From a virus: DNA of 35,472 nt. The DNA lies in the IMG/VR virus record IMGVR_UViG_3300006853_000038, positions 1 through 35,472 of that record. One strand, 5' to 3'. Under the pieces are notes generated by a model. That model was not told the origin of the DNA. It saw nothing but the letters and a program-made list of their open reading frames with translations, and ran no database searches. Every line of letters begins with the position of its first letter. The stretch's first letter is position 1. Below are positions 1 to 35,472 of this stretch, piece by piece. Position numbers and translations under genes: made by a program.

Positions 1-156
1 CTGGTCCCCGAGCTGGCCCCCGAGCTGGTCCCCGAGCTGGCCCCCGAGCTGGTCCCCGAGCTGGCCCCCGAGCTGGCCCCAGAGCTGGCCCCAGAGCTGG
101 TCCCCGAGCTGGCCCCCGAGCTGGTCCCCGAGCTGGCCCCAGAGCTGGCCCCTGAG
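1..156. repeat. 12-bp tandem repeat, 13 units visible
   Basis: Thirteen consecutive copies of a 12-bp unit (CTGG-T/C-CCC-C/A/T-GAG on the plus strand) run from the window edge to 156. The unit is a whole number of codons. On the minus strand it encodes L-G-D-Q, L-G-G-Q, L-W-G-Q or L-R-G-Q, so copy-number change would preserve the reading frame. D and G units mostly alternate. The array continues beyond the window. Confidence 0.95.
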
Positions 157-432
157 ACGCACCTCGAGAACCTGGCGCTGATTGTCGGAGAGCTTGTCCT
201 TCAGCAGCGTGTTGAGAATGCCGCGCGCGACAAGACAGGCCATGGGAGACGAGAGCACGATCACTGCGGTCGGCGCGCGCTCCTCGCCGGCGCGATAAAG
301 ATCGCGCACCGCGCTCCGCGCGGCATCAGCATGGAGGGGCGCAGTCGACAAACCAATCGAGCGCCACTGTTCGCGGAAAGCAGGCAGCGCCGCCGCCTGC
401 TCCTCCGTCATCTTTTCGATGCGCTTGACCAT
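1..432 (-). CDS. DUF6745-like repeat protein, C-terminus off window
   Basis: The frame is open from an ATG at 432 to the window edge, giving 144 codons of a longer protein. The N-terminus has the pattern E-x-W-x-S-I-G-L-S-T, then an A-R-x-A-V-R-D-L-Y-R-A helix and a V-I-V-L-S-S-P-M segment near residues 56-65. I recall this arrangement from DUF6745-type proteins, in which a short alpha/beta head precedes QL/QV repeats. From about residue 93 onward it is a tetrapeptide repeat L-(G/W/R)-(G/D)-Q. Its start lies 2 bp after the stop of the preceding gene, so it is co-transcribed with the leftward early operon. The function is unknown. The family name is from memory and the diagnostic C-terminal part is outside the window, so only the repeat and the operon position are certain. 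Confidence 0.7.
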   Translation of the reverse strand, partial: MVKRIEKMTEEQAAALPAFREQWRSIGLSTAPLHADAARSAVRDLYRAGEERAPTAVIVLSSPMACLVARGILNTLLKDKLSDNQRQVLEVRLRGQLWGQLGDQLGGQLGDQLWGQLWGQLGGQLGDQLGGQLGDQLGGQLGDQ

Positions 433-434
433 GC

Positions 435-935
435 TCAGTCCGCCACCACGCGTTCTTCGGCGCCGGCGCTCTCGACCTGGCGGCCGATCAGGTAACGGCC
501 CTCAGGCACGCGGATGCTGTCGTGCTCCTCATGGCTGACGACCATCGGCCCGCTCTCGACGATCAGAACGCCGATCGTGAGGTTCGAGCGCGTGAGGATG
601 CCGCGGCTCTGCATCTGCGCCGCAACGTTCGGATCGCGGTAGAGACGCGCGGTCGGCGCCGGCGCCTTTTTGCCGCCCAGCGCCTTGCGCAGGCTGGTAT
701 CGCGCACGTTCAGTACGGGGTCCGCGGCAACCTGTGCCGGCCGAAACTGCCGCGAGCGCACGAGGTCGATCGCGTGGTGGTGCCCGCTGACCTCGCCCTC
801 CTGCAGGATCAGCCGGCCGTCGACCGGCTTGATCTCGTCGTGCGTCGAGATCGTGATCCCATCCGGAATGGGGATGATCGAAACGTCGCCCTGGAACGCC
901 TGGCCGAGCTTCGGATCGAAGTCGATAGCCTTCAT
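435..935 (-). CDS. Conserved phage hypothetical protein, 166 aa
   Basis: The 166-residue protein starts at an ATG that overlaps the stop of the upstream gene by 4 bp (ATGA). Visible features are a G-D-V-S-I-I-P-I-P segment near residues 16-24, a G-E-V-S-G-H-H-H-A-I motif near 47-56, and a C-terminal H-E-E-H-D-S-I-R-V-P-E-G-R-Y segment. The histidine-rich motif and the alternating hydrophobic strands would suit a small beta-barrel or cupin-like fold, but that is inference. It sits directly before the repeat protein, 2 bp from its start, and I have the impression that the two genes often travel together. No catalytic function can be assigned. Confidence 0.8.
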   Translation of the reverse strand: MKAIDFDPKLGQAFQGDVSIIPIPDGITISTHDEIKPVDGRLILQEGEVSGHHHAIDLVRSRQFRPAQVAADPVLNVRDTSLRKALGGKKAPAPTARLYRDPNVAAQMQSRGILTRSNLTIGVLIVESGPMVVSHEEHDSIRVPEGRYLIGRQVESAGAEERVVAD

Positions 936-1222
936 GGTGCTTCTCTCTGGTTAGATGACGCGCGTGACAGATCGAGCCGAACCGCAAGGCGTCGTCCGGA
1001 ATGGCTCAACGAGTAGTGAGGTCCGCGCAGCGCTGGCCGCACGCTCGGCATTTGCCGATACCAAATTTCAATCAGACCATCGCGCCAGAGCGGAATTGCG
1101 AGCTTGCGCAGCGGCCTGCCGAGCGACACGAAGCGCAGCCCCGCGCCCTGGTGGCGCGCCAGGAATTTGATGATGCCGAGCTCGCGCGGAGTCAGCCTGC
1201 GACGTGGAGCGTCGTCGGTCAC
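932..1222 (-). CDS. Small unassigned protein, possible winged helix
   Basis: This 96-residue product starts at GTG 1222. A GGAGG ribosome-binding site lies 6 nt upstream, and the start overlaps the previous stop as GTGA. The frame stays open further upstream, but there it lies inside the ATPase gene, so the GTG is preferred. The protein is basic. It has an L-T-P-R-E-L-G-I-I-K-F-L helix (residues 10-21) followed by basic segments and a P-H-Y-S-L-S-H-S-G-R-R-L-A segment (68-80) that resembles a wing plus recognition helix of an MarR-like fold. That fold is a guess. Its position between the ATPase and the repeat-protein pair places it in the leftward early operon. Confidence 0.7.
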   Translation of the reverse strand: MTDDAPRRRLTPRELGIIKFLARHQGAGLRFVSLGRPLRKLAIPLWRDGLIEIWYRQMPSVRPALRGPHYSLSHSGRRLAVRLDLSRASSNQREAP

Positions 1223-2235
1223 GACGCCTCCGCAGTCGCAGGTGCCTCGTCGTCGAACGGCACGTCCTCGCCGCTGGAGCTCTCGTCGGCCTTCTGCGCT
1301 GCCGTCTTGAGCGCGTCGAGCTCGCCGGCCAGGCGCACGCGCGCGGCCTTGCCGATCTTCTTCCACCATGCCTCGAGCGCGGCCTTGCCGTTCGTTGCTT
1401 CGCGCCGCCCCTCGTCGAGCAGATCGTTTTCAGCAGGCGCAGCCGGCGCGTCACCGCCGCGTGCCCAGGTCGCGAGCGCCCGGCCGATATTCTCGTCGAG
1501 CGGCTTGCTCTCGGCGAAGATGCCCCGGAACTGTTCGGGCAGCTTGATCATCTGCTTCTCGCCGACGAAGCCGCTCGCCCAGGTCGGCACGCCTTTCGCG
1601 CCAGGCAGCAGCAGCGCGTTCACCGTCTGCTCGAACACGAACTCCTCGCCGGCGATCGGCATGTAGCCCTGCGGCACGACTTCGGTTTTGCCTTTGTCGT
1701 TTTTGACTGGCTTGGCGGTGTTCTTCGCGCGGAAACAGAAGATGAAATTCGCCTCCATCTGCAGGATGCCGTTGATCAGCCGCCGGCGCGCCTGCTTCGG
1801 CTTCTGCCAGGCCAGCATGTTCACGCGCTCACGCTTCGCCCAGTCGTCGCCGGCGAGGCGATCGAGTTCCTTGAGGTGGAAGTCAAGCAGACCGCCGGGG
1901 CCCTCGTGCTCGTGCGACATGGAGTCGACGAGGATCACCTTCGCGCCCATCTTCGTGCAGTGATCGAGCGCGGCGAGATAGTCGAGCGAGCCGAACGGAG
2001 CGCGGAACGGCATGTGCTTGAACTTGAACATGTCGGCGTAGTGCAGCATCCGGCGCGCCTCGGTATCGATGCCGTAGATGTCGCCGCCGGTAACCTCCTG
2101 GATGCCCTTCGCCAGGCGCAGCGCGCTGTAGGTCTTGCCGCCGTTCGACGGGCCCGAAAGCCCGACGAGCAGCGGCACGGTGCTGCGGACAGCGTCGGTG
2201 GCGTCAAAGGTTCGTGCGTTGGTTGGTGCGTTCAT
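1219..2235 (-). CDS. Sak4-like phage recombination ATPase
   Basis: This 338-residue P-loop ATPase has Walker A G-P-S-N-G-G-K-T at residues 28-35 and Walker B V-I-L-V-D at 100-104. An I-D-T-E motif follows the first strand (about 56-59). The core resembles the RecA/Rad51-like Sak4 group of phage ATPases, which promote single-strand annealing with a partner SSB. The C-terminal 80 residues are acidic and probably disordered. ATG 2235 is chosen because AAGGA lies about 8 nt upstream and the family core begins soon after it; a longer open frame upstream has no family similarity. With the exonuclease at 2744-3721 it forms a likely recombination pair. No annealase (RecT, Erf or Red-beta) or SSB was recognised nearby. 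The Sak4 assignment is by motif and context only. Confidence 0.85.
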   Translation of the reverse strand: MNAPTNARTFDATDAVRSTVPLLVGLSGPSNGGKTYSALRLAKGIQEVTGGDIYGIDTEARRMLHYADMFKFKHMPFRAPFGSLDYLAALDHCTKMGAKVILVDSMSHEHEGPGGLLDFHLKELDRLAGDDWAKRERVNMLAWQKPKQARRRLINGILQMEANFIFCFRAKNTAKPVKNDKGKTEVVPQGYMPIAGEEFVFEQTVNALLLPGAKGVPTWASGFVGEKQMIKLPEQFRGIFAESKPLDENIGRALATWARGGDAPAAPAENDLLDEGRREATNGKAALEAWWKKIGKAARVRLAGELDALKTAAQKADESSSGEDVPFDDEAPATAEAS

Positions 2236-2288
2236 AGTCGGTGATCCTTGGTTGGTGATGGTCAGGCGGTGAGAGTGCTTGTCGGTGG

Positions 2289-2513
2289 CTAGGTCGGCTT
2301 CCTCCACGCGGTGACGGTGACGGCGAGCTCGCGATCGTGTTTTGCATTGCGCCAGCCGTTGGCTGTGCGCGTGACGTCGAAGGGGAGCGGGTAGGTGCCC
2401 TGGGCGGTGGTGACCACGACGCGCACCAGCTCGCCGATCCTGGGCAGCGCGTCCTGGACGCGCGTCCACCGCATCTGCTGCCAGGGGAGGGTTGCGGGCC
2501 TAGCGCTTGGCAT
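2289..2513 (-). CDS. Unassigned small early protein, 74 aa
   Basis: The start is taken as ATG 2513, where AAGGG lies 8 nt upstream. A GTG at 2522 in the same frame has no usable spacing. The coding region overlaps the preceding gene by 14 bp, as expected in this compact operon. The product is rich in beta-forming residues (E-L-V-R-V-V-V-T-T) and ends A-V-T-V-T-A-W-R-K-P-T. It could be a small DNA-binding or OB-like protein, but there is no motif to support that. A gap of 53 bp separates it from the ATPase gene, which has its own ribosome-binding site. Confidence 0.6.
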   Translation of the reverse strand: MPSARPATLPWQQMRWTRVQDALPRIGELVRVVVTTAQGTYPLPFDVTRTANGWRNAKHDRELAVTVTAWRKPT

Positions 2514-2742
2514 TGCGACCACCCTTGAGCTTCACGCGCGAGGCGAGGCGCTTGTCGATGCGGCGCGCCACTTTGAGAACATTCGGCAGCGCGTAGAACG
2601 CGGCCAGGGTGTTCGAGCAGTGCAGGATTCGGTTGATCGCCTTGAGCTCGTCGCGGATGTCCATGAGGACGGCGAGCTGGGCGCCGTCCATCGTGATGTT
2701 GGTTTCGCCGCTGTTCCAGTCGCGGTCTTTGTTGCGCGCCAC
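2500..2742 (-). CDS. Unassigned small helical protein, 80 aa
   Basis: The reading frame opens at GTG 2742, 1 bp after the exonuclease stop. An internal ATG at codon 18 is an alternative start. The product is helical, with a Q-L-A-V-L-M-D-I-R-D-E-L-K-A-I-N-R-I-L segment (22-40). It ends in a very basic tail, R-I-D-K-R-L-A-S-R-V-K-L-K, which suggests nucleic-acid contact. No family was recognised. Placement between exonuclease and ATPase hints at a recombination accessory role, but that is context only. Confidence 0.6.
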   Translation of the reverse strand: MARNKDRDWNSGETNITMDGAQLAVLMDIRDELKAINRILHCSNTLAAFYALPNVLKVARRIDKRLASRVKLKGGRNAKR

Positions 2743-2743
2743 G

Positions 2744-3721
2744 TCAGCCGCCCATGATGTGGTCGGCGGCGGGCACCTTCATCGGCTGCGCGCGGACCTT
2801 GCGGCTTTCCTCGTGATCGATCTCGCGACCGAGGAAGCGGGTTTCGACCCAGGCGGGGATTTCGGGCCGGAGGATGCTGTCGCCGTAGCCGGGCCAGTGC
2901 TCGAGGCCTGGGCCGGCATCGAGGCACTCGCGCCAACGGTCGTCGGCCATGGCGAGCATCTTGCGGCCGATCGTCATGTCGGCCTCGGTCAGGTCCGACA
3001 CGGTGAGCACGTAGGGATAGTCGGTTTCCTGGCAGAGGTACCGATAACGACGGCGGCCGGCGAGGTTGCGATCGAGCGAGTTGAGCCCGCGCTCGGTCAT
3101 CGCGGCCGCCATGCACCAGCCTTCCTTGACGAGCTTGTCCGACACCGCGTGCGGCGCCGCCGATGCCTCGGTAGTTTTCACGTCCCACACGACGCGACCG
3201 TGCTTCGGCATCCAGTCGATCAGGCGCCGGTACCAATAGCCGCCCTTTTCCGACCAGGCGATCATCAGCTCGCCCGTGCCCGCGCCCTGCTGCCAATCGG
3301 CAATCAGCGGCTTGTCGTCGTCGTCCTTCATCGAGGCGAGATAGTCGAGACACGCCTCGGTCATTTCGCGCGCTCGTTCGTTCTGCTCCTCGAGGATCGG
3401 CACTTTGCCAGCCGCGATCGCGGCGTCGCGGAACGCCTTCGCGTCCTTCGTCGTCCAGTTGGCGAACGGCGCGACCGCGAGCTCTTTGCCAGCTTTGAGC
3501 AGGATCGCGTGGAACGCATTCCCCATCGCGAACTTTTTGTGCTCGCTCGGCTCCCAGCGTGGATTAAGGCGAGGGTGGTTCGCCCACACGTGCCGCGGCG
3601 ACTTGTCGAACATCATCTGCGCCAGCGACGCGGTGAGCGATGGCGTCGGCGCGGGGTCGGCGTGATACGCCTTGACCGGAAAGTCCGGATAGAAGCCCGG
3701 CGCCGTGATGCGATCAGACAT
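2744..3721 (-). CDS. PD-(D/E)XK exonuclease, RecE/lambda-exo-like
   Basis: The 325-residue protein has the layout of phage PD-(D/E)XK exonucleases related to the RecE C-terminal domain. It shows a K-F-A-M-G-N-A-F-H-A helix at residues 63-72, an acidic E151 in G-T-G-E-L-M-I-A-W, D169 in R-L-I-D-W, and the catalytic strand V-V-W-D-V-K-T-T with D180 and K182. Such enzymes resect dsDNA ends to leave ssDNA for annealing. AAGGAG lies 7 nt upstream of ATG 3721, a clear start. The first 8 bp overlap the end of the HNH gene. It probably works with the ATPase at 1219-2235. Family assignment is firm at the fold level; the polarity and end specificity cannot be read from sequence. Confidence 0.88.
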   Translation of the reverse strand: MSDRITAPGFYPDFPVKAYHADPAPTPSLTASLAQMMFDKSPRHVWANHPRLNPRWEPSEHKKFAMGNAFHAILLKAGKELAVAPFANWTTKDAKAFRDAAIAAGKVPILEEQNERAREMTEACLDYLASMKDDDDKPLIADWQQGAGTGELMIAWSEKGGYWYRRLIDWMPKHGRVVWDVKTTEASAAPHAVSDKLVKEGWCMAAAMTERGLNSLDRNLAGRRRYRYLCQETDYPYVLTVSDLTEADMTIGRKMLAMADDRWRECLDAGPGLEHWPGYGDSILRPEIPAWVETRFLGREIDHEESRKVRAQPMKVPAADHIMGG

Positions 3722-4160
3722 AGCGGTTCTCCTTGAGGAAGTTGTGCGTGCCGTGGCGCACGGAATCGGCGACGTTGCTGGCGCGGGTGCCCCAACGCAG
3801 GTTGGTCAGGCGGTTGTTCGAAGCGTCGCCGTCATCGTGGCAGCCCTCTTCGCCCGCAGGCGCGGGGCCGACGAACGCGGTGAGCACGAGCTGGTGAACG
3901 TAGACGCTGTTGCCGCGGCCGAGCGTGACGACCATGTGGCCGCTGGCGTTTGCGCATGGCGCGAGGACCCGGCCGCGATGCCGGCGATAGATGTCCTCAC
4001 CATCACGCCCTCGGAGCGTGAGCACGCGATCAAGGCTGCGCACGCGGCCGTGGTTCGATACCTCGTAGCCAGGATGGCCGACCGCCGGGCGCCATTGCTC
4101 GCCGGACGCCAGATTCCCAATGATGTCTGCGGCGATGTCGCCGATCGAGCGGAAGGTCAC
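3714..4160 (-). CDS. NUMOD4-HNH endonuclease
   Basis: This 148-residue protein starts at GTG 4160, overlapping the upstream stop as GTGA. Residues 22-43 (W-R-P-A-V-G-H-P-G-Y-E-V-S-N-H-G-R-V-R-S) match the NUMOD4 DNA-binding motif. The HNH core follows: H89 in V-Y-V-H-Q-L-V-L, then G-C-H-D-D-G-D-A-S-N-N-R-L-T-N-L-R-W-G-T (106-125), with H108, N115/N116 and N120 in the expected places. Proteins of this type are mostly free-standing homing endonucleases that nick or cut DNA and spread between phages. It lies inside the leftward early operon just before the exonuclease, so it may be an inserted selfish gene that kept the operon intact. No intron is visible around it. Confidence 0.9.
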   Translation of the reverse strand: MTFRSIGDIAADIIGNLASGEQWRPAVGHPGYEVSNHGRVRSLDRVLTLRGRDGEDIYRRHRGRVLAPCANASGHMVVTLGRGNSVYVHQLVLTAFVGPAPAGEEGCHDDGDASNNRLTNLRWGTRASNVADSVRHGTHNFLKENRYV

Positions 4161-4702
4161 GACTGTTCGTCCTCGCGCGGACGCGTGAGGAACTGCGGCA
4201 CCGGCGCGCCGTCGTCGCCGGGCTGGTCGAGGTCCTCGGCACCTTCGCGCCCGCGTGGTGGCTCGGGCTGCTCGCCCATCGCGGCGGCGTTCACGCGTGC
4301 CCGTTCGGCCGACTCGACGATTGTCGCCGACACAGTGCGCAGCACCGTCTCAGCCTCGAGCGCGCGAACCGCAAAGCCGTCACGCTTCGCCTCGGCGACG
4401 TCGAGCTCGTGCTGCAGGGCGGAAATCCGCGCGTCTCGTTGCGCCAGGTCGACGCGGTATCGCGCTGTCTGCTGCGCGAGCACCTCGGCCTGCGCGTGCT
4501 TCAGGTTCTCGACCTCCTGGTCGTGGTTTTGCGTCTCGGTCGCGAGCTGGTGCTCGAGCTGCTCGATGCGATGCTCGAACTCATTGCGCTCCCGCTCGAT
4601 GCGCGCCGCGTTCTCGAAATACGCCGCGGTGTCCGGCGAGACATTGTCGAGAACCGACGGCGCCGGCCGCGGCTCCCTGCGTAGGCTGCTGAGCATGCTC
4701 AC
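4157..4702 (-). CDS. Coiled-coil early protein, function unknown
   Basis: The start is set at GTG 4702, with GGAGG 6 nt upstream and a GTGA overlap with the preceding stop. ATG 4696 in the same frame is 12 nt from the same site and less likely. The product is 181 residues. From about residue 30 to 130 it is a nearly continuous coiled coil (R-I-E-R-E-R-N-E-F-E-H-R-I-E-Q-L and further heptads). It ends with an acidic, proline-containing tail ending in D-E-Q-S. Nothing identifies a catalytic domain. Coiled coils in this position could be structural partners of recombination proteins or host-takeover factors, but the sequence does not distinguish these. Confidence 0.7.
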   Translation of the reverse strand: MSMLSSLRREPRPAPSVLDNVSPDTAAYFENAARIERERNEFEHRIEQLEHQLATETQNHDQEVENLKHAQAEVLAQQTARYRVDLAQRDARISALQHELDVAEAKRDGFAVRALEAETVLRTVSATIVESAERARVNAAAMGEQPEPPRGREGAEDLDQPGDDGAPVPQFLTRPREDEQS

Positions 4703-5004
4703 GTGCGTCCTCCCTGTTGCTGTGGTGGTGTTGAGCCGTTGCAGTGCGCGAGCACCGACCAGGCTTGGGCGATGGCGGCGCACTTGCGATCGACCGCTGC
4801 GGCATGCGCCTGGTCGTCGGGACCATCGAGGTCGACGTCGGCGGCGGCATTGAGCAGGGCGAGCATCGCGACGTAGAGGGCCGCGATCGTGTGAGCCTGC
4901 TTCGAGATCAGCCGCTCGCGCTCGGCAGCGCGCAGCTTGAGCGTCTCGTTCTCACGGCTCAGCGCCGCGATCTTGTGCGCGTCCGACCAGTCGACGACGC
5001 TCAC
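4699..5004 (-). CDS. Unassigned early protein with coiled coil, 101 aa
   Basis: GTG 5004 is preceded by GGGAGG at 6 nt and overlaps the upstream stop as GTGA. Residues 8-50 form a short amphipathic coiled coil (I-A-A-L-S-R-E-N-E-T-L-K-L-R). A helix with A-L-L-N-A-A-A-D-V-D-L-D-G-P-D-D follows. The C-terminus is polar and glutamine-rich. No family was recognised. It belongs to a run of four short, translationally coupled genes directly downstream of PL. Confidence 0.65.
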   Translation of the reverse strand: MSVVDWSDAHKIAALSRENETLKLRAAERERLISKQAHTIAALYVAMLALLNAAADVDLDGPDDQAHAAAVDRKCAAIAQAWSVLAHCNGSTPPQQQGGRT

Positions 5005-5258
5005 GACGCGCCTCCCTGGATGACGGAGAACGGCTTGTGCTCGACGGTGCGCACCGGTTCGGCCGCCCGCGCATCGTCAGCAGCGCCGAGCTCGTTCAGC
5101 AGGGCAAACCACACCGGCGTGCACGCCAGGCCGTGCTGGCTGAGGATGCCCATCGCGCGGTCGAGGCCGCGCGTGTAGCCGATGCCGCGCGCGATCGAGA
5201 CCATCCGCTGCTGGTGCTCAAGGCGCATCTGTTCGAGCGTTTCGCCGACGATGCTCAT
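5001..5258 (-). CDS. Unassigned early protein, 85 aa
   Basis: ATG 5258 has GGAGG 6 nt upstream, and the gene overlaps both neighbours by 4 bp. The N-terminal half is helical (E-T-L-E-Q-M-R-L-E-H-Q-Q-R), followed by a G-I-G-Y-T-R-G-L-D-R-A-M-G-I-L segment and a short C-terminal tail. It is the second gene after PL. No domain was recognised. Small proteins at this position in temperate phages are often host-takeover or anti-defence factors, which is only an analogy here. Confidence 0.65.
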   Translation of the reverse strand: MSIVGETLEQMRLEHQQRMVSIARGIGYTRGLDRAMGILSQHGLACTPVWFALLNELGAADDARAAEPVRTVEHKPFSVIQGGAS

Positions 5259-5470
5259 TGCGCACCTCCGCCGAGGATCGCCTGGCGGATCGAGCCGTCG
5301 GGACGGAAGGCGATGCGACCGTCACCGGCGGCGAGGGTGATCTCGTCGCGCGCGCCCTTCGACGCGACGACGTGGCCGATGCCCAGGTGCTTGAGCGCGG
5401 CGGTGATGATCTCGATCTTCTGCTCGCGGGTGATGCGGGCTGCGGCGGGCTGGCGGCGGTTGGCGGTCAT
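5255..5470 (-). CDS. First gene of leftward operon, unassigned, 71 aa
   Basis: The ATG at 5470 has GGAG 6 nt upstream. It lies only about 26 bp downstream of the PL -10 element, so it is the first gene transcribed from PL. The protein has a basic N-terminus (R-R-Q-P-A-A-A-R-I-T-R-E-Q-K), a helix I-E-I-I-T-A-A-L-K-H-L, and a beta-hairpin-like C-terminus (G-D-G-R-I-A-F-R-P-D-G-S-I). No family was recognised. It should be among the first products made on induction. An N-like antiterminator is possible by position, but no boxB-like hairpin was identified. Confidence 0.65.
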   Translation of the reverse strand: MTANRRQPAAARITREQKIEIITAALKHLGIGHVVASKGARDEITLAAGDGRIAFRPDGSIRQAILGGGAQ

Positions 5471-5495
5471 CGGTCGCTCCGTTCAGGATGCGACG

Positions 5496-5523
5496 ATTAT
5501 GCAGAACGCATAGTCCATGTCAA
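5496..5523 (-). promoter_or_regulatory. Leftward early promoter PL
   Basis: On the minus strand a perfect -35 TTGACA (5523-5518) is followed, after 16 bp, by -10 CATAAT (5501-5496), a 5/6 match to TATAAT. One 17-bp operator covers the -10 and spacer and another overlaps the -35, so repressor binding would block RNA polymerase. The first gene starts 26 bp downstream of the -10. Confidence 0.85.
5497..5513. promoter_or_regulatory. CI operator OL1
   Basis: TTATGCAGAACGCATAG is an imperfect copy of the 17-bp palindrome at 6440-6456, with TATGC/GCATA arms. It covers the PL -10 and spacer, the same placement as the 6440-6456 site has in PR. Confidence 0.8.
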
Positions 5524-5537
5524 TGCAAAACGCATAG
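5521..5537. promoter_or_regulatory. CI operator OL2
   Basis: CAATGCAAAACGCATAG has one strong half-site (CGCATAG) and one weaker half-site. Its centre is 24 bp from OL1, the same spacing as the two PR-proximal operators. It overlaps the PL -35. Confidence 0.75.
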
Positions 5538-5573
5538 TCAGCCACCGTAACCTCGCGAGGTGGGAGGGTGGCA

Positions 5574-5807
5574 ATGCATAAGAGCTTGATTTTACTTGTG
5601 GGCTTGGCCTTGGCGGGTTGCGTCACCAACCAGACGCCGCCAGAGCCTGAGGCACCGCTGACGCTCGCGCAGTGGTGCAAGCGCGGCTGGGTGGTGCTTG
5701 GCTATCGATCTCTCGATCCGGCCCAAAAAGCTGGACTGCTGGAGCTTATGAGAAATCGAGGGTGTATGAATCCGGACGGCGGCCTTAACGCGGCACCATC
5801 GACTTGA
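5574..5807 (+). CDS. Small lipoprotein in immunity region
   Basis: ATG 5574 has GGGAGG 6 nt upstream. The 77-residue product has a K-S-L-I-L-L-V-G-L-A-L signal helix ending in a lipobox L-A-G-C with the acylated cysteine near residue 14. The mature protein would be about 64 residues. It has two further cysteines (in Q-W-C-K-R-G-W and N-R-G-C-M-N) that could form a disulfide. The gene is transcribed away from PL and converges on the repressor gene, overlapping its 3' end by 23 bp. That location, next to the immunity genes but outside the lytic operons, is typical of lysogenic-conversion or superinfection-exclusion genes, so such a role is inferred. An Rz1-type spanin is less likely because there is no Rz partner. 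Confidence 0.8.
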   Translation: MHKSLILLVGLALAGCVTNQTPPEPEAPLTLAQWCKRGWVVLGYRSLDPAQKAGLLELMRNRGCMNPDGGLNAAPST

Positions 5808-6393
5808 CCTTCGCGGCCCACTCGACCGCTACGTCGAGAATCGGGCCTTCGGTCTGCGACAGCAGGTGAAATAACCCGCGCGATCGGCTCCGCTGGATCT
5901 TCTTCACCAGGATTCGGCCGTCCTCCAGGCCCACGACGCAGAGCTTGCCGATCAGGTCGTGCGTTACCGGCCGGTGCACGTCGTCGTAGAAGATCAGCCA
6001 GCGATCAAAGAACGAACCGAGGCTTTCCCCACGGATTTCCACAGCCACGGTCGATTCGGTGGCGTCCTCGGGCGCGGTGACGCGATCGATCTCGCCCTGG
6101 TCGCCGAAAAAATGCGTGGTCGCACCGGCACTTACGTAGCCCACGAGCGGCACGGTACGCTCGACCGGCGCTTGCTCGCGCCGGTTTTTCTGCCCTCGGC
6201 CGGTCATCAGCCATTCCAGCGCCACGCCGAACCGCTTCGCATACTCCGGTGCCCTGGCCCTGAAGCCGCGCGAGCCGTTTTCGTGCCCTAAATACGTGGG
6301 TTCTGGGATGCCGAGCGCCCGCGCGGCTTCTGACGCGTCGTCATATCCAGCGGCCTTTCGGGCCTGCTGTAGCCGCTCATAAGGTTCCGACAT
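5785..6393 (-). CDS. CI-type repressor, XRE HTH plus LexA-like S24 domain
   Basis: This 202-residue repressor starts at ATG 6393. Residues 5-62 form an XRE-type helix-turn-helix (L-Q-Q-A-R-K-A-A-G-Y ... A-A-R-A-L-G-I-P-E-P-T-Y). Residues 80-200 form a LexA/CI peptidase fold with an Ala-Gly bond at 89-90 (Y-V-S-A-G), a catalytic serine S124 in R-G-E-S-L, and a lysine at 164 in I-L-V-K-K-I. All parts needed for RecA-stimulated self-cleavage are therefore present. No good Shine-Dalgarno sequence precedes the ATG, so translation may be weak or near-leaderless, as for lambda cI. An in-frame ATG at 6423 lies in operator DNA and is less likely. The protein should bind the five 17-bp operators flanking the region. 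Confidence 0.92.
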   Translation of the reverse strand: MSEPYERLQQARKAAGYDDASEAARALGIPEPTYLGHENGSRGFRARAPEYAKRFGVALEWLMTGRGQKNRREQAPVERTVPLVGYVSAGATTHFFGDQGEIDRVTAPEDATESTVAVEIRGESLGSFFDRWLIFYDDVHRPVTHDLIGKLCVVGLEDGRILVKKIQRSRSRGLFHLLSQTEGPILDVAVEWAAKVKSMVPR

Positions 6394-6394
6394 A

Positions 6395-6411
6395 GAATGC
6401 ATTTCGCATAG
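6395..6411. promoter_or_regulatory. CI operator OR3
   Basis: GAATGCATTTCGCATAG has one consensus half-site and one degenerate half-site. It lies 2 bp upstream of the repressor start codon, 21 bp centre-to-centre from the next operator. Occupancy here would repress the repressor gene itself. Confidence 0.7.
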
Positions 6412-6415
6412 CCTG

Positions 6416-6432
6416 TTATGCAAGAGGCATTG
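6416..6432. promoter_or_regulatory. CI operator OR2
   Basis: TTATGCAAGAGGCATTG is a weaker inverted repeat with TATGC/GCATT arms. It overlaps the first bases of the PR -35 (6430-6435) and is centred 24 bp from OR1. Confidence 0.65.
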
Positions 6433-6457
6433 ACAGGAACTATGCGTTTCGCATAGT
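6430..6457 (+). promoter_or_regulatory. Rightward early promoter PR
   Basis: A perfect TTGACA -35 (6430-6435) and CATAGT -10 (6452-6457) are separated by 16 bp, the same geometry as PL. The Cro-like gene starts 28 bp downstream of the -10. The repressor promoter in the opposite direction has no good -35, which suggests it needs activation. Confidence 0.85.
6440..6456. promoter_or_regulatory. CI operator OR1, perfect palindrome
   Basis: CTATGCGTTTCGCATAG is a perfect inverted repeat with 7-bp arms around TTT, and one more flanking base pair (A/T) extends it. It fills the PR spacer and most of the -10. It is the best copy of the family and is probably the highest-affinity site. Confidence 0.85.
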
Positions 6458-6485
6458 CAGGGCCGTTCTCACCGGAGCGGCCCGA

Positions 6486-6683
6486 ATGGCACCCACCAAA
6501 ATCAAGCGCCTGCGCAACGACCTTGGCGAAAGCCAGGAGACGTTCGGCAAACGGTTCGGGGTCGACCAGAGCACGATCCAGCGATGGGAGACAAAGGGCC
6601 TGCCGACGCGAGGCGCCACCAGGATCGCCGTTTCGCGCATGTTGTTGGAATTGCGGGAGGAAGTCCCGGCGAGGGCGGCATGA
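6486..6683 (+). CDS. Cro-like HTH protein
   Basis: This is the first gene of the rightward operon, 65 residues long. Residues 5-40 form an XRE-like helix-turn-helix: L-R-N-D-L-G-E-S-Q-E-T-F-G-K-R-F-G-V, then D-Q-S-T-I-Q-R-W-E as recognition helix. Its size and position opposite the CI gene are those of Cro proteins, which bind the same operators and shut off the repressor promoter. CCGGAGCGGCCCG before the ATG supplies a GGAG ribosome-binding site. The alternative is a CII-like activator, but the first-gene position favours Cro. Confidence 0.85.
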   Translation: MAPTKIKRLRNDLGESQETFGKRFGVDQSTIQRWETKGLPTRGATRIAVSRMLLELREEVPARAA

Positions 6684-6907
6684 ACGCCGTTCTGTACATC
6701 CGCACGCAGGTGCTGCGCGTCAGCCAGGCCGAGTTCGCCAGAATCGCCGGTGTTGCGTCGCAGGGCACGATCTCCAAGTGGGAATCCGACCCGCACGACG
6801 GGCCGTCGTTGCGCGAGCTCGCCCGCATTCGGGCCGAGGTTCTACGGCGCAAGCTCCGCTGGCGTGACGCCTGGCTGTTCGAGCCACCGCAGGCGGAGGC
6901 CGCCTGA
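6680..6907 (+). CDS. Second small HTH regulator, possibly CII-like
   Basis: The start codon overlaps the Cro-like stop (ATGA). The 75-residue protein has a helix-turn-helix R-V-S-Q-A-E-F-A-R-I-A-G-V-A-S-Q-G-T-I-S-K-W-E at residues 13-35, followed by a helical tail ending in W-L-F-E-P-P. The S-K-W-E recognition helix is typical of the XRE superfamily. By position after Cro it may be a CII-type activator of the repressor gene, or an auxiliary repressor. The sequence shows DNA binding but does not decide between these. Confidence 0.75.
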   Translation: MNAVLYIRTQVLRVSQAEFARIAGVASQGTISKWESDPHDGPSLRELARIRAEVLRRKLRWRDAWLFEPPQAEAA

Positions 6908-7262
6908 TGCGTCACAGCACGCCGAGCCAGCGCAGCAGCGCGATTACCGACACCACGGCGCACGCGACCGCGAAGCCGATGACGGTGTCGCGGCCGCGGC
7001 GCTCAAGGTTCATCGCTTCCACCATTTCCTCAGCTTTGCCGCGGGTCGCTCCCGGCGAAGGGGCGACGCCGCTCGGGCAGTTTGTCGTGAGTCTGCTCGG
7101 GCGTCTCGCTCTGTTGTTCCTCCCCGCGCAACTGCGCCGGCGTGTGCCTTCCCGGGCGCGCGTCGGCGGCTTGTTCATGGCTCGCACCGTGAACACTAGC
7201 GTCGAGAGGAAAGCATGCGCGTGCACAAAACAGGATCATTTCAGCACTGGGGAGTCAGCGGC
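6908..7262. other. Ambiguous 355-bp stretch between HTH and next gene
   Basis: No gene can be assigned with confidence. There are at least three competing frames with similar GC3. Plus 6907-7266 begins TGATG after the HTH gene and ends ATGA at the next start, which would fit tight coupling, but its product is Ser/Arg/Thr-rich like an out-of-frame translation. Minus 7030-7239 encodes a polar E/Q/R-rich peptide, and minus 6912-7013 a membrane peptide. GAGAGGA at about 7204-7210 could serve an ATG at 7215 that would extend the next gene by 16 codons. Confidence 0.5.
6912..7013 (-). CDS. Possible antisense membrane peptide, 33 aa
   Basis: A minus-strand frame encodes a short basic head (N-L-E-R-R-G-R-D) followed by one clean membrane segment of about 20 residues (I-G-F-A-V-A-C-A-V-V-S-V-I-A-L-L). 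Its third codon positions are almost all G or C, as in the real genes here, and GGTGGAAG precedes the ATG. It would be antisense to the rightward operon. The frame is open further upstream (to 7226), but that part is arginine-rich and looks non-coding. A plus-strand frame over 6907-7266 also exists. Which strand is used is undecided. Confidence 0.3.
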   Translation of the reverse strand: MNLERRGRDTVIGFAVACAVVSVIALLRWLGVL

Positions 7263-7619
7263 ATGAGTACCGCCGCCACAATCGAGAGCGCGCGCAATCT
7301 TGCGCGATCGCTCGAACAACGAGAGCGCAGTCGCGCCGGTACCCTCGAGGCGGCCCGAGGGTCATTGGCGCGACGAGCGGGCGTAGCACCGAGCACCTGG
7401 CGCAATCTCGCGCTTGGGCGCCTCAAGCGGGTCGACGCGTGGTTCCGCGATCGTCTGCAGGCGCTGCTCATTCGCGAACTAGAGGCCGAGATCGCGAGGC
7501 TAACCCATGAGTTGGAAGTCGCTCGCCAGGGCGGCGATCACCTTGCTTCGCAGCATGTCTGCGAGATTGAGGCGCACCTTGCGGCGGCGCGCTCGATCCT
7601 GACCGGGCAGGGGACGTGA
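7263..7619 (+). CDS. Unassigned early protein with possible HTH and coiled coil
   Basis: ATG 7263 has GGGGAG 8 nt upstream; the in-frame ATG 7215 with GAGAGGA is an alternative. The 118-residue product has an S-L-A-R-R-A-G-V-A-P-S-T-W-R-N-L-A-L-G segment near residues 34-52 that looks like a helix-turn-helix. A coiled coil follows (R-E-L-E-A-E-I-A-R-L-T-H-E-L-E-V), suggesting a dimer. It lies just upstream of the DnaA-like gene and may regulate early transcription or aid replication. No family was named. Confidence 0.65.
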   Translation: MSTAATIESARNLARSLEQRERSRAGTLEAARGSLARRAGVAPSTWRNLALGRLKRVDAWFRDRLQALLIRELEAEIARLTHELEVARQGGDHLASQHVCEIEAHLAAARSILTGQGT

Positions 7620-7623
7620 CGCG

Positions 7624-8475
7624 ATGGGCAGGCTGAGCATCGCCTTCACCCGCTGCCCCACCTTCACGTCGTCGGCTCAGCTGATCGCGCACTACGCCAA
7701 TATCCGGCGCGGCTTTGCTCAGCACGTCGAGCCTCCGCCACCGGAGCCGAAGCGCGCGCCTGCGACCACGCGCTGGCCAGTGACGCCGCAGATCCCGAGC
7801 TCGGTCGCCATGGAGCCGCTCGCGATCGACGCGGCGCCGTCGCCACCGCCCGAGCCGATCCTGATCGACACCGAGCGGCTGATCCGCCAGGCGCAGGAGG
7901 TGCATCAGCGGGTCAAGGTGCGCGGCATCCCCGCGAACATCACGGCGAAGCCGCTGATGGTGGTCAGCGCGGACCTGCTTACGCGCACGGTCGCTGGCTA
8001 CTACAGCCGCTCGGCCGCCGACTTGCGGGGACCATCGAGACTGGCCGTCGACGTGCTGCCGCGCCAGGTCGCGATGTACCTGCTGCGCACCCTCACGGTG
8101 CGCTCGATGCCTCAGATCGGCCGAATGTTCGGCGGCCGCGACCACACCACAGCACTACACGGCGTCAACAAGATCGCACGCGTGCTCGAGCACAGCGAGC
8201 GGCTGCACGACGACCTGATCGCTATCACGATGCGGCTCCTCGACCGAGGCGCCACGATCGTGCCAACCCCGGAGGACGAGCAGCATGACGCGAAAATCAG
8301 GGACCGCGACGCGGAGCGGGCGAGGGCAGCGCAACGGGCCCAAGACCAAGACCTCACCCAAGACCACGGCGAAGGTGCAGCCGCAGACGACGTCGGCGCC
8401 GATCCTGACGACCGAGGCTCTCAACGACGGCCAGCTGCAGGTGCTGTTCTTCCAGCACAAGCGCAAGATCACTGA
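7624..8475 (+). CDS. DnaA domain IV-like replication initiator
   Basis: The 283-residue protein carries a DnaA domain IV-like DNA-binding module at about residues 117-205. This includes L-T-R-T-V-A-G-Y-Y, a P-R-Q-V-A-M-Y-L-L-R segment, and the DnaA signature F-G-G-R-D-H-T-T-A-L-H-G-V at 169-181. The AAA+ domain of bacterial DnaA is absent, and the first 110 residues are proline-rich without a clear fold. It probably recognises the phage origin, or host DnaA boxes, and recruits the helicase encoded at 10146. From about residue 221 the C-terminus is charged, low-complexity sequence that overlaps the next gene by 191 bp in another frame. GGGGA lies 9 nt before the ATG. The domain call is strong; the biological role is inferred. 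Confidence 0.88.
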   Translation: MGRLSIAFTRCPTFTSSAQLIAHYANIRRGFAQHVEPPPPEPKRAPATTRWPVTPQIPSSVAMEPLAIDAAPSPPPEPILIDTERLIRQAQEVHQRVKVRGIPANITAKPLMVVSADLLTRTVAGYYSRSAADLRGPSRLAVDVLPRQVAMYLLRTLTVRSMPQIGRMFGGRDHTTALHGVNKIARVLEHSERLHDDLIAITMRLLDRGATIVPTPEDEQHDAKIRDRDAERARAAQRAQDQDLTQDHGEGAAADDVGADPDDRGSQRRPAAGAVLPAQAQDH

Positions 8476-8899
8476 GCTCGTCGCGACGCGCCAGGTCGCC
8501 CGCGACGAGGCGAAGCGCATTACCAAGCTGATCGGCGAGTCCTATGCGCTCGCGGAAGCCGAGGGCATCGCTCGCGAGGAGATCGAGCTCGCGATGGAGC
8601 TCACGACCGACGTCGGCCGTCAGAAAATGGAGCAGCTCCGGACGCGCCAGGAGCGCGTTGCGAAGTGGCTCGGCGAGCCGATCGGCGCGCAGTCCGACCT
8701 GGTCAGCAACGCGCACCACGAGGCCGGCAAGCGCGCTGCCCTCAACGACGAGATCGCGCGCCCGCCGGCGCACCTGCACGTGCGCGACCAGCAGGCTTGG
8801 CTCGAGGGCCACGCCGAGGGCGTCACGATGACGAACGAGCTGCGCGCCGGTGGCTTCAAAGCGCTAGGCGACCAGCCAACCACCGCCGCGCATCACTGA
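8285..8899 (+). CDS. GapR-like coiled coil with RMF-like C-terminal motif
   Basis: GGAGG lies 9 nt before ATG 8285, which is inside the DnaA-like gene. The first 40 residues of the 204-residue product are basic and disordered. Residues 48-130 form a helical region (Q-V-L-F-F-Q-H-K-R-K-I-T-E-L ... A-L-A-E-A-E-G-I-A) similar in layout to GapR/DUF2312-type nucleoid proteins. Residues 144-179 (H-H-E-A-G-K-R-A-A-L ... Q-A-W-L-E-G-H-A-E-G) follow the pattern of ribosome modulation factor, E-x-G-x-x-A followed by W-L-x-G-x-x-x-G. I recall proteins of this composition from rhizobial phages. It may act on ribosomes or DNA during early infection; neither role is shown. Confidence 0.7.
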   Translation: MTRKSGTATRSGRGQRNGPKTKTSPKTTAKVQPQTTSAPILTTEALNDGQLQVLFFQHKRKITELVATRQVARDEAKRITKLIGESYALAEAEGIAREEIELAMELTTDVGRQKMEQLRTRQERVAKWLGEPIGAQSDLVSNAHHEAGKRAALNDEIARPPAHLHVRDQQAWLEGHAEGVTMTNELRAGGFKALGDQPTTAAHH

Positions 8900-8918
8900 A
8901 ACCCCGTGCGGGTGCCGA

Positions 8919-9482
8919 ATGGCGAAAGAACGCAGAATCTTGTGGGCCTTCGACGTCGGCACCCTCACGGGCTGGGCCGCCGGTGAGCTCAGCGATCGCG
9001 TGCCGCAATCCGGCTCATGGAAGCTGCGCGGCCGCGCCGAGCACCGCGCGATCGGCAACTCCAACCTGATCGCGATCCTCAACGACCTCTGGATGGAAGA
9101 AAAGCCGCTGATGGTGGTGAAGGAAGCGCCGATCGAGATCGACGGCCAGACGCGGCTCGGCAACGGCGCGCACGGCATCCGCACGACGCTGTCGCTCCAC
9201 GACCACATCGAGTCGATGTGCGTGCGCCACGGCGTGCCGTTCGAGAACGCGCCGGCGGGCGCTGTTCGCAAGCATTTCATCGGGCACGGCAACCTCGAGC
9301 GCGACGAAGCGAAGCGCCGCGTGCTCGCGCGCTGCAAGCTGCTCGGCATGGTGCCGCGCGACTGCGAGGACCTCGACCGCGCCGAGGCCTGCGCGGTGTT
9401 CGATTACGCGACCGCGACAGCCAATGCGAAGAAGCGGCTGCACGGCAACGAACTTTATCTTTTTGGGGAGGTCGCGCGATGA
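8919..9482 (+). CDS. RuvC-like Holliday junction nuclease
   Basis: This 187-residue protein has a RuvC-type RNase H fold signature. D12 is in F-D-V-G-T-L-T-G-W-A (11-20), E69 in V-V-K-E-A-P, and D151/D153/E156 in E-D-L-D-R-A-E-A-C-A-V. These are the positions of RuvC catalytic acids. Phage RuvC-like enzymes resolve Holliday junctions and branched DNA before packaging, which fits a phage with its own exonuclease and ATPase. Its length is close to bacterial RuvC (about 170). The gene is preceded by a 19-bp gap and overlaps the next start (ATGA). Confidence 0.82.
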   Translation: MAKERRILWAFDVGTLTGWAAGELSDRVPQSGSWKLRGRAEHRAIGNSNLIAILNDLWMEEKPLMVVKEAPIEIDGQTRLGNGAHGIRTTLSLHDHIESMCVRHGVPFENAPAGAVRKHFIGHGNLERDEAKRRVLARCKLLGMVPRDCEDLDRAEACAVFDYATATANAKKRLHGNELYLFGEVAR

Positions 9483-9835
9483 AGTGCCCGTGCTGCGATC
9501 GCCCACTCGATCCTCAAGGCGACCTCGTCGTCTCGCTCGAAACCAACACCGTGACGTTCCGCGGAATAGCGAAGCGGCTGCAGCCGCGGCGCATCGAGGT
9601 GCTCAAGGTGCTGGCGGATTCGATGCCGCGCGCGGTCACAGCCGAAGCCCTGATCAGCAAGGTGTTCGGCCTCGACGAGCCTGACAACGCCAGGAACGCG
9701 ATCGCCGTGCACATCAGCCTGCTGCGCAAGGATCTGCTGCCGCTCGGGCTCACGATCCTCACTTACCAGAAACGCAGTTACATCCTGTCGACGTGGTCGG
9801 CGGTCGCGATCGACGCGGTGCGGAGGGTCGCATGA
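9479..9835 (+). CDS. Winged-helix regulator with N-terminal Cys pair
   Basis: This 118-residue protein opens with C-P-C-C-D near residues 3-7, a possible metal-binding or redox site. A winged helix like the OmpR-type C-terminal effector domain follows: P-R-R-I-E-V-L-K-V-L at about 36-45, and N-A-I-A-V-H-I-S-L-L-R-K-D-L as recognition helix at about 73-86, then a Y-Q-K-R-S-Y-I-L wing. No receiver domain is present, so it is a stand-alone DNA-binding protein, perhaps a switch between early and late transcription. It overlaps both neighbours by 4 bp. The only four-cysteine pattern needed for a full zinc ribbon is missing. Confidence 0.8.
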   Translation: MKCPCCDRPLDPQGDLVVSLETNTVTFRGIAKRLQPRRIEVLKVLADSMPRAVTAEALISKVFGLDEPDNARNAIAVHISLLRKDLLPLGLTILTYQKRSYILSTWSAVAIDAVRRVA

Positions 9836-10149
9836 CGACACGCCGCACACTTCCCGATCGACGCCACTGCGAGACGTTCAAGCTCCCGCACGGTCCGAAG
9901 AACCGGACCATGCACGTCACCGTGGGCTACTACGATCGCGCAGGCGCCGAGCCGGGTGAGATCTTCATCGCCGGCAGCAAGTCCGGCCAGGACTTCGAAG
10001 CGGTGTGCCGCGACAGCGCGGTGCTGCTCAGCCTCTGCCTGCAGCACGGCGTGCCGCTCGAGGTGATCCGCGGTGCCGTCACGCGCAACGAGGACAGCAC
10101 GCCGTCGACGATCGTCGGCGCAGTCGTTGACCGGCTGGGGGCGCGATGA
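9832..10149 (+). CDS. Stand-alone TSCPD-domain protein
   Basis: The 105-residue protein matches the pattern of the TSCPD domain, otherwise found at the C-terminus of B12-dependent ribonucleotide reductases. It shows R-H-C-E-T-F-K-L near residues 11-18, then G-E-I-F-I-A-G-S-K-S-G and D-S-A-V-L-L-S-L-C-L-Q-H-G-V-P-L (62-77). I-R-G-A-V-T-R-N follows. No reductase catalytic subunit is in the window. It may bind the host reductase and alter dNTP supply, which is inference. It starts at an ATGA overlap and ends in one with the helicase gene, so it is co-translated with replication proteins. Confidence 0.82.
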   Translation: MTTRRTLPDRRHCETFKLPHGPKNRTMHVTVGYYDRAGAEPGEIFIAGSKSGQDFEAVCRDSAVLLSLCLQHGVPLEVIRGAVTRNEDSTPSTIVGAVVDRLGAR

Positions 10150-11549
10150 ACTTCCACAGCGGCGAGCTCGCCGGCGCACCGATTCACAGCATCGAAGTCG
10201 AGCAGCAGCTGCTCGGCGCGATCCTGATGAACAACCAGGCCTACGGCGCCGTTGCCGGCCTGATCGGCGCCGACCACTTTTTTGAGCCCGCGCACCAGCA
10301 GATTTTCCGCGTGGCGAGCGAGGAGATTGTCGCCGGCCGCGTCGCCACGCCGGTGACCCTCAAGGCGATGCTGCCCGACGTCGAGATTCACGGCATGCCG
10401 GTCGGCCGCTATCTCGCCGCCCTGGCCGCCAACTCGACGACGATCATCAACGCGCCGGACTTCGCGAAGTACGTCTTCGAATTTTGGCAGCTGCGCCAGC
10501 TCTCACAAATCGGCGCCACGGCCTCGAGGCCTGGCCTGTCGCCGACGCAGTCGCTGGCGGCCGCCTGGGCCCAGCTCGACGCGTTGCGCTCCGAAGGCAG
10601 CAACGACCCGGCGCAGCACAACACGATCGGCGGCTTCGCGCGGATCCTGGCCGAGGAGATCTCGGCGCCCCCCTCGGCCGACCAGATCGTGCCGTCGACC
10701 GGGTTCACCGACCTCGACAAGTTCATCGGTGGCGGCTACCGGCCAGGTCGCCTTTACCTGGCGGCTGGACGGCCGGGCATGGGCAAGACGGTGTTCGGGA
10801 TCGCATCGGCGCGCCGTGTCGCGCTCAAGGGCTTCGGCGTCGCGTTCTTCTCGCTCGAGATCGACGGCAAAGAAATGAGCGCCCGCACGATCGCCTCGCA
10901 CATGGCGCTCGGCAGCACCAAGGTCGACTACTCGGCGATCCTGGCGAACAAGCTCTCAGAGCACGAACGATCATGCGTTCTCGACGCGTCGGCGCGGATG
11001 GATGCGCTGCCGATGGAAGTCGACGTGACGGGCGGCTTGTCCATGTTCGAGATCGAGTCGCGCTCTCGCGTCTACGTCGAGCGCTGGCGCCGGCGTGGCA
11101 TCGCGCCTGGCTTGATCGTCATCGACTACATGGGCCTGGTGAAGGCTTCGGACCGCTACCGCGGCCACAAGGTGCACGAGCAAGGCGAGATCGCGTGGGC
11201 GGGCAAGCAGCTCGCCAAGAAGCTCGGCGTCGGCGTGCTCATGCTCGCGCAGCTCAACCGCAACGTCGAAAGTCGCGACGATAAGCGACCGCAGATGTCG
11301 GACCTGCGCGACAGCGGCAACATCGAGGAGCACGCCGACGTCGTCATGCTGCTCTTTCGGCCGGCGTACTACGACGATCGCGACCCATCAGTGCGAGACG
11401 GCGATCCGGTCGCGGTTCAGCGCGCCGACCACCGCAAGAGCGACCTAGTCGTCGACCTCGGCAAGAACCGCCTGGGCCCGACGATCGGCGTGACACTCTG
11501 GTGCAGCGTCGGGCACTGCGCCGTCGACAACGCCAGGGCGGCGTACTGA
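10146..11549 (+). CDS. DnaB-like replicative helicase
   Basis: This 467-residue helicase has the two-domain layout of DnaB. The N-terminal domain starts S-I-E-V-E-Q-Q-L-L-G-A-I-L (15-27). The RecA-like core has Walker A G-R-P-G-M-G-K-T (209-216), an F-F-S-L-E-I-D motif, Walker B L-I-V-I-D-Y (about 323-328), and the D-L-R-D-S-G-N-I-E segment with following H-A-D-V-V. Its length is that of bacterial DnaB (about 470). It would unwind the phage fork after loading by the DnaA-like protein or by the DUF1376 protein that follows. The gene overlaps its neighbours at ATGA and TGATG junctions, showing translational coupling. Confidence 0.95.
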   Translation: MNFHSGELAGAPIHSIEVEQQLLGAILMNNQAYGAVAGLIGADHFFEPAHQQIFRVASEEIVAGRVATPVTLKAMLPDVEIHGMPVGRYLAALAANSTTIINAPDFAKYVFEFWQLRQLSQIGATASRPGLSPTQSLAAAWAQLDALRSEGSNDPAQHNTIGGFARILAEEISAPPSADQIVPSTGFTDLDKFIGGGYRPGRLYLAAGRPGMGKTVFGIASARRVALKGFGVAFFSLEIDGKEMSARTIASHMALGSTKVDYSAILANKLSEHERSCVLDASARMDALPMEVDVTGGLSMFEIESRSRVYVERWRRRGIAPGLIVIDYMGLVKASDRYRGHKVHEQGEIAWAGKQLAKKLGVGVLMLAQLNRNVESRDDKRPQMSDLRDSGNIEEHADVVMLLFRPAYYDDRDPSVRDGDPVAVQRADHRKSDLVVDLGKNRLGPTIGVTLWCSVGHCAVDNARAAY

Positions 11550-12451
11550 TGGCGCAGCTCCCGTACATGCCCCTATGGGTCGCCGAATTTCTTGCCGACA
11601 CGCAGAAGCTCGATGATCGCGCCTCCTGGGCGTACATCGCGATCTGCATGGACTACTGGCTCAATGGTGAGCCACCCCGCGACGACGACGCCGAGCTCGC
11701 TCGCATCGCTCGACAACCGCTGTCCGTCTGGCGTCGCATACGCCCGACCGTCGAGCGGTTCTTCGACTGCGACGAGAACGGCTTCGTCTCGTGGCGCCAC
11801 GGGCGCGTCGAGGCCGAGCTGATCAAGGCCAAGGCGAAGTCCGAGAAGCGGGCCGAGGCGGGCCGCGCCGGGGGCCAAGCCTCCCGGGCGAGGGCGCGGG
11901 GGTCGCCACCGCCAGCCCAAGCAAATGCTGGGGCAATTGCTCCACGTTTGCTCAAGCAGTCAGAGTCAGAGTCAGAATCAAAATCGATCGGTCGATTGGA
12001 TTCGGTACCGCGCGCGAGGAGCGATGGCGACGACCTCGTCGACCGACTCGTCGCTGCAGCAGGCGGGAACGTCGTCAACGGCTCGACCGGCATCGAGGTC
12101 GTGCGTCCGATCCTCGATCTGCAGGCCATGGGCTGCGACCTGGAGCTCGACATCCTGCCGGCGATCAAGGAGACGGTGCCGAAGCTGGACGCGCCCTTGC
12201 GGACCTGGGGCGCCCGGTTCGTGCGGGACGCCGTGCTGGCCAAGCAGGCGGCGCGGTTGCGCGGGCGGGGCGGCGGGGCGGCGGCCAAGACCGACCCCTA
12301 CGCGAAGGACGAGGCCATGTGGGGCGGGTGGTGGAAGCGCTGGACCGCCAGCGGGTACTGGCACGCCGATTGGGGCGCGCGCCCCGACTGCCTCGGCTGC
12401 AGGATCCCGCAACACCTTCGCGATCAGTGGGGCGGCGGTGCTAAGACCTGA
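11549..12451 (+). CDS. DUF1376 (YdaU-like) protein, candidate helicase loader
   Basis: ATG 11549 shares a base with the helicase stop (TGATG). Residues 5-75 match DUF1376: P-Y-M-P-L-W-V-A-E-F-L-A-D-T, W-A-Y-I-A-I-C-M-D-Y-W, then a helix ending R-R-I-R-P-T-V-E-R-F-F. The middle is a basic linker (K-A-K-S-E-K-R-A-E-A-G-R-A-G-G), and near residues 137-145 a short serine-glutamate repeat encoded by a TCAGAG-type microsatellite (about 11958-11985). The C-terminus has a W-W-K-R-W cluster and a D-C-L-G-C-R-I-P segment. DUF1376 proteins are found beside phage replication genes, and adjacency to DnaB suggests loading of the helicase. Confidence 0.85.
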   Translation: MAQLPYMPLWVAEFLADTQKLDDRASWAYIAICMDYWLNGEPPRDDDAELARIARQPLSVWRRIRPTVERFFDCDENGFVSWRHGRVEAELIKAKAKSEKRAEAGRAGGQASRARARGSPPPAQANAGAIAPRLLKQSESESESKSIGRLDSVPRARSDGDDLVDRLVAAAGGNVVNGSTGIEVVRPILDLQAMGCDLELDILPAIKETVPKLDAPLRTWGARFVRDAVLAKQAARLRGRGGGAAAKTDPYAKDEAMWGGWWKRWTASGYWHADWGARPDCLGCRIPQHLRDQWGGGAKT

Positions 12452-12487
12452 TCGCTATATGCCGATTCGGCGTGCGCGATCAGGGAC

Positions 12488-12859
12488 ATGTACGGCACCG
12501 GATGGACTGCGGAGCGGGTCAAGGCGCGCCTGGTGGTCGCCTTTGCGCGGCTCCCCGGCAGTCCGGTCTATTCCGCGGCGACTTGGACCCTTGAACCCGC
12601 TGACCCGGCGCTCCCGGTCGACGGCGCGCTGCTGATCACCGCAACAGGCCTCTACCTCGGCTTTCGCTCAGACGCCCGACTGTGCCTGCTGGCGTGGGCC
12701 AGGGCGCGCTCGACGGGCCGGGGCGGTGTGATGACGCTCTGCCAGGATATGGGCCGCCCGCGCGCTTCGCTGTACCGCTGCGTCGCCAAAGCCGCGGTCA
12801 GTGTGGCGGCCGGGCTTAATCACCGGGCAGCGGACGAGAAAATCGCCGCTTGCGGGTGA
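12488..12859 (+). CDS. DUF6362-like phage protein
   Basis: This 123-residue protein starts with G-W-T-A-E-R-V-K-A-R-L-V-V-A-F-A, a pattern I associate with DUF6362. A central region follows that contains R-L-C-L-L-A-W-A-R-A-R-S. The C-terminal half looks like a helix-turn-helix: G-V-M-T-L-C-Q-D-M-G-R-P-R-A-S-L-Y-R-C, then A-A-G-L-N. That arrangement would suit a small DNA-binding or terminase-small-like protein. AGGGA lies about 5 nt before ATG 12488. The name is from memory and should be treated as tentative; a DNA-binding role is likely from the C-terminal pattern alone. Confidence 0.7.
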   Translation: MYGTGWTAERVKARLVVAFARLPGSPVYSAATWTLEPADPALPVDGALLITATGLYLGFRSDARLCLLAWARARSTGRGGVMTLCQDMGRPRASLYRCVAKAAVSVAAGLNHRAADEKIAACG

Positions 12860-12905
12860 GACACTTCGGACGGCTGCATGTGTTTTCCACATTTTCGGAG
12901 GAGCT

Positions 12906-13496
12906 ATGGCGCAGCCCAGAAAGGCCGTCTCCCGCTACAACATGCTCGGCGCCGTTCACGTACCGGACGAGCTCGGGCGGCCGCCGGCCTCTGTGCACGT
13001 CCGCACGCGTGTCGGTGCCGTGATCGACCCGTACGACCCCGACGGCAAAAGCCGGATCGCGGTGAGGATCAATCGCTGCGTCGATGTCCTCGAGGACGAG
13101 CGGGCTCACAAACGCATATCCGAAGCGGCTTATCGTGAAGGCCGCGCGCTGATGCGGCTTTTCGAACCGGCCACCGCGATGGGCTCGACCAACTGGGCCG
13201 GCACCAGCCGTGTCGATGCGTGGGTGGCGAAGGAGCTGAGCGTGATCCGCGGCATCGATCGCGCCCGGGCGATCACTGCGCTTAAGGGCTGGCTGCGCCA
13301 CGAGCTCGGGGCGATCGACGCCAACCTGGTCGTGCGCATCGTCGGCGAGGGCAAGAGCTACGCCGAAGCCGCAGCGCTGCAAGGAAAGGCGGGCGACCGC
13401 GGAATGCGCTACATTGCAGCGCGGTTCCGCGACGCGCTCGAGGCGCTGGCGGAAGCCAAGGCGGCCGTGGGGGCCGAGCGGAAGAGGCGGACATGA
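12906..13496 (+). CDS. Unassigned protein with C-terminal HTH-like region
   Basis: ATG 12906 follows GGAGGAGCT, a very strong ribosome-binding site, so this 196-residue gene is probably well expressed. A frame extending upstream to 12801 is rejected for lack of such a site. The N-terminus is a beta-rich segment. The middle has R-E-G-R-A-L-M-R-L-F-E-P-A-T (about 82-95), a pattern reminiscent of DUF6456-type proteins. The last 60 residues (G-K-S-Y-A-E-A-A-A-L-Q-G-K-A-G-D-R-G-M-R) resemble a sigma-like or HTH module. Its position at the end of the early operon would suit a late-gene activator, but that is inference. Confidence 0.7.
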   Translation: MAQPRKAVSRYNMLGAVHVPDELGRPPASVHVRTRVGAVIDPYDPDGKSRIAVRINRCVDVLEDERAHKRISEAAYREGRALMRLFEPATAMGSTNWAGTSRVDAWVAKELSVIRGIDRARAITALKGWLRHELGAIDANLVVRIVGEGKSYAEAAALQGKAGDRGMRYIAARFRDALEALAEAKAAVGAERKRRT

Positions 13497-13789
13497 TCAC
13501 ACCAACACCTGGCCGGATCGTCTGGTACCGGCCGCTCACCACCGAAGGCCTAGCGTGTCAGCCAGGCAAGCCTCTCGCAGCAATCGTGGCCGACGTCATT
13601 ACCGATCGCTGCGTGACGCTGAGCGTGATCGACGCGGCCGGCAACCACCACGGTCGCACGGCGATCCCGCTGCTGCAGGATGACGATGCGCCTTTAGAGC
13701 GCGGCGGCTATGCCGAGTGGATGCCGTACCAGGTCGGCCAGGCGAAGCGGCACGAGGCCGATAACCGGGAAAATCGCTCGGTGGCTTGA
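13493..13789 (+). CDS. Conserved phage hypothetical protein, 98 aa
   Basis: The gene overlaps the preceding stop by 4 bp. The 98-residue product begins T-P-G-R-I-V-W-Y-R-P near residues 5-14, followed by beta-strand-like stretches (A-A-I-V-A-D-V-I and V-T-L-S-V-I-D). It has a conserved-looking W-M-P-Y-Q near residue 76. I recognise this P-G-R-I-V-W-Y type as a common small phage protein of unknown function. It is the last gene before a terminator, so it probably ends the early operon. Confidence 0.75.
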   Translation: MITPTPGRIVWYRPLTTEGLACQPGKPLAAIVADVITDRCVTLSVIDAAGNHHGRTAIPLLQDDDAPLERGGYAEWMPYQVGQAKRHEADNRENRSVA

Positions 13790-13858
13790 CCGGACCGGCG
13801 AAATGGTGATGATCGCCACGCTACCGAGATTCATGGGCGCACCGCGCCTTAGACGAAG

Positions 13859-13896
13859 AACGGCCCTGCGCCCCTCAGCGCGGGGCCGTTCGCTTT
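13859..13896 (+). terminator. Rho-independent terminator after early operon
   Basis: AACGGCCC (13859-13866) pairs with GGGCCGTT (13883-13890). The loop contains GCGC repeats that can extend the stem, and CGCTTTTCC follows. It lies between the early operon and the next small gene. Confidence 0.7.
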
Positions 13897-13908
13897 TCCG
13901 AGGTCCTC

Positions 13909-14106
13909 ATGCGGCTGTCCGATAGCGACGCCGCGCGGCGGCTCCTCGAGCTCGCCGAAGCGGCCGCGCGTCTGCCGGCCTACGATCGTCTCAACCCTCA
14001 CGCCTTCCACGAGGCGAAGTCGGAACTCGCCGCAGATCTGCGCACGCTGGCGCGCTCGTTCGCGCCCTCGAGCCGTCGCCAGATCCGCGCGCAGACCTTC
14101 CGATAA
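13909..14106 (+). CDS. Unassigned small helical protein, 65 aa
   Basis: ATG 13909 has GAGG 6 nt upstream. The 65-residue product is helical and amphipathic (A-A-R-R-L-L-E-L-A-E-A-A-A-R-L near 8-22), ending in a basic tail with S-S-R-R-Q-I-R-A-Q. It lies between two terminator-like hairpins. A tiny excisionase-like or DNA-bending protein would suit the place upstream of the integrase, but no family was recognised. Confidence 0.6.
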   Translation: MRLSDSDAARRLLELAEAAARLPAYDRLNPHAFHEAKSELAADLRTLARSFAPSSRRQIRAQTFR

Positions 14107-14142
14107 TCATCCTTCTCGGACGTCGTATTTGACGTCGATCTG

Positions 14143-14166
14143 ACCCGCTTTTCGGAGGCGGGTTTC
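14143..14166 (+). terminator. Terminator-like hairpin before parS-like site
   Basis: ACCCGC (14143-14148) and GCGGGT (14158-14163) form a 6-bp stem with a TTTTCGGAG loop. Only three T residues follow, and they belong to the parS-like palindrome, so its strength as a terminator is uncertain. Confidence 0.5.
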
Positions 14167-14175
14167 ACGTGAAAC
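14162..14175. promoter_or_regulatory. parS-like palindrome (ParB site core)
   Basis: GTTTCACGTGAAAC is a perfect 14-bp palindrome identical to the central 14 bases of the 16-bp bacterial parS consensus TGTTTCACGTGAAACA. The two outer bases differ (G and T). Only one copy was noticed. No parA or parB gene was recognised in the window, so host ParB would be the likely binder. Confidence 0.65.
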
Positions 14176-14297
14176 TAATTCCTAGCGGAATGGGCGAGCG
14201 CACGAACGCGCCAACGCATCAACGGCTTAGCCGATGACGCGCCGCGCGACCGCACACACATCCACCTTGCCGGATCGGCACCACTCGCGAGCCCCAC

Positions 14298-15281
14298 ATG
14301 ACGCGCGACCTGGTGCCTTTCGGCGCGCTGCCCGCCCCGACGACCACGGATGTACTGGCGTCGGCGGCCGGGTATGCGCGCGCCAGCAAAAGCGACGCGA
14401 CGATCCGAGCCTACCGCTCCGATCTCGCCGACTTCGGCGCCTGGCTCGCCGGGTTCCGCGACCAGTACGCGCACGCGCGCGAGGAATTCCGCGAGCGGGC
14501 TGAGCTCGCTGGTCAGAAGCTGCTGCCCGCCTCGATCGAGGAGTGCGCCGCCTATCTGGCGCACCTGGCCGACAGCGGGCTGAAGGTTTCGACGATCACG
14601 CGGCGCGCTGCCGCGATCGCATTCGGGCATCGGTCGATCGGGAAGCCCCCGCCCACATCGGCCGAGCCAGTTAAGGCGGTGCTTCGCGGCATCCGCCGGC
14701 GACTGGGGTCTGCGGTTGAGCAGAAAGCTCCCGCCACCGCCCGAGCTCTTACGAAGATCCTGCGGCAGGTTCCGATCGATACTCAGATCGGCATTCGCGA
14801 TCGCGCCATCCTGCTGCTCGGCTTCGCCGGCGCCCTGCGCCGCTCAGAGATTGCTGCGCTCGAGGTCGAGGACCTCACGTTCACGCCCGAGGGGGTGCAC
14901 GTCCGGATCCGGCGCAGCAAAACCGACCAAGACGGCGAGGGGGCCTCGATCCCGATTCCGGCTGGCAGCAAGCTCAAGCCCGTAGATGCATTGAAAGCTT
15001 GGCTGGCCACGCGGAACGATGATCTGGGCGCCTCGCTGTTCGGTGTTTGCGACCGCACGGTCGCGGAGATCGTCAAGCGCTACGCGCGCAAGGCGAAGCT
15101 CGACCCGACGACGTTCGCGGGGCACTCGCTGCGCGCCGGCTTCATCACCTCGGCGCTCGAGCACGGCGCCGACATCTTCAAGGTGATGGACATCAGCCGC
15201 CACCGGCGCATCGAGACGGTCCGCGAATACGATCGGCGCGCCAAGGCGTTCAAGAACCACGCAGGAAGGGGATTCCTATGA
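14298..15281 (+). CDS. int: Tyrosine recombinase (phage integrase)
   Basis: This 327-residue protein has all catalytic residues of a tyrosine recombinase: R181 in A-L-R-R-S-E, K208 in R-R-S-K-T-D, H276/R279 in G-H-S-L-R-A-G, H302 in S-R-H-R-R-I, and nucleophile Y311 in R-E-Y-D-R-R. The N-terminal SAM-like core-binding domain spans about residues 20-115. The R-A-K-A-F-K-N-H C-terminus resembles XerC/D-like integrases. It lies downstream of the candidate attP and ahead of the late genes, an unusual mid-genome place for an integrase. The start ATG at 14298 has only a weak ribosome-binding site, so expression may be low. Confidence 0.93.
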
Positions 15282-15421
15282 TGGCACTGCAGATCGCCGT
15301 CGGCATCTGGCTCGGCGCAGGCATGATCGCGGCGTCCGTGTGGGCCGGCTGCACGATCGCCGAACGCGTCAACGACGTGCGTCGCGGTCGCATGACCTGG
15401 CGCGAGGCCTTCGGCCTGTGA
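15278..15421 (+). CDS. Single-span membrane peptide, 47 aa
   Basis: The 47-residue frame starts at ATG 15278, overlapping the integrase stop as ATGA. It has one membrane segment, [18 protein letters not shown] at about residues 7-24, then a charged tail ([14 protein letters not shown]). A small holin- or antiholin-like role is possible because no other lysis gene was recognised, but nothing else supports it. It ends in a GTGA overlap with the next gene. Confidence 0.6.
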
Positions 15422-15663
15422 ACGCGCCGGTCCGCTTCAACTCGGTCGCCTGCTACGTCGTCCAGCACGACCACAATCCGACGATGTTCCTCGACTGTCA
15501 GTCGCCGACCGGCGATCCGACAGGATGGTGGACGCACGACATCGAGAAGGCATACCGCTTCGCAAGCCAGGGCGACGCGCTGCGATGGCTCAACAACTGG
15601 CGCAACGGCAAGGGCTACGTGCTCCCGTGCATCATGCACCGCGGACGCCCGCGCGTCGCATGA
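15418..15663 (+). CDS. Unassigned protein, 81 aa
   Basis: GTG 15418 overlaps the preceding stop (GTGA). The 81-residue product has Y-V-V-Q-H-D-H-N-P-T-M-F-L-D near residues 13-26, G-W-W-T-H-D-I-E-K-A-Y-R-F near 36-48, and a W-L-N-N-W-R-N-G-K helix. The W-x-x-x-I-x-x-A-x-x-F pattern resembles small proteins that read or modify host processes, but no family was recognised. Its codon usage matches its neighbours. Confidence 0.65.
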   Translation: MNAPVRFNSVACYVVQHDHNPTMFLDCQSPTGDPTGWWTHDIEKAYRFASQGDALRWLNNWRNGKGYVLPCIMHRGRPRVA

Positions 15664-15938
15664 AGCGCATCGGCCGACACCCGATCCTCGGCCGCCGCGA
15701 GCTGCAGCTGGCGCCAATCCTTGCACAAGCTGTGGCCCGGGGATTTGCGATCGCGCAGCGTGCTGCGGTAAGCCTCGATTCGTCGGCGCGTGACGCCGGC
15801 GATACGGAGGCACTCAACATGGCTGCACCGAAACGCTCGAGCACCCGCTCGACGACAGCGCGATCAACGCGGAAGGCGGCGCCGAAGCGCAAGCCGATGA
15901 AGGGCGCGGCGACGCGTCGAACGCAGGCGCGCGGCTAA
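15660..15938 (+). CDS. Basic small protein, start uncertain
   Basis: Translation from ATG 15660 (ATGA overlap) gives 92 residues. An in-frame ATG at 15819 has GGAGG about 9 nt upstream and would give only 39. The common C-terminal part is extremely basic and rich in S, T, R and K (R-S-S-T-R-S-T-T-A-R-S-T-R-K and K-R-K-P-M-K). This is a nucleic-acid-binding tail like those of small histone-like or ribosome-associated proteins. The first 50 residues look less constrained, so the short form is at least as likely. Confidence 0.55.
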   Translation: MKRIGRHPILGRRELQLAPILAQAVARGFAIAQRAAVSLDSSARDAGDTEALNMAAPKRSSTRSTTARSTRKAAPKRKPMKGAATRRTQARG

Positions 15939-15963
15939 GTCGTCAGGGACTGTGCTGCTCATG

Positions 15964-15993
15964 GGGCCTCGCGAAAGCGGGGCCCTTTGCTTT
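15964..15993 (+). terminator. Strong hairpin terminator with GNRA loop
   Basis: GGGCCTCGC (15964-15972) pairs with GCGGGGCCC (15977-15985), one pair being G-T, around a GAAA tetraloop. TTTGCTTT follows. It separates the integrase-side small genes from the packaging operon. Confidence 0.8.
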
Positions 15994-16005
15994 GTGGGGA
16001 CGACG

Positions 16006-16242
16006 ATGAGCGAGACACAGGTGCGCGCGTGGGCCTCGGGCCTGCTGTACCGCAAGCCGCGGCCGATCCGTCGGCACCAGGTCAGGCCGCTGCCGATCGC
16101 GCGCGAGGTCCGCACCGAGCCGCTCACACCAGGCCTGCGGCCGAAGCCCGACCTGGGCGACGTTCCGGGCTTCCACCAACCGTTCATCCGAGGGGACTAC
16201 TACGATGATGACGAAACCGACCGCCAGCGTCGCCAAGCGTGA
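16006..16242 (+). CDS. Unassigned protein, 78 aa
   Basis: ATG 16006 follows GGGGA closely, 13 bp past the terminator tail. The 78-residue product is basic in the first half (L-Y-R-K-P-R-P-I-R-R-H) and acidic at the end (G-D-Y-Y-D-D-D-E-T-D). It contains P-G-F-H-Q-P-F-I-R. It overlaps the next gene by 38 bp in another frame if that gene starts at 16205. No family was recognised. Confidence 0.6.
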   Translation: MSETQVRAWASGLLYRKPRPIRRHQVRPLPIAREVRTEPLTPGLRPKPDLGDVPGFHQPFIRGDYYDDDETDRQRRQA

Positions 16243-16657
16243 GGAGCAGCGCGAGGTGCACATGGCCAACGCCGGCACCGAGCTGGCGCGCCTCCTCGAG
16301 CAGGCCAGGATCCGCAACATCGACGGCGACATGGTCGCAACCGTTCTGATCGCCGTGCTCGCGTCGCGCAATGCCACGCTCGCGGGCAAGGTGCTGATGG
16401 GCGTCGAAATGGCGATCCAGAAGTATCCGGTGGTGAGGATCATCCCCGATCCAGCCTATGGCGTGCGCGACCCTGCGGCCGAGCTCGTCGACATCCGCAC
16501 GCTGCCGGACTACGTGCTCACCGTCGACCGCGCGATCGGCAACGTGCTGCCGACGCATCTGGATCTCGACCCACACCCGGCCATGCCGGTGTCCGAGCGC
16601 GATCCGCCGGCGCGCGAGGACGCGACGCACGTGCCCGGCGAGCCGCAGGACCGCTGA
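16205..16657 (+). CDS. Unassigned protein, 150 aa
   Basis: GAGGGG lies 9 nt before ATG 16205; ATG 16262 with GAGG at 5 nt is an alternative that would remove the overlap. The 150-residue product has a helical central part (T-E-L-A-R-L-L-E-Q-A-R and M-V-A-T-V-L-I-A-V-L-A-S-R) and a polar C-terminus with P-A-R-E-D-A-T-H. It could be a head-module accessory protein, since it directly precedes the terminase genes, but nothing specific is seen. Confidence 0.65.
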   Translation: MMTKPTASVAKREEQREVHMANAGTELARLLEQARIRNIDGDMVATVLIAVLASRNATLAGKVLMGVEMAIQKYPVVRIIPDPAYGVRDPAAELVDIRTLPDYVLTVDRAIGNVLPTHLDLDPHPAMPVSERDPPAREDATHVPGEPQDR

Positions 16658-16821
16658 TGGACCCGCGCAACGCCGTGCTGCTGGTCGAGTGGGTGCGCGG
16701 CATGCGCGCGTTCGATCACCAGGCCGTCCGTATGCGCCAGCGCTACGAGACGATCGGCGGGCTGCGCTTCCGCTACTGGCTCGAGAACGACTTCATGCGC
16801 TACGGCCCGTTCTATGGGTAG
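16657..16821 (+). CDS. Small protein before terminase, 54 aa
   Basis: ATG 16657 shares a base with the preceding stop (TGATG) and the frame runs to TAG 16819-16821. Its 54 residues include V-E-W-V-R-G-M-R-A-F-D-H and F-R-Y-W-L-E-N-D-F. The end overlaps the terminase small subunit by 8 bp, so coupling is likely. No family was recognised. Confidence 0.65.
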   Translation: MDPRNAVLLVEWVRGMRAFDHQAVRMRQRYETIGGLRFRYWLENDFMRYGPFYG

Positions 16822-17305
16822 GCCCACCGACTACACCAACGAGATCGCGCTGCAGATCTGCGAGCGCATCGCCGACGGCCAGAGCCTGCGCAAGATCTGC
16901 CGCGACGAGGAGATGCCCGACAAGGCGACGGTGCTGCGCTGGCTGGCTTGCGAGGACCGCGCCGACTTCCGCGCGCTGTACGCGAAGGCGCGGGAGCTGC
17001 AGGCCGACAGTTACGTCGATGACGTGGTCGATATTGCCGACACGCCGATAGAGGCGACGACCACCGTCGAGAAAGAGGTCGCCGTCGACAAGGTGCTGCA
17101 GCCGACGACCGAAACGCGCACAGCCGACGCGGTGGATCGCTCCAGGCTGCGCATCGATGCGCGGAAGTGGGCCGCGTCGAAGCTCGCGCCGAAGAAGTAC
17201 GGCAACAAGCTCGAGCTCGCCGGCGACGCCGACAACCCGATCGTGTTCGAGAAGATCGAGAGAGTCATTGTCGACCCTGCAGATCCCGACAGCTCGGGTC
17301 TATAA
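16814..17305 (+). CDS. terS: Terminase small subunit
   Basis: This 163-residue protein begins G-R-P-T-D-Y-T, as many phage small terminases do. A helix-turn-helix follows (A-L-Q-I-C-E-R-I-A-D-G-Q-S-L-R-K-I-C, then T-V-L-R-W-L at about 39-44). A central helical oligomerisation region follows (Q-A-D-S-Y-V-D-D-V-V-D-I-A-D), then A-V-D-R-S-R-L-R-I-D-A-R-K-W and K-Y-G-N-K. This is the common TerS layout in P22-like and related phages; it binds the pac site and loads TerL. Its last 38 bp overlap the TerL start. Confidence 0.9.
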   Translation: MGRPTDYTNEIALQICERIADGQSLRKICRDEEMPDKATVLRWLACEDRADFRALYAKARELQADSYVDDVVDIADTPIEATTTVEKEVAVDKVLQPTTETRTADAVDRSRLRIDARKWAASKLAPKKYGNKLELAGDADNPIVFEKIERVIVDPADPDSSGL

Positions 17306-18554
17306 GCCGCTCCTCGAGCCGGCCCGATACAAGGGCGCTCACGGCGGCCGCGGCTCAGCGAAGTCTCACTTCTTCGCCGGGCTGCTGATCGAGGACTGCC
17401 TCGCTGAGAAAGGGCTGCTGAGCGTCTGCATCCGCGAGGTGCAGAAGACGCTCAAGGAATCGTCGAAGCGGCTGCTCGAGAACAAGCTCGAGGAGCGCCG
17501 GATCGGCGGCTTCAAGTCGTACACCGACCGGATCGCGACACCTGGTGATGGTCAAATCATCTTCCAGGGTATGCAGGACCACACTGCGGAATCGATCAAG
17601 TCGCTCGAGGGCTACAAGCGCGCCTGGCTGGAAGAGGCGCAGACGATCTCGACCAGGTCGCTCACACTGCTGCGGCCGACGATCCGCGCTGCAGGCTCGC
17701 AGATCTGGGCAAGCTGGAACCCGCGCCGCAAGTCGGACGCGATCGACGAATTCCTGCGCGGGCCGAAGAAGCCCGCCGGCGCCGTCGTCGTGCAGGCCAA
17801 CTGGCGCGACAATCCGTGGTTTCCGAAGGAGCTCCACGACGAGCGCCTGCACGACTTCGAGCACTATCCGGAGCGCTACGAGCACATCTGGGAGGGCGGC
17901 TACGCCAAGGCTTTCGAGGGCGCGTACTTCGCGAAGAACCTCGCCGAGGCCAGGCTCAAGCGCCGTATCGGCCACGTCGAGCGCGATCCGCTCCTGCCGG
18001 TGCGCGCGATCTTCGACCTTGGTGGCTCGGGCGCACACGCCGACGCGATGGCGATCTGGATCGTCCAGTTCGTCGACCGCGAGATCCGCGTGCTGCACTA
18101 CATCGAAGGCGTCGGCCAGGTCCTCGGCTACTACGTGGCTGAGCTGCGCAGGCTCGGTTTCGGCGACGCGATCTGCATCCTGCCGCACGACGGCGTCAAC
18201 GAGAACAACGTCACCGGCAAGCGCTACCACGACCACCTGACCGACGCCGGTTTCGAGGTCCCGCCGCCGATCGCCAATCAGGGCCGCGGCGCCGCGATGA
18301 TGCGTATCGAGGCCGCGCGCCGGATCTTCGCGCAGTGCTGGTTCAACGAGGCGACCTGTGAGGCCGGGCTCGATGCGCTTGGCTACTACCACGAGCGCAA
18401 AGACGAGACGCGCAACGTGGGCCTCGGGCCCGAGCACGATTGGTCGTCGCACGGTTCCGATGCCTTCGGCCTGATGGCGATCGTTTACGAGGCGCCAACC
18501 GAAAACAAGCCGCGCGAGCGGCAGAGGCCCAAGGGCGGATGGCAGCGGTCATGA
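17268..18554 (+). CDS. terL: Terminase large subunit
   Basis: The 428-residue protein is a PBSX/Terminase_3-type large terminase. It has Walker A G-G-R-G-S-A-K-S (about 25-32), an L-E-E-A-Q Walker B/catalytic glutamate (about 121-125), and nuclease acids in F-D-L-G-G (about 249-253) and G-S-D-A-F-G-L (about 394-400). TTG 17268 is taken as start because the family N-terminus S-T-L-Q-I-P-T-A-R-V begins there and no ATG or GTG is well placed. It lies inside terS in a different frame. The ATPase drives DNA into the prohead and the nuclease cuts it, probably by headful packaging as in P22. Confidence 0.93.
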   Translation: MSTLQIPTARVYKPLLEPARYKGAHGGRGSAKSHFFAGLLIEDCLAEKGLLSVCIREVQKTLKESSKRLLENKLEERRIGGFKSYTDRIATPGDGQIIFQGMQDHTAESIKSLEGYKRAWLEEAQTISTRSLTLLRPTIRAAGSQIWASWNPRRKSDAIDEFLRGPKKPAGAVVVQANWRDNPWFPKELHDERLHDFEHYPERYEHIWEGGYAKAFEGAYFAKNLAEARLKRRIGHVERDPLLPVRAIFDLGGSGAHADAMAIWIVQFVDREIRVLHYIEGVGQVLGYYVAELRRLGFGDAICILPHDGVNENNVTGKRYHDHLTDAGFEVPPPIANQGRGAAMMRIEAARRIFAQCWFNEATCEAGLDALGYYHERKDETRNVGLGPEHDWSSHGSDAFGLMAIVYEAPTENKPRERQRPKGGWQRS

Positions 18555-18772
18555 CGACGAAGCTCTCGATCTCGTGCCTTTACGAGAACGGCAACAAACC
18601 GCGCAACCGAGCGCTGCTCAAGATGATGCTCGAGGATCTGCGCAAGCACATGCAATTCCAAGGCCTCGAGGCGACGGCGTTCCGCCGACATCGCTTCGCG
18701 CTGCCTAACGACCACACGTTCCGCGACCACACCGAGGTGCTGGTTGTCGTGCACGTCCGCGCAAAGGTCTGA
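18551..18772 (+). CDS. Unassigned protein between terminase and portal, 73 aa
   Basis: ATG 18551 overlaps the TerL stop (ATGA) and the gene ends 1 bp before the portal start. The 73 residues include M-M-L-E-D-L-R-K-H-M-Q-F-Q-G-L-E and a strand T-E-V-L-V-V-V-H-V-R. A small alpha/beta fold is likely. No family was recognised. Tight spacing implies a head-module function or a regulator of portal expression. Confidence 0.65.
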   Translation: MTTKLSISCLYENGNKPRNRALLKMMLEDLRKHMQFQGLEATAFRRHRFALPNDHTFRDHTEVLVVVHVRAKV

Positions 18773-18773
18773 A

Positions 18774-21335
18774 ATGGTGAAGAAGGTAAACGGCCGCACC
18801 GTGCCACCGCTGCGTGGCGCGAAGTCGAAGGCTGCGCCGAAGTCGGCGCCGAAGGCCAAGCGCATCAAGCGCTACGTGCCGGCCGACGACGTCGACGAGG
18901 CGGCCGAGGAAAAGGCCGCGAGCGAGCAGGTCGTCGGCACCGACCAGGGCGATGGCGGCAACAGCCAGGTCGAGGTCACGATCGAGCTCGCTCGCGAGAT
19001 CTACGAGGCCGGCTTCAACCGCGATCAGCCAAACCAGGACGAGGGCTATATCGACCTGAAGATGATCGCCGGCGAGGAGCACTGGGACCCGACGGCGTAC
19101 AACGAGCGGATCGACGAAGGCCGCCCGGCGATGGTCGTGAACCAGATGTCGCAGTTCGTGCGCCAGGTCACCGGCGATATCAGGCAGATGCGCCCGGGCG
19201 TGAAGGTCGTTCCGATCACCGACGACGCGTCGAAGGACGTCGCGGCCAAGGTGCTGCCGGGCCTGATCCGCTACATCGAGCGCCGCAGCAACGCGACGCG
19301 CCTCTACTACGCAGCCGCCGATCAGATGGTCGGCGCCGGCATGGGCCACGTGATGGTGGTCCATGAGTACGCCGGCGAGCGCACGATGAACCAGGAGCTC
19401 CGGATCGCGCCCGTGCCCGACGGCCTGGCGGTCGTGTGGGACGCCGATGCCGTGCTGCCGCTGCGCGAGGACGCGAAGGACTGCTTCGTTCCCTACGACA
19501 TGTCGACGCGCGCCTTCAAAGCGGAGCACCCCGACAAGAGCGCCGACAGCTTCTCGAGCTCGAGCGAGGCCTTCAGCAACTGGGCGAGCGACGACCACGT
19601 GCGCGTCGCGATCTGGTTCCATAAAGTCAAGACGAAAAAGCGCCTGGCGCTGTTCGCCGACGGCCGGATCGACGACGTCACCGACGATGATGAGGCCGAG
19701 GCAAAGGCGGTGCAGCTTGGCGCCGAGATCAAGGAGCGCGACGGCTGGAAGGTCCAGCGCTACCTGATCAGCTGCAACGACATCCTCGAGGGCCCCGAGG
19801 ATGTGCCGGGCCCGAACATTCCGGTGATCCCGTTCGTCGGCGAGGAGGTCGTGATCGGCCGGCGTGTCGTGCGCCGTGGCGTGGTCCGCGTGCTCCGCGA
19901 CGTGCAGCGGATCTACAACTACGCGATCTCGACGCAGACCGAGATCATTGCGCTGCAGCCCAAGGCGCCGTTCATCGGCACCCGGGCGCAATTCGAGAAG
20001 TACGCCGACCAGTGGGAGACGGCCAACACCCGCAACTGGCCCTATCTCGAATACACGCATGTCGCGGGCGTGCCGGCGCCAGAGCGCTCGCAGCCCGCGG
20101 TGGCATCGACCGGCCTCGACGATCTCCTGCAGATCACCACGCAGGCGATGTACTCCACGACCGGCATCTACCCGTCGGCGCTCGGCGCAAAGTCGAACGA
20201 GACGTCCGGCAAGGCCATCATGGCGCGCCAGCGCGAGGGCGACACCGGCACCTACATCTACAACGACAATTTCACCGCAGCGGTCGAGCGCGTCGGCCAG
20301 GTCCTCGTCGACGCCTCTCCCGACGTCTACGACACGAAGCGCACGATCCAGATCACCGGCGAGGACGGCAAGATCGACGCGCTGCCGATCAACCAGGTCA
20401 ACCTGGGCGACGACGCCGAGACGCACATCGCGCTCAACGACATCACCAAGGGCTCGTACCTGGTCGCGGTCGAAATGGGCCCGAGCTACAGCACCAAACG
20501 CGAGGAATCGCGCGAGGGCATGCTCGAGCTGATCCGCACGCTCGGCCCGCAGGGCGCGATGATGTTCATCGACCTGTTCATCAAGGCGCTTGACTGGCCG
20601 CTCGCCGACAAGATTTCCGAGCGCGCCAAGCACATGCTGCCCCCCGACGTGCGCGAGCGTGAGGCCAAGGAGGCAGGCGAGGAACCGCCGCCGCCGGCAC
20701 CGCCGACGCCCGAGCAGCAGCAGATGCTCGAGGAACAGCGGCTCGGCAACGTCGAGCTCGCCCGCAAGAACGAGCTCGAGGAGCGTCGCCAGGCCATCGA
20801 GCTGGAGAAGCTGGAAGTCGAGCGCGCCAGGGTGCGCCAGGAAGGCCTGCAGCTTGGTATCGATACCGAACAGGCGGCGCGCCAGGCCGAGATTGATCGC
20901 GGCAACCAGGTGCTCGAGTCGAACCGCCAGACGCTCGAGCGCCGCGGCCAGGACGTCGAGGCGATCGGCATGGCGTCCGGCGAGATCAACGCCGAGCGCG
21001 AGCACGAGATCGCCCTCAATCCGGAGGCCGCGGCCGCAGCTGCTGCAGCCGGCAAGCCGCAGAAACCGCAGCCTGGCGCTGCAGCTTCGGAAGGGGACGT
21101 CGACCAGGCGCAGCAGCAGGACATCGACGAGCTCAAGGGCACGGTCGCCGAGCTGCTCGAGGAGGTCATGCGCCTGCGCGAGATCATCGACAGCGGCGCA
21201 CCGCCCCAGCCCGACATCAACGCCGGCGACGGCCTGCAGCTCGAGGGCGGGCCAGCGCTTGAGCCGCCGCCGCCCGCATCCATTGACCCCGGCACCGCCG
21301 TCGCAATGGGCGACGAGCTGCCACCCATCGCCTAA
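18774..21335 (+). CDS. P22-like portal protein
   Basis: The 853-residue protein shows P22-family portal features: D-L-K-M-I-A-G-E-E-H-W-D near 92-103, V-V-N-Q-M-S-Q-F-V-R-Q-V-T-G-D near 122-136, and a G-M-G-H-V-M-V-V-H-E-Y segment near 191. Y-N-Y-A-I-S-T-Q-T-E follows near 381-390. It forms the dodecameric vertex for DNA packaging and the tail. P22 portal is about 725 residues; the extra length comes from an N-terminal basic/acidic extension and a C-terminal coiled coil (about 645-755) followed by an Ala/Pro-rich tail. Such C-terminal helices would form the long barrel seen in P22 portal. Its identity is confident from motifs and position. Confidence 0.92.
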   Translation: MVKKVNGRTVPPLRGAKSKAAPKSAPKAKRIKRYVPADDVDEAAEEKAASEQVVGTDQGDGGNSQVEVTIELAREIYEAGFNRDQPNQDEGYIDLKMIAGEEHWDPTAYNERIDEGRPAMVVNQMSQFVRQVTGDIRQMRPGVKVVPITDDASKDVAAKVLPGLIRYIERRSNATRLYYAAADQMVGAGMGHVMVVHEYAGERTMNQELRIAPVPDGLAVVWDADAVLPLREDAKDCFVPYDMSTRAFKAEHPDKSADSFSSSSEAFSNWASDDHVRVAIWFHKVKTKKRLALFADGRIDDVTDDDEAEAKAVQLGAEIKERDGWKVQRYLISCNDILEGPEDVPGPNIPVIPFVGEEVVIGRRVVRRGVVRVLRDVQRIYNYAISTQTEIIALQPKAPFIGTRAQFEKYADQWETANTRNWPYLEYTHVAGVPAPERSQPAVASTGLDDLLQITTQAMYSTTGIYPSALGAKSNETSGKAIMARQREGDTGTYIYNDNFTAAVERVGQVLVDASPDVYDTKRTIQITGEDGKIDALPINQVNLGDDAETHIALNDITKGSYLVAVEMGPSYSTKREESREGMLELIRTLGPQGAMMFIDLFIKALDWPLADKISERAKHMLPPDVREREAKEAGEEPPPPAPPTPEQQQMLEEQRLGNVELARKNELEERRQAIELEKLEVERARVRQEGLQLGIDTEQAARQAEIDRGNQVLESNRQTLERRGQDVEAIGMASGEINAEREHEIALNPEAAAAAAAAGKPQKPQPGAAASEGDVDQAQQQDIDELKGTVAELLEEVMRLREIIDSGAPPQPDINAGDGLQLEGGPALEPPPPASIDPGTAVAMGDELPPIA

Positions 21336-21348
21336 CCGGAGAACACCC

Positions 21349-21801
21349 ATGTTTCGGAAGATCCTCGCCGCCGCTGCCGTCCTGGCCGTCCTGGCCGCCC
21401 TGGCGCTGTCGCCTGTCGCTCACGCCGGCGGCGACGTCGGACACCCGGCCGACACCTTCGCGATCGCCGGCGCAAGCGGCAACGTCGCCAACGCGACCGC
21501 CACCGCAACGCTCACCGTCACCGCGGGCCAGCGCGCGTTCATGTGCAGCTTCTCGATCACCGGCGGCGGCGCCACCGCCGGCGCGCTCGTCAACGCCACA
21601 ATCACCGGCTTAACCGGCGGGACGCAGACGTTCGTGGTGGGTGTTGCGACAGGCGTGACGGTGGGGAATGCGCCGATCGTCTTTGACATCAACCCGTGCG
21701 TGCCTGCCGCGTCGGTTGGCACGAACATCGTGCTCACGGTGCCGGCTCTCGGCGCGGGTAACACCAACTCGGCCGCGACGATCACCGGCTATCGGTACTA
21801 A
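21349..21801 (+). CDS. Secreted small protein in the head module
   Basis: ATG 21349 follows CCGGAG. The 150-residue protein has a clear Sec signal peptide: F-R-K, an A/L/V-rich core (residues 5-22), and A-H-A near 24-26 before G-G-D. The mature part is Gly/Ala/Thr-rich, with alternating beta strands (T-A-T-A-T-L-T-V-T-A-G-Q-R-A-F) like an Ig-like or jelly-roll domain. Such a Sec-exported protein between portal and scaffold is unusual: it may be a virion decoration, an envelope-modifying protein, or a lysogenic-conversion factor. Its 3' end overlaps the convergent minus-strand gene by 4 bp. Confidence 0.7.
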   Translation: MFRKILAAAAVLAVLAALALSPVAHAGGDVGHPADTFAIAGASGNVANATATATLTVTAGQRAFMCSFSITGGGATAGALVNATITGLTGGTQTFVVGVATGVTVGNAPIVFDINPCVPAASVGTNIVLTVPALGAGNTNSAATITGYRY

Positions 21802-22361
21802 GCCGCCCTCGGGAAGCTGATGATCTGCGCGTGAACGAGCGGCTGCGATCGCTCCTCGGCCACGACGTCGCGGAAGTGCTGCAACCTGGCGTCGGCTTGC
21901 ATTGCGACGATCTTCTCGAGCAGCTCGGGCACCGACGGCTCGGGAAGGATCAGCTGCTGCTGGGCCTGCGCCGGCGCAAAGTGAACGAGGTCGTCGAGCG
22001 TCCTGATCTCGTCATGTGCGATCTGCGGCATCGCGTCGATCGGCCGGAAGTTCTCGACGCGGAAGGTGCGCACGACCTGGCCGACTATGTTCGGCGCCAG
22101 GTGCTCAACGTGGAGCACCGGGAGGTTTCGACGGTCGATCATGCCGCCTTCGAACATATCGCGGTAGTTCCACCGGGTGAACGTCTCGCTGATGCCGCGC
22201 AGGTTCAAGCGCTGATGACGGAACGCGATGCGCATCCGTTCGTAGTGCGGATCCTGCTCGGCCGAGAGCTCCCAGCCCGCTTTCTGCAGGCTGTACGTAT
22301 CGGATCGCCACCCGGCCCAGTGCAGCTCGACCGGGAGCGACTGGAAACGGTACCCGGCCAT
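21798..22361 (-). CDS. Antisense-oriented unknown gene, 187 aa
   Basis: The 187-residue protein begins A-G-Y-R-F-Q-S-L-P-V-E-L-H-W-A-G-W and includes H-Y-E-R-M-R-I-A-F-R-H-Q-R-L-N-L-R-G. The C-terminal half is helical (P-E-P-S-V-P-E-L-L-E-K-I-V-A-M-Q-A-D). It is translated against the surrounding late genes, directly after 22361-22591, sharing one base with its stop. No family was recognised. The orientation suggests expression separate from the late operon, for instance from a prophage. Confidence 0.7.
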   Translation of the reverse strand: MAGYRFQSLPVELHWAGWRSDTYSLQKAGWELSAEQDPHYERMRIAFRHQRLNLRGISETFTRWNYRDMFEGGMIDRRNLPVLHVEHLAPNIVGQVVRTFRVENFRPIDAMPQIAHDEIRTLDDLVHFAPAQAQQQLILPEPSVPELLEKIVAMQADARLQHFRDVVAEERSQPLVHAQIISFPRAA

Positions 22362-22591
22362 CAGGCGGCGCCGATGTCCCGCAGGATTGCGGCGTGCTCT
22401 CGCTCGAGGTTCGCAAGCACCGTTTTGGCGCTGGCGATCGCACGCAGAGAACCGACGACGCGCTTCTTCGCGGCATCGGCGAGCTCCTTGGTCACGTCAG
22501 CCTGGGCCTCGGCGACGATCTGGTCGACATCCAGCATCGGCGCGGCAGCGCCTTTGGTGATGTCGGTGATGTTGCTTCCGCTGTTCGACAT
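22361..22591 (-). CDS. Antisense-oriented small unknown, 76 aa
   Basis: ATG 22591 has GGGAG 8 nt upstream. The 76-residue product is helical: D-Q-I-V-A-E-A-Q-A-D-V-T-K-E-L-A and L-R-A-I-A-S-A-K-T-V-L-A-N-L-E-R near 48-63, with an S/N-rich N-terminus. It is the first gene of a two-gene minus-strand cassette inserted between a secreted protein and the scaffold. A clear promoter was not found, but a GTGCTAAC stretch near 22624-22631 (minus) could be a weak -10. Confidence 0.65.
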   Translation of the reverse strand: MSNSGSNITDITKGAAAPMLDVDQIVAEAQADVTKELADAAKKRVVGSLRAIASAKTVLANLEREHAAILRDIGAA

Positions 22592-22686
22592 TTCGGTAGC
22601 TCCCTTCGGTTCGGCTTCGGCCGGTTAGCACATTTTCAGCAGCTTCGGGCGGGCGTTCGCGACCTGTGGACGCCGCCGCGATGACC

Positions 22687-22708
22687 GGGCCCTCGCGGGC
22701 CCTTTTTT
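22687..22708 (+). terminator. Rho-independent terminator before scaffold
   Basis: GGGCCC (22687-22692) and GGGCCC (22697-22702) form a stem with a TCGC loop, followed by six T residues. The GTG and ATG candidate starts of the scaffold gene lie directly after it, so the scaffold probably has its own nearby promoter or needs antitermination. Confidence 0.8.
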
Positions 22709-22720
22709 GTGAGTGAAAAC

Positions 22721-23704
22721 ATGTCCCAGGGTGACACCCCGAGCAACGCGTCAGCCGCGGCAGGAGCCGCAGCGCCGACAGAGGCAGCTCAAACGTCTGC
22801 GGTCGACTTCAGCGATCTCGACGCGGAGCAGGAAGCCGAAAGCCGAAAGGCCGAGGAAGCCGGCGACGACGAGGACGACGAGTCGACCAATAGCAGGGAC
22901 GGCGACGACGACGATGCCGACGAAGACGAAGGCAACGACGAAGACGCCGACGACGAGGAAGACAGCGGCGACGCTGACGAGGACGACGACGAGCAGGAGG
23001 ACGATGACGATCGCCCCCGCAAGAAGTCGCGATCGCAGCGCTACCAGGATCAAATCCGCCGACTGCAGGACGAAAACTCGCAGCTGCGTGGCCGCTCCGC
23101 CGGCAACCTGACTGACGAGCAAGTCGCTGCGAAGGTGAAGACGATCATCGGTGAGCCGCCGCAGGAGAAGGACTTCGACGACTACCTGGCATTCGACCGC
23201 GCCGCGCAGGCGTACGAGGTCGACAAGCGCCAGGTGACGCGCGAGGTCAAGGCCGAGGCCGGGCGTGCGACTGAGGCGGACAATTTCCGCAAGCAGCAGC
23301 GCGCCGAGCAGCACAACGACCGCGTCGCGGACTTCCGCACGCGCGGTGCCACGCCCGACGAGAAGAAGGCCAACGCGGCCGACTTCGACAAGGTGATGGC
23401 TGCTGCGAAGAACGCCAAGGTCGCGCCGGTCGTCGAGGAGCTGATCCTCGACAGCAAGAAGGGCGCTCACCTGCAGTACTACCTCGCGAAAAACCCCGAC
23501 CGCCTCGCTGCGTTGAACCGAATGTCCGAGCGCGATGCCGCTCGCGAGATCGGCCGCATCGAGGCACGGCTGGCCCTGCCGAAACCCAAAACGAAATCTT
23601 CGGCACCGCCCCCGCCACGCCGACCGCAAGGTGGATCTGCCCCCGCCTCAGCCGATGCTGAGCTCGAGGGCTACCTCACCAAAAAGTACGGCAAGCAACG
23701 CTGA
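22721..23704 (+). CDS. P22-type scaffolding protein (inferred)
   Basis: The frame is read from ATG 22721 (327 residues); GTG 22709 is an alternative. Residues about 25-105 are extremely acidic: runs of D and E with few S, N and G. The remainder is highly charged and helical (R-R-L-Q-D-E-N-S-Q-L-R-G, then D-D-Y-L-A-F-D-R-A-A-Q), ending in a basic Y-L-T-K-K-Y-G-K-Q. A charged helical protein immediately before a P22-type coat gene is the scaffold. It would fill the prohead and leave before packaging. The identification rests on composition and position, since scaffolds diverge quickly. Confidence 0.8.
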   Translation: MSQGDTPSNASAAAGAAAPTEAAQTSAVDFSDLDAEQEAESRKAEEAGDDEDDESTNSRDGDDDDADEDEGNDEDADDEEDSGDADEDDDEQEDDDDRPRKKSRSQRYQDQIRRLQDENSQLRGRSAGNLTDEQVAAKVKTIIGEPPQEKDFDDYLAFDRAAQAYEVDKRQVTREVKAEAGRATEADNFRKQQRAEQHNDRVADFRTRGATPDEKKANAADFDKVMAAAKNAKVAPVVEELILDSKKGAHLQYYLAKNPDRLAALNRMSERDAAREIGRIEARLALPKPKTKSSAPPPPRRPQGGSAPASADAELEGYLTKKYGKQR

Positions 23705-23772
23705 TCAGAACAGCGGACGCAGAGTCGTCCCGACAGCAACGGTGCCGAGCAGCCTGAAGGGCTTCCCGGCAA

Positions 23773-25041
23773 ATGCCTAATACCGTTCTCAATCCGACCA
23801 TCATCGCGAAAGCGGCGGTGCGTCTCCTCGACAACGAGCTCGTGATGGCGAACCGCGTGTTCCGCGGTTACGAGAACGAGTTCGAAAAGAAGGTCAACGG
23901 CTACGACATCGGCGACACGGTCACCATCCGCAAGCCGAACCAGTTCACCGTTCGCTCTGTCATCGCCGCGTCCATTCAGGATGTGGTCGAGGGCAAGCAG
24001 ACCTTCACCGTCAACAGCGTGCGCGGCGTCGACTTCAGCTTCTCGTCCACCGACCTGACACTGAAGATCTCCGAGCTCGCGGACCGCGTCATTCGCCCGG
24101 CGATGATCCAGCTCGCCAACGCGATCGACGCCGACCTGATGTCGCTCTACACGCAAGTGCCGCAGTGGGTTGGTCAGCCCGCGACCGGTGCCGACGCGGC
24201 CGTCGACAGCTACAGCAAGTTCACCCGCGCTGCAGAGCGCATGGACGAGCTGGCGGTGCCGCAGGACGAGCGCGTCGCGATCCTCGGCCCGAACAGCTAC
24301 TGGGGCATGGCCGGTTCGCAGGCCGCCCTGCAGCTGCAGTCGATCGGCTCGGCCGCGTACCGGAAGGGCTCGATCGGTGAGATCGGCGGCATCGACACGT
24401 ACATGTCGCAGAACGTGCCGACGTACACCGCCGGCACGGGTGCCGACGCTTCCGTCACCGTCAACGGTGCCGCGCAGCAGGTCACCTACGCGGCGATCAA
24501 GGACACTGAGTCCGTCCCCGGCACTCAGACCCTGATCACCGCCGGCTGGGGCGCCTCGACGACCATCACGGCCGGCACGGTGTTCACGATCGCGAACGTG
24601 TTTGCGGTCAACCCGGTCACCAAGGCGGTCCTGCCGTTCCTGCAGCACTTCACCGTGGTGACGGCGCTCTCGGCTGACGGCGCCGGTGCGGCGACTGTGA
24701 CCATCTCGCCGGCGATCATCGTCTCCGGCGCGTTCCAGACGGTGAACTCGGCGCCTGCCAACGGCGCGGCCATCGTGGTCGCAGGCGGTGCGTCGCTCAA
24801 CTACCGTCAGAACCTGATGTTCCACAAGAACGCCTTCGGCCTCGTCACGGTGCCGATGGTGAAGCCGCCGGGCGCAGTGAGCTGCACGCGCGAGTCCTAC
24901 AAGGGGCTCAGCGTCCGCTTGATCCCGTACTACGACGGCACGAACGACGTCAGCTCCTGGCGTCTCGACGTCCTGTACGGAAAGAAGGCGCTGGATCCGC
25001 GGCTCGCCGTTCGCTTCGGCGGCGGCTCGGGCACGATCTAA
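23773..25041 (+). CDS. Major coat protein, P22 gp5 family
   Basis: This 422-residue protein has the length of P22 coat (430). It starts P-N-T-V-L-N-P-T-I-I-A-K-A-A, then L-D-N-E-L-V-M-A-N-R-V-F-R-G. I-G-D-T-V-T-I-R-K-P (48-57) is a family hallmark, and A-D-R-V-I-R-P-A-M-I-Q-L-A-N follows. The Gly/Ala/Thr-rich middle (about 217-340) should include the inserted beta-barrel domain (HK97 fold with I-domain). It builds the T=7-type capsid. Only AAGGG at about 12 nt precedes the ATG. A strong terminator follows. Confidence 0.93.
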   Translation: MPNTVLNPTIIAKAAVRLLDNELVMANRVFRGYENEFEKKVNGYDIGDTVTIRKPNQFTVRSVIAASIQDVVEGKQTFTVNSVRGVDFSFSSTDLTLKISELADRVIRPAMIQLANAIDADLMSLYTQVPQWVGQPATGADAAVDSYSKFTRAAERMDELAVPQDERVAILGPNSYWGMAGSQAALQLQSIGSAAYRKGSIGEIGGIDTYMSQNVPTYTAGTGADASVTVNGAAQQVTYAAIKDTESVPGTQTLITAGWGASTTITAGTVFTIANVFAVNPVTKAVLPFLQHFTVVTALSADGAGAATVTISPAIIVSGAFQTVNSAPANGAAIVVAGGASLNYRQNLMFHKNAFGLVTVPMVKPPGAVSCTRESYKGLSVRLIPYYDGTNDVSSWRLDVLYGKKALDPRLAVRFGGGSGTI

Positions 25042-25049
25042 CGACGAAG

Positions 25050-25088
25050 GGCGGCGCGGGATGCAAGCTCCCCGCGCCGCCTGTTTTT
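25050..25088. terminator. Strong bidirectional hairpin terminator
   Basis: GGCGGCGCGGG (25050-25060) pairs perfectly with CCCGCGCCGCC (25071-25081) around a 10-nt loop. TTTTT follows at 25084-25088. It lies between the coat gene and the convergent gene at 25090-25425, so it can stop coat transcription; in the minus direction it lacks a long T run. Confidence 0.9.
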
Positions 25089-25089
25089 C

Positions 25090-25425
25090 TTACCCTGCCT
25101 TCTGCGGCTCAGCTGCAGGAGCTCCTCCGCTCGCGCCCAAACCACGGTTCGGATCGTTCGGGTGCGTGCCTTCCGGCGGCAATCCGACATAGCCGTCCGG
25201 CAGCATCTCCCCGGGCAACAGGTTGAACACGCGCATCGAGCCGTCAGGCAGGTAGCCGGCCTGCGCCAGCGTCTTGCCCGGCTCCTCGTACTTCGCCGCT
25301 CGCGTCATCCGCGGGTCGGGCTGCTTCACCGCCGACTTTTCCGCGGCCGCACTCGTCTGCGCACCTGCAGCTGCAGATGGTCCTGCGCCGGCTGCAGCGC
25401 CGGCACCTTTGTTCGCTTCTGCCAT
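25090..25425 (-). CDS. Antisense-oriented Ala/Pro-rich protein, 111 aa
   Basis: ATG 25425 has GAGGAGG 5 nt upstream, a strong ribosome-binding site, so the gene is probably real despite its orientation. Residues 1-30 are low-complexity A/G/S. The rest contains M-R-V-F-N-L-L-P-G-E-M-L-P-D-G-Y-V-G-L-P near 64-83, which looks like a small folded domain. It is flanked by the coat terminator on one side and the divergent gp4-like gene (53-bp gap) on the other. No function is assigned. Confidence 0.65.
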   Translation of the reverse strand: MAEANKGAGAAAGAGPSAAAGAQTSAAAEKSAVKQPDPRMTRAAKYEEPGKTLAQAGYLPDGSMRVFNLLPGEMLPDGYVGLPPEGTHPNDPNRGLGASGGAPAAEPQKAG

Positions 25426-25478
25426 TTCGGCCTCCTCACTCAATCGCGCGGAATACGCCCGCGCTCGAGCCCCATAGC

Positions 25479-25907
25479 ATGACCGACACGCCAAAGACTC
25501 GGCTCGATCTGATCGACCGCGCGCTCGAAAACCTCGGGATCTTGGTCGAGGGCCAGGCCCCCACTGCCGAAATGCGCCAGAAGGTCGACCGCGTCATCGA
25601 CCCGCGCGTCGCCGAGCTCCGCGTCGACGAAGTGATCTATCTCGCCGACGTCGGCACAACGAACCCGCCTGCCGGCGGTCAGATCCCGGTCGAATGCTTC
25701 CTCGCGCTCGCTGACGTCATCGCATGGGCAGCTGCGCCGTCTTTCAGCCTGGCCGGCGATCCATCGCTGAAAGTGCTCGGCGATCTCGGTGAGGACCGCC
25801 TGCGCACGATCGCCAGGCCTCCGAAGTCGCGCCGCATGTTGCGCACCGACACTGCGACCAGGCCGCAGGGCAGGGGCCGGCCCGGTAGCTTCTCGCGGGG
25901 CACCTGA
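25479..25907 (+). CDS. Head-to-tail adaptor, P22 gp4-like
   Basis: The 142-residue protein begins K-T-R-L-D-L-I-D-R-A-L-E-N-L-G, which matches the gp4 N-terminal helix, followed by V-D-R-V-I-D-P-R-V-A-E-L-R and G-Q-I-P-V-E-C-F-L-A-L-A-D-V-I. P22 gp4 is 166 residues, and it sits after the coat gene in P22 too. It would form the ring between portal and tail hub. No muralytic residues can be seen. The C-terminus is basic (R-P-P-K-S-R-R-M-L-R). The assignment is by position, length and helix pattern. Confidence 0.75.
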   Translation: MTDTPKTRLDLIDRALENLGILVEGQAPTAEMRQKVDRVIDPRVAELRVDEVIYLADVGTTNPPAGGQIPVECFLALADVIAWAAAPSFSLAGDPSLKVLGDLGEDRLRTIARPPKSRRMLRTDTATRPQGRGRPGSFSRGT

Positions 25908-27346
25908 TGCGGAAGCCTGTCGAGATCCCGTACCCGCTGCAGACCAACCCGGGACTGCACGGCCAGGAATCGGGCGGACGCCTGATCAACTGCTACGTCG
26001 ACGAGCTGCCGAAGTCGGCGAAGGCGCGGCGCATCTATCGGCGCGCGCCTGGTCTGCGATCGTGGGGCACCACGGCGCGCACCGGGATGCGCGGCGCGAT
26101 CGAGATCGGCGGAATCCTTTACGTCGCCTTCAACGGCCAGCTCGAGAAATGGAGCCTGGCGGCCGGCGGAGCGTCGGCCAACGTCGGCGCGCTCACCGGC
26201 ACAAAGAAGGGCTTCTTCGCGCGCAACAACGCGAGCACGCCCGACAAGGTGTTCGTCGACCCCGACGGCAACATCACGACGTTCACGCCGACGGCGGTCG
26301 CTGGCAGCTATCCCGATCCGGACCTTCCGGCGGTGAACGCGTGCTGCGACATCGACGGCTACATGGTTTTCACGACAGGCAACGGGCGCGCCTACGCGAC
26401 CGGGCTCAACACGACGGCGGTCGACCCGCTTTCGTTCGGCGCCGCAGAGGCGAAGTCGGACGGCCTCACGCGGCCGATCCCGTACGCCGGCGCGCTCTAC
26501 CTCATGGGCAACTTCTCGACCGAGGTGTGGCCCAACGCCGGCACGACGCCGTTCCCGTTCTCGCGCGGCACCGTCATCCCACGCGGCATCGCCGGGCCGT
26601 ATTGCGTCACCGGACACGAGAACGGTTTCGGCAAAGGCCTGTTCATCGTCGGCGACGACAACCGCGTGAGCGTGCTGCAGGGCTACGAGTTCATCCCGAT
26701 CTCGCCGCCCGACCTGGATGCACTGCTCGAGGCGGTCACCGACAAGACCACGATCGAGATGTGCTCGTACATGTCGCGAGGCCACGCGTTCGTGCAGGTG
26801 ACGGGCCCGACGTTCACCTGGTTCTACGACCTCAACACCAAGCTGTGGTTCGAACGACAGAGCTACGGGCTCCTGTACGCGCGCATCACGCAAGCGCTCA
26901 ACGTCAATGCCTTCGGCCGGTGGCTGTGCGGCGATCGCTCGAGCGGCAACATGGTCGAGATCATCGCCGGCGTGAACCAGGAGATCGGCAACCCGTTCCG
27001 CGCTCGCATCGAGAGCGGTCCGGTGACCGACTTCCCGGTCGGCATGCGCGTCGGCCGCGCCGACTTCGAATTCGAAACCGGCGTCGGCATTGCCGCAGGC
27101 CTCGACCCGATCCAGCGCAATCCGAAGGTCGGGATTTCATGGTCGGACAATGGCGGGCAGGACTGGACGGCTGAGCTCGAGCGCGAGCTTGGCGCGCAGT
27201 CGCGGACCGAGCAGCTCGTGTCGCTGGTCGGAGGCCTCGGTCGATCGACCTGGAACGGCCGCCGCTGGCGTCTCGACATCGCGGACCCGGTCGACCTCGG
27301 CTTCATGGGCGGCCGCCAGGCTGAGAACCCGAGGCTCACCGGCTGA
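25907..27346 (+). CDS. Tail hub, P22 gp10-like stabilisation protein
   Basis: The 479-residue protein has the length of P22 gp10 (472). Hallmarks are Y-P-L-Q-T-N-P-G-L near residues 9-17, G-G-R-L-I-N-C-Y near 23-30, and repeated blades such as G-G-I-L-Y-V-A-F-N-G and Y-A-G-A-L-Y-L-M-G-N-F-S-T-E-V-W. These look like a beta-propeller fold. It forms the nozzle that stabilises packaged DNA and holds the tailspikes. The start shares a base with the preceding stop (TGATG). Confidence 0.88.
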   Translation: MRKPVEIPYPLQTNPGLHGQESGGRLINCYVDELPKSAKARRIYRRAPGLRSWGTTARTGMRGAIEIGGILYVAFNGQLEKWSLAAGGASANVGALTGTKKGFFARNNASTPDKVFVDPDGNITTFTPTAVAGSYPDPDLPAVNACCDIDGYMVFTTGNGRAYATGLNTTAVDPLSFGAAEAKSDGLTRPIPYAGALYLMGNFSTEVWPNAGTTPFPFSRGTVIPRGIAGPYCVTGHENGFGKGLFIVGDDNRVSVLQGYEFIPISPPDLDALLEAVTDKTTIEMCSYMSRGHAFVQVTGPTFTWFYDLNTKLWFERQSYGLLYARITQALNVNAFGRWLCGDRSSGNMVEIIAGVNQEIGNPFRARIESGPVTDFPVGMRVGRADFEFETGVGIAAGLDPIQRNPKVGISWSDNGGQDWTAELERELGAQSRTEQLVSLVGGLGRSTWNGRRWRLDIADPVDLGFMGGRQAENPRLTG

Positions 27347-28077
27347 TGGCAGCACCGCTCGTTCTCCCGCCCCCTTCGGTGAAAATGTTCACCGAGCAGG
27401 GCCAGCAGCTGCCGCCAGGGCGCGACTTTCTCGATCAGCTACGTCGCCTGGTCACGGAGATCAACGCGGCCGTGGCTGCGCTGCAGGCCGCAGGAACGGC
27501 ACCGCCGGCGGCGCAGTACCTGACGCTGGCAACGCACACGGGCCTCTCGGCCGAGCGGGTCGCAACCGCCGGCTCGGGCGTCGCGTTTACGGACGCCGGC
27601 GCGAACGCCGCGCTGACGATCGCCGTCGACGTTGGCGTCACGCTGCAGACGCTGCAGACGACGTACGCGACGAACGCCAACATCACCACGCTGATCCCGC
27701 TCGACGACACGATCCCCACGATCACCGAGGGCGATCAGATCATGTCGCTGGCGATCACCACCGCGGCCGCGGCGAACAAGGTGCGCGCGAACGTCGTGAT
27801 CATGGGCAGCGTCAGCAGCATCAACACGTCGCTCACCGCGACGCTCTGGCGCGGCTCGACGCTGGTCGGCGTGTCGACGCACTACTTTCCGTCGGCGCAG
27901 TACATCGCCTGCGTGCCGATCGACATCCTCGATGCACCGGGAGCTGCGGCTGCGCATACCTACACCGTTCGCGTCGGCCCCAGTTCCAACACCGCGCGCC
28001 TCAACGGCACGACCGGGGCGCGGGTGTTCGGCGGTGCGTCGCTCTGCACCCTCACACTCTCCGAAATCAAAGGATAA
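27346..28077 (+). CDS. Virion protein in tail-needle position, 243 aa
   Basis: The 243-residue protein follows the gp10-like gene, where gp26 (233 residues) lies in P22. Residues 13-50 form a likely coiled coil (F-L-D-Q-L-R-R-L-V-T-E-I-N-A-A-V). The C-terminal 80 residues (T-L-W-R-G-S-T-L-V-G-V-S, then T-Y-T-V-R-V-G-P near 206-213) look like a C1q/TNF-type jelly roll, as in the knob of phage Sf6-type needles. The alternative is a head-fibre or tail-fibre protein. Overall identity with P22 gp26 is not obvious, so it is a positional call. Confidence 0.6.
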   Translation: MAAPLVLPPPSVKMFTEQGQQLPPGRDFLDQLRRLVTEINAAVAALQAAGTAPPAAQYLTLATHTGLSAERVATAGSGVAFTDAGANAALTIAVDVGVTLQTLQTTYATNANITTLIPLDDTIPTITEGDQIMSLAITTAAAANKVRANVVIMGSVSSINTSLTATLWRGSTLVGVSTHYFPSAQYIACVPIDILDAPGAAAAHTYTVRVGPSSNTARLNGTTGARVFGGASLCTLTLSEIKG

Positions 28078-28083
28078 GCCCCG

Positions 28084-28779
28084 ATGGGTCTGCTCGACAC
28101 GTTCACCGGCAAGCCTGCGAAAGACGCCGCGGCTGCTAATGCTGCCGAATATCGCAAATACGGCGACGCCTCCCTCGGCGATCTCGATCGCGGCCTTGAG
28201 GGTTCGCTCGGCGCGATCGACGGCGCGATCGACGCCTACGCTCCGCTGGGTGCGCTTGGCCAGAAATACGGCCGCGGCACCGACGGCTACATGGATGCAG
28301 TCGGCCTCAACGGCGCCGAAGGCAACGCGCGCGCCGTCGATTCATTCCATGCCGGGCCCGGCTACAACTTCATGGTCGACGAGGCGACCGATCGCGGTGC
28401 TCGGGCGGCTGCTCGCTTCTCGCCGGGCGGCAACGAGATCGACAGCGTGACGCGCATCGCGTCGGGCCTGGCCGATCAGACCTGGGACAAGCACCTCGCC
28501 CAGCTCGGCACATTCATGCCGCAGGAGGCGGCCGCGACGTCGGGCGCTGCTGCAGGCACCGCGGCCGGCTACGGCGCGAAGGCCGGCGCATATTCGACCG
28601 ACGCCACCAACCGCGTCGGCGTGCGCGGCAACGTCGCGAGCGGCATTGCGAACAGCAACACCGCGAGCGCGCAGGCGCAGATGAACGCCAACTCGCAATT
28701 CTGGAACGGACTTATGTCGCTGGGCGGCAACGTCGCCAAGGCTGCATACGGCGCTCCACCCACTCCGGCACGGGCCTAA
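28084..28779 (+). CDS. Ejection-type internal virion protein 1 (inferred)
   Basis: The 231-residue protein has an N-terminal G-L-L-D-T-F-T-G-K-P, typical of small podovirus internal proteins. The rest is Ala/Gly-rich and helical (A-A-A-T-S-G-A-A-A-G-T-A-A-G-Y). It sits in the place of P22 gp7 or T7 gp14, proteins that leave the virion with the DNA and form the channel across the cell envelope. There is no direct sequence match to either. Q-M-N-A-N-S-Q-F-W-N near the end may be the membrane-contact region. Confidence 0.65.
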   Translation: MGLLDTFTGKPAKDAAAANAAEYRKYGDASLGDLDRGLEGSLGAIDGAIDAYAPLGALGQKYGRGTDGYMDAVGLNGAEGNARAVDSFHAGPGYNFMVDEATDRGARAAARFSPGGNEIDSVTRIASGLADQTWDKHLAQLGTFMPQEAAATSGAAAGTAAGYGAKAGAYSTDATNRVGVRGNVASGIANSNTASAQAQMNANSQFWNGLMSLGGNVAKAAYGAPPTPARA

Positions 28780-28785
28780 CCGAAC

Positions 28786-30588
28786 ATGGCGATCAGTCAG
28801 CTGCAGCTGCCCGGGCCGATCCGCGATCCGCAGATCGATTGGTCACGCCTTGACGCGATCGGCGACACGATCGCCCGCGGCCGCGCCGAAGCGCGCGACA
28901 CCGAGGGGCTCGTCGGCATGGTCGATACCCTGCCAACTCGCGGGGCGGGTGTTATGGGCCAAGCCCCGGCACCTGCAGCGCGGCCGGACGCCGCGCCAGG
29001 ACTCGACGATCTCATTGCGCAAACCGCGCAGCGCAACGGAATCAATCCACAGGCGCTGCGCCGCTACGTGCAGATCGAGTCGGGCGGCCGGCCGGATCTC
29101 GTTTCGCCGAGCGGTCGCCACGGCGGCCTGCTGCAGATCGGCGCCGACGAATACACGAAGCGCGGCGGCAAGAATCTGTTTGACCCGGCCGAGAACCTCG
29201 AGATCGGCGCGCAGCGGCTGCGCGAGAACACCGAGGTGCTCAAGCGCCGGCTCGGTCGCGATCCGACGCCGACCGAGCTCTATCTCTCGCACCAGCAGGG
29301 CATCGGTGGCGTAGCGGCGCACATGGCCGCGCCCGATCGGCCGGCCTGGCAGTCGATGCTCTCGACGGCGGAAGGTCGCGAGAAGGGCGAGGCGTGGGCG
29401 AAAGCCGCGGTGTGGGGCAACGTGCCCGATCGCGACAAGCAGCGCTTCGGCTCTGTCGACAACATGACGTCGCGCGACTTCCTCGAGCTGTGGCGTGGCC
29501 GCGTGGAAGCGCCGGGCCAGCCTGCCGCGGCTGCGCCTGCGCCGGCGGCGCAGTCCGGTGCCGAACGCGTGGGTGCCGCGCTGCGGTCGATCGAGCCTGC
29601 GCAGGCCGAGCAACTCAAGCAGATGATCCGCGCCGGCGGGCAGTCGCGCCAGGTGGCGCTCGCGCGTATTGCGCAGATCACCAAGCCCCGCGACCCGGTG
29701 AAGCTGAACGAGGGCGAGGTCCTCGTCGACGGCGACGAGCCATCGCGCGTGCTCGCGCGCGGCCAGGACAAGACGATCACGCTCCGACCTGGTGGCGTGG
29801 CCATGCGCGGTGGCCAGGTGGTTGCGCAAGCGCCGAACGCGCCCAGCACCGGGGAGCGGGAGGAGGACAAATTTCAGGGCCGTCAGCGGATCGCTGAGCG
29901 GCTCGGCATGAAACCGGATGATCCCGAGACGAAGCGCTATCTGGCGACAGGTCAAGTGCCCGGCAGCGACAAGGTCACGCCGACCCAGTTCAAGATGATC
30001 GCTGACGCGGAGGACGAGAACCTCAACCTCAACGGCACGATCGAGGTGCTCAGCCGCGCACGCGCGCTGAATGGCAAGATATTCACGGGCGCCACCGCTG
30101 GTGCGCGCACATGGCTCGGCACCCAGCTCAAGGACGGCCTGGTCCCTGATTTTATCGCCGATCCGCAAGGTGCGCAGGCGACGGAGGAGTGGTCGAAGCT
30201 CATGGAGCCGGAAGCGCTCCAGACCATGGCCCGCACCCTGAAGGGCGCGACGACCGACTTCGAGCTGCGGACATTCATCAAGCAGCTCGCGGACCCGACG
30301 ACGACGCCACAAACGCGCCTCGCGGTTATCGATCGGCTGGAGCGCATGGCGAAGCGCAACATCGCGATCAACCAGAACCGAATGGACCAAATCCGGGGCG
30401 GCACCTACACGCGGCCTGGCGGCGGTGAGTCCAGCGGCGCGCCGGCCGCTAGGCCCCAACCCCCGGCCGGGGGCGTGCCGCCGGCAGCTGCCGAGCAGCT
30501 CAGGTCGGACCCCAGCCATCAAAGGCAGAGGCAGTTCGATGAAATCTTCGGGCGCGGAGCCGCGTCCCGAGTCCTCAAGGGCAACTGA
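28786..30588 (+). CDS. Ejection protein with lytic transglycosylase (SLT) domain
   Basis: This 600-residue protein has an SLT-type muralytic domain at about residues 74-185. The catalytic glutamate is E98 in Y-V-Q-I-E-S-G-G, followed by P-S-G-R-H-G-G-L-L-Q-I (108-118), and a Y-L-S-H-Q-Q-G-I-G-G segment near 166-175. The rest is long, mostly helical and proline-linked, including K-P-R-D-P-V-K-L-N-E-G-E-V. Virion transglycosylases cut peptidoglycan locally during DNA entry. The gene lies between two other internal-protein-like genes, so it would be ejected with the DNA. Confidence 0.88.
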   Translation: MAISQLQLPGPIRDPQIDWSRLDAIGDTIARGRAEARDTEGLVGMVDTLPTRGAGVMGQAPAPAARPDAAPGLDDLIAQTAQRNGINPQALRRYVQIESGGRPDLVSPSGRHGGLLQIGADEYTKRGGKNLFDPAENLEIGAQRLRENTEVLKRRLGRDPTPTELYLSHQQGIGGVAAHMAAPDRPAWQSMLSTAEGREKGEAWAKAAVWGNVPDRDKQRFGSVDNMTSRDFLELWRGRVEAPGQPAAAAPAPAAQSGAERVGAALRSIEPAQAEQLKQMIRAGGQSRQVALARIAQITKPRDPVKLNEGEVLVDGDEPSRVLARGQDKTITLRPGGVAMRGGQVVAQAPNAPSTGEREEDKFQGRQRIAERLGMKPDDPETKRYLATGQVPGSDKVTPTQFKMIADAEDENLNLNGTIEVLSRARALNGKIFTGATAGARTWLGTQLKDGLVPDFIADPQGAQATEEWSKLMEPEALQTMARTLKGATTDFELRTFIKQLADPTTTPQTRLAVIDRLERMAKRNIAINQNRMDQIRGGTYTRPGGGESSGAPAARPQPPAGGVPPAAAEQLRSDPSHQRQRQFDEIFGRGAASRVLKGN

Positions 30589-32309
30589 TGGCCGAGAACC
30601 CGTTCGCTCAGTATGCGACGCCCGCGCCGACGGCGCCCGCGGCCGCCCCTGAGGGCAATCCGTTTGCGCAGTACACCGCAGCGGCGCCAGCGGAGGCCCC
30701 ACAGCGGCCGCCGGAAGGTCAGGGCGAGCCCGCCGAGCCGTCAGAGCCCATCTCAGGCACGGCCGCATACGAGCAAGCCCGCGACCGCTGGAGGGCCGCC
30801 GGCTACGGCACCAACGTGAACCGCATGGCGAACGATTCCGCGCGGCAGATCGCCCGGGGCGCCGGCCAGCTCGCTGAGGCCCGCCGCTTTGCCTTGTCGG
30901 GCGCCGGGCGCGACGTGGTGCCGGACAGCCCCGCTAACCGAGTAGCGGGCGCTCACTCGGCGCTCGACCCGCAGGGACCGCAAGCGCCGTTGACCACGGC
31001 CGAGCACGCGGCGGCGAACCGTGAGCAGGTCGGGAACGTCGTCCGAGGTGCCGGCAACCTGGCCCAGGGCGCCATCGAGTATGTGACCAGCCCGATCAAC
31101 GCCGCGCTTCGCACCGCCGTGGGTCAGCCGGTCGAGGCCGTGACTGGCATTCCGAAGGAGTACGCGGAATTCGCCGCGTCGCTCGCCATCCCGGGCAAGC
31201 TGCCGAAGCTGCCCGCGCGCCAGGTCAAGCCGGCAGCGCCGAGCGTCGATGCCCTCAAGAAGGCGGCCAAGGAAGGCTACGAGAGCGAGGCGGTCACCGG
31301 CCTGCAAATCCAGCCGAAGGCCATGTCGGATTGGGCCACGGTGCTGCGCTCAAAGCTCGATGACTCGGGCATGGTGTCTGAGATCGCCCCTGGCACCCAT
31401 GCGGTGCTGAAGCGGGCAGGCGCGATCCCCGATGGCGCGGCGGCGGTCACAGGTACGAACCTCGACGCGCTACGCAAGGCGCTCGGCGGCGTGGCGAAGT
31501 CATCCAACAACACCGAGCGCGCAGCAGCCGTGAAGGCGATCGAAGCGCTCGACGAGTTTCTTCCTGCGGTGCGCTCGGCCGACACGATCTCCGGTGACCC
31601 GCGCGCGGCAGCGTCCGCGTTGCAAGAGGCGCGCGGCAACTGGAGCGCGGCCCAGCACGCGACGACGCTGGACAAGAAGCAGATGCGCGCGGAGCTGCGG
31701 TCGGCCGCCGCCAACTCGGGCGCGAACATCGAGAACAGCATTCGCCAGCAGATGGCGAACATCCTCGCGAGCGACAAAGAGCGGCGAGGTTTCTCGGGCA
31801 GCGAAATCGCCTTGATGGAGCGCATCGTCTACGGGACGCCCGCGCGCAATACCATGCGCACGCTCGGCAACCTGGGCGGTGGCGGCCTAGGCTGGGGCGC
31901 TGTCGCCACTGGCGCTGCCGGCGCTGCCGCAACGGGCAGCGTGGCCGGGGCGGCGGTGCCGCTGGTCGCGCATGGGCTCAAGCGCATCAGCAACGCTCTA
32001 GCGGTGCGGGACGTGGAGAAGTTGAACGAGCTTGTGCGCGTGAACTCGCCGCTCGGGAAGCAGATGGCGTCGCCGCTGGCCGACTGGTCGAAAGCGGCGC
32101 AGCGTTTCGAGACCTCGCCGACGCCGCGCTATCTCGCGTCGTTCAGCATCGCGTCGCGCAACCTGTCGAACAATCTGAAGGACGCCGGGATCGCGATCTC
32201 GCCGAACGACCTGATGATGCGCTCAATTCAGGGTCCGGTGCGCGGCAGCGCCGAGCAAGAACAGCCAGATGCCGAAGGGGTAGTCGAAGCAGAGCCAAAC
32301 CGCCGCTAA
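30588..32309 (+). CDS. Ejection-type protein with NPFAQY motifs, 573 aa
   Basis: The 573-residue protein has two copies of N-P-F-A-Q-Y near residues 4-9 and 24-29, then a P/A-rich linker. The middle is long and helical, with an L-P-A-R-Q-V-K-P segment. A hydrophobic glycine/alanine stretch (G-W-G-A-V-A-T-G-A-A-G and neighbours, about 425-455) could insert in a membrane. It occupies the position of P22 gp16/gp20. NPF-x-x-Y repeats at N-termini are a feature I recall in other podovirus internal proteins. It ends in an acidic E-Q-E-Q-P-D tail. Confidence 0.75.
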   Translation: MAENPFAQYATPAPTAPAAAPEGNPFAQYTAAAPAEAPQRPPEGQGEPAEPSEPISGTAAYEQARDRWRAAGYGTNVNRMANDSARQIARGAGQLAEARRFALSGAGRDVVPDSPANRVAGAHSALDPQGPQAPLTTAEHAAANREQVGNVVRGAGNLAQGAIEYVTSPINAALRTAVGQPVEAVTGIPKEYAEFAASLAIPGKLPKLPARQVKPAAPSVDALKKAAKEGYESEAVTGLQIQPKAMSDWATVLRSKLDDSGMVSEIAPGTHAVLKRAGAIPDGAAAVTGTNLDALRKALGGVAKSSNNTERAAAVKAIEALDEFLPAVRSADTISGDPRAAASALQEARGNWSAAQHATTLDKKQMRAELRSAAANSGANIENSIRQQMANILASDKERRGFSGSEIALMERIVYGTPARNTMRTLGNLGGGGLGWGAVATGAAGAAATGSVAGAAVPLVAHGLKRISNALAVRDVEKLNELVRVNSPLGKQMASPLADWSKAAQRFETSPTPRYLASFSIASRNLSNNLKDAGIAISPNDLMMRSIQGPVRGSAEQEQPDAEGVVEAEPNRR

Positions 32310-32373
32310 GGCGAGAGGCCATACAAACGCCGGCGCCACGGCGCTGCTCACCATCACCATCACGGAGCTTCTG

Positions 32374-33393
32374 ATGTTCAAGCGACTAAGCCTCGCCACG
32401 ATCCTGCTTGCCCTCACGACCTGGTCGGCGATCGCCGCTGGGTCGATTTCGCTATCTGGCGCAATCCAGCTCGACACTCAAGGGCGCTACATGCCCGGGT
32501 GCCTGCTGTACACGATCCAGTCGGGCACCTCGACCCCGCAAAGCGCCTACCAAGATACGGCGCTGACGATCCCGCACCCGAACCCGATGTCGTGCGACGC
32601 CTCGGGGCGGCTCCCGTTCTTCTACCTGGCCGATGGTTCGATCAAGATCAGGCTAACGAACAGCGCCGGCGTGACGCAGCTCACTGCCGACGGCCTGCTT
32701 GTCATCGGCCCGAGCTCGGGCGGCGGCGGTGGTACGCCAGTCGACGCGACGACGGTGCTCGCCACCGGGGACGTCAAACAGAAGTACGGCACCGGCACGC
32801 TCACCGGTTTCGTGCGGATGAACGGCCGCACCATTGGCTCGGCGACGTCGGGCGCATCAGAACGCGCGAACGCCGACGCGCAGGCGCTGTTCGAATATTT
32901 GTGGACGACGGACTCGACGCTCACCGTATCAGCCGGCCGCGGCGCATCTGCCAACGCGGACTGGCTCGCGAACAAGACCATCACGCTGCCCGATGCGCGC
33001 GGGCGCATCCTCGCGGCGCTCGACGACATGGGAAACAGCGCAGCCGGTCGGCTCACCGTGACCTATCTTGGCGTTGGCGCGACTACGATCGGCGCCGTCG
33101 GCGGTGCGCAGAGCTCGACGCTCATCACCGCCAATCTTCCGGCCTATACGCCTAGCGGCTCGGTCGGCATCACCGACCCAGGTCACACGCACCCAATCTC
33201 GCCGAGCCCGTTTGCCGGCGGCGGCGCCGGCCCGAACCTGACGGGCGGCTCGGGCTCCGTCCAGCCGGCGACAGCGACGTTGAACACCACCGGCATCACC
33301 GCGTCCTTCACGGGCACGGCGCAAGGCGGCACGTCGACGGCGTTCGGCAATCTGCCGCCGATGATGCTGGTTACGACTTACATCAAGCTGTGA
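32374..33393 (+). CDS. Tail-collar-like fibre protein with signal peptide
   Basis: The 339-residue protein has F-K-R-L-S-L and a hydrophobic core ending A-I-A-A-G (about residue 22), a good Sec signal. The rest is a phage fibre. F-V-R-M-N-G-R-T-I-G-S-A near 148-159 and L-P-D-A-R-G-R-I-L-A-A-L-D-D-M-G near 207-222 match the tail-collar domain. A Gly/Ser/Thr-rich shaft and a tip ending F-G-N-L-P-P-M-M-L-V-T follow. Normally collar fibres assemble in the cytoplasm, so the signal is odd. Either it is cleaved and the protein is exported, or it acts as a trimerisation helix. The 3' end overlaps the antisense methyltransferase by 11 bp. Confidence 0.82.
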   Translation: MFKRLSLATILLALTTWSAIAAGSISLSGAIQLDTQGRYMPGCLLYTIQSGTSTPQSAYQDTALTIPHPNPMSCDASGRLPFFYLADGSIKIRLTNSAGVTQLTADGLLVIGPSSGGGGGTPVDATTVLATGDVKQKYGTGTLTGFVRMNGRTIGSATSGASERANADAQALFEYLWTTDSTLTVSAGRGASANADWLANKTITLPDARGRILAALDDMGNSAAGRLTVTYLGVGATTIGAVGGAQSSTLITANLPAYTPSGSVGITDPGHTHPISPSPFAGGGAGPNLTGGSGSVQPATATLNTTGITASFTGTAQGGTSTAFGNLPPMMLVTTYIKL

Positions 33394-34039
33394 GGCGGCT
33401 GAGCGCCAGGCGCTTGAACGTCGCGAGTTCTCGCTCGGTATCCTTGAGCACCACGCGCTCGCTGACAGGGAAGGGGCCGTCCCAGAAAAAGCCGATGCTG
33501 GCTTCGTCGGCCGTCAGGTCCCGCCCCAACTCCCGACGCGTTAGCACGAATTGCGGCTGCAGCGCCGTGAACGTCTTGGCCGTGAACATCAGGCCGTCGC
33601 CTTCGCGCTCAACAAACCAGCGATGATGCCCGAAGCCAATTCGAAGCGGCCGGCCGAGTAAGGCGCGCAGGCGCAAGAAGCTCTTGCTGTGGAAGATCTC
33701 ACGAACGCGCGAGGGCACCTCGATATAGCCCCGGCGAGCGACCCGCATCAGCTCCTCGCAGGCGCCGATCGGGTCCCGGATGTCCTCGAGCGTGTGGGAA
33801 CAGAACGCGTAGTCGAAGAAGCCGTCGGCGAACGGCCAGGGCTTCTTGCAGATGTCGTGCTCGACACAGTCCACGAGGCGCGCAGGCTTGCCGGGCTCGA
33901 TCAGTTCGCCACTTGGTCGGACTAGGTCGAGCACATGCGAGGCGGTGTTCAACCGGATGGCTGATCCGCCGACGTCAAGCACTCGTTCCGCCGAGCTCGT
34001 ATCCGCGAGCACGCGGGGCAAATTCTGTAACAGCATCAT
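33383..34039 (-). CDS. Class I SAM-dependent methyltransferase
   Basis: The 218-residue protein has a SAM-binding motif I R-V-L-D-V-G-G-S-A near residues 19-27. D-Y-A-F-C-S-H-T-L-E-D-I-R-D-P near 75-89 is motif IV/V of Methyltransf_11-type enzymes, and R-R-G-Y-I-E-V-P-S follows. There is no NPPY or PC motif of DNA methylases, so the target is more likely a small molecule, sugar or protein. The ATG at 34039 is chosen; a TTG at 34078 and ATG 34036 are alternatives. It is transcribed against the fibre genes, between the collar protein and the tailspike, so it may modify surface glycans in lysogens or virion proteins. Both are inference. Confidence 0.85.
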   Translation of the reverse strand: MMLLQNLPRVLADTSSAERVLDVGGSAIRLNTASHVLDLVRPSGELIEPGKPARLVDCVEHDICKKPWPFADGFFDYAFCSHTLEDIRDPIGACEELMRVARRGYIEVPSRVREIFHSKSFLRLRALLGRPLRIGFGHHRWFVEREGDGLMFTAKTFTALQPQFVLTRRELGRDLTADEASIGFFWDGPFPVSERVVLKDTERELATFKRLALSRLTA

Positions 34040-34084
34040 GATGCCGCCCGGAATATCAGGCGGCCAACCCTGAGACAACCCAGC

Positions 34085-34441
34085 ATGTACACCGGGTCAA
34101 TGCGCGCGGCGTCCAACCGCGTCGACTGGTCGTGGTCGATGACCATCAAGAATCGCCTGACCGGCGAACCCATCGACCTGACCGGCGCGTCGTTCGAGCT
34201 CGCGATCGGCGACCAGAATTCCAAGTCGAACCTGCTCGAGGCCTCGACCACTGACGGCCGTATCACGACCAACACGCCGGCGACGGATGGCGTGTTCACA
34301 GTCCTGGTGCCCAAAGCCGCGATGAAGGTGCTCGAGGCGGATCAGTACGACATCGGCGTGATCGTCACGCTCGCGAGCGGCCGCTCGTATCAGCTCATCA
34401 AAGCGGTCCTCGCGGTCAACGAGGGAGTCGCCGGCCGGTGA
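34085..34441 (+). CDS. Unassigned structural protein, 118 aa
   Basis: The 118-residue protein contains D-W-S-W-S-M-T-I-K-N-R-L-T-G-E-P-I-D-L-T-G near residues 14-34 and V-L-V-P-K-A-A-M-K-V-L near 73-83. The beta-rich pattern with D-L-T-G and V-F-T-V looks like a small baseplate or fibre-adaptor domain. ATG 34085 has only a weak ribosome-binding site; ATG 34100 is an alternative. It ends with a GTGA overlap with the tailspike, which suggests they function together, for example as a spike adaptor. Confidence 0.6.
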   Translation: MYTGSMRAASNRVDWSWSMTIKNRLTGEPIDLTGASFELAIGDQNSKSNLLEASTTDGRITTNTPATDGVFTVLVPKAAMKVLEADQYDIGVIVTLASGRSYQLIKAVLAVNEGVAGR

Positions 34442-35472
34442 GCGATTTCATCCTGTCGCTGCAGGAGGAGCCGGTCCGGTTCAATCTGCAGCTCGAGCCA
34501 GAGCCGTCGCTGCAGTGCGCAGTGATCCCGTACTTCCCGGGCAGCGTTGCCGCAGGCGCCGGCATCACCGTCAGCCTGGTCGGCAACACGTACACGATCG
34601 GCGTCGACATCGCGTCGGTGCTGGCGGGCTACCAGCCGATCGACGGCGACCTCACGGCGATTGCGGGCCTCACCGGCACGGGCATCGTGCGGCGCACCGG
34701 CGCGAGCACCTGGTCGACCGGCACAACGGTCGCGGTCCCCGAGGGCGGTACGGGGCAGACGACCGAGGCCGCGGCGGTTGGCGCGCTGATCAGCGCGCTG
34801 ACGGAAGACACAGCGCCGGACAATGCGAACGATTTCCTCGGCAGCTACGACGCCAGCGCGACCACCGGCAAGAAGCTGCGACTGTCAACGATCGTTCGCG
34901 AAAAGCTGGCGGCGACCCGCACCTACTACGTCCGCAGCACCGACGGCAGCGACGCCAACACCGGCCTGGTCGACAACGCCGCCGGCGCGTTCTTGACCAT
35001 TCAGAAAGCGATGGACGTCGCGGCCGCGCTCGACACTACGATCTTCAACGTGACGATCCAGGTGCGCAACGGCACCTACACCGGCGCGGTCACGCTCAAG
35101 GACCCGGTCGGCGCCGGCACCGTCACGATCGTCGGCGACACCACGACGCCGAGCAACGTGATCGTCAGCACCACCGCCGCGACGGCTTTCACGGCCAACA
35201 AGACGCAGCGCGTCAACGTGTCCGGCATCAAGGTCCAGACGACCACGTCGGGCTTCGGCTTCTTGGTGTTCAACGGCGCGAAGCTGTCGCTCACAAGCAT
35301 CGACTTCGGCACCATCGCAGCAGGATCGTCAGGCCTCTTTGCCACGGACGCGGGGACGCACGTCGTCCTCGGTGGCGCAAACTGCAAGTGGTCGGGAAAT
35401 TGCGACCGCCTGATCAGCCTCAACAACCAAACCAACTTCAACTTTAACGGCACGATCACGCTCCTCGCGAAC
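34438..35472 (+). CDS. Tailspike with beta-helix domain, C-terminus off window
   Basis: GTG 34438 overlaps the previous stop (GTGA), and 345 codons are visible before the window ends. The N-terminal 100 residues include P-E-G-G-T-G-Q-T-T (101-109), a conserved fibre motif. From Y-Y-V-R-S-T-D-G-S-D-A-N-T-G (about 163) the sequence has the repeated strand pattern of a pectate-lyase-like beta-helix (V-T-I-Q-V-R-N-G-T-Y, then V-T-I-V-G-D). P22-type tailspikes bind and cut host O-antigen; here the catalytic and tip parts are outside the window. The target polysaccharide cannot be predicted. Confidence 0.85.
   Translation, partial: MSDFILSLQEEPVRFNLQLEPEPSLQCAVIPYFPGSVAAGAGITVSLVGNTYTIGVDIASVLAGYQPIDGDLTAIAGLTGTGIVRRTGASTWSTGTTVAVPEGGTGQTTEAAAVGALISALTEDTAPDNANDFLGSYDASATTGKKLRLSTIVREKLAATRTYYVRSTDGSDANTGLVDNAAGAFLTIQKAMDVAAALDTTIFNVTIQVRNGTYTGAVTLKDPVGAGTVTIVGDTTTPSNVIVSTTAATAFTANKTQRVNVSGIKVQTTTSGFGFLVFNGAKLSLTSIDFGTIAAGSSGLFATDAGTHVVLGGANCKWSGNCDRLISLNNQTNFNFNGTITLLAN

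Follow-up and report, generated by a model that had tools for sequence, protein, structure and literature searches.

A 12-bp tandem array inside a phage gene is hypervariable: the number and order of its units differ between otherwise identical phages. The array lies at one end of the window, by which we mean the whole stretch of DNA analysed, a virus-record fragment of 35,472 bases that was apparently broken inside the array. Judged by sequence relationships, the open frame carrying the array probably represents the 5' portion of a gene for a phage DUF6745 protein and one half of a conserved two-gene module, the other half being a member of the P0002 family. The features of the window referred to below are as follows.

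1 to 156, minus strand: hypervariable array of 12-bp (4-residue) units, 13 units of CTC-NGG-GRC-CAG, ending at the contig end (TRF and translation)
157 to 432, minus strand: N-terminal domain of the DUF6745-type protein, 92 residues, starting with the ATG at 432; a relative is modelled as helix-helix-strand-helix
435 to 935, minus strand: partner gene P0002, 166 residues, phrog_27831 (function not assigned), with QGD, GHxH, H-x-EH and C-terminal RxVxD motifs
3717 to 4160, minus strand: HNH endonuclease with NUMOD4 motif, homing-type, adjoining the exonuclease VIII-like gene
5785 to 6423, same strand as the array gene: S24-type repressor-like gene (sequence match)

The array gene, its relatives and its partner

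On the minus strand, positions 432 to 1 form a single open frame of 144 residues (P0001), which starts with ATG and is interrupted by the contig end. Residues 1-92 are non-repetitive, and the remaining 52, from 93 to 144, form 13 tetrads L-(G/W/R)-(G/D)-Q, in the order RG WG GD GG GD WG WG GG GD GG GD GG GD from the N side. TRF reported 13.0 copies of the 12-bp unit at 1-156 (90% matches, score 249) and a 48-bp higher-order period with 3.2 copies (score 277). The preliminary description had reported near-identical in-frame units running off the window, which these results bear out; it had placed the array at 1-432, and the array proved real at 1-156, whereas the N-terminal domain occupies 157-432. 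An open frame also runs on the plus strand over 1-495; relatives were sought for the minus-strand frame and were found there. Another low-complexity repeat lies elsewhere in the window, at 22898-23010; it is rich in GAC, has 3 copies at a 30-bp period, and in one plus-strand reading is rich in acidic residues.

P0001 alone gave only sub-threshold matches in Pfam and PHROG, and this piece, which stops before the C-terminal domain, had no PF20530 match. The same-phage contig L002 continues about 37 residues beyond the array, and its sequence there resembles, by eye, the start of the C-terminal domain of the relative L007. Relatives of the truncated protein are encoded at 46 distinct viral loci. 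The complete ones consist of the N-terminal domain, then the array, then a C-terminal domain of about 200-250 residues, with arrays of 9-62 units in 25 complete genes. All seven full-length relatives scanned first passed PF20530 (54 to 167 bits, E 1.7e-14 to 4e-49; curated cut-off 27 bits). PF20530 was also present in 8 of 10 records behind the loci, and a DUF6745 C-terminal domain in 4 of the 6 proteins scanned later, the other two (L035 and L053) being different proteins. The resemblance to DUF6745 proteins proposed earlier thus holds for the family, while the window's own piece has neither the domain nor a match. In L053 (uncultured Oscillospiraceae), a small ORF at 3694-3975 begins like a leader, with a GG in this part and a QLGDQ-like sequence after it; it may be a peptide precursor and is probably unrelated to DUF6745.

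The domain also occurs in bacterial genomes: 32 of 296 within the class of a mycobacterial centre, 3 of 369 within that of a Nitrosomonas centre, and 2 of 195 from another phylum. Genome and record searches gave 40 further DUF6745 ORFs, mostly bacterial, of which 9 have a tetrad array by pattern and 31 do not, a no-array count that would miss SAVx- or ATxx-type arrays. In the bacterial proteins readable in full, a non-repetitive stretch stands where the array would be. Since these 31 ORFs, mostly chromosomal, show no array, the array would be dispensable for the basic role of the domain. When P0001 was searched in genome contigs, 6 of 480 pattern matches were confirmed; P0001 had no match in the phage collection, and the DNA of the array gene had none in the plasmid collection.

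Only 2 nt separate the stop of P0002 from the ATG of the array gene. The window and 36 of 52 loci carry a P0002-family gene, always on the strand of the array gene, upstream of it in 15 loci and downstream in 21; a P0002-family ORF also shares its locus with 36 of the 40 further, mostly bacterial, DUF6745 ORFs. Because gene order swaps while the neighbourhood is kept, a joint role of DUF6745 and P0002 is indicated. In an alignment of 32 partner proteins, Q15, G16, H54, H138 and the C-terminal D166 are present in all, and D17, H135 and G146 in at least 90%. Both module proteins have conserved C-terminal ends (RxVxD in the partner, with D in 32 of 32; often RT, ET or RR in DUF6745), as if the free C-terminal ends of both mattered. 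Three DUF6745 proteins and three partners were compared with the PADLOC models, which cover described anti-phage defence systems only, and gave no match at E 0.1.

Upstream of P0002 and on the same strand lie genes matching phrog_1366, exonuclease VIII (phrog_412), the HNH endonuclease with NUMOD4 and a repressor-like S24 protein. The position of the array gene beyond the exonuclease VIII-like gene, on the same strand and with the S24-type repressor near, fits a leftward early operon, which the preliminary description had placed under PL. Exonuclease VIII-like, RecT-like (a label given by eye) or phrog_1366-like genes occur within the flanks covered at 11 of the 52 loci, and the nearness of such recombinase genes to the module is only suggestive of a link to array turnover.

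AlphaFold2, run with 25 aligned proteins on the 338-residue relative L013, predicted the N- and C-terminal domains confidently and the array as helical with pLDDT of about 40-50; the partner was predicted to be beta-rich (pLDDT 85.8). Foldseek found nothing in the PDB at E 0.001 for either protein, the best values being 0.64 (partner) and 0.36 (DUF6745 relative), and VIA-align 2 gave maximum Z of 2.4 and 4.4 for the two models, values that common arrangements also reach. Searching the PDB by sequence with the two alignments yielded no meaningful match. In BFVD, the single match of the partner at E 0.001 or better was an uncharacterised phage protein (E 2.8e-5). Several weak matches were set aside: UreE_N for the partner, seen in 1 of 32 members at E 0.007, was taken as chance, and Trigger_C, DUF2939 and glycine-zipper matches fall on the array and were attributed to the repeats. 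DUF2939 on the prophage protein L116 (29.6 against a cut-off of 24.8 bits, with no single stretch passing) was likewise read as repeat composition.

Array change on identical flanks

A first pair is the window and L002. The two contigs are 100% identical over window positions 160-35472, in two overlapping comparisons of 19,841 and 19,873 bases. Their arrays have six leading units in common and then differ, L002 passing into the C-terminal domain after 10 units and the window having at least 13. A second pair, L024 and L026 from two other metagenomes, is collinear over 5025 bases with 6 mismatches, all of them inside the array at bases 6-54, that is, within the first 54 bases of the L026 contig, where errors are commoner.

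The third pair comprises L116, the Mycobacterium abscessus prophage prophiGD102-1, and L016, an IMG/VR record taken as a mycobacterial prophage by its likeness. The partner gene and N-terminal domain are identical at 640 of 640 bases and the C-terminal domain at 641 of 642, so that the flanks together match at 1281 of 1282 bases. Between them, L116 has 46 units and L016 has 62 (run counted), with one common unit at the start and two at the end. The longest run common to the two arrays is 4 units (48 bases), while 200 shuffles gave a mean of 4.2 and a maximum of 7. The wider region is only about 94% identical, and therefore the module itself may have been exchanged by recombination. Copy number, which had been suggested to be variable, does vary both here and between the window and L002, and the invariance named beforehand as grounds for rejecting this was not seen.

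Could such differences be produced by short-read assembly within a repeat? We consider this very unlikely. Most contigs are probably short-read assemblies, and long repeats are not reliably ordered by short reads; contig ends often fall in the array, as in the window and many loci. The self-overlap of the L014/L042 contig inside the array is exactly 127 nt, and 127 is the largest k-mer of a common assembler. However, long-k-mer assembly can misorder long repeats but does not invent short unit runs; runs of a few units fit well inside one read and yet are not common to L116 and L016, whose common runs do not exceed 4 units. The positions of contig ends also argue for real diversity, 9 of the 11 that lie in arrays being at phases 3, 7 or 12, where graph forks are expected (P 1.3e-4 against 3/12, for phases picked after the contig ends were seen). 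L002 ends 111 bases beyond its array, in unique flank, and its last 127 bases start right after a variable base and reach that flank, which is expected if more than one array joins it. If the assembler used k=127, as the self-overlap suggests, the final k-mer of L002 starts right after the variable base of the last-but-one unit, the place at which two arrays would be expected to fork.

L014 and L042 are both ends of IMGVR_UViG_3300046813_000129. The 127-nt self-overlap in the array probably makes this record a complete circular genome that was opened there. For sequencing methods, the main text of PMC8092301 gives 300-base paired Illumina reads, with Nanopore in some cases, and GD102 does not appear in that main text.

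Variable sites and possible roles of the array

Site counts were made on 36 arrays (924 units), namely those of the window and of 35 of the 46 viral loci, using the longest uninterrupted run per array. Left out were L004, with a broken frame, and L017, L023, L029, L031, L039, L041, L042, L045, L046 and L047, which were partial, short, not clear, or simply not entered; L035 was counted although its other domain is not DUF6745. The arrays have common ancestry, and window/L002 and L024/L026 are each a pair from one phage, so the 36 arrays do not count as that many independent tests. Exceptions to the unit CTC/CTT-NGG-GRC-CAG are few. Minor alleles at sites 1 to 12 number 9, 0, 10, 474, 33, 11, 7, 366, 9, 3, 0 and 6, where the search pattern, by demanding L/I/M and Q/E, constrains sites 1-3 and 10-12 at the residue level and leaves sites 4-9 free. 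Sites 4 and 8 thus hold 840 of the 928 minor alleles within arrays (90.5%), or 840 of 900 among the free sites, and 19 of the 36 arrays vary at these two sites only.

Both sites change the amino acid, site 4 giving G, W or R and site 8 giving G or D. The six resulting unit types account for 860 of the 924 units (GG 207, GD 181, RD 136, WG 133, RG 115, WD 88). The fractions of R and D per array are uncorrelated (Spearman 0.02), which gives no sign of charge balance. The Arg codon is AGG in some arrays and CGG in others, and both together in none of the 36, although the later array L102 has both. From this we infer that old variants are reshuffled rather than new ones made, with the alphabet kept at the protein level. 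The preliminary description had proposed a length-tuned protein whose array changes without loss of frame. Length does vary, but the phrase is too narrow, because the units are also shuffled in order and it is the residues that vary. Frame is kept by 12-bp units throughout the 36 arrays counted; the exception is L004 (IMGVR_UViG_649633091_000001), where at about 1250-2400 the frame shifts inside the array and the N- and C-terminal domains lie in different frames, by either natural inactivation or sequencing error.

Confinement of the variation to nearly two positions per unit is also what targeted mutagenesis of these sites, for example by a diversity-generating retroelement, would leave. This origin is extremely improbable, since in nearly every array the variable site draws on a fixed set of letters, mostly G and T with either A or C, and not on all four, and strains differ mainly in the order and number of known units.

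Other repeat frameworks were found at the same place in the protein. Searches with C-terminal domains added seven loci that have new arrays, and L063 came from the phages collection. The frameworks are SVxx (L099), ATxx (L100, L101), SQLx going to DQLx (L102), SAVx (L105-L107) and SLxS (L063). Framework codons are invariant or nearly so in these arrays, with some exceptions in L100, L102 and L107, and in L105 all 37 of 37 units have identical nine framework bases. The variable codons mainly encode R/H, G/A/S, D/E/N and W/Y/F/H. As the frameworks differ and the kinds of variable residue recur, the family keeps a period of 4 residues, the location of the array in the protein and the type of residue that varies, but neither LxxQ nor a DNA motif. 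In the array at L102:1841-3112, SQLx units give way to DQLx/GQLx units, as if one framework were being replaced by another through concerted evolution. At L035:4722-5543, an LxxQ array (26 units in the counted run) is joined to an unrelated N-terminal sequence (MCNFWSCLLTKDGK...), with no DUF6745 match in the sequence examined; the LxxQ array may be a portable module.

The frameworks bear directly on a function at the DNA level, in which the 12-bp units would be an array of protein-binding or recombination sites or a G-rich structure and the protein reading would be secondary. Framework codons are indeed frozen within an array even at synonymous sites, and G-runs recur every 12 bases in the array of the window. 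Homogenisation explains the freezing within arrays, however, and across the family the DNA framework changes (Leu as CTC, CTT, TTA or TTG; NGG versus NGC; AGC-GCG-GTC-NRC, and others) while the 4-residue period and the place in the protein stay. A DNA-level function is accordingly given little credence, and the G-quadruplex or DNA-site reading was rejected on the ground that the DNA framework is not kept between arrays.

The explanation we consider best, to which we give an even chance of being right as a whole, is a two-gene module with a reshuffled array serving as a selected, changeable contact surface. A hypervariable minisatellite between the N-terminal domain and the C-terminal DUF6745 domain would encode 4-residue units with a frozen framework, in which one or two residues per unit vary among a few chemically contrasting types (here G/R/W and G/D). 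Unequal recombination or slippage between 12-bp units probably reshuffles a standing set of six cassettes, keeping the frame because the unit is 12 bp, and nearby phage recombination functions (in the window and the 11 loci noted above) would perhaps aid this. Selection may then keep the variable residues diverse because the array serves as a multivalent contact surface that can change. Placed between the two constant domains, it could act with the partner protein on a changing target in the host or a rival phage.

The strongest competitor is a passive or compositional linker, a serious possibility that we nevertheless hold to be less probable. Here the minisatellite is unstable and the order of its units irrelevant, selection acting on framework, frame and an approximate composition (flexible and rich in Q and G, with R, W and D present), for example as a spacer or as a sticker-and-spacer for assembly. 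Order scrambled to the shuffle level with all unit types kept (L116/L016), low AlphaFold2 confidence over the array, array lengths spanning 9 to 62 units and the lack of an array in most chromosomal homologues seen are all consistent with a linker. On the other hand, neutral turnover should yield synonymous variants, and sites 6 and 9 account for only 20 of the 900 minor alleles counted across sites 4-9; W, R and G, which share a single position, are chemically unlike, and similar residue kinds recur in different frameworks. We weakly favour a variable multivalent binding surface over the linker, on the near absence of synonymous variants and the recurrent alphabet, and these data do not decide between the two.

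A more specific version of the binding surface, which is speculative and rather improbable, treats the tetrads as a minimal modular recognition code. Each unit would present a variable residue, or two, of basic, aromatic, acidic or small type, and the order of the units would spell the target, similarly to TALE repeats with their units of 34 residues; phages and prophages would re-spell the array via recombination, with the constant domains and the partner acting as effector.

Comparison with known systems

Proteins with variable repeats are a known class; searches of open-licence PMC text turned up neither this family nor its period, two-site alphabet or turnover, and there no paper names 'DUF6745' and none was found on phage tetrapeptide hypervariability or similar. 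The array is a natural protein module that changes faster than its surroundings, the same phage over 35 kb having a different array. As the change uses a small, readable alphabet, one can ask what the array reads or touches, and the DUF6745 domain gains a partner gene and a part that lends itself to testing. Should the array bind a variable partner, it would represent a small recognition module that can be altered; otherwise it would be an exceptionally clear example of composition maintained by selection as the order drifts.

The nearest relatives are actinobacterial chromosomal DUF6745 (PF20530) proteins, which likewise have the N-terminal domain, a C-terminal DUF6745 domain and an adjoining P0002-family gene. 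Those seen have a non-repetitive segment in place of a tetrad array, whereas the phage relatives have the array. Pentapeptide-repeat and other short-repeat solenoids have a short exact period with one hydrophobic framework position. The array shares both properties, but its period is 4 rather than 5, and the model shows no confident solenoid.

TALE proteins consist of near-identical helical repeats of 33-35 residues, differing mainly at variable residues 12-13 and drawing on a small alphabet. The array is alike in having near-identical units that differ mainly at two residues from a small alphabet, but its units are of 4 residues rather than about 34, without detectable relation or known ligand. 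On the size of its repeat, a TALE-type repeat protein was rejected.

Coding VNTRs and minisatellites resemble the array in their tandem in-frame 12-bp units and in a copy number that differs between near-identical genomes. In the array, copy number differs between otherwise identical genomes and the frame is kept by unit length, with L004 as the exception. It differs from coding VNTRs in two respects: one pair with identical flanks has a fully scrambled unit order, and variation is nearly confined to two residue-changing sites per unit.
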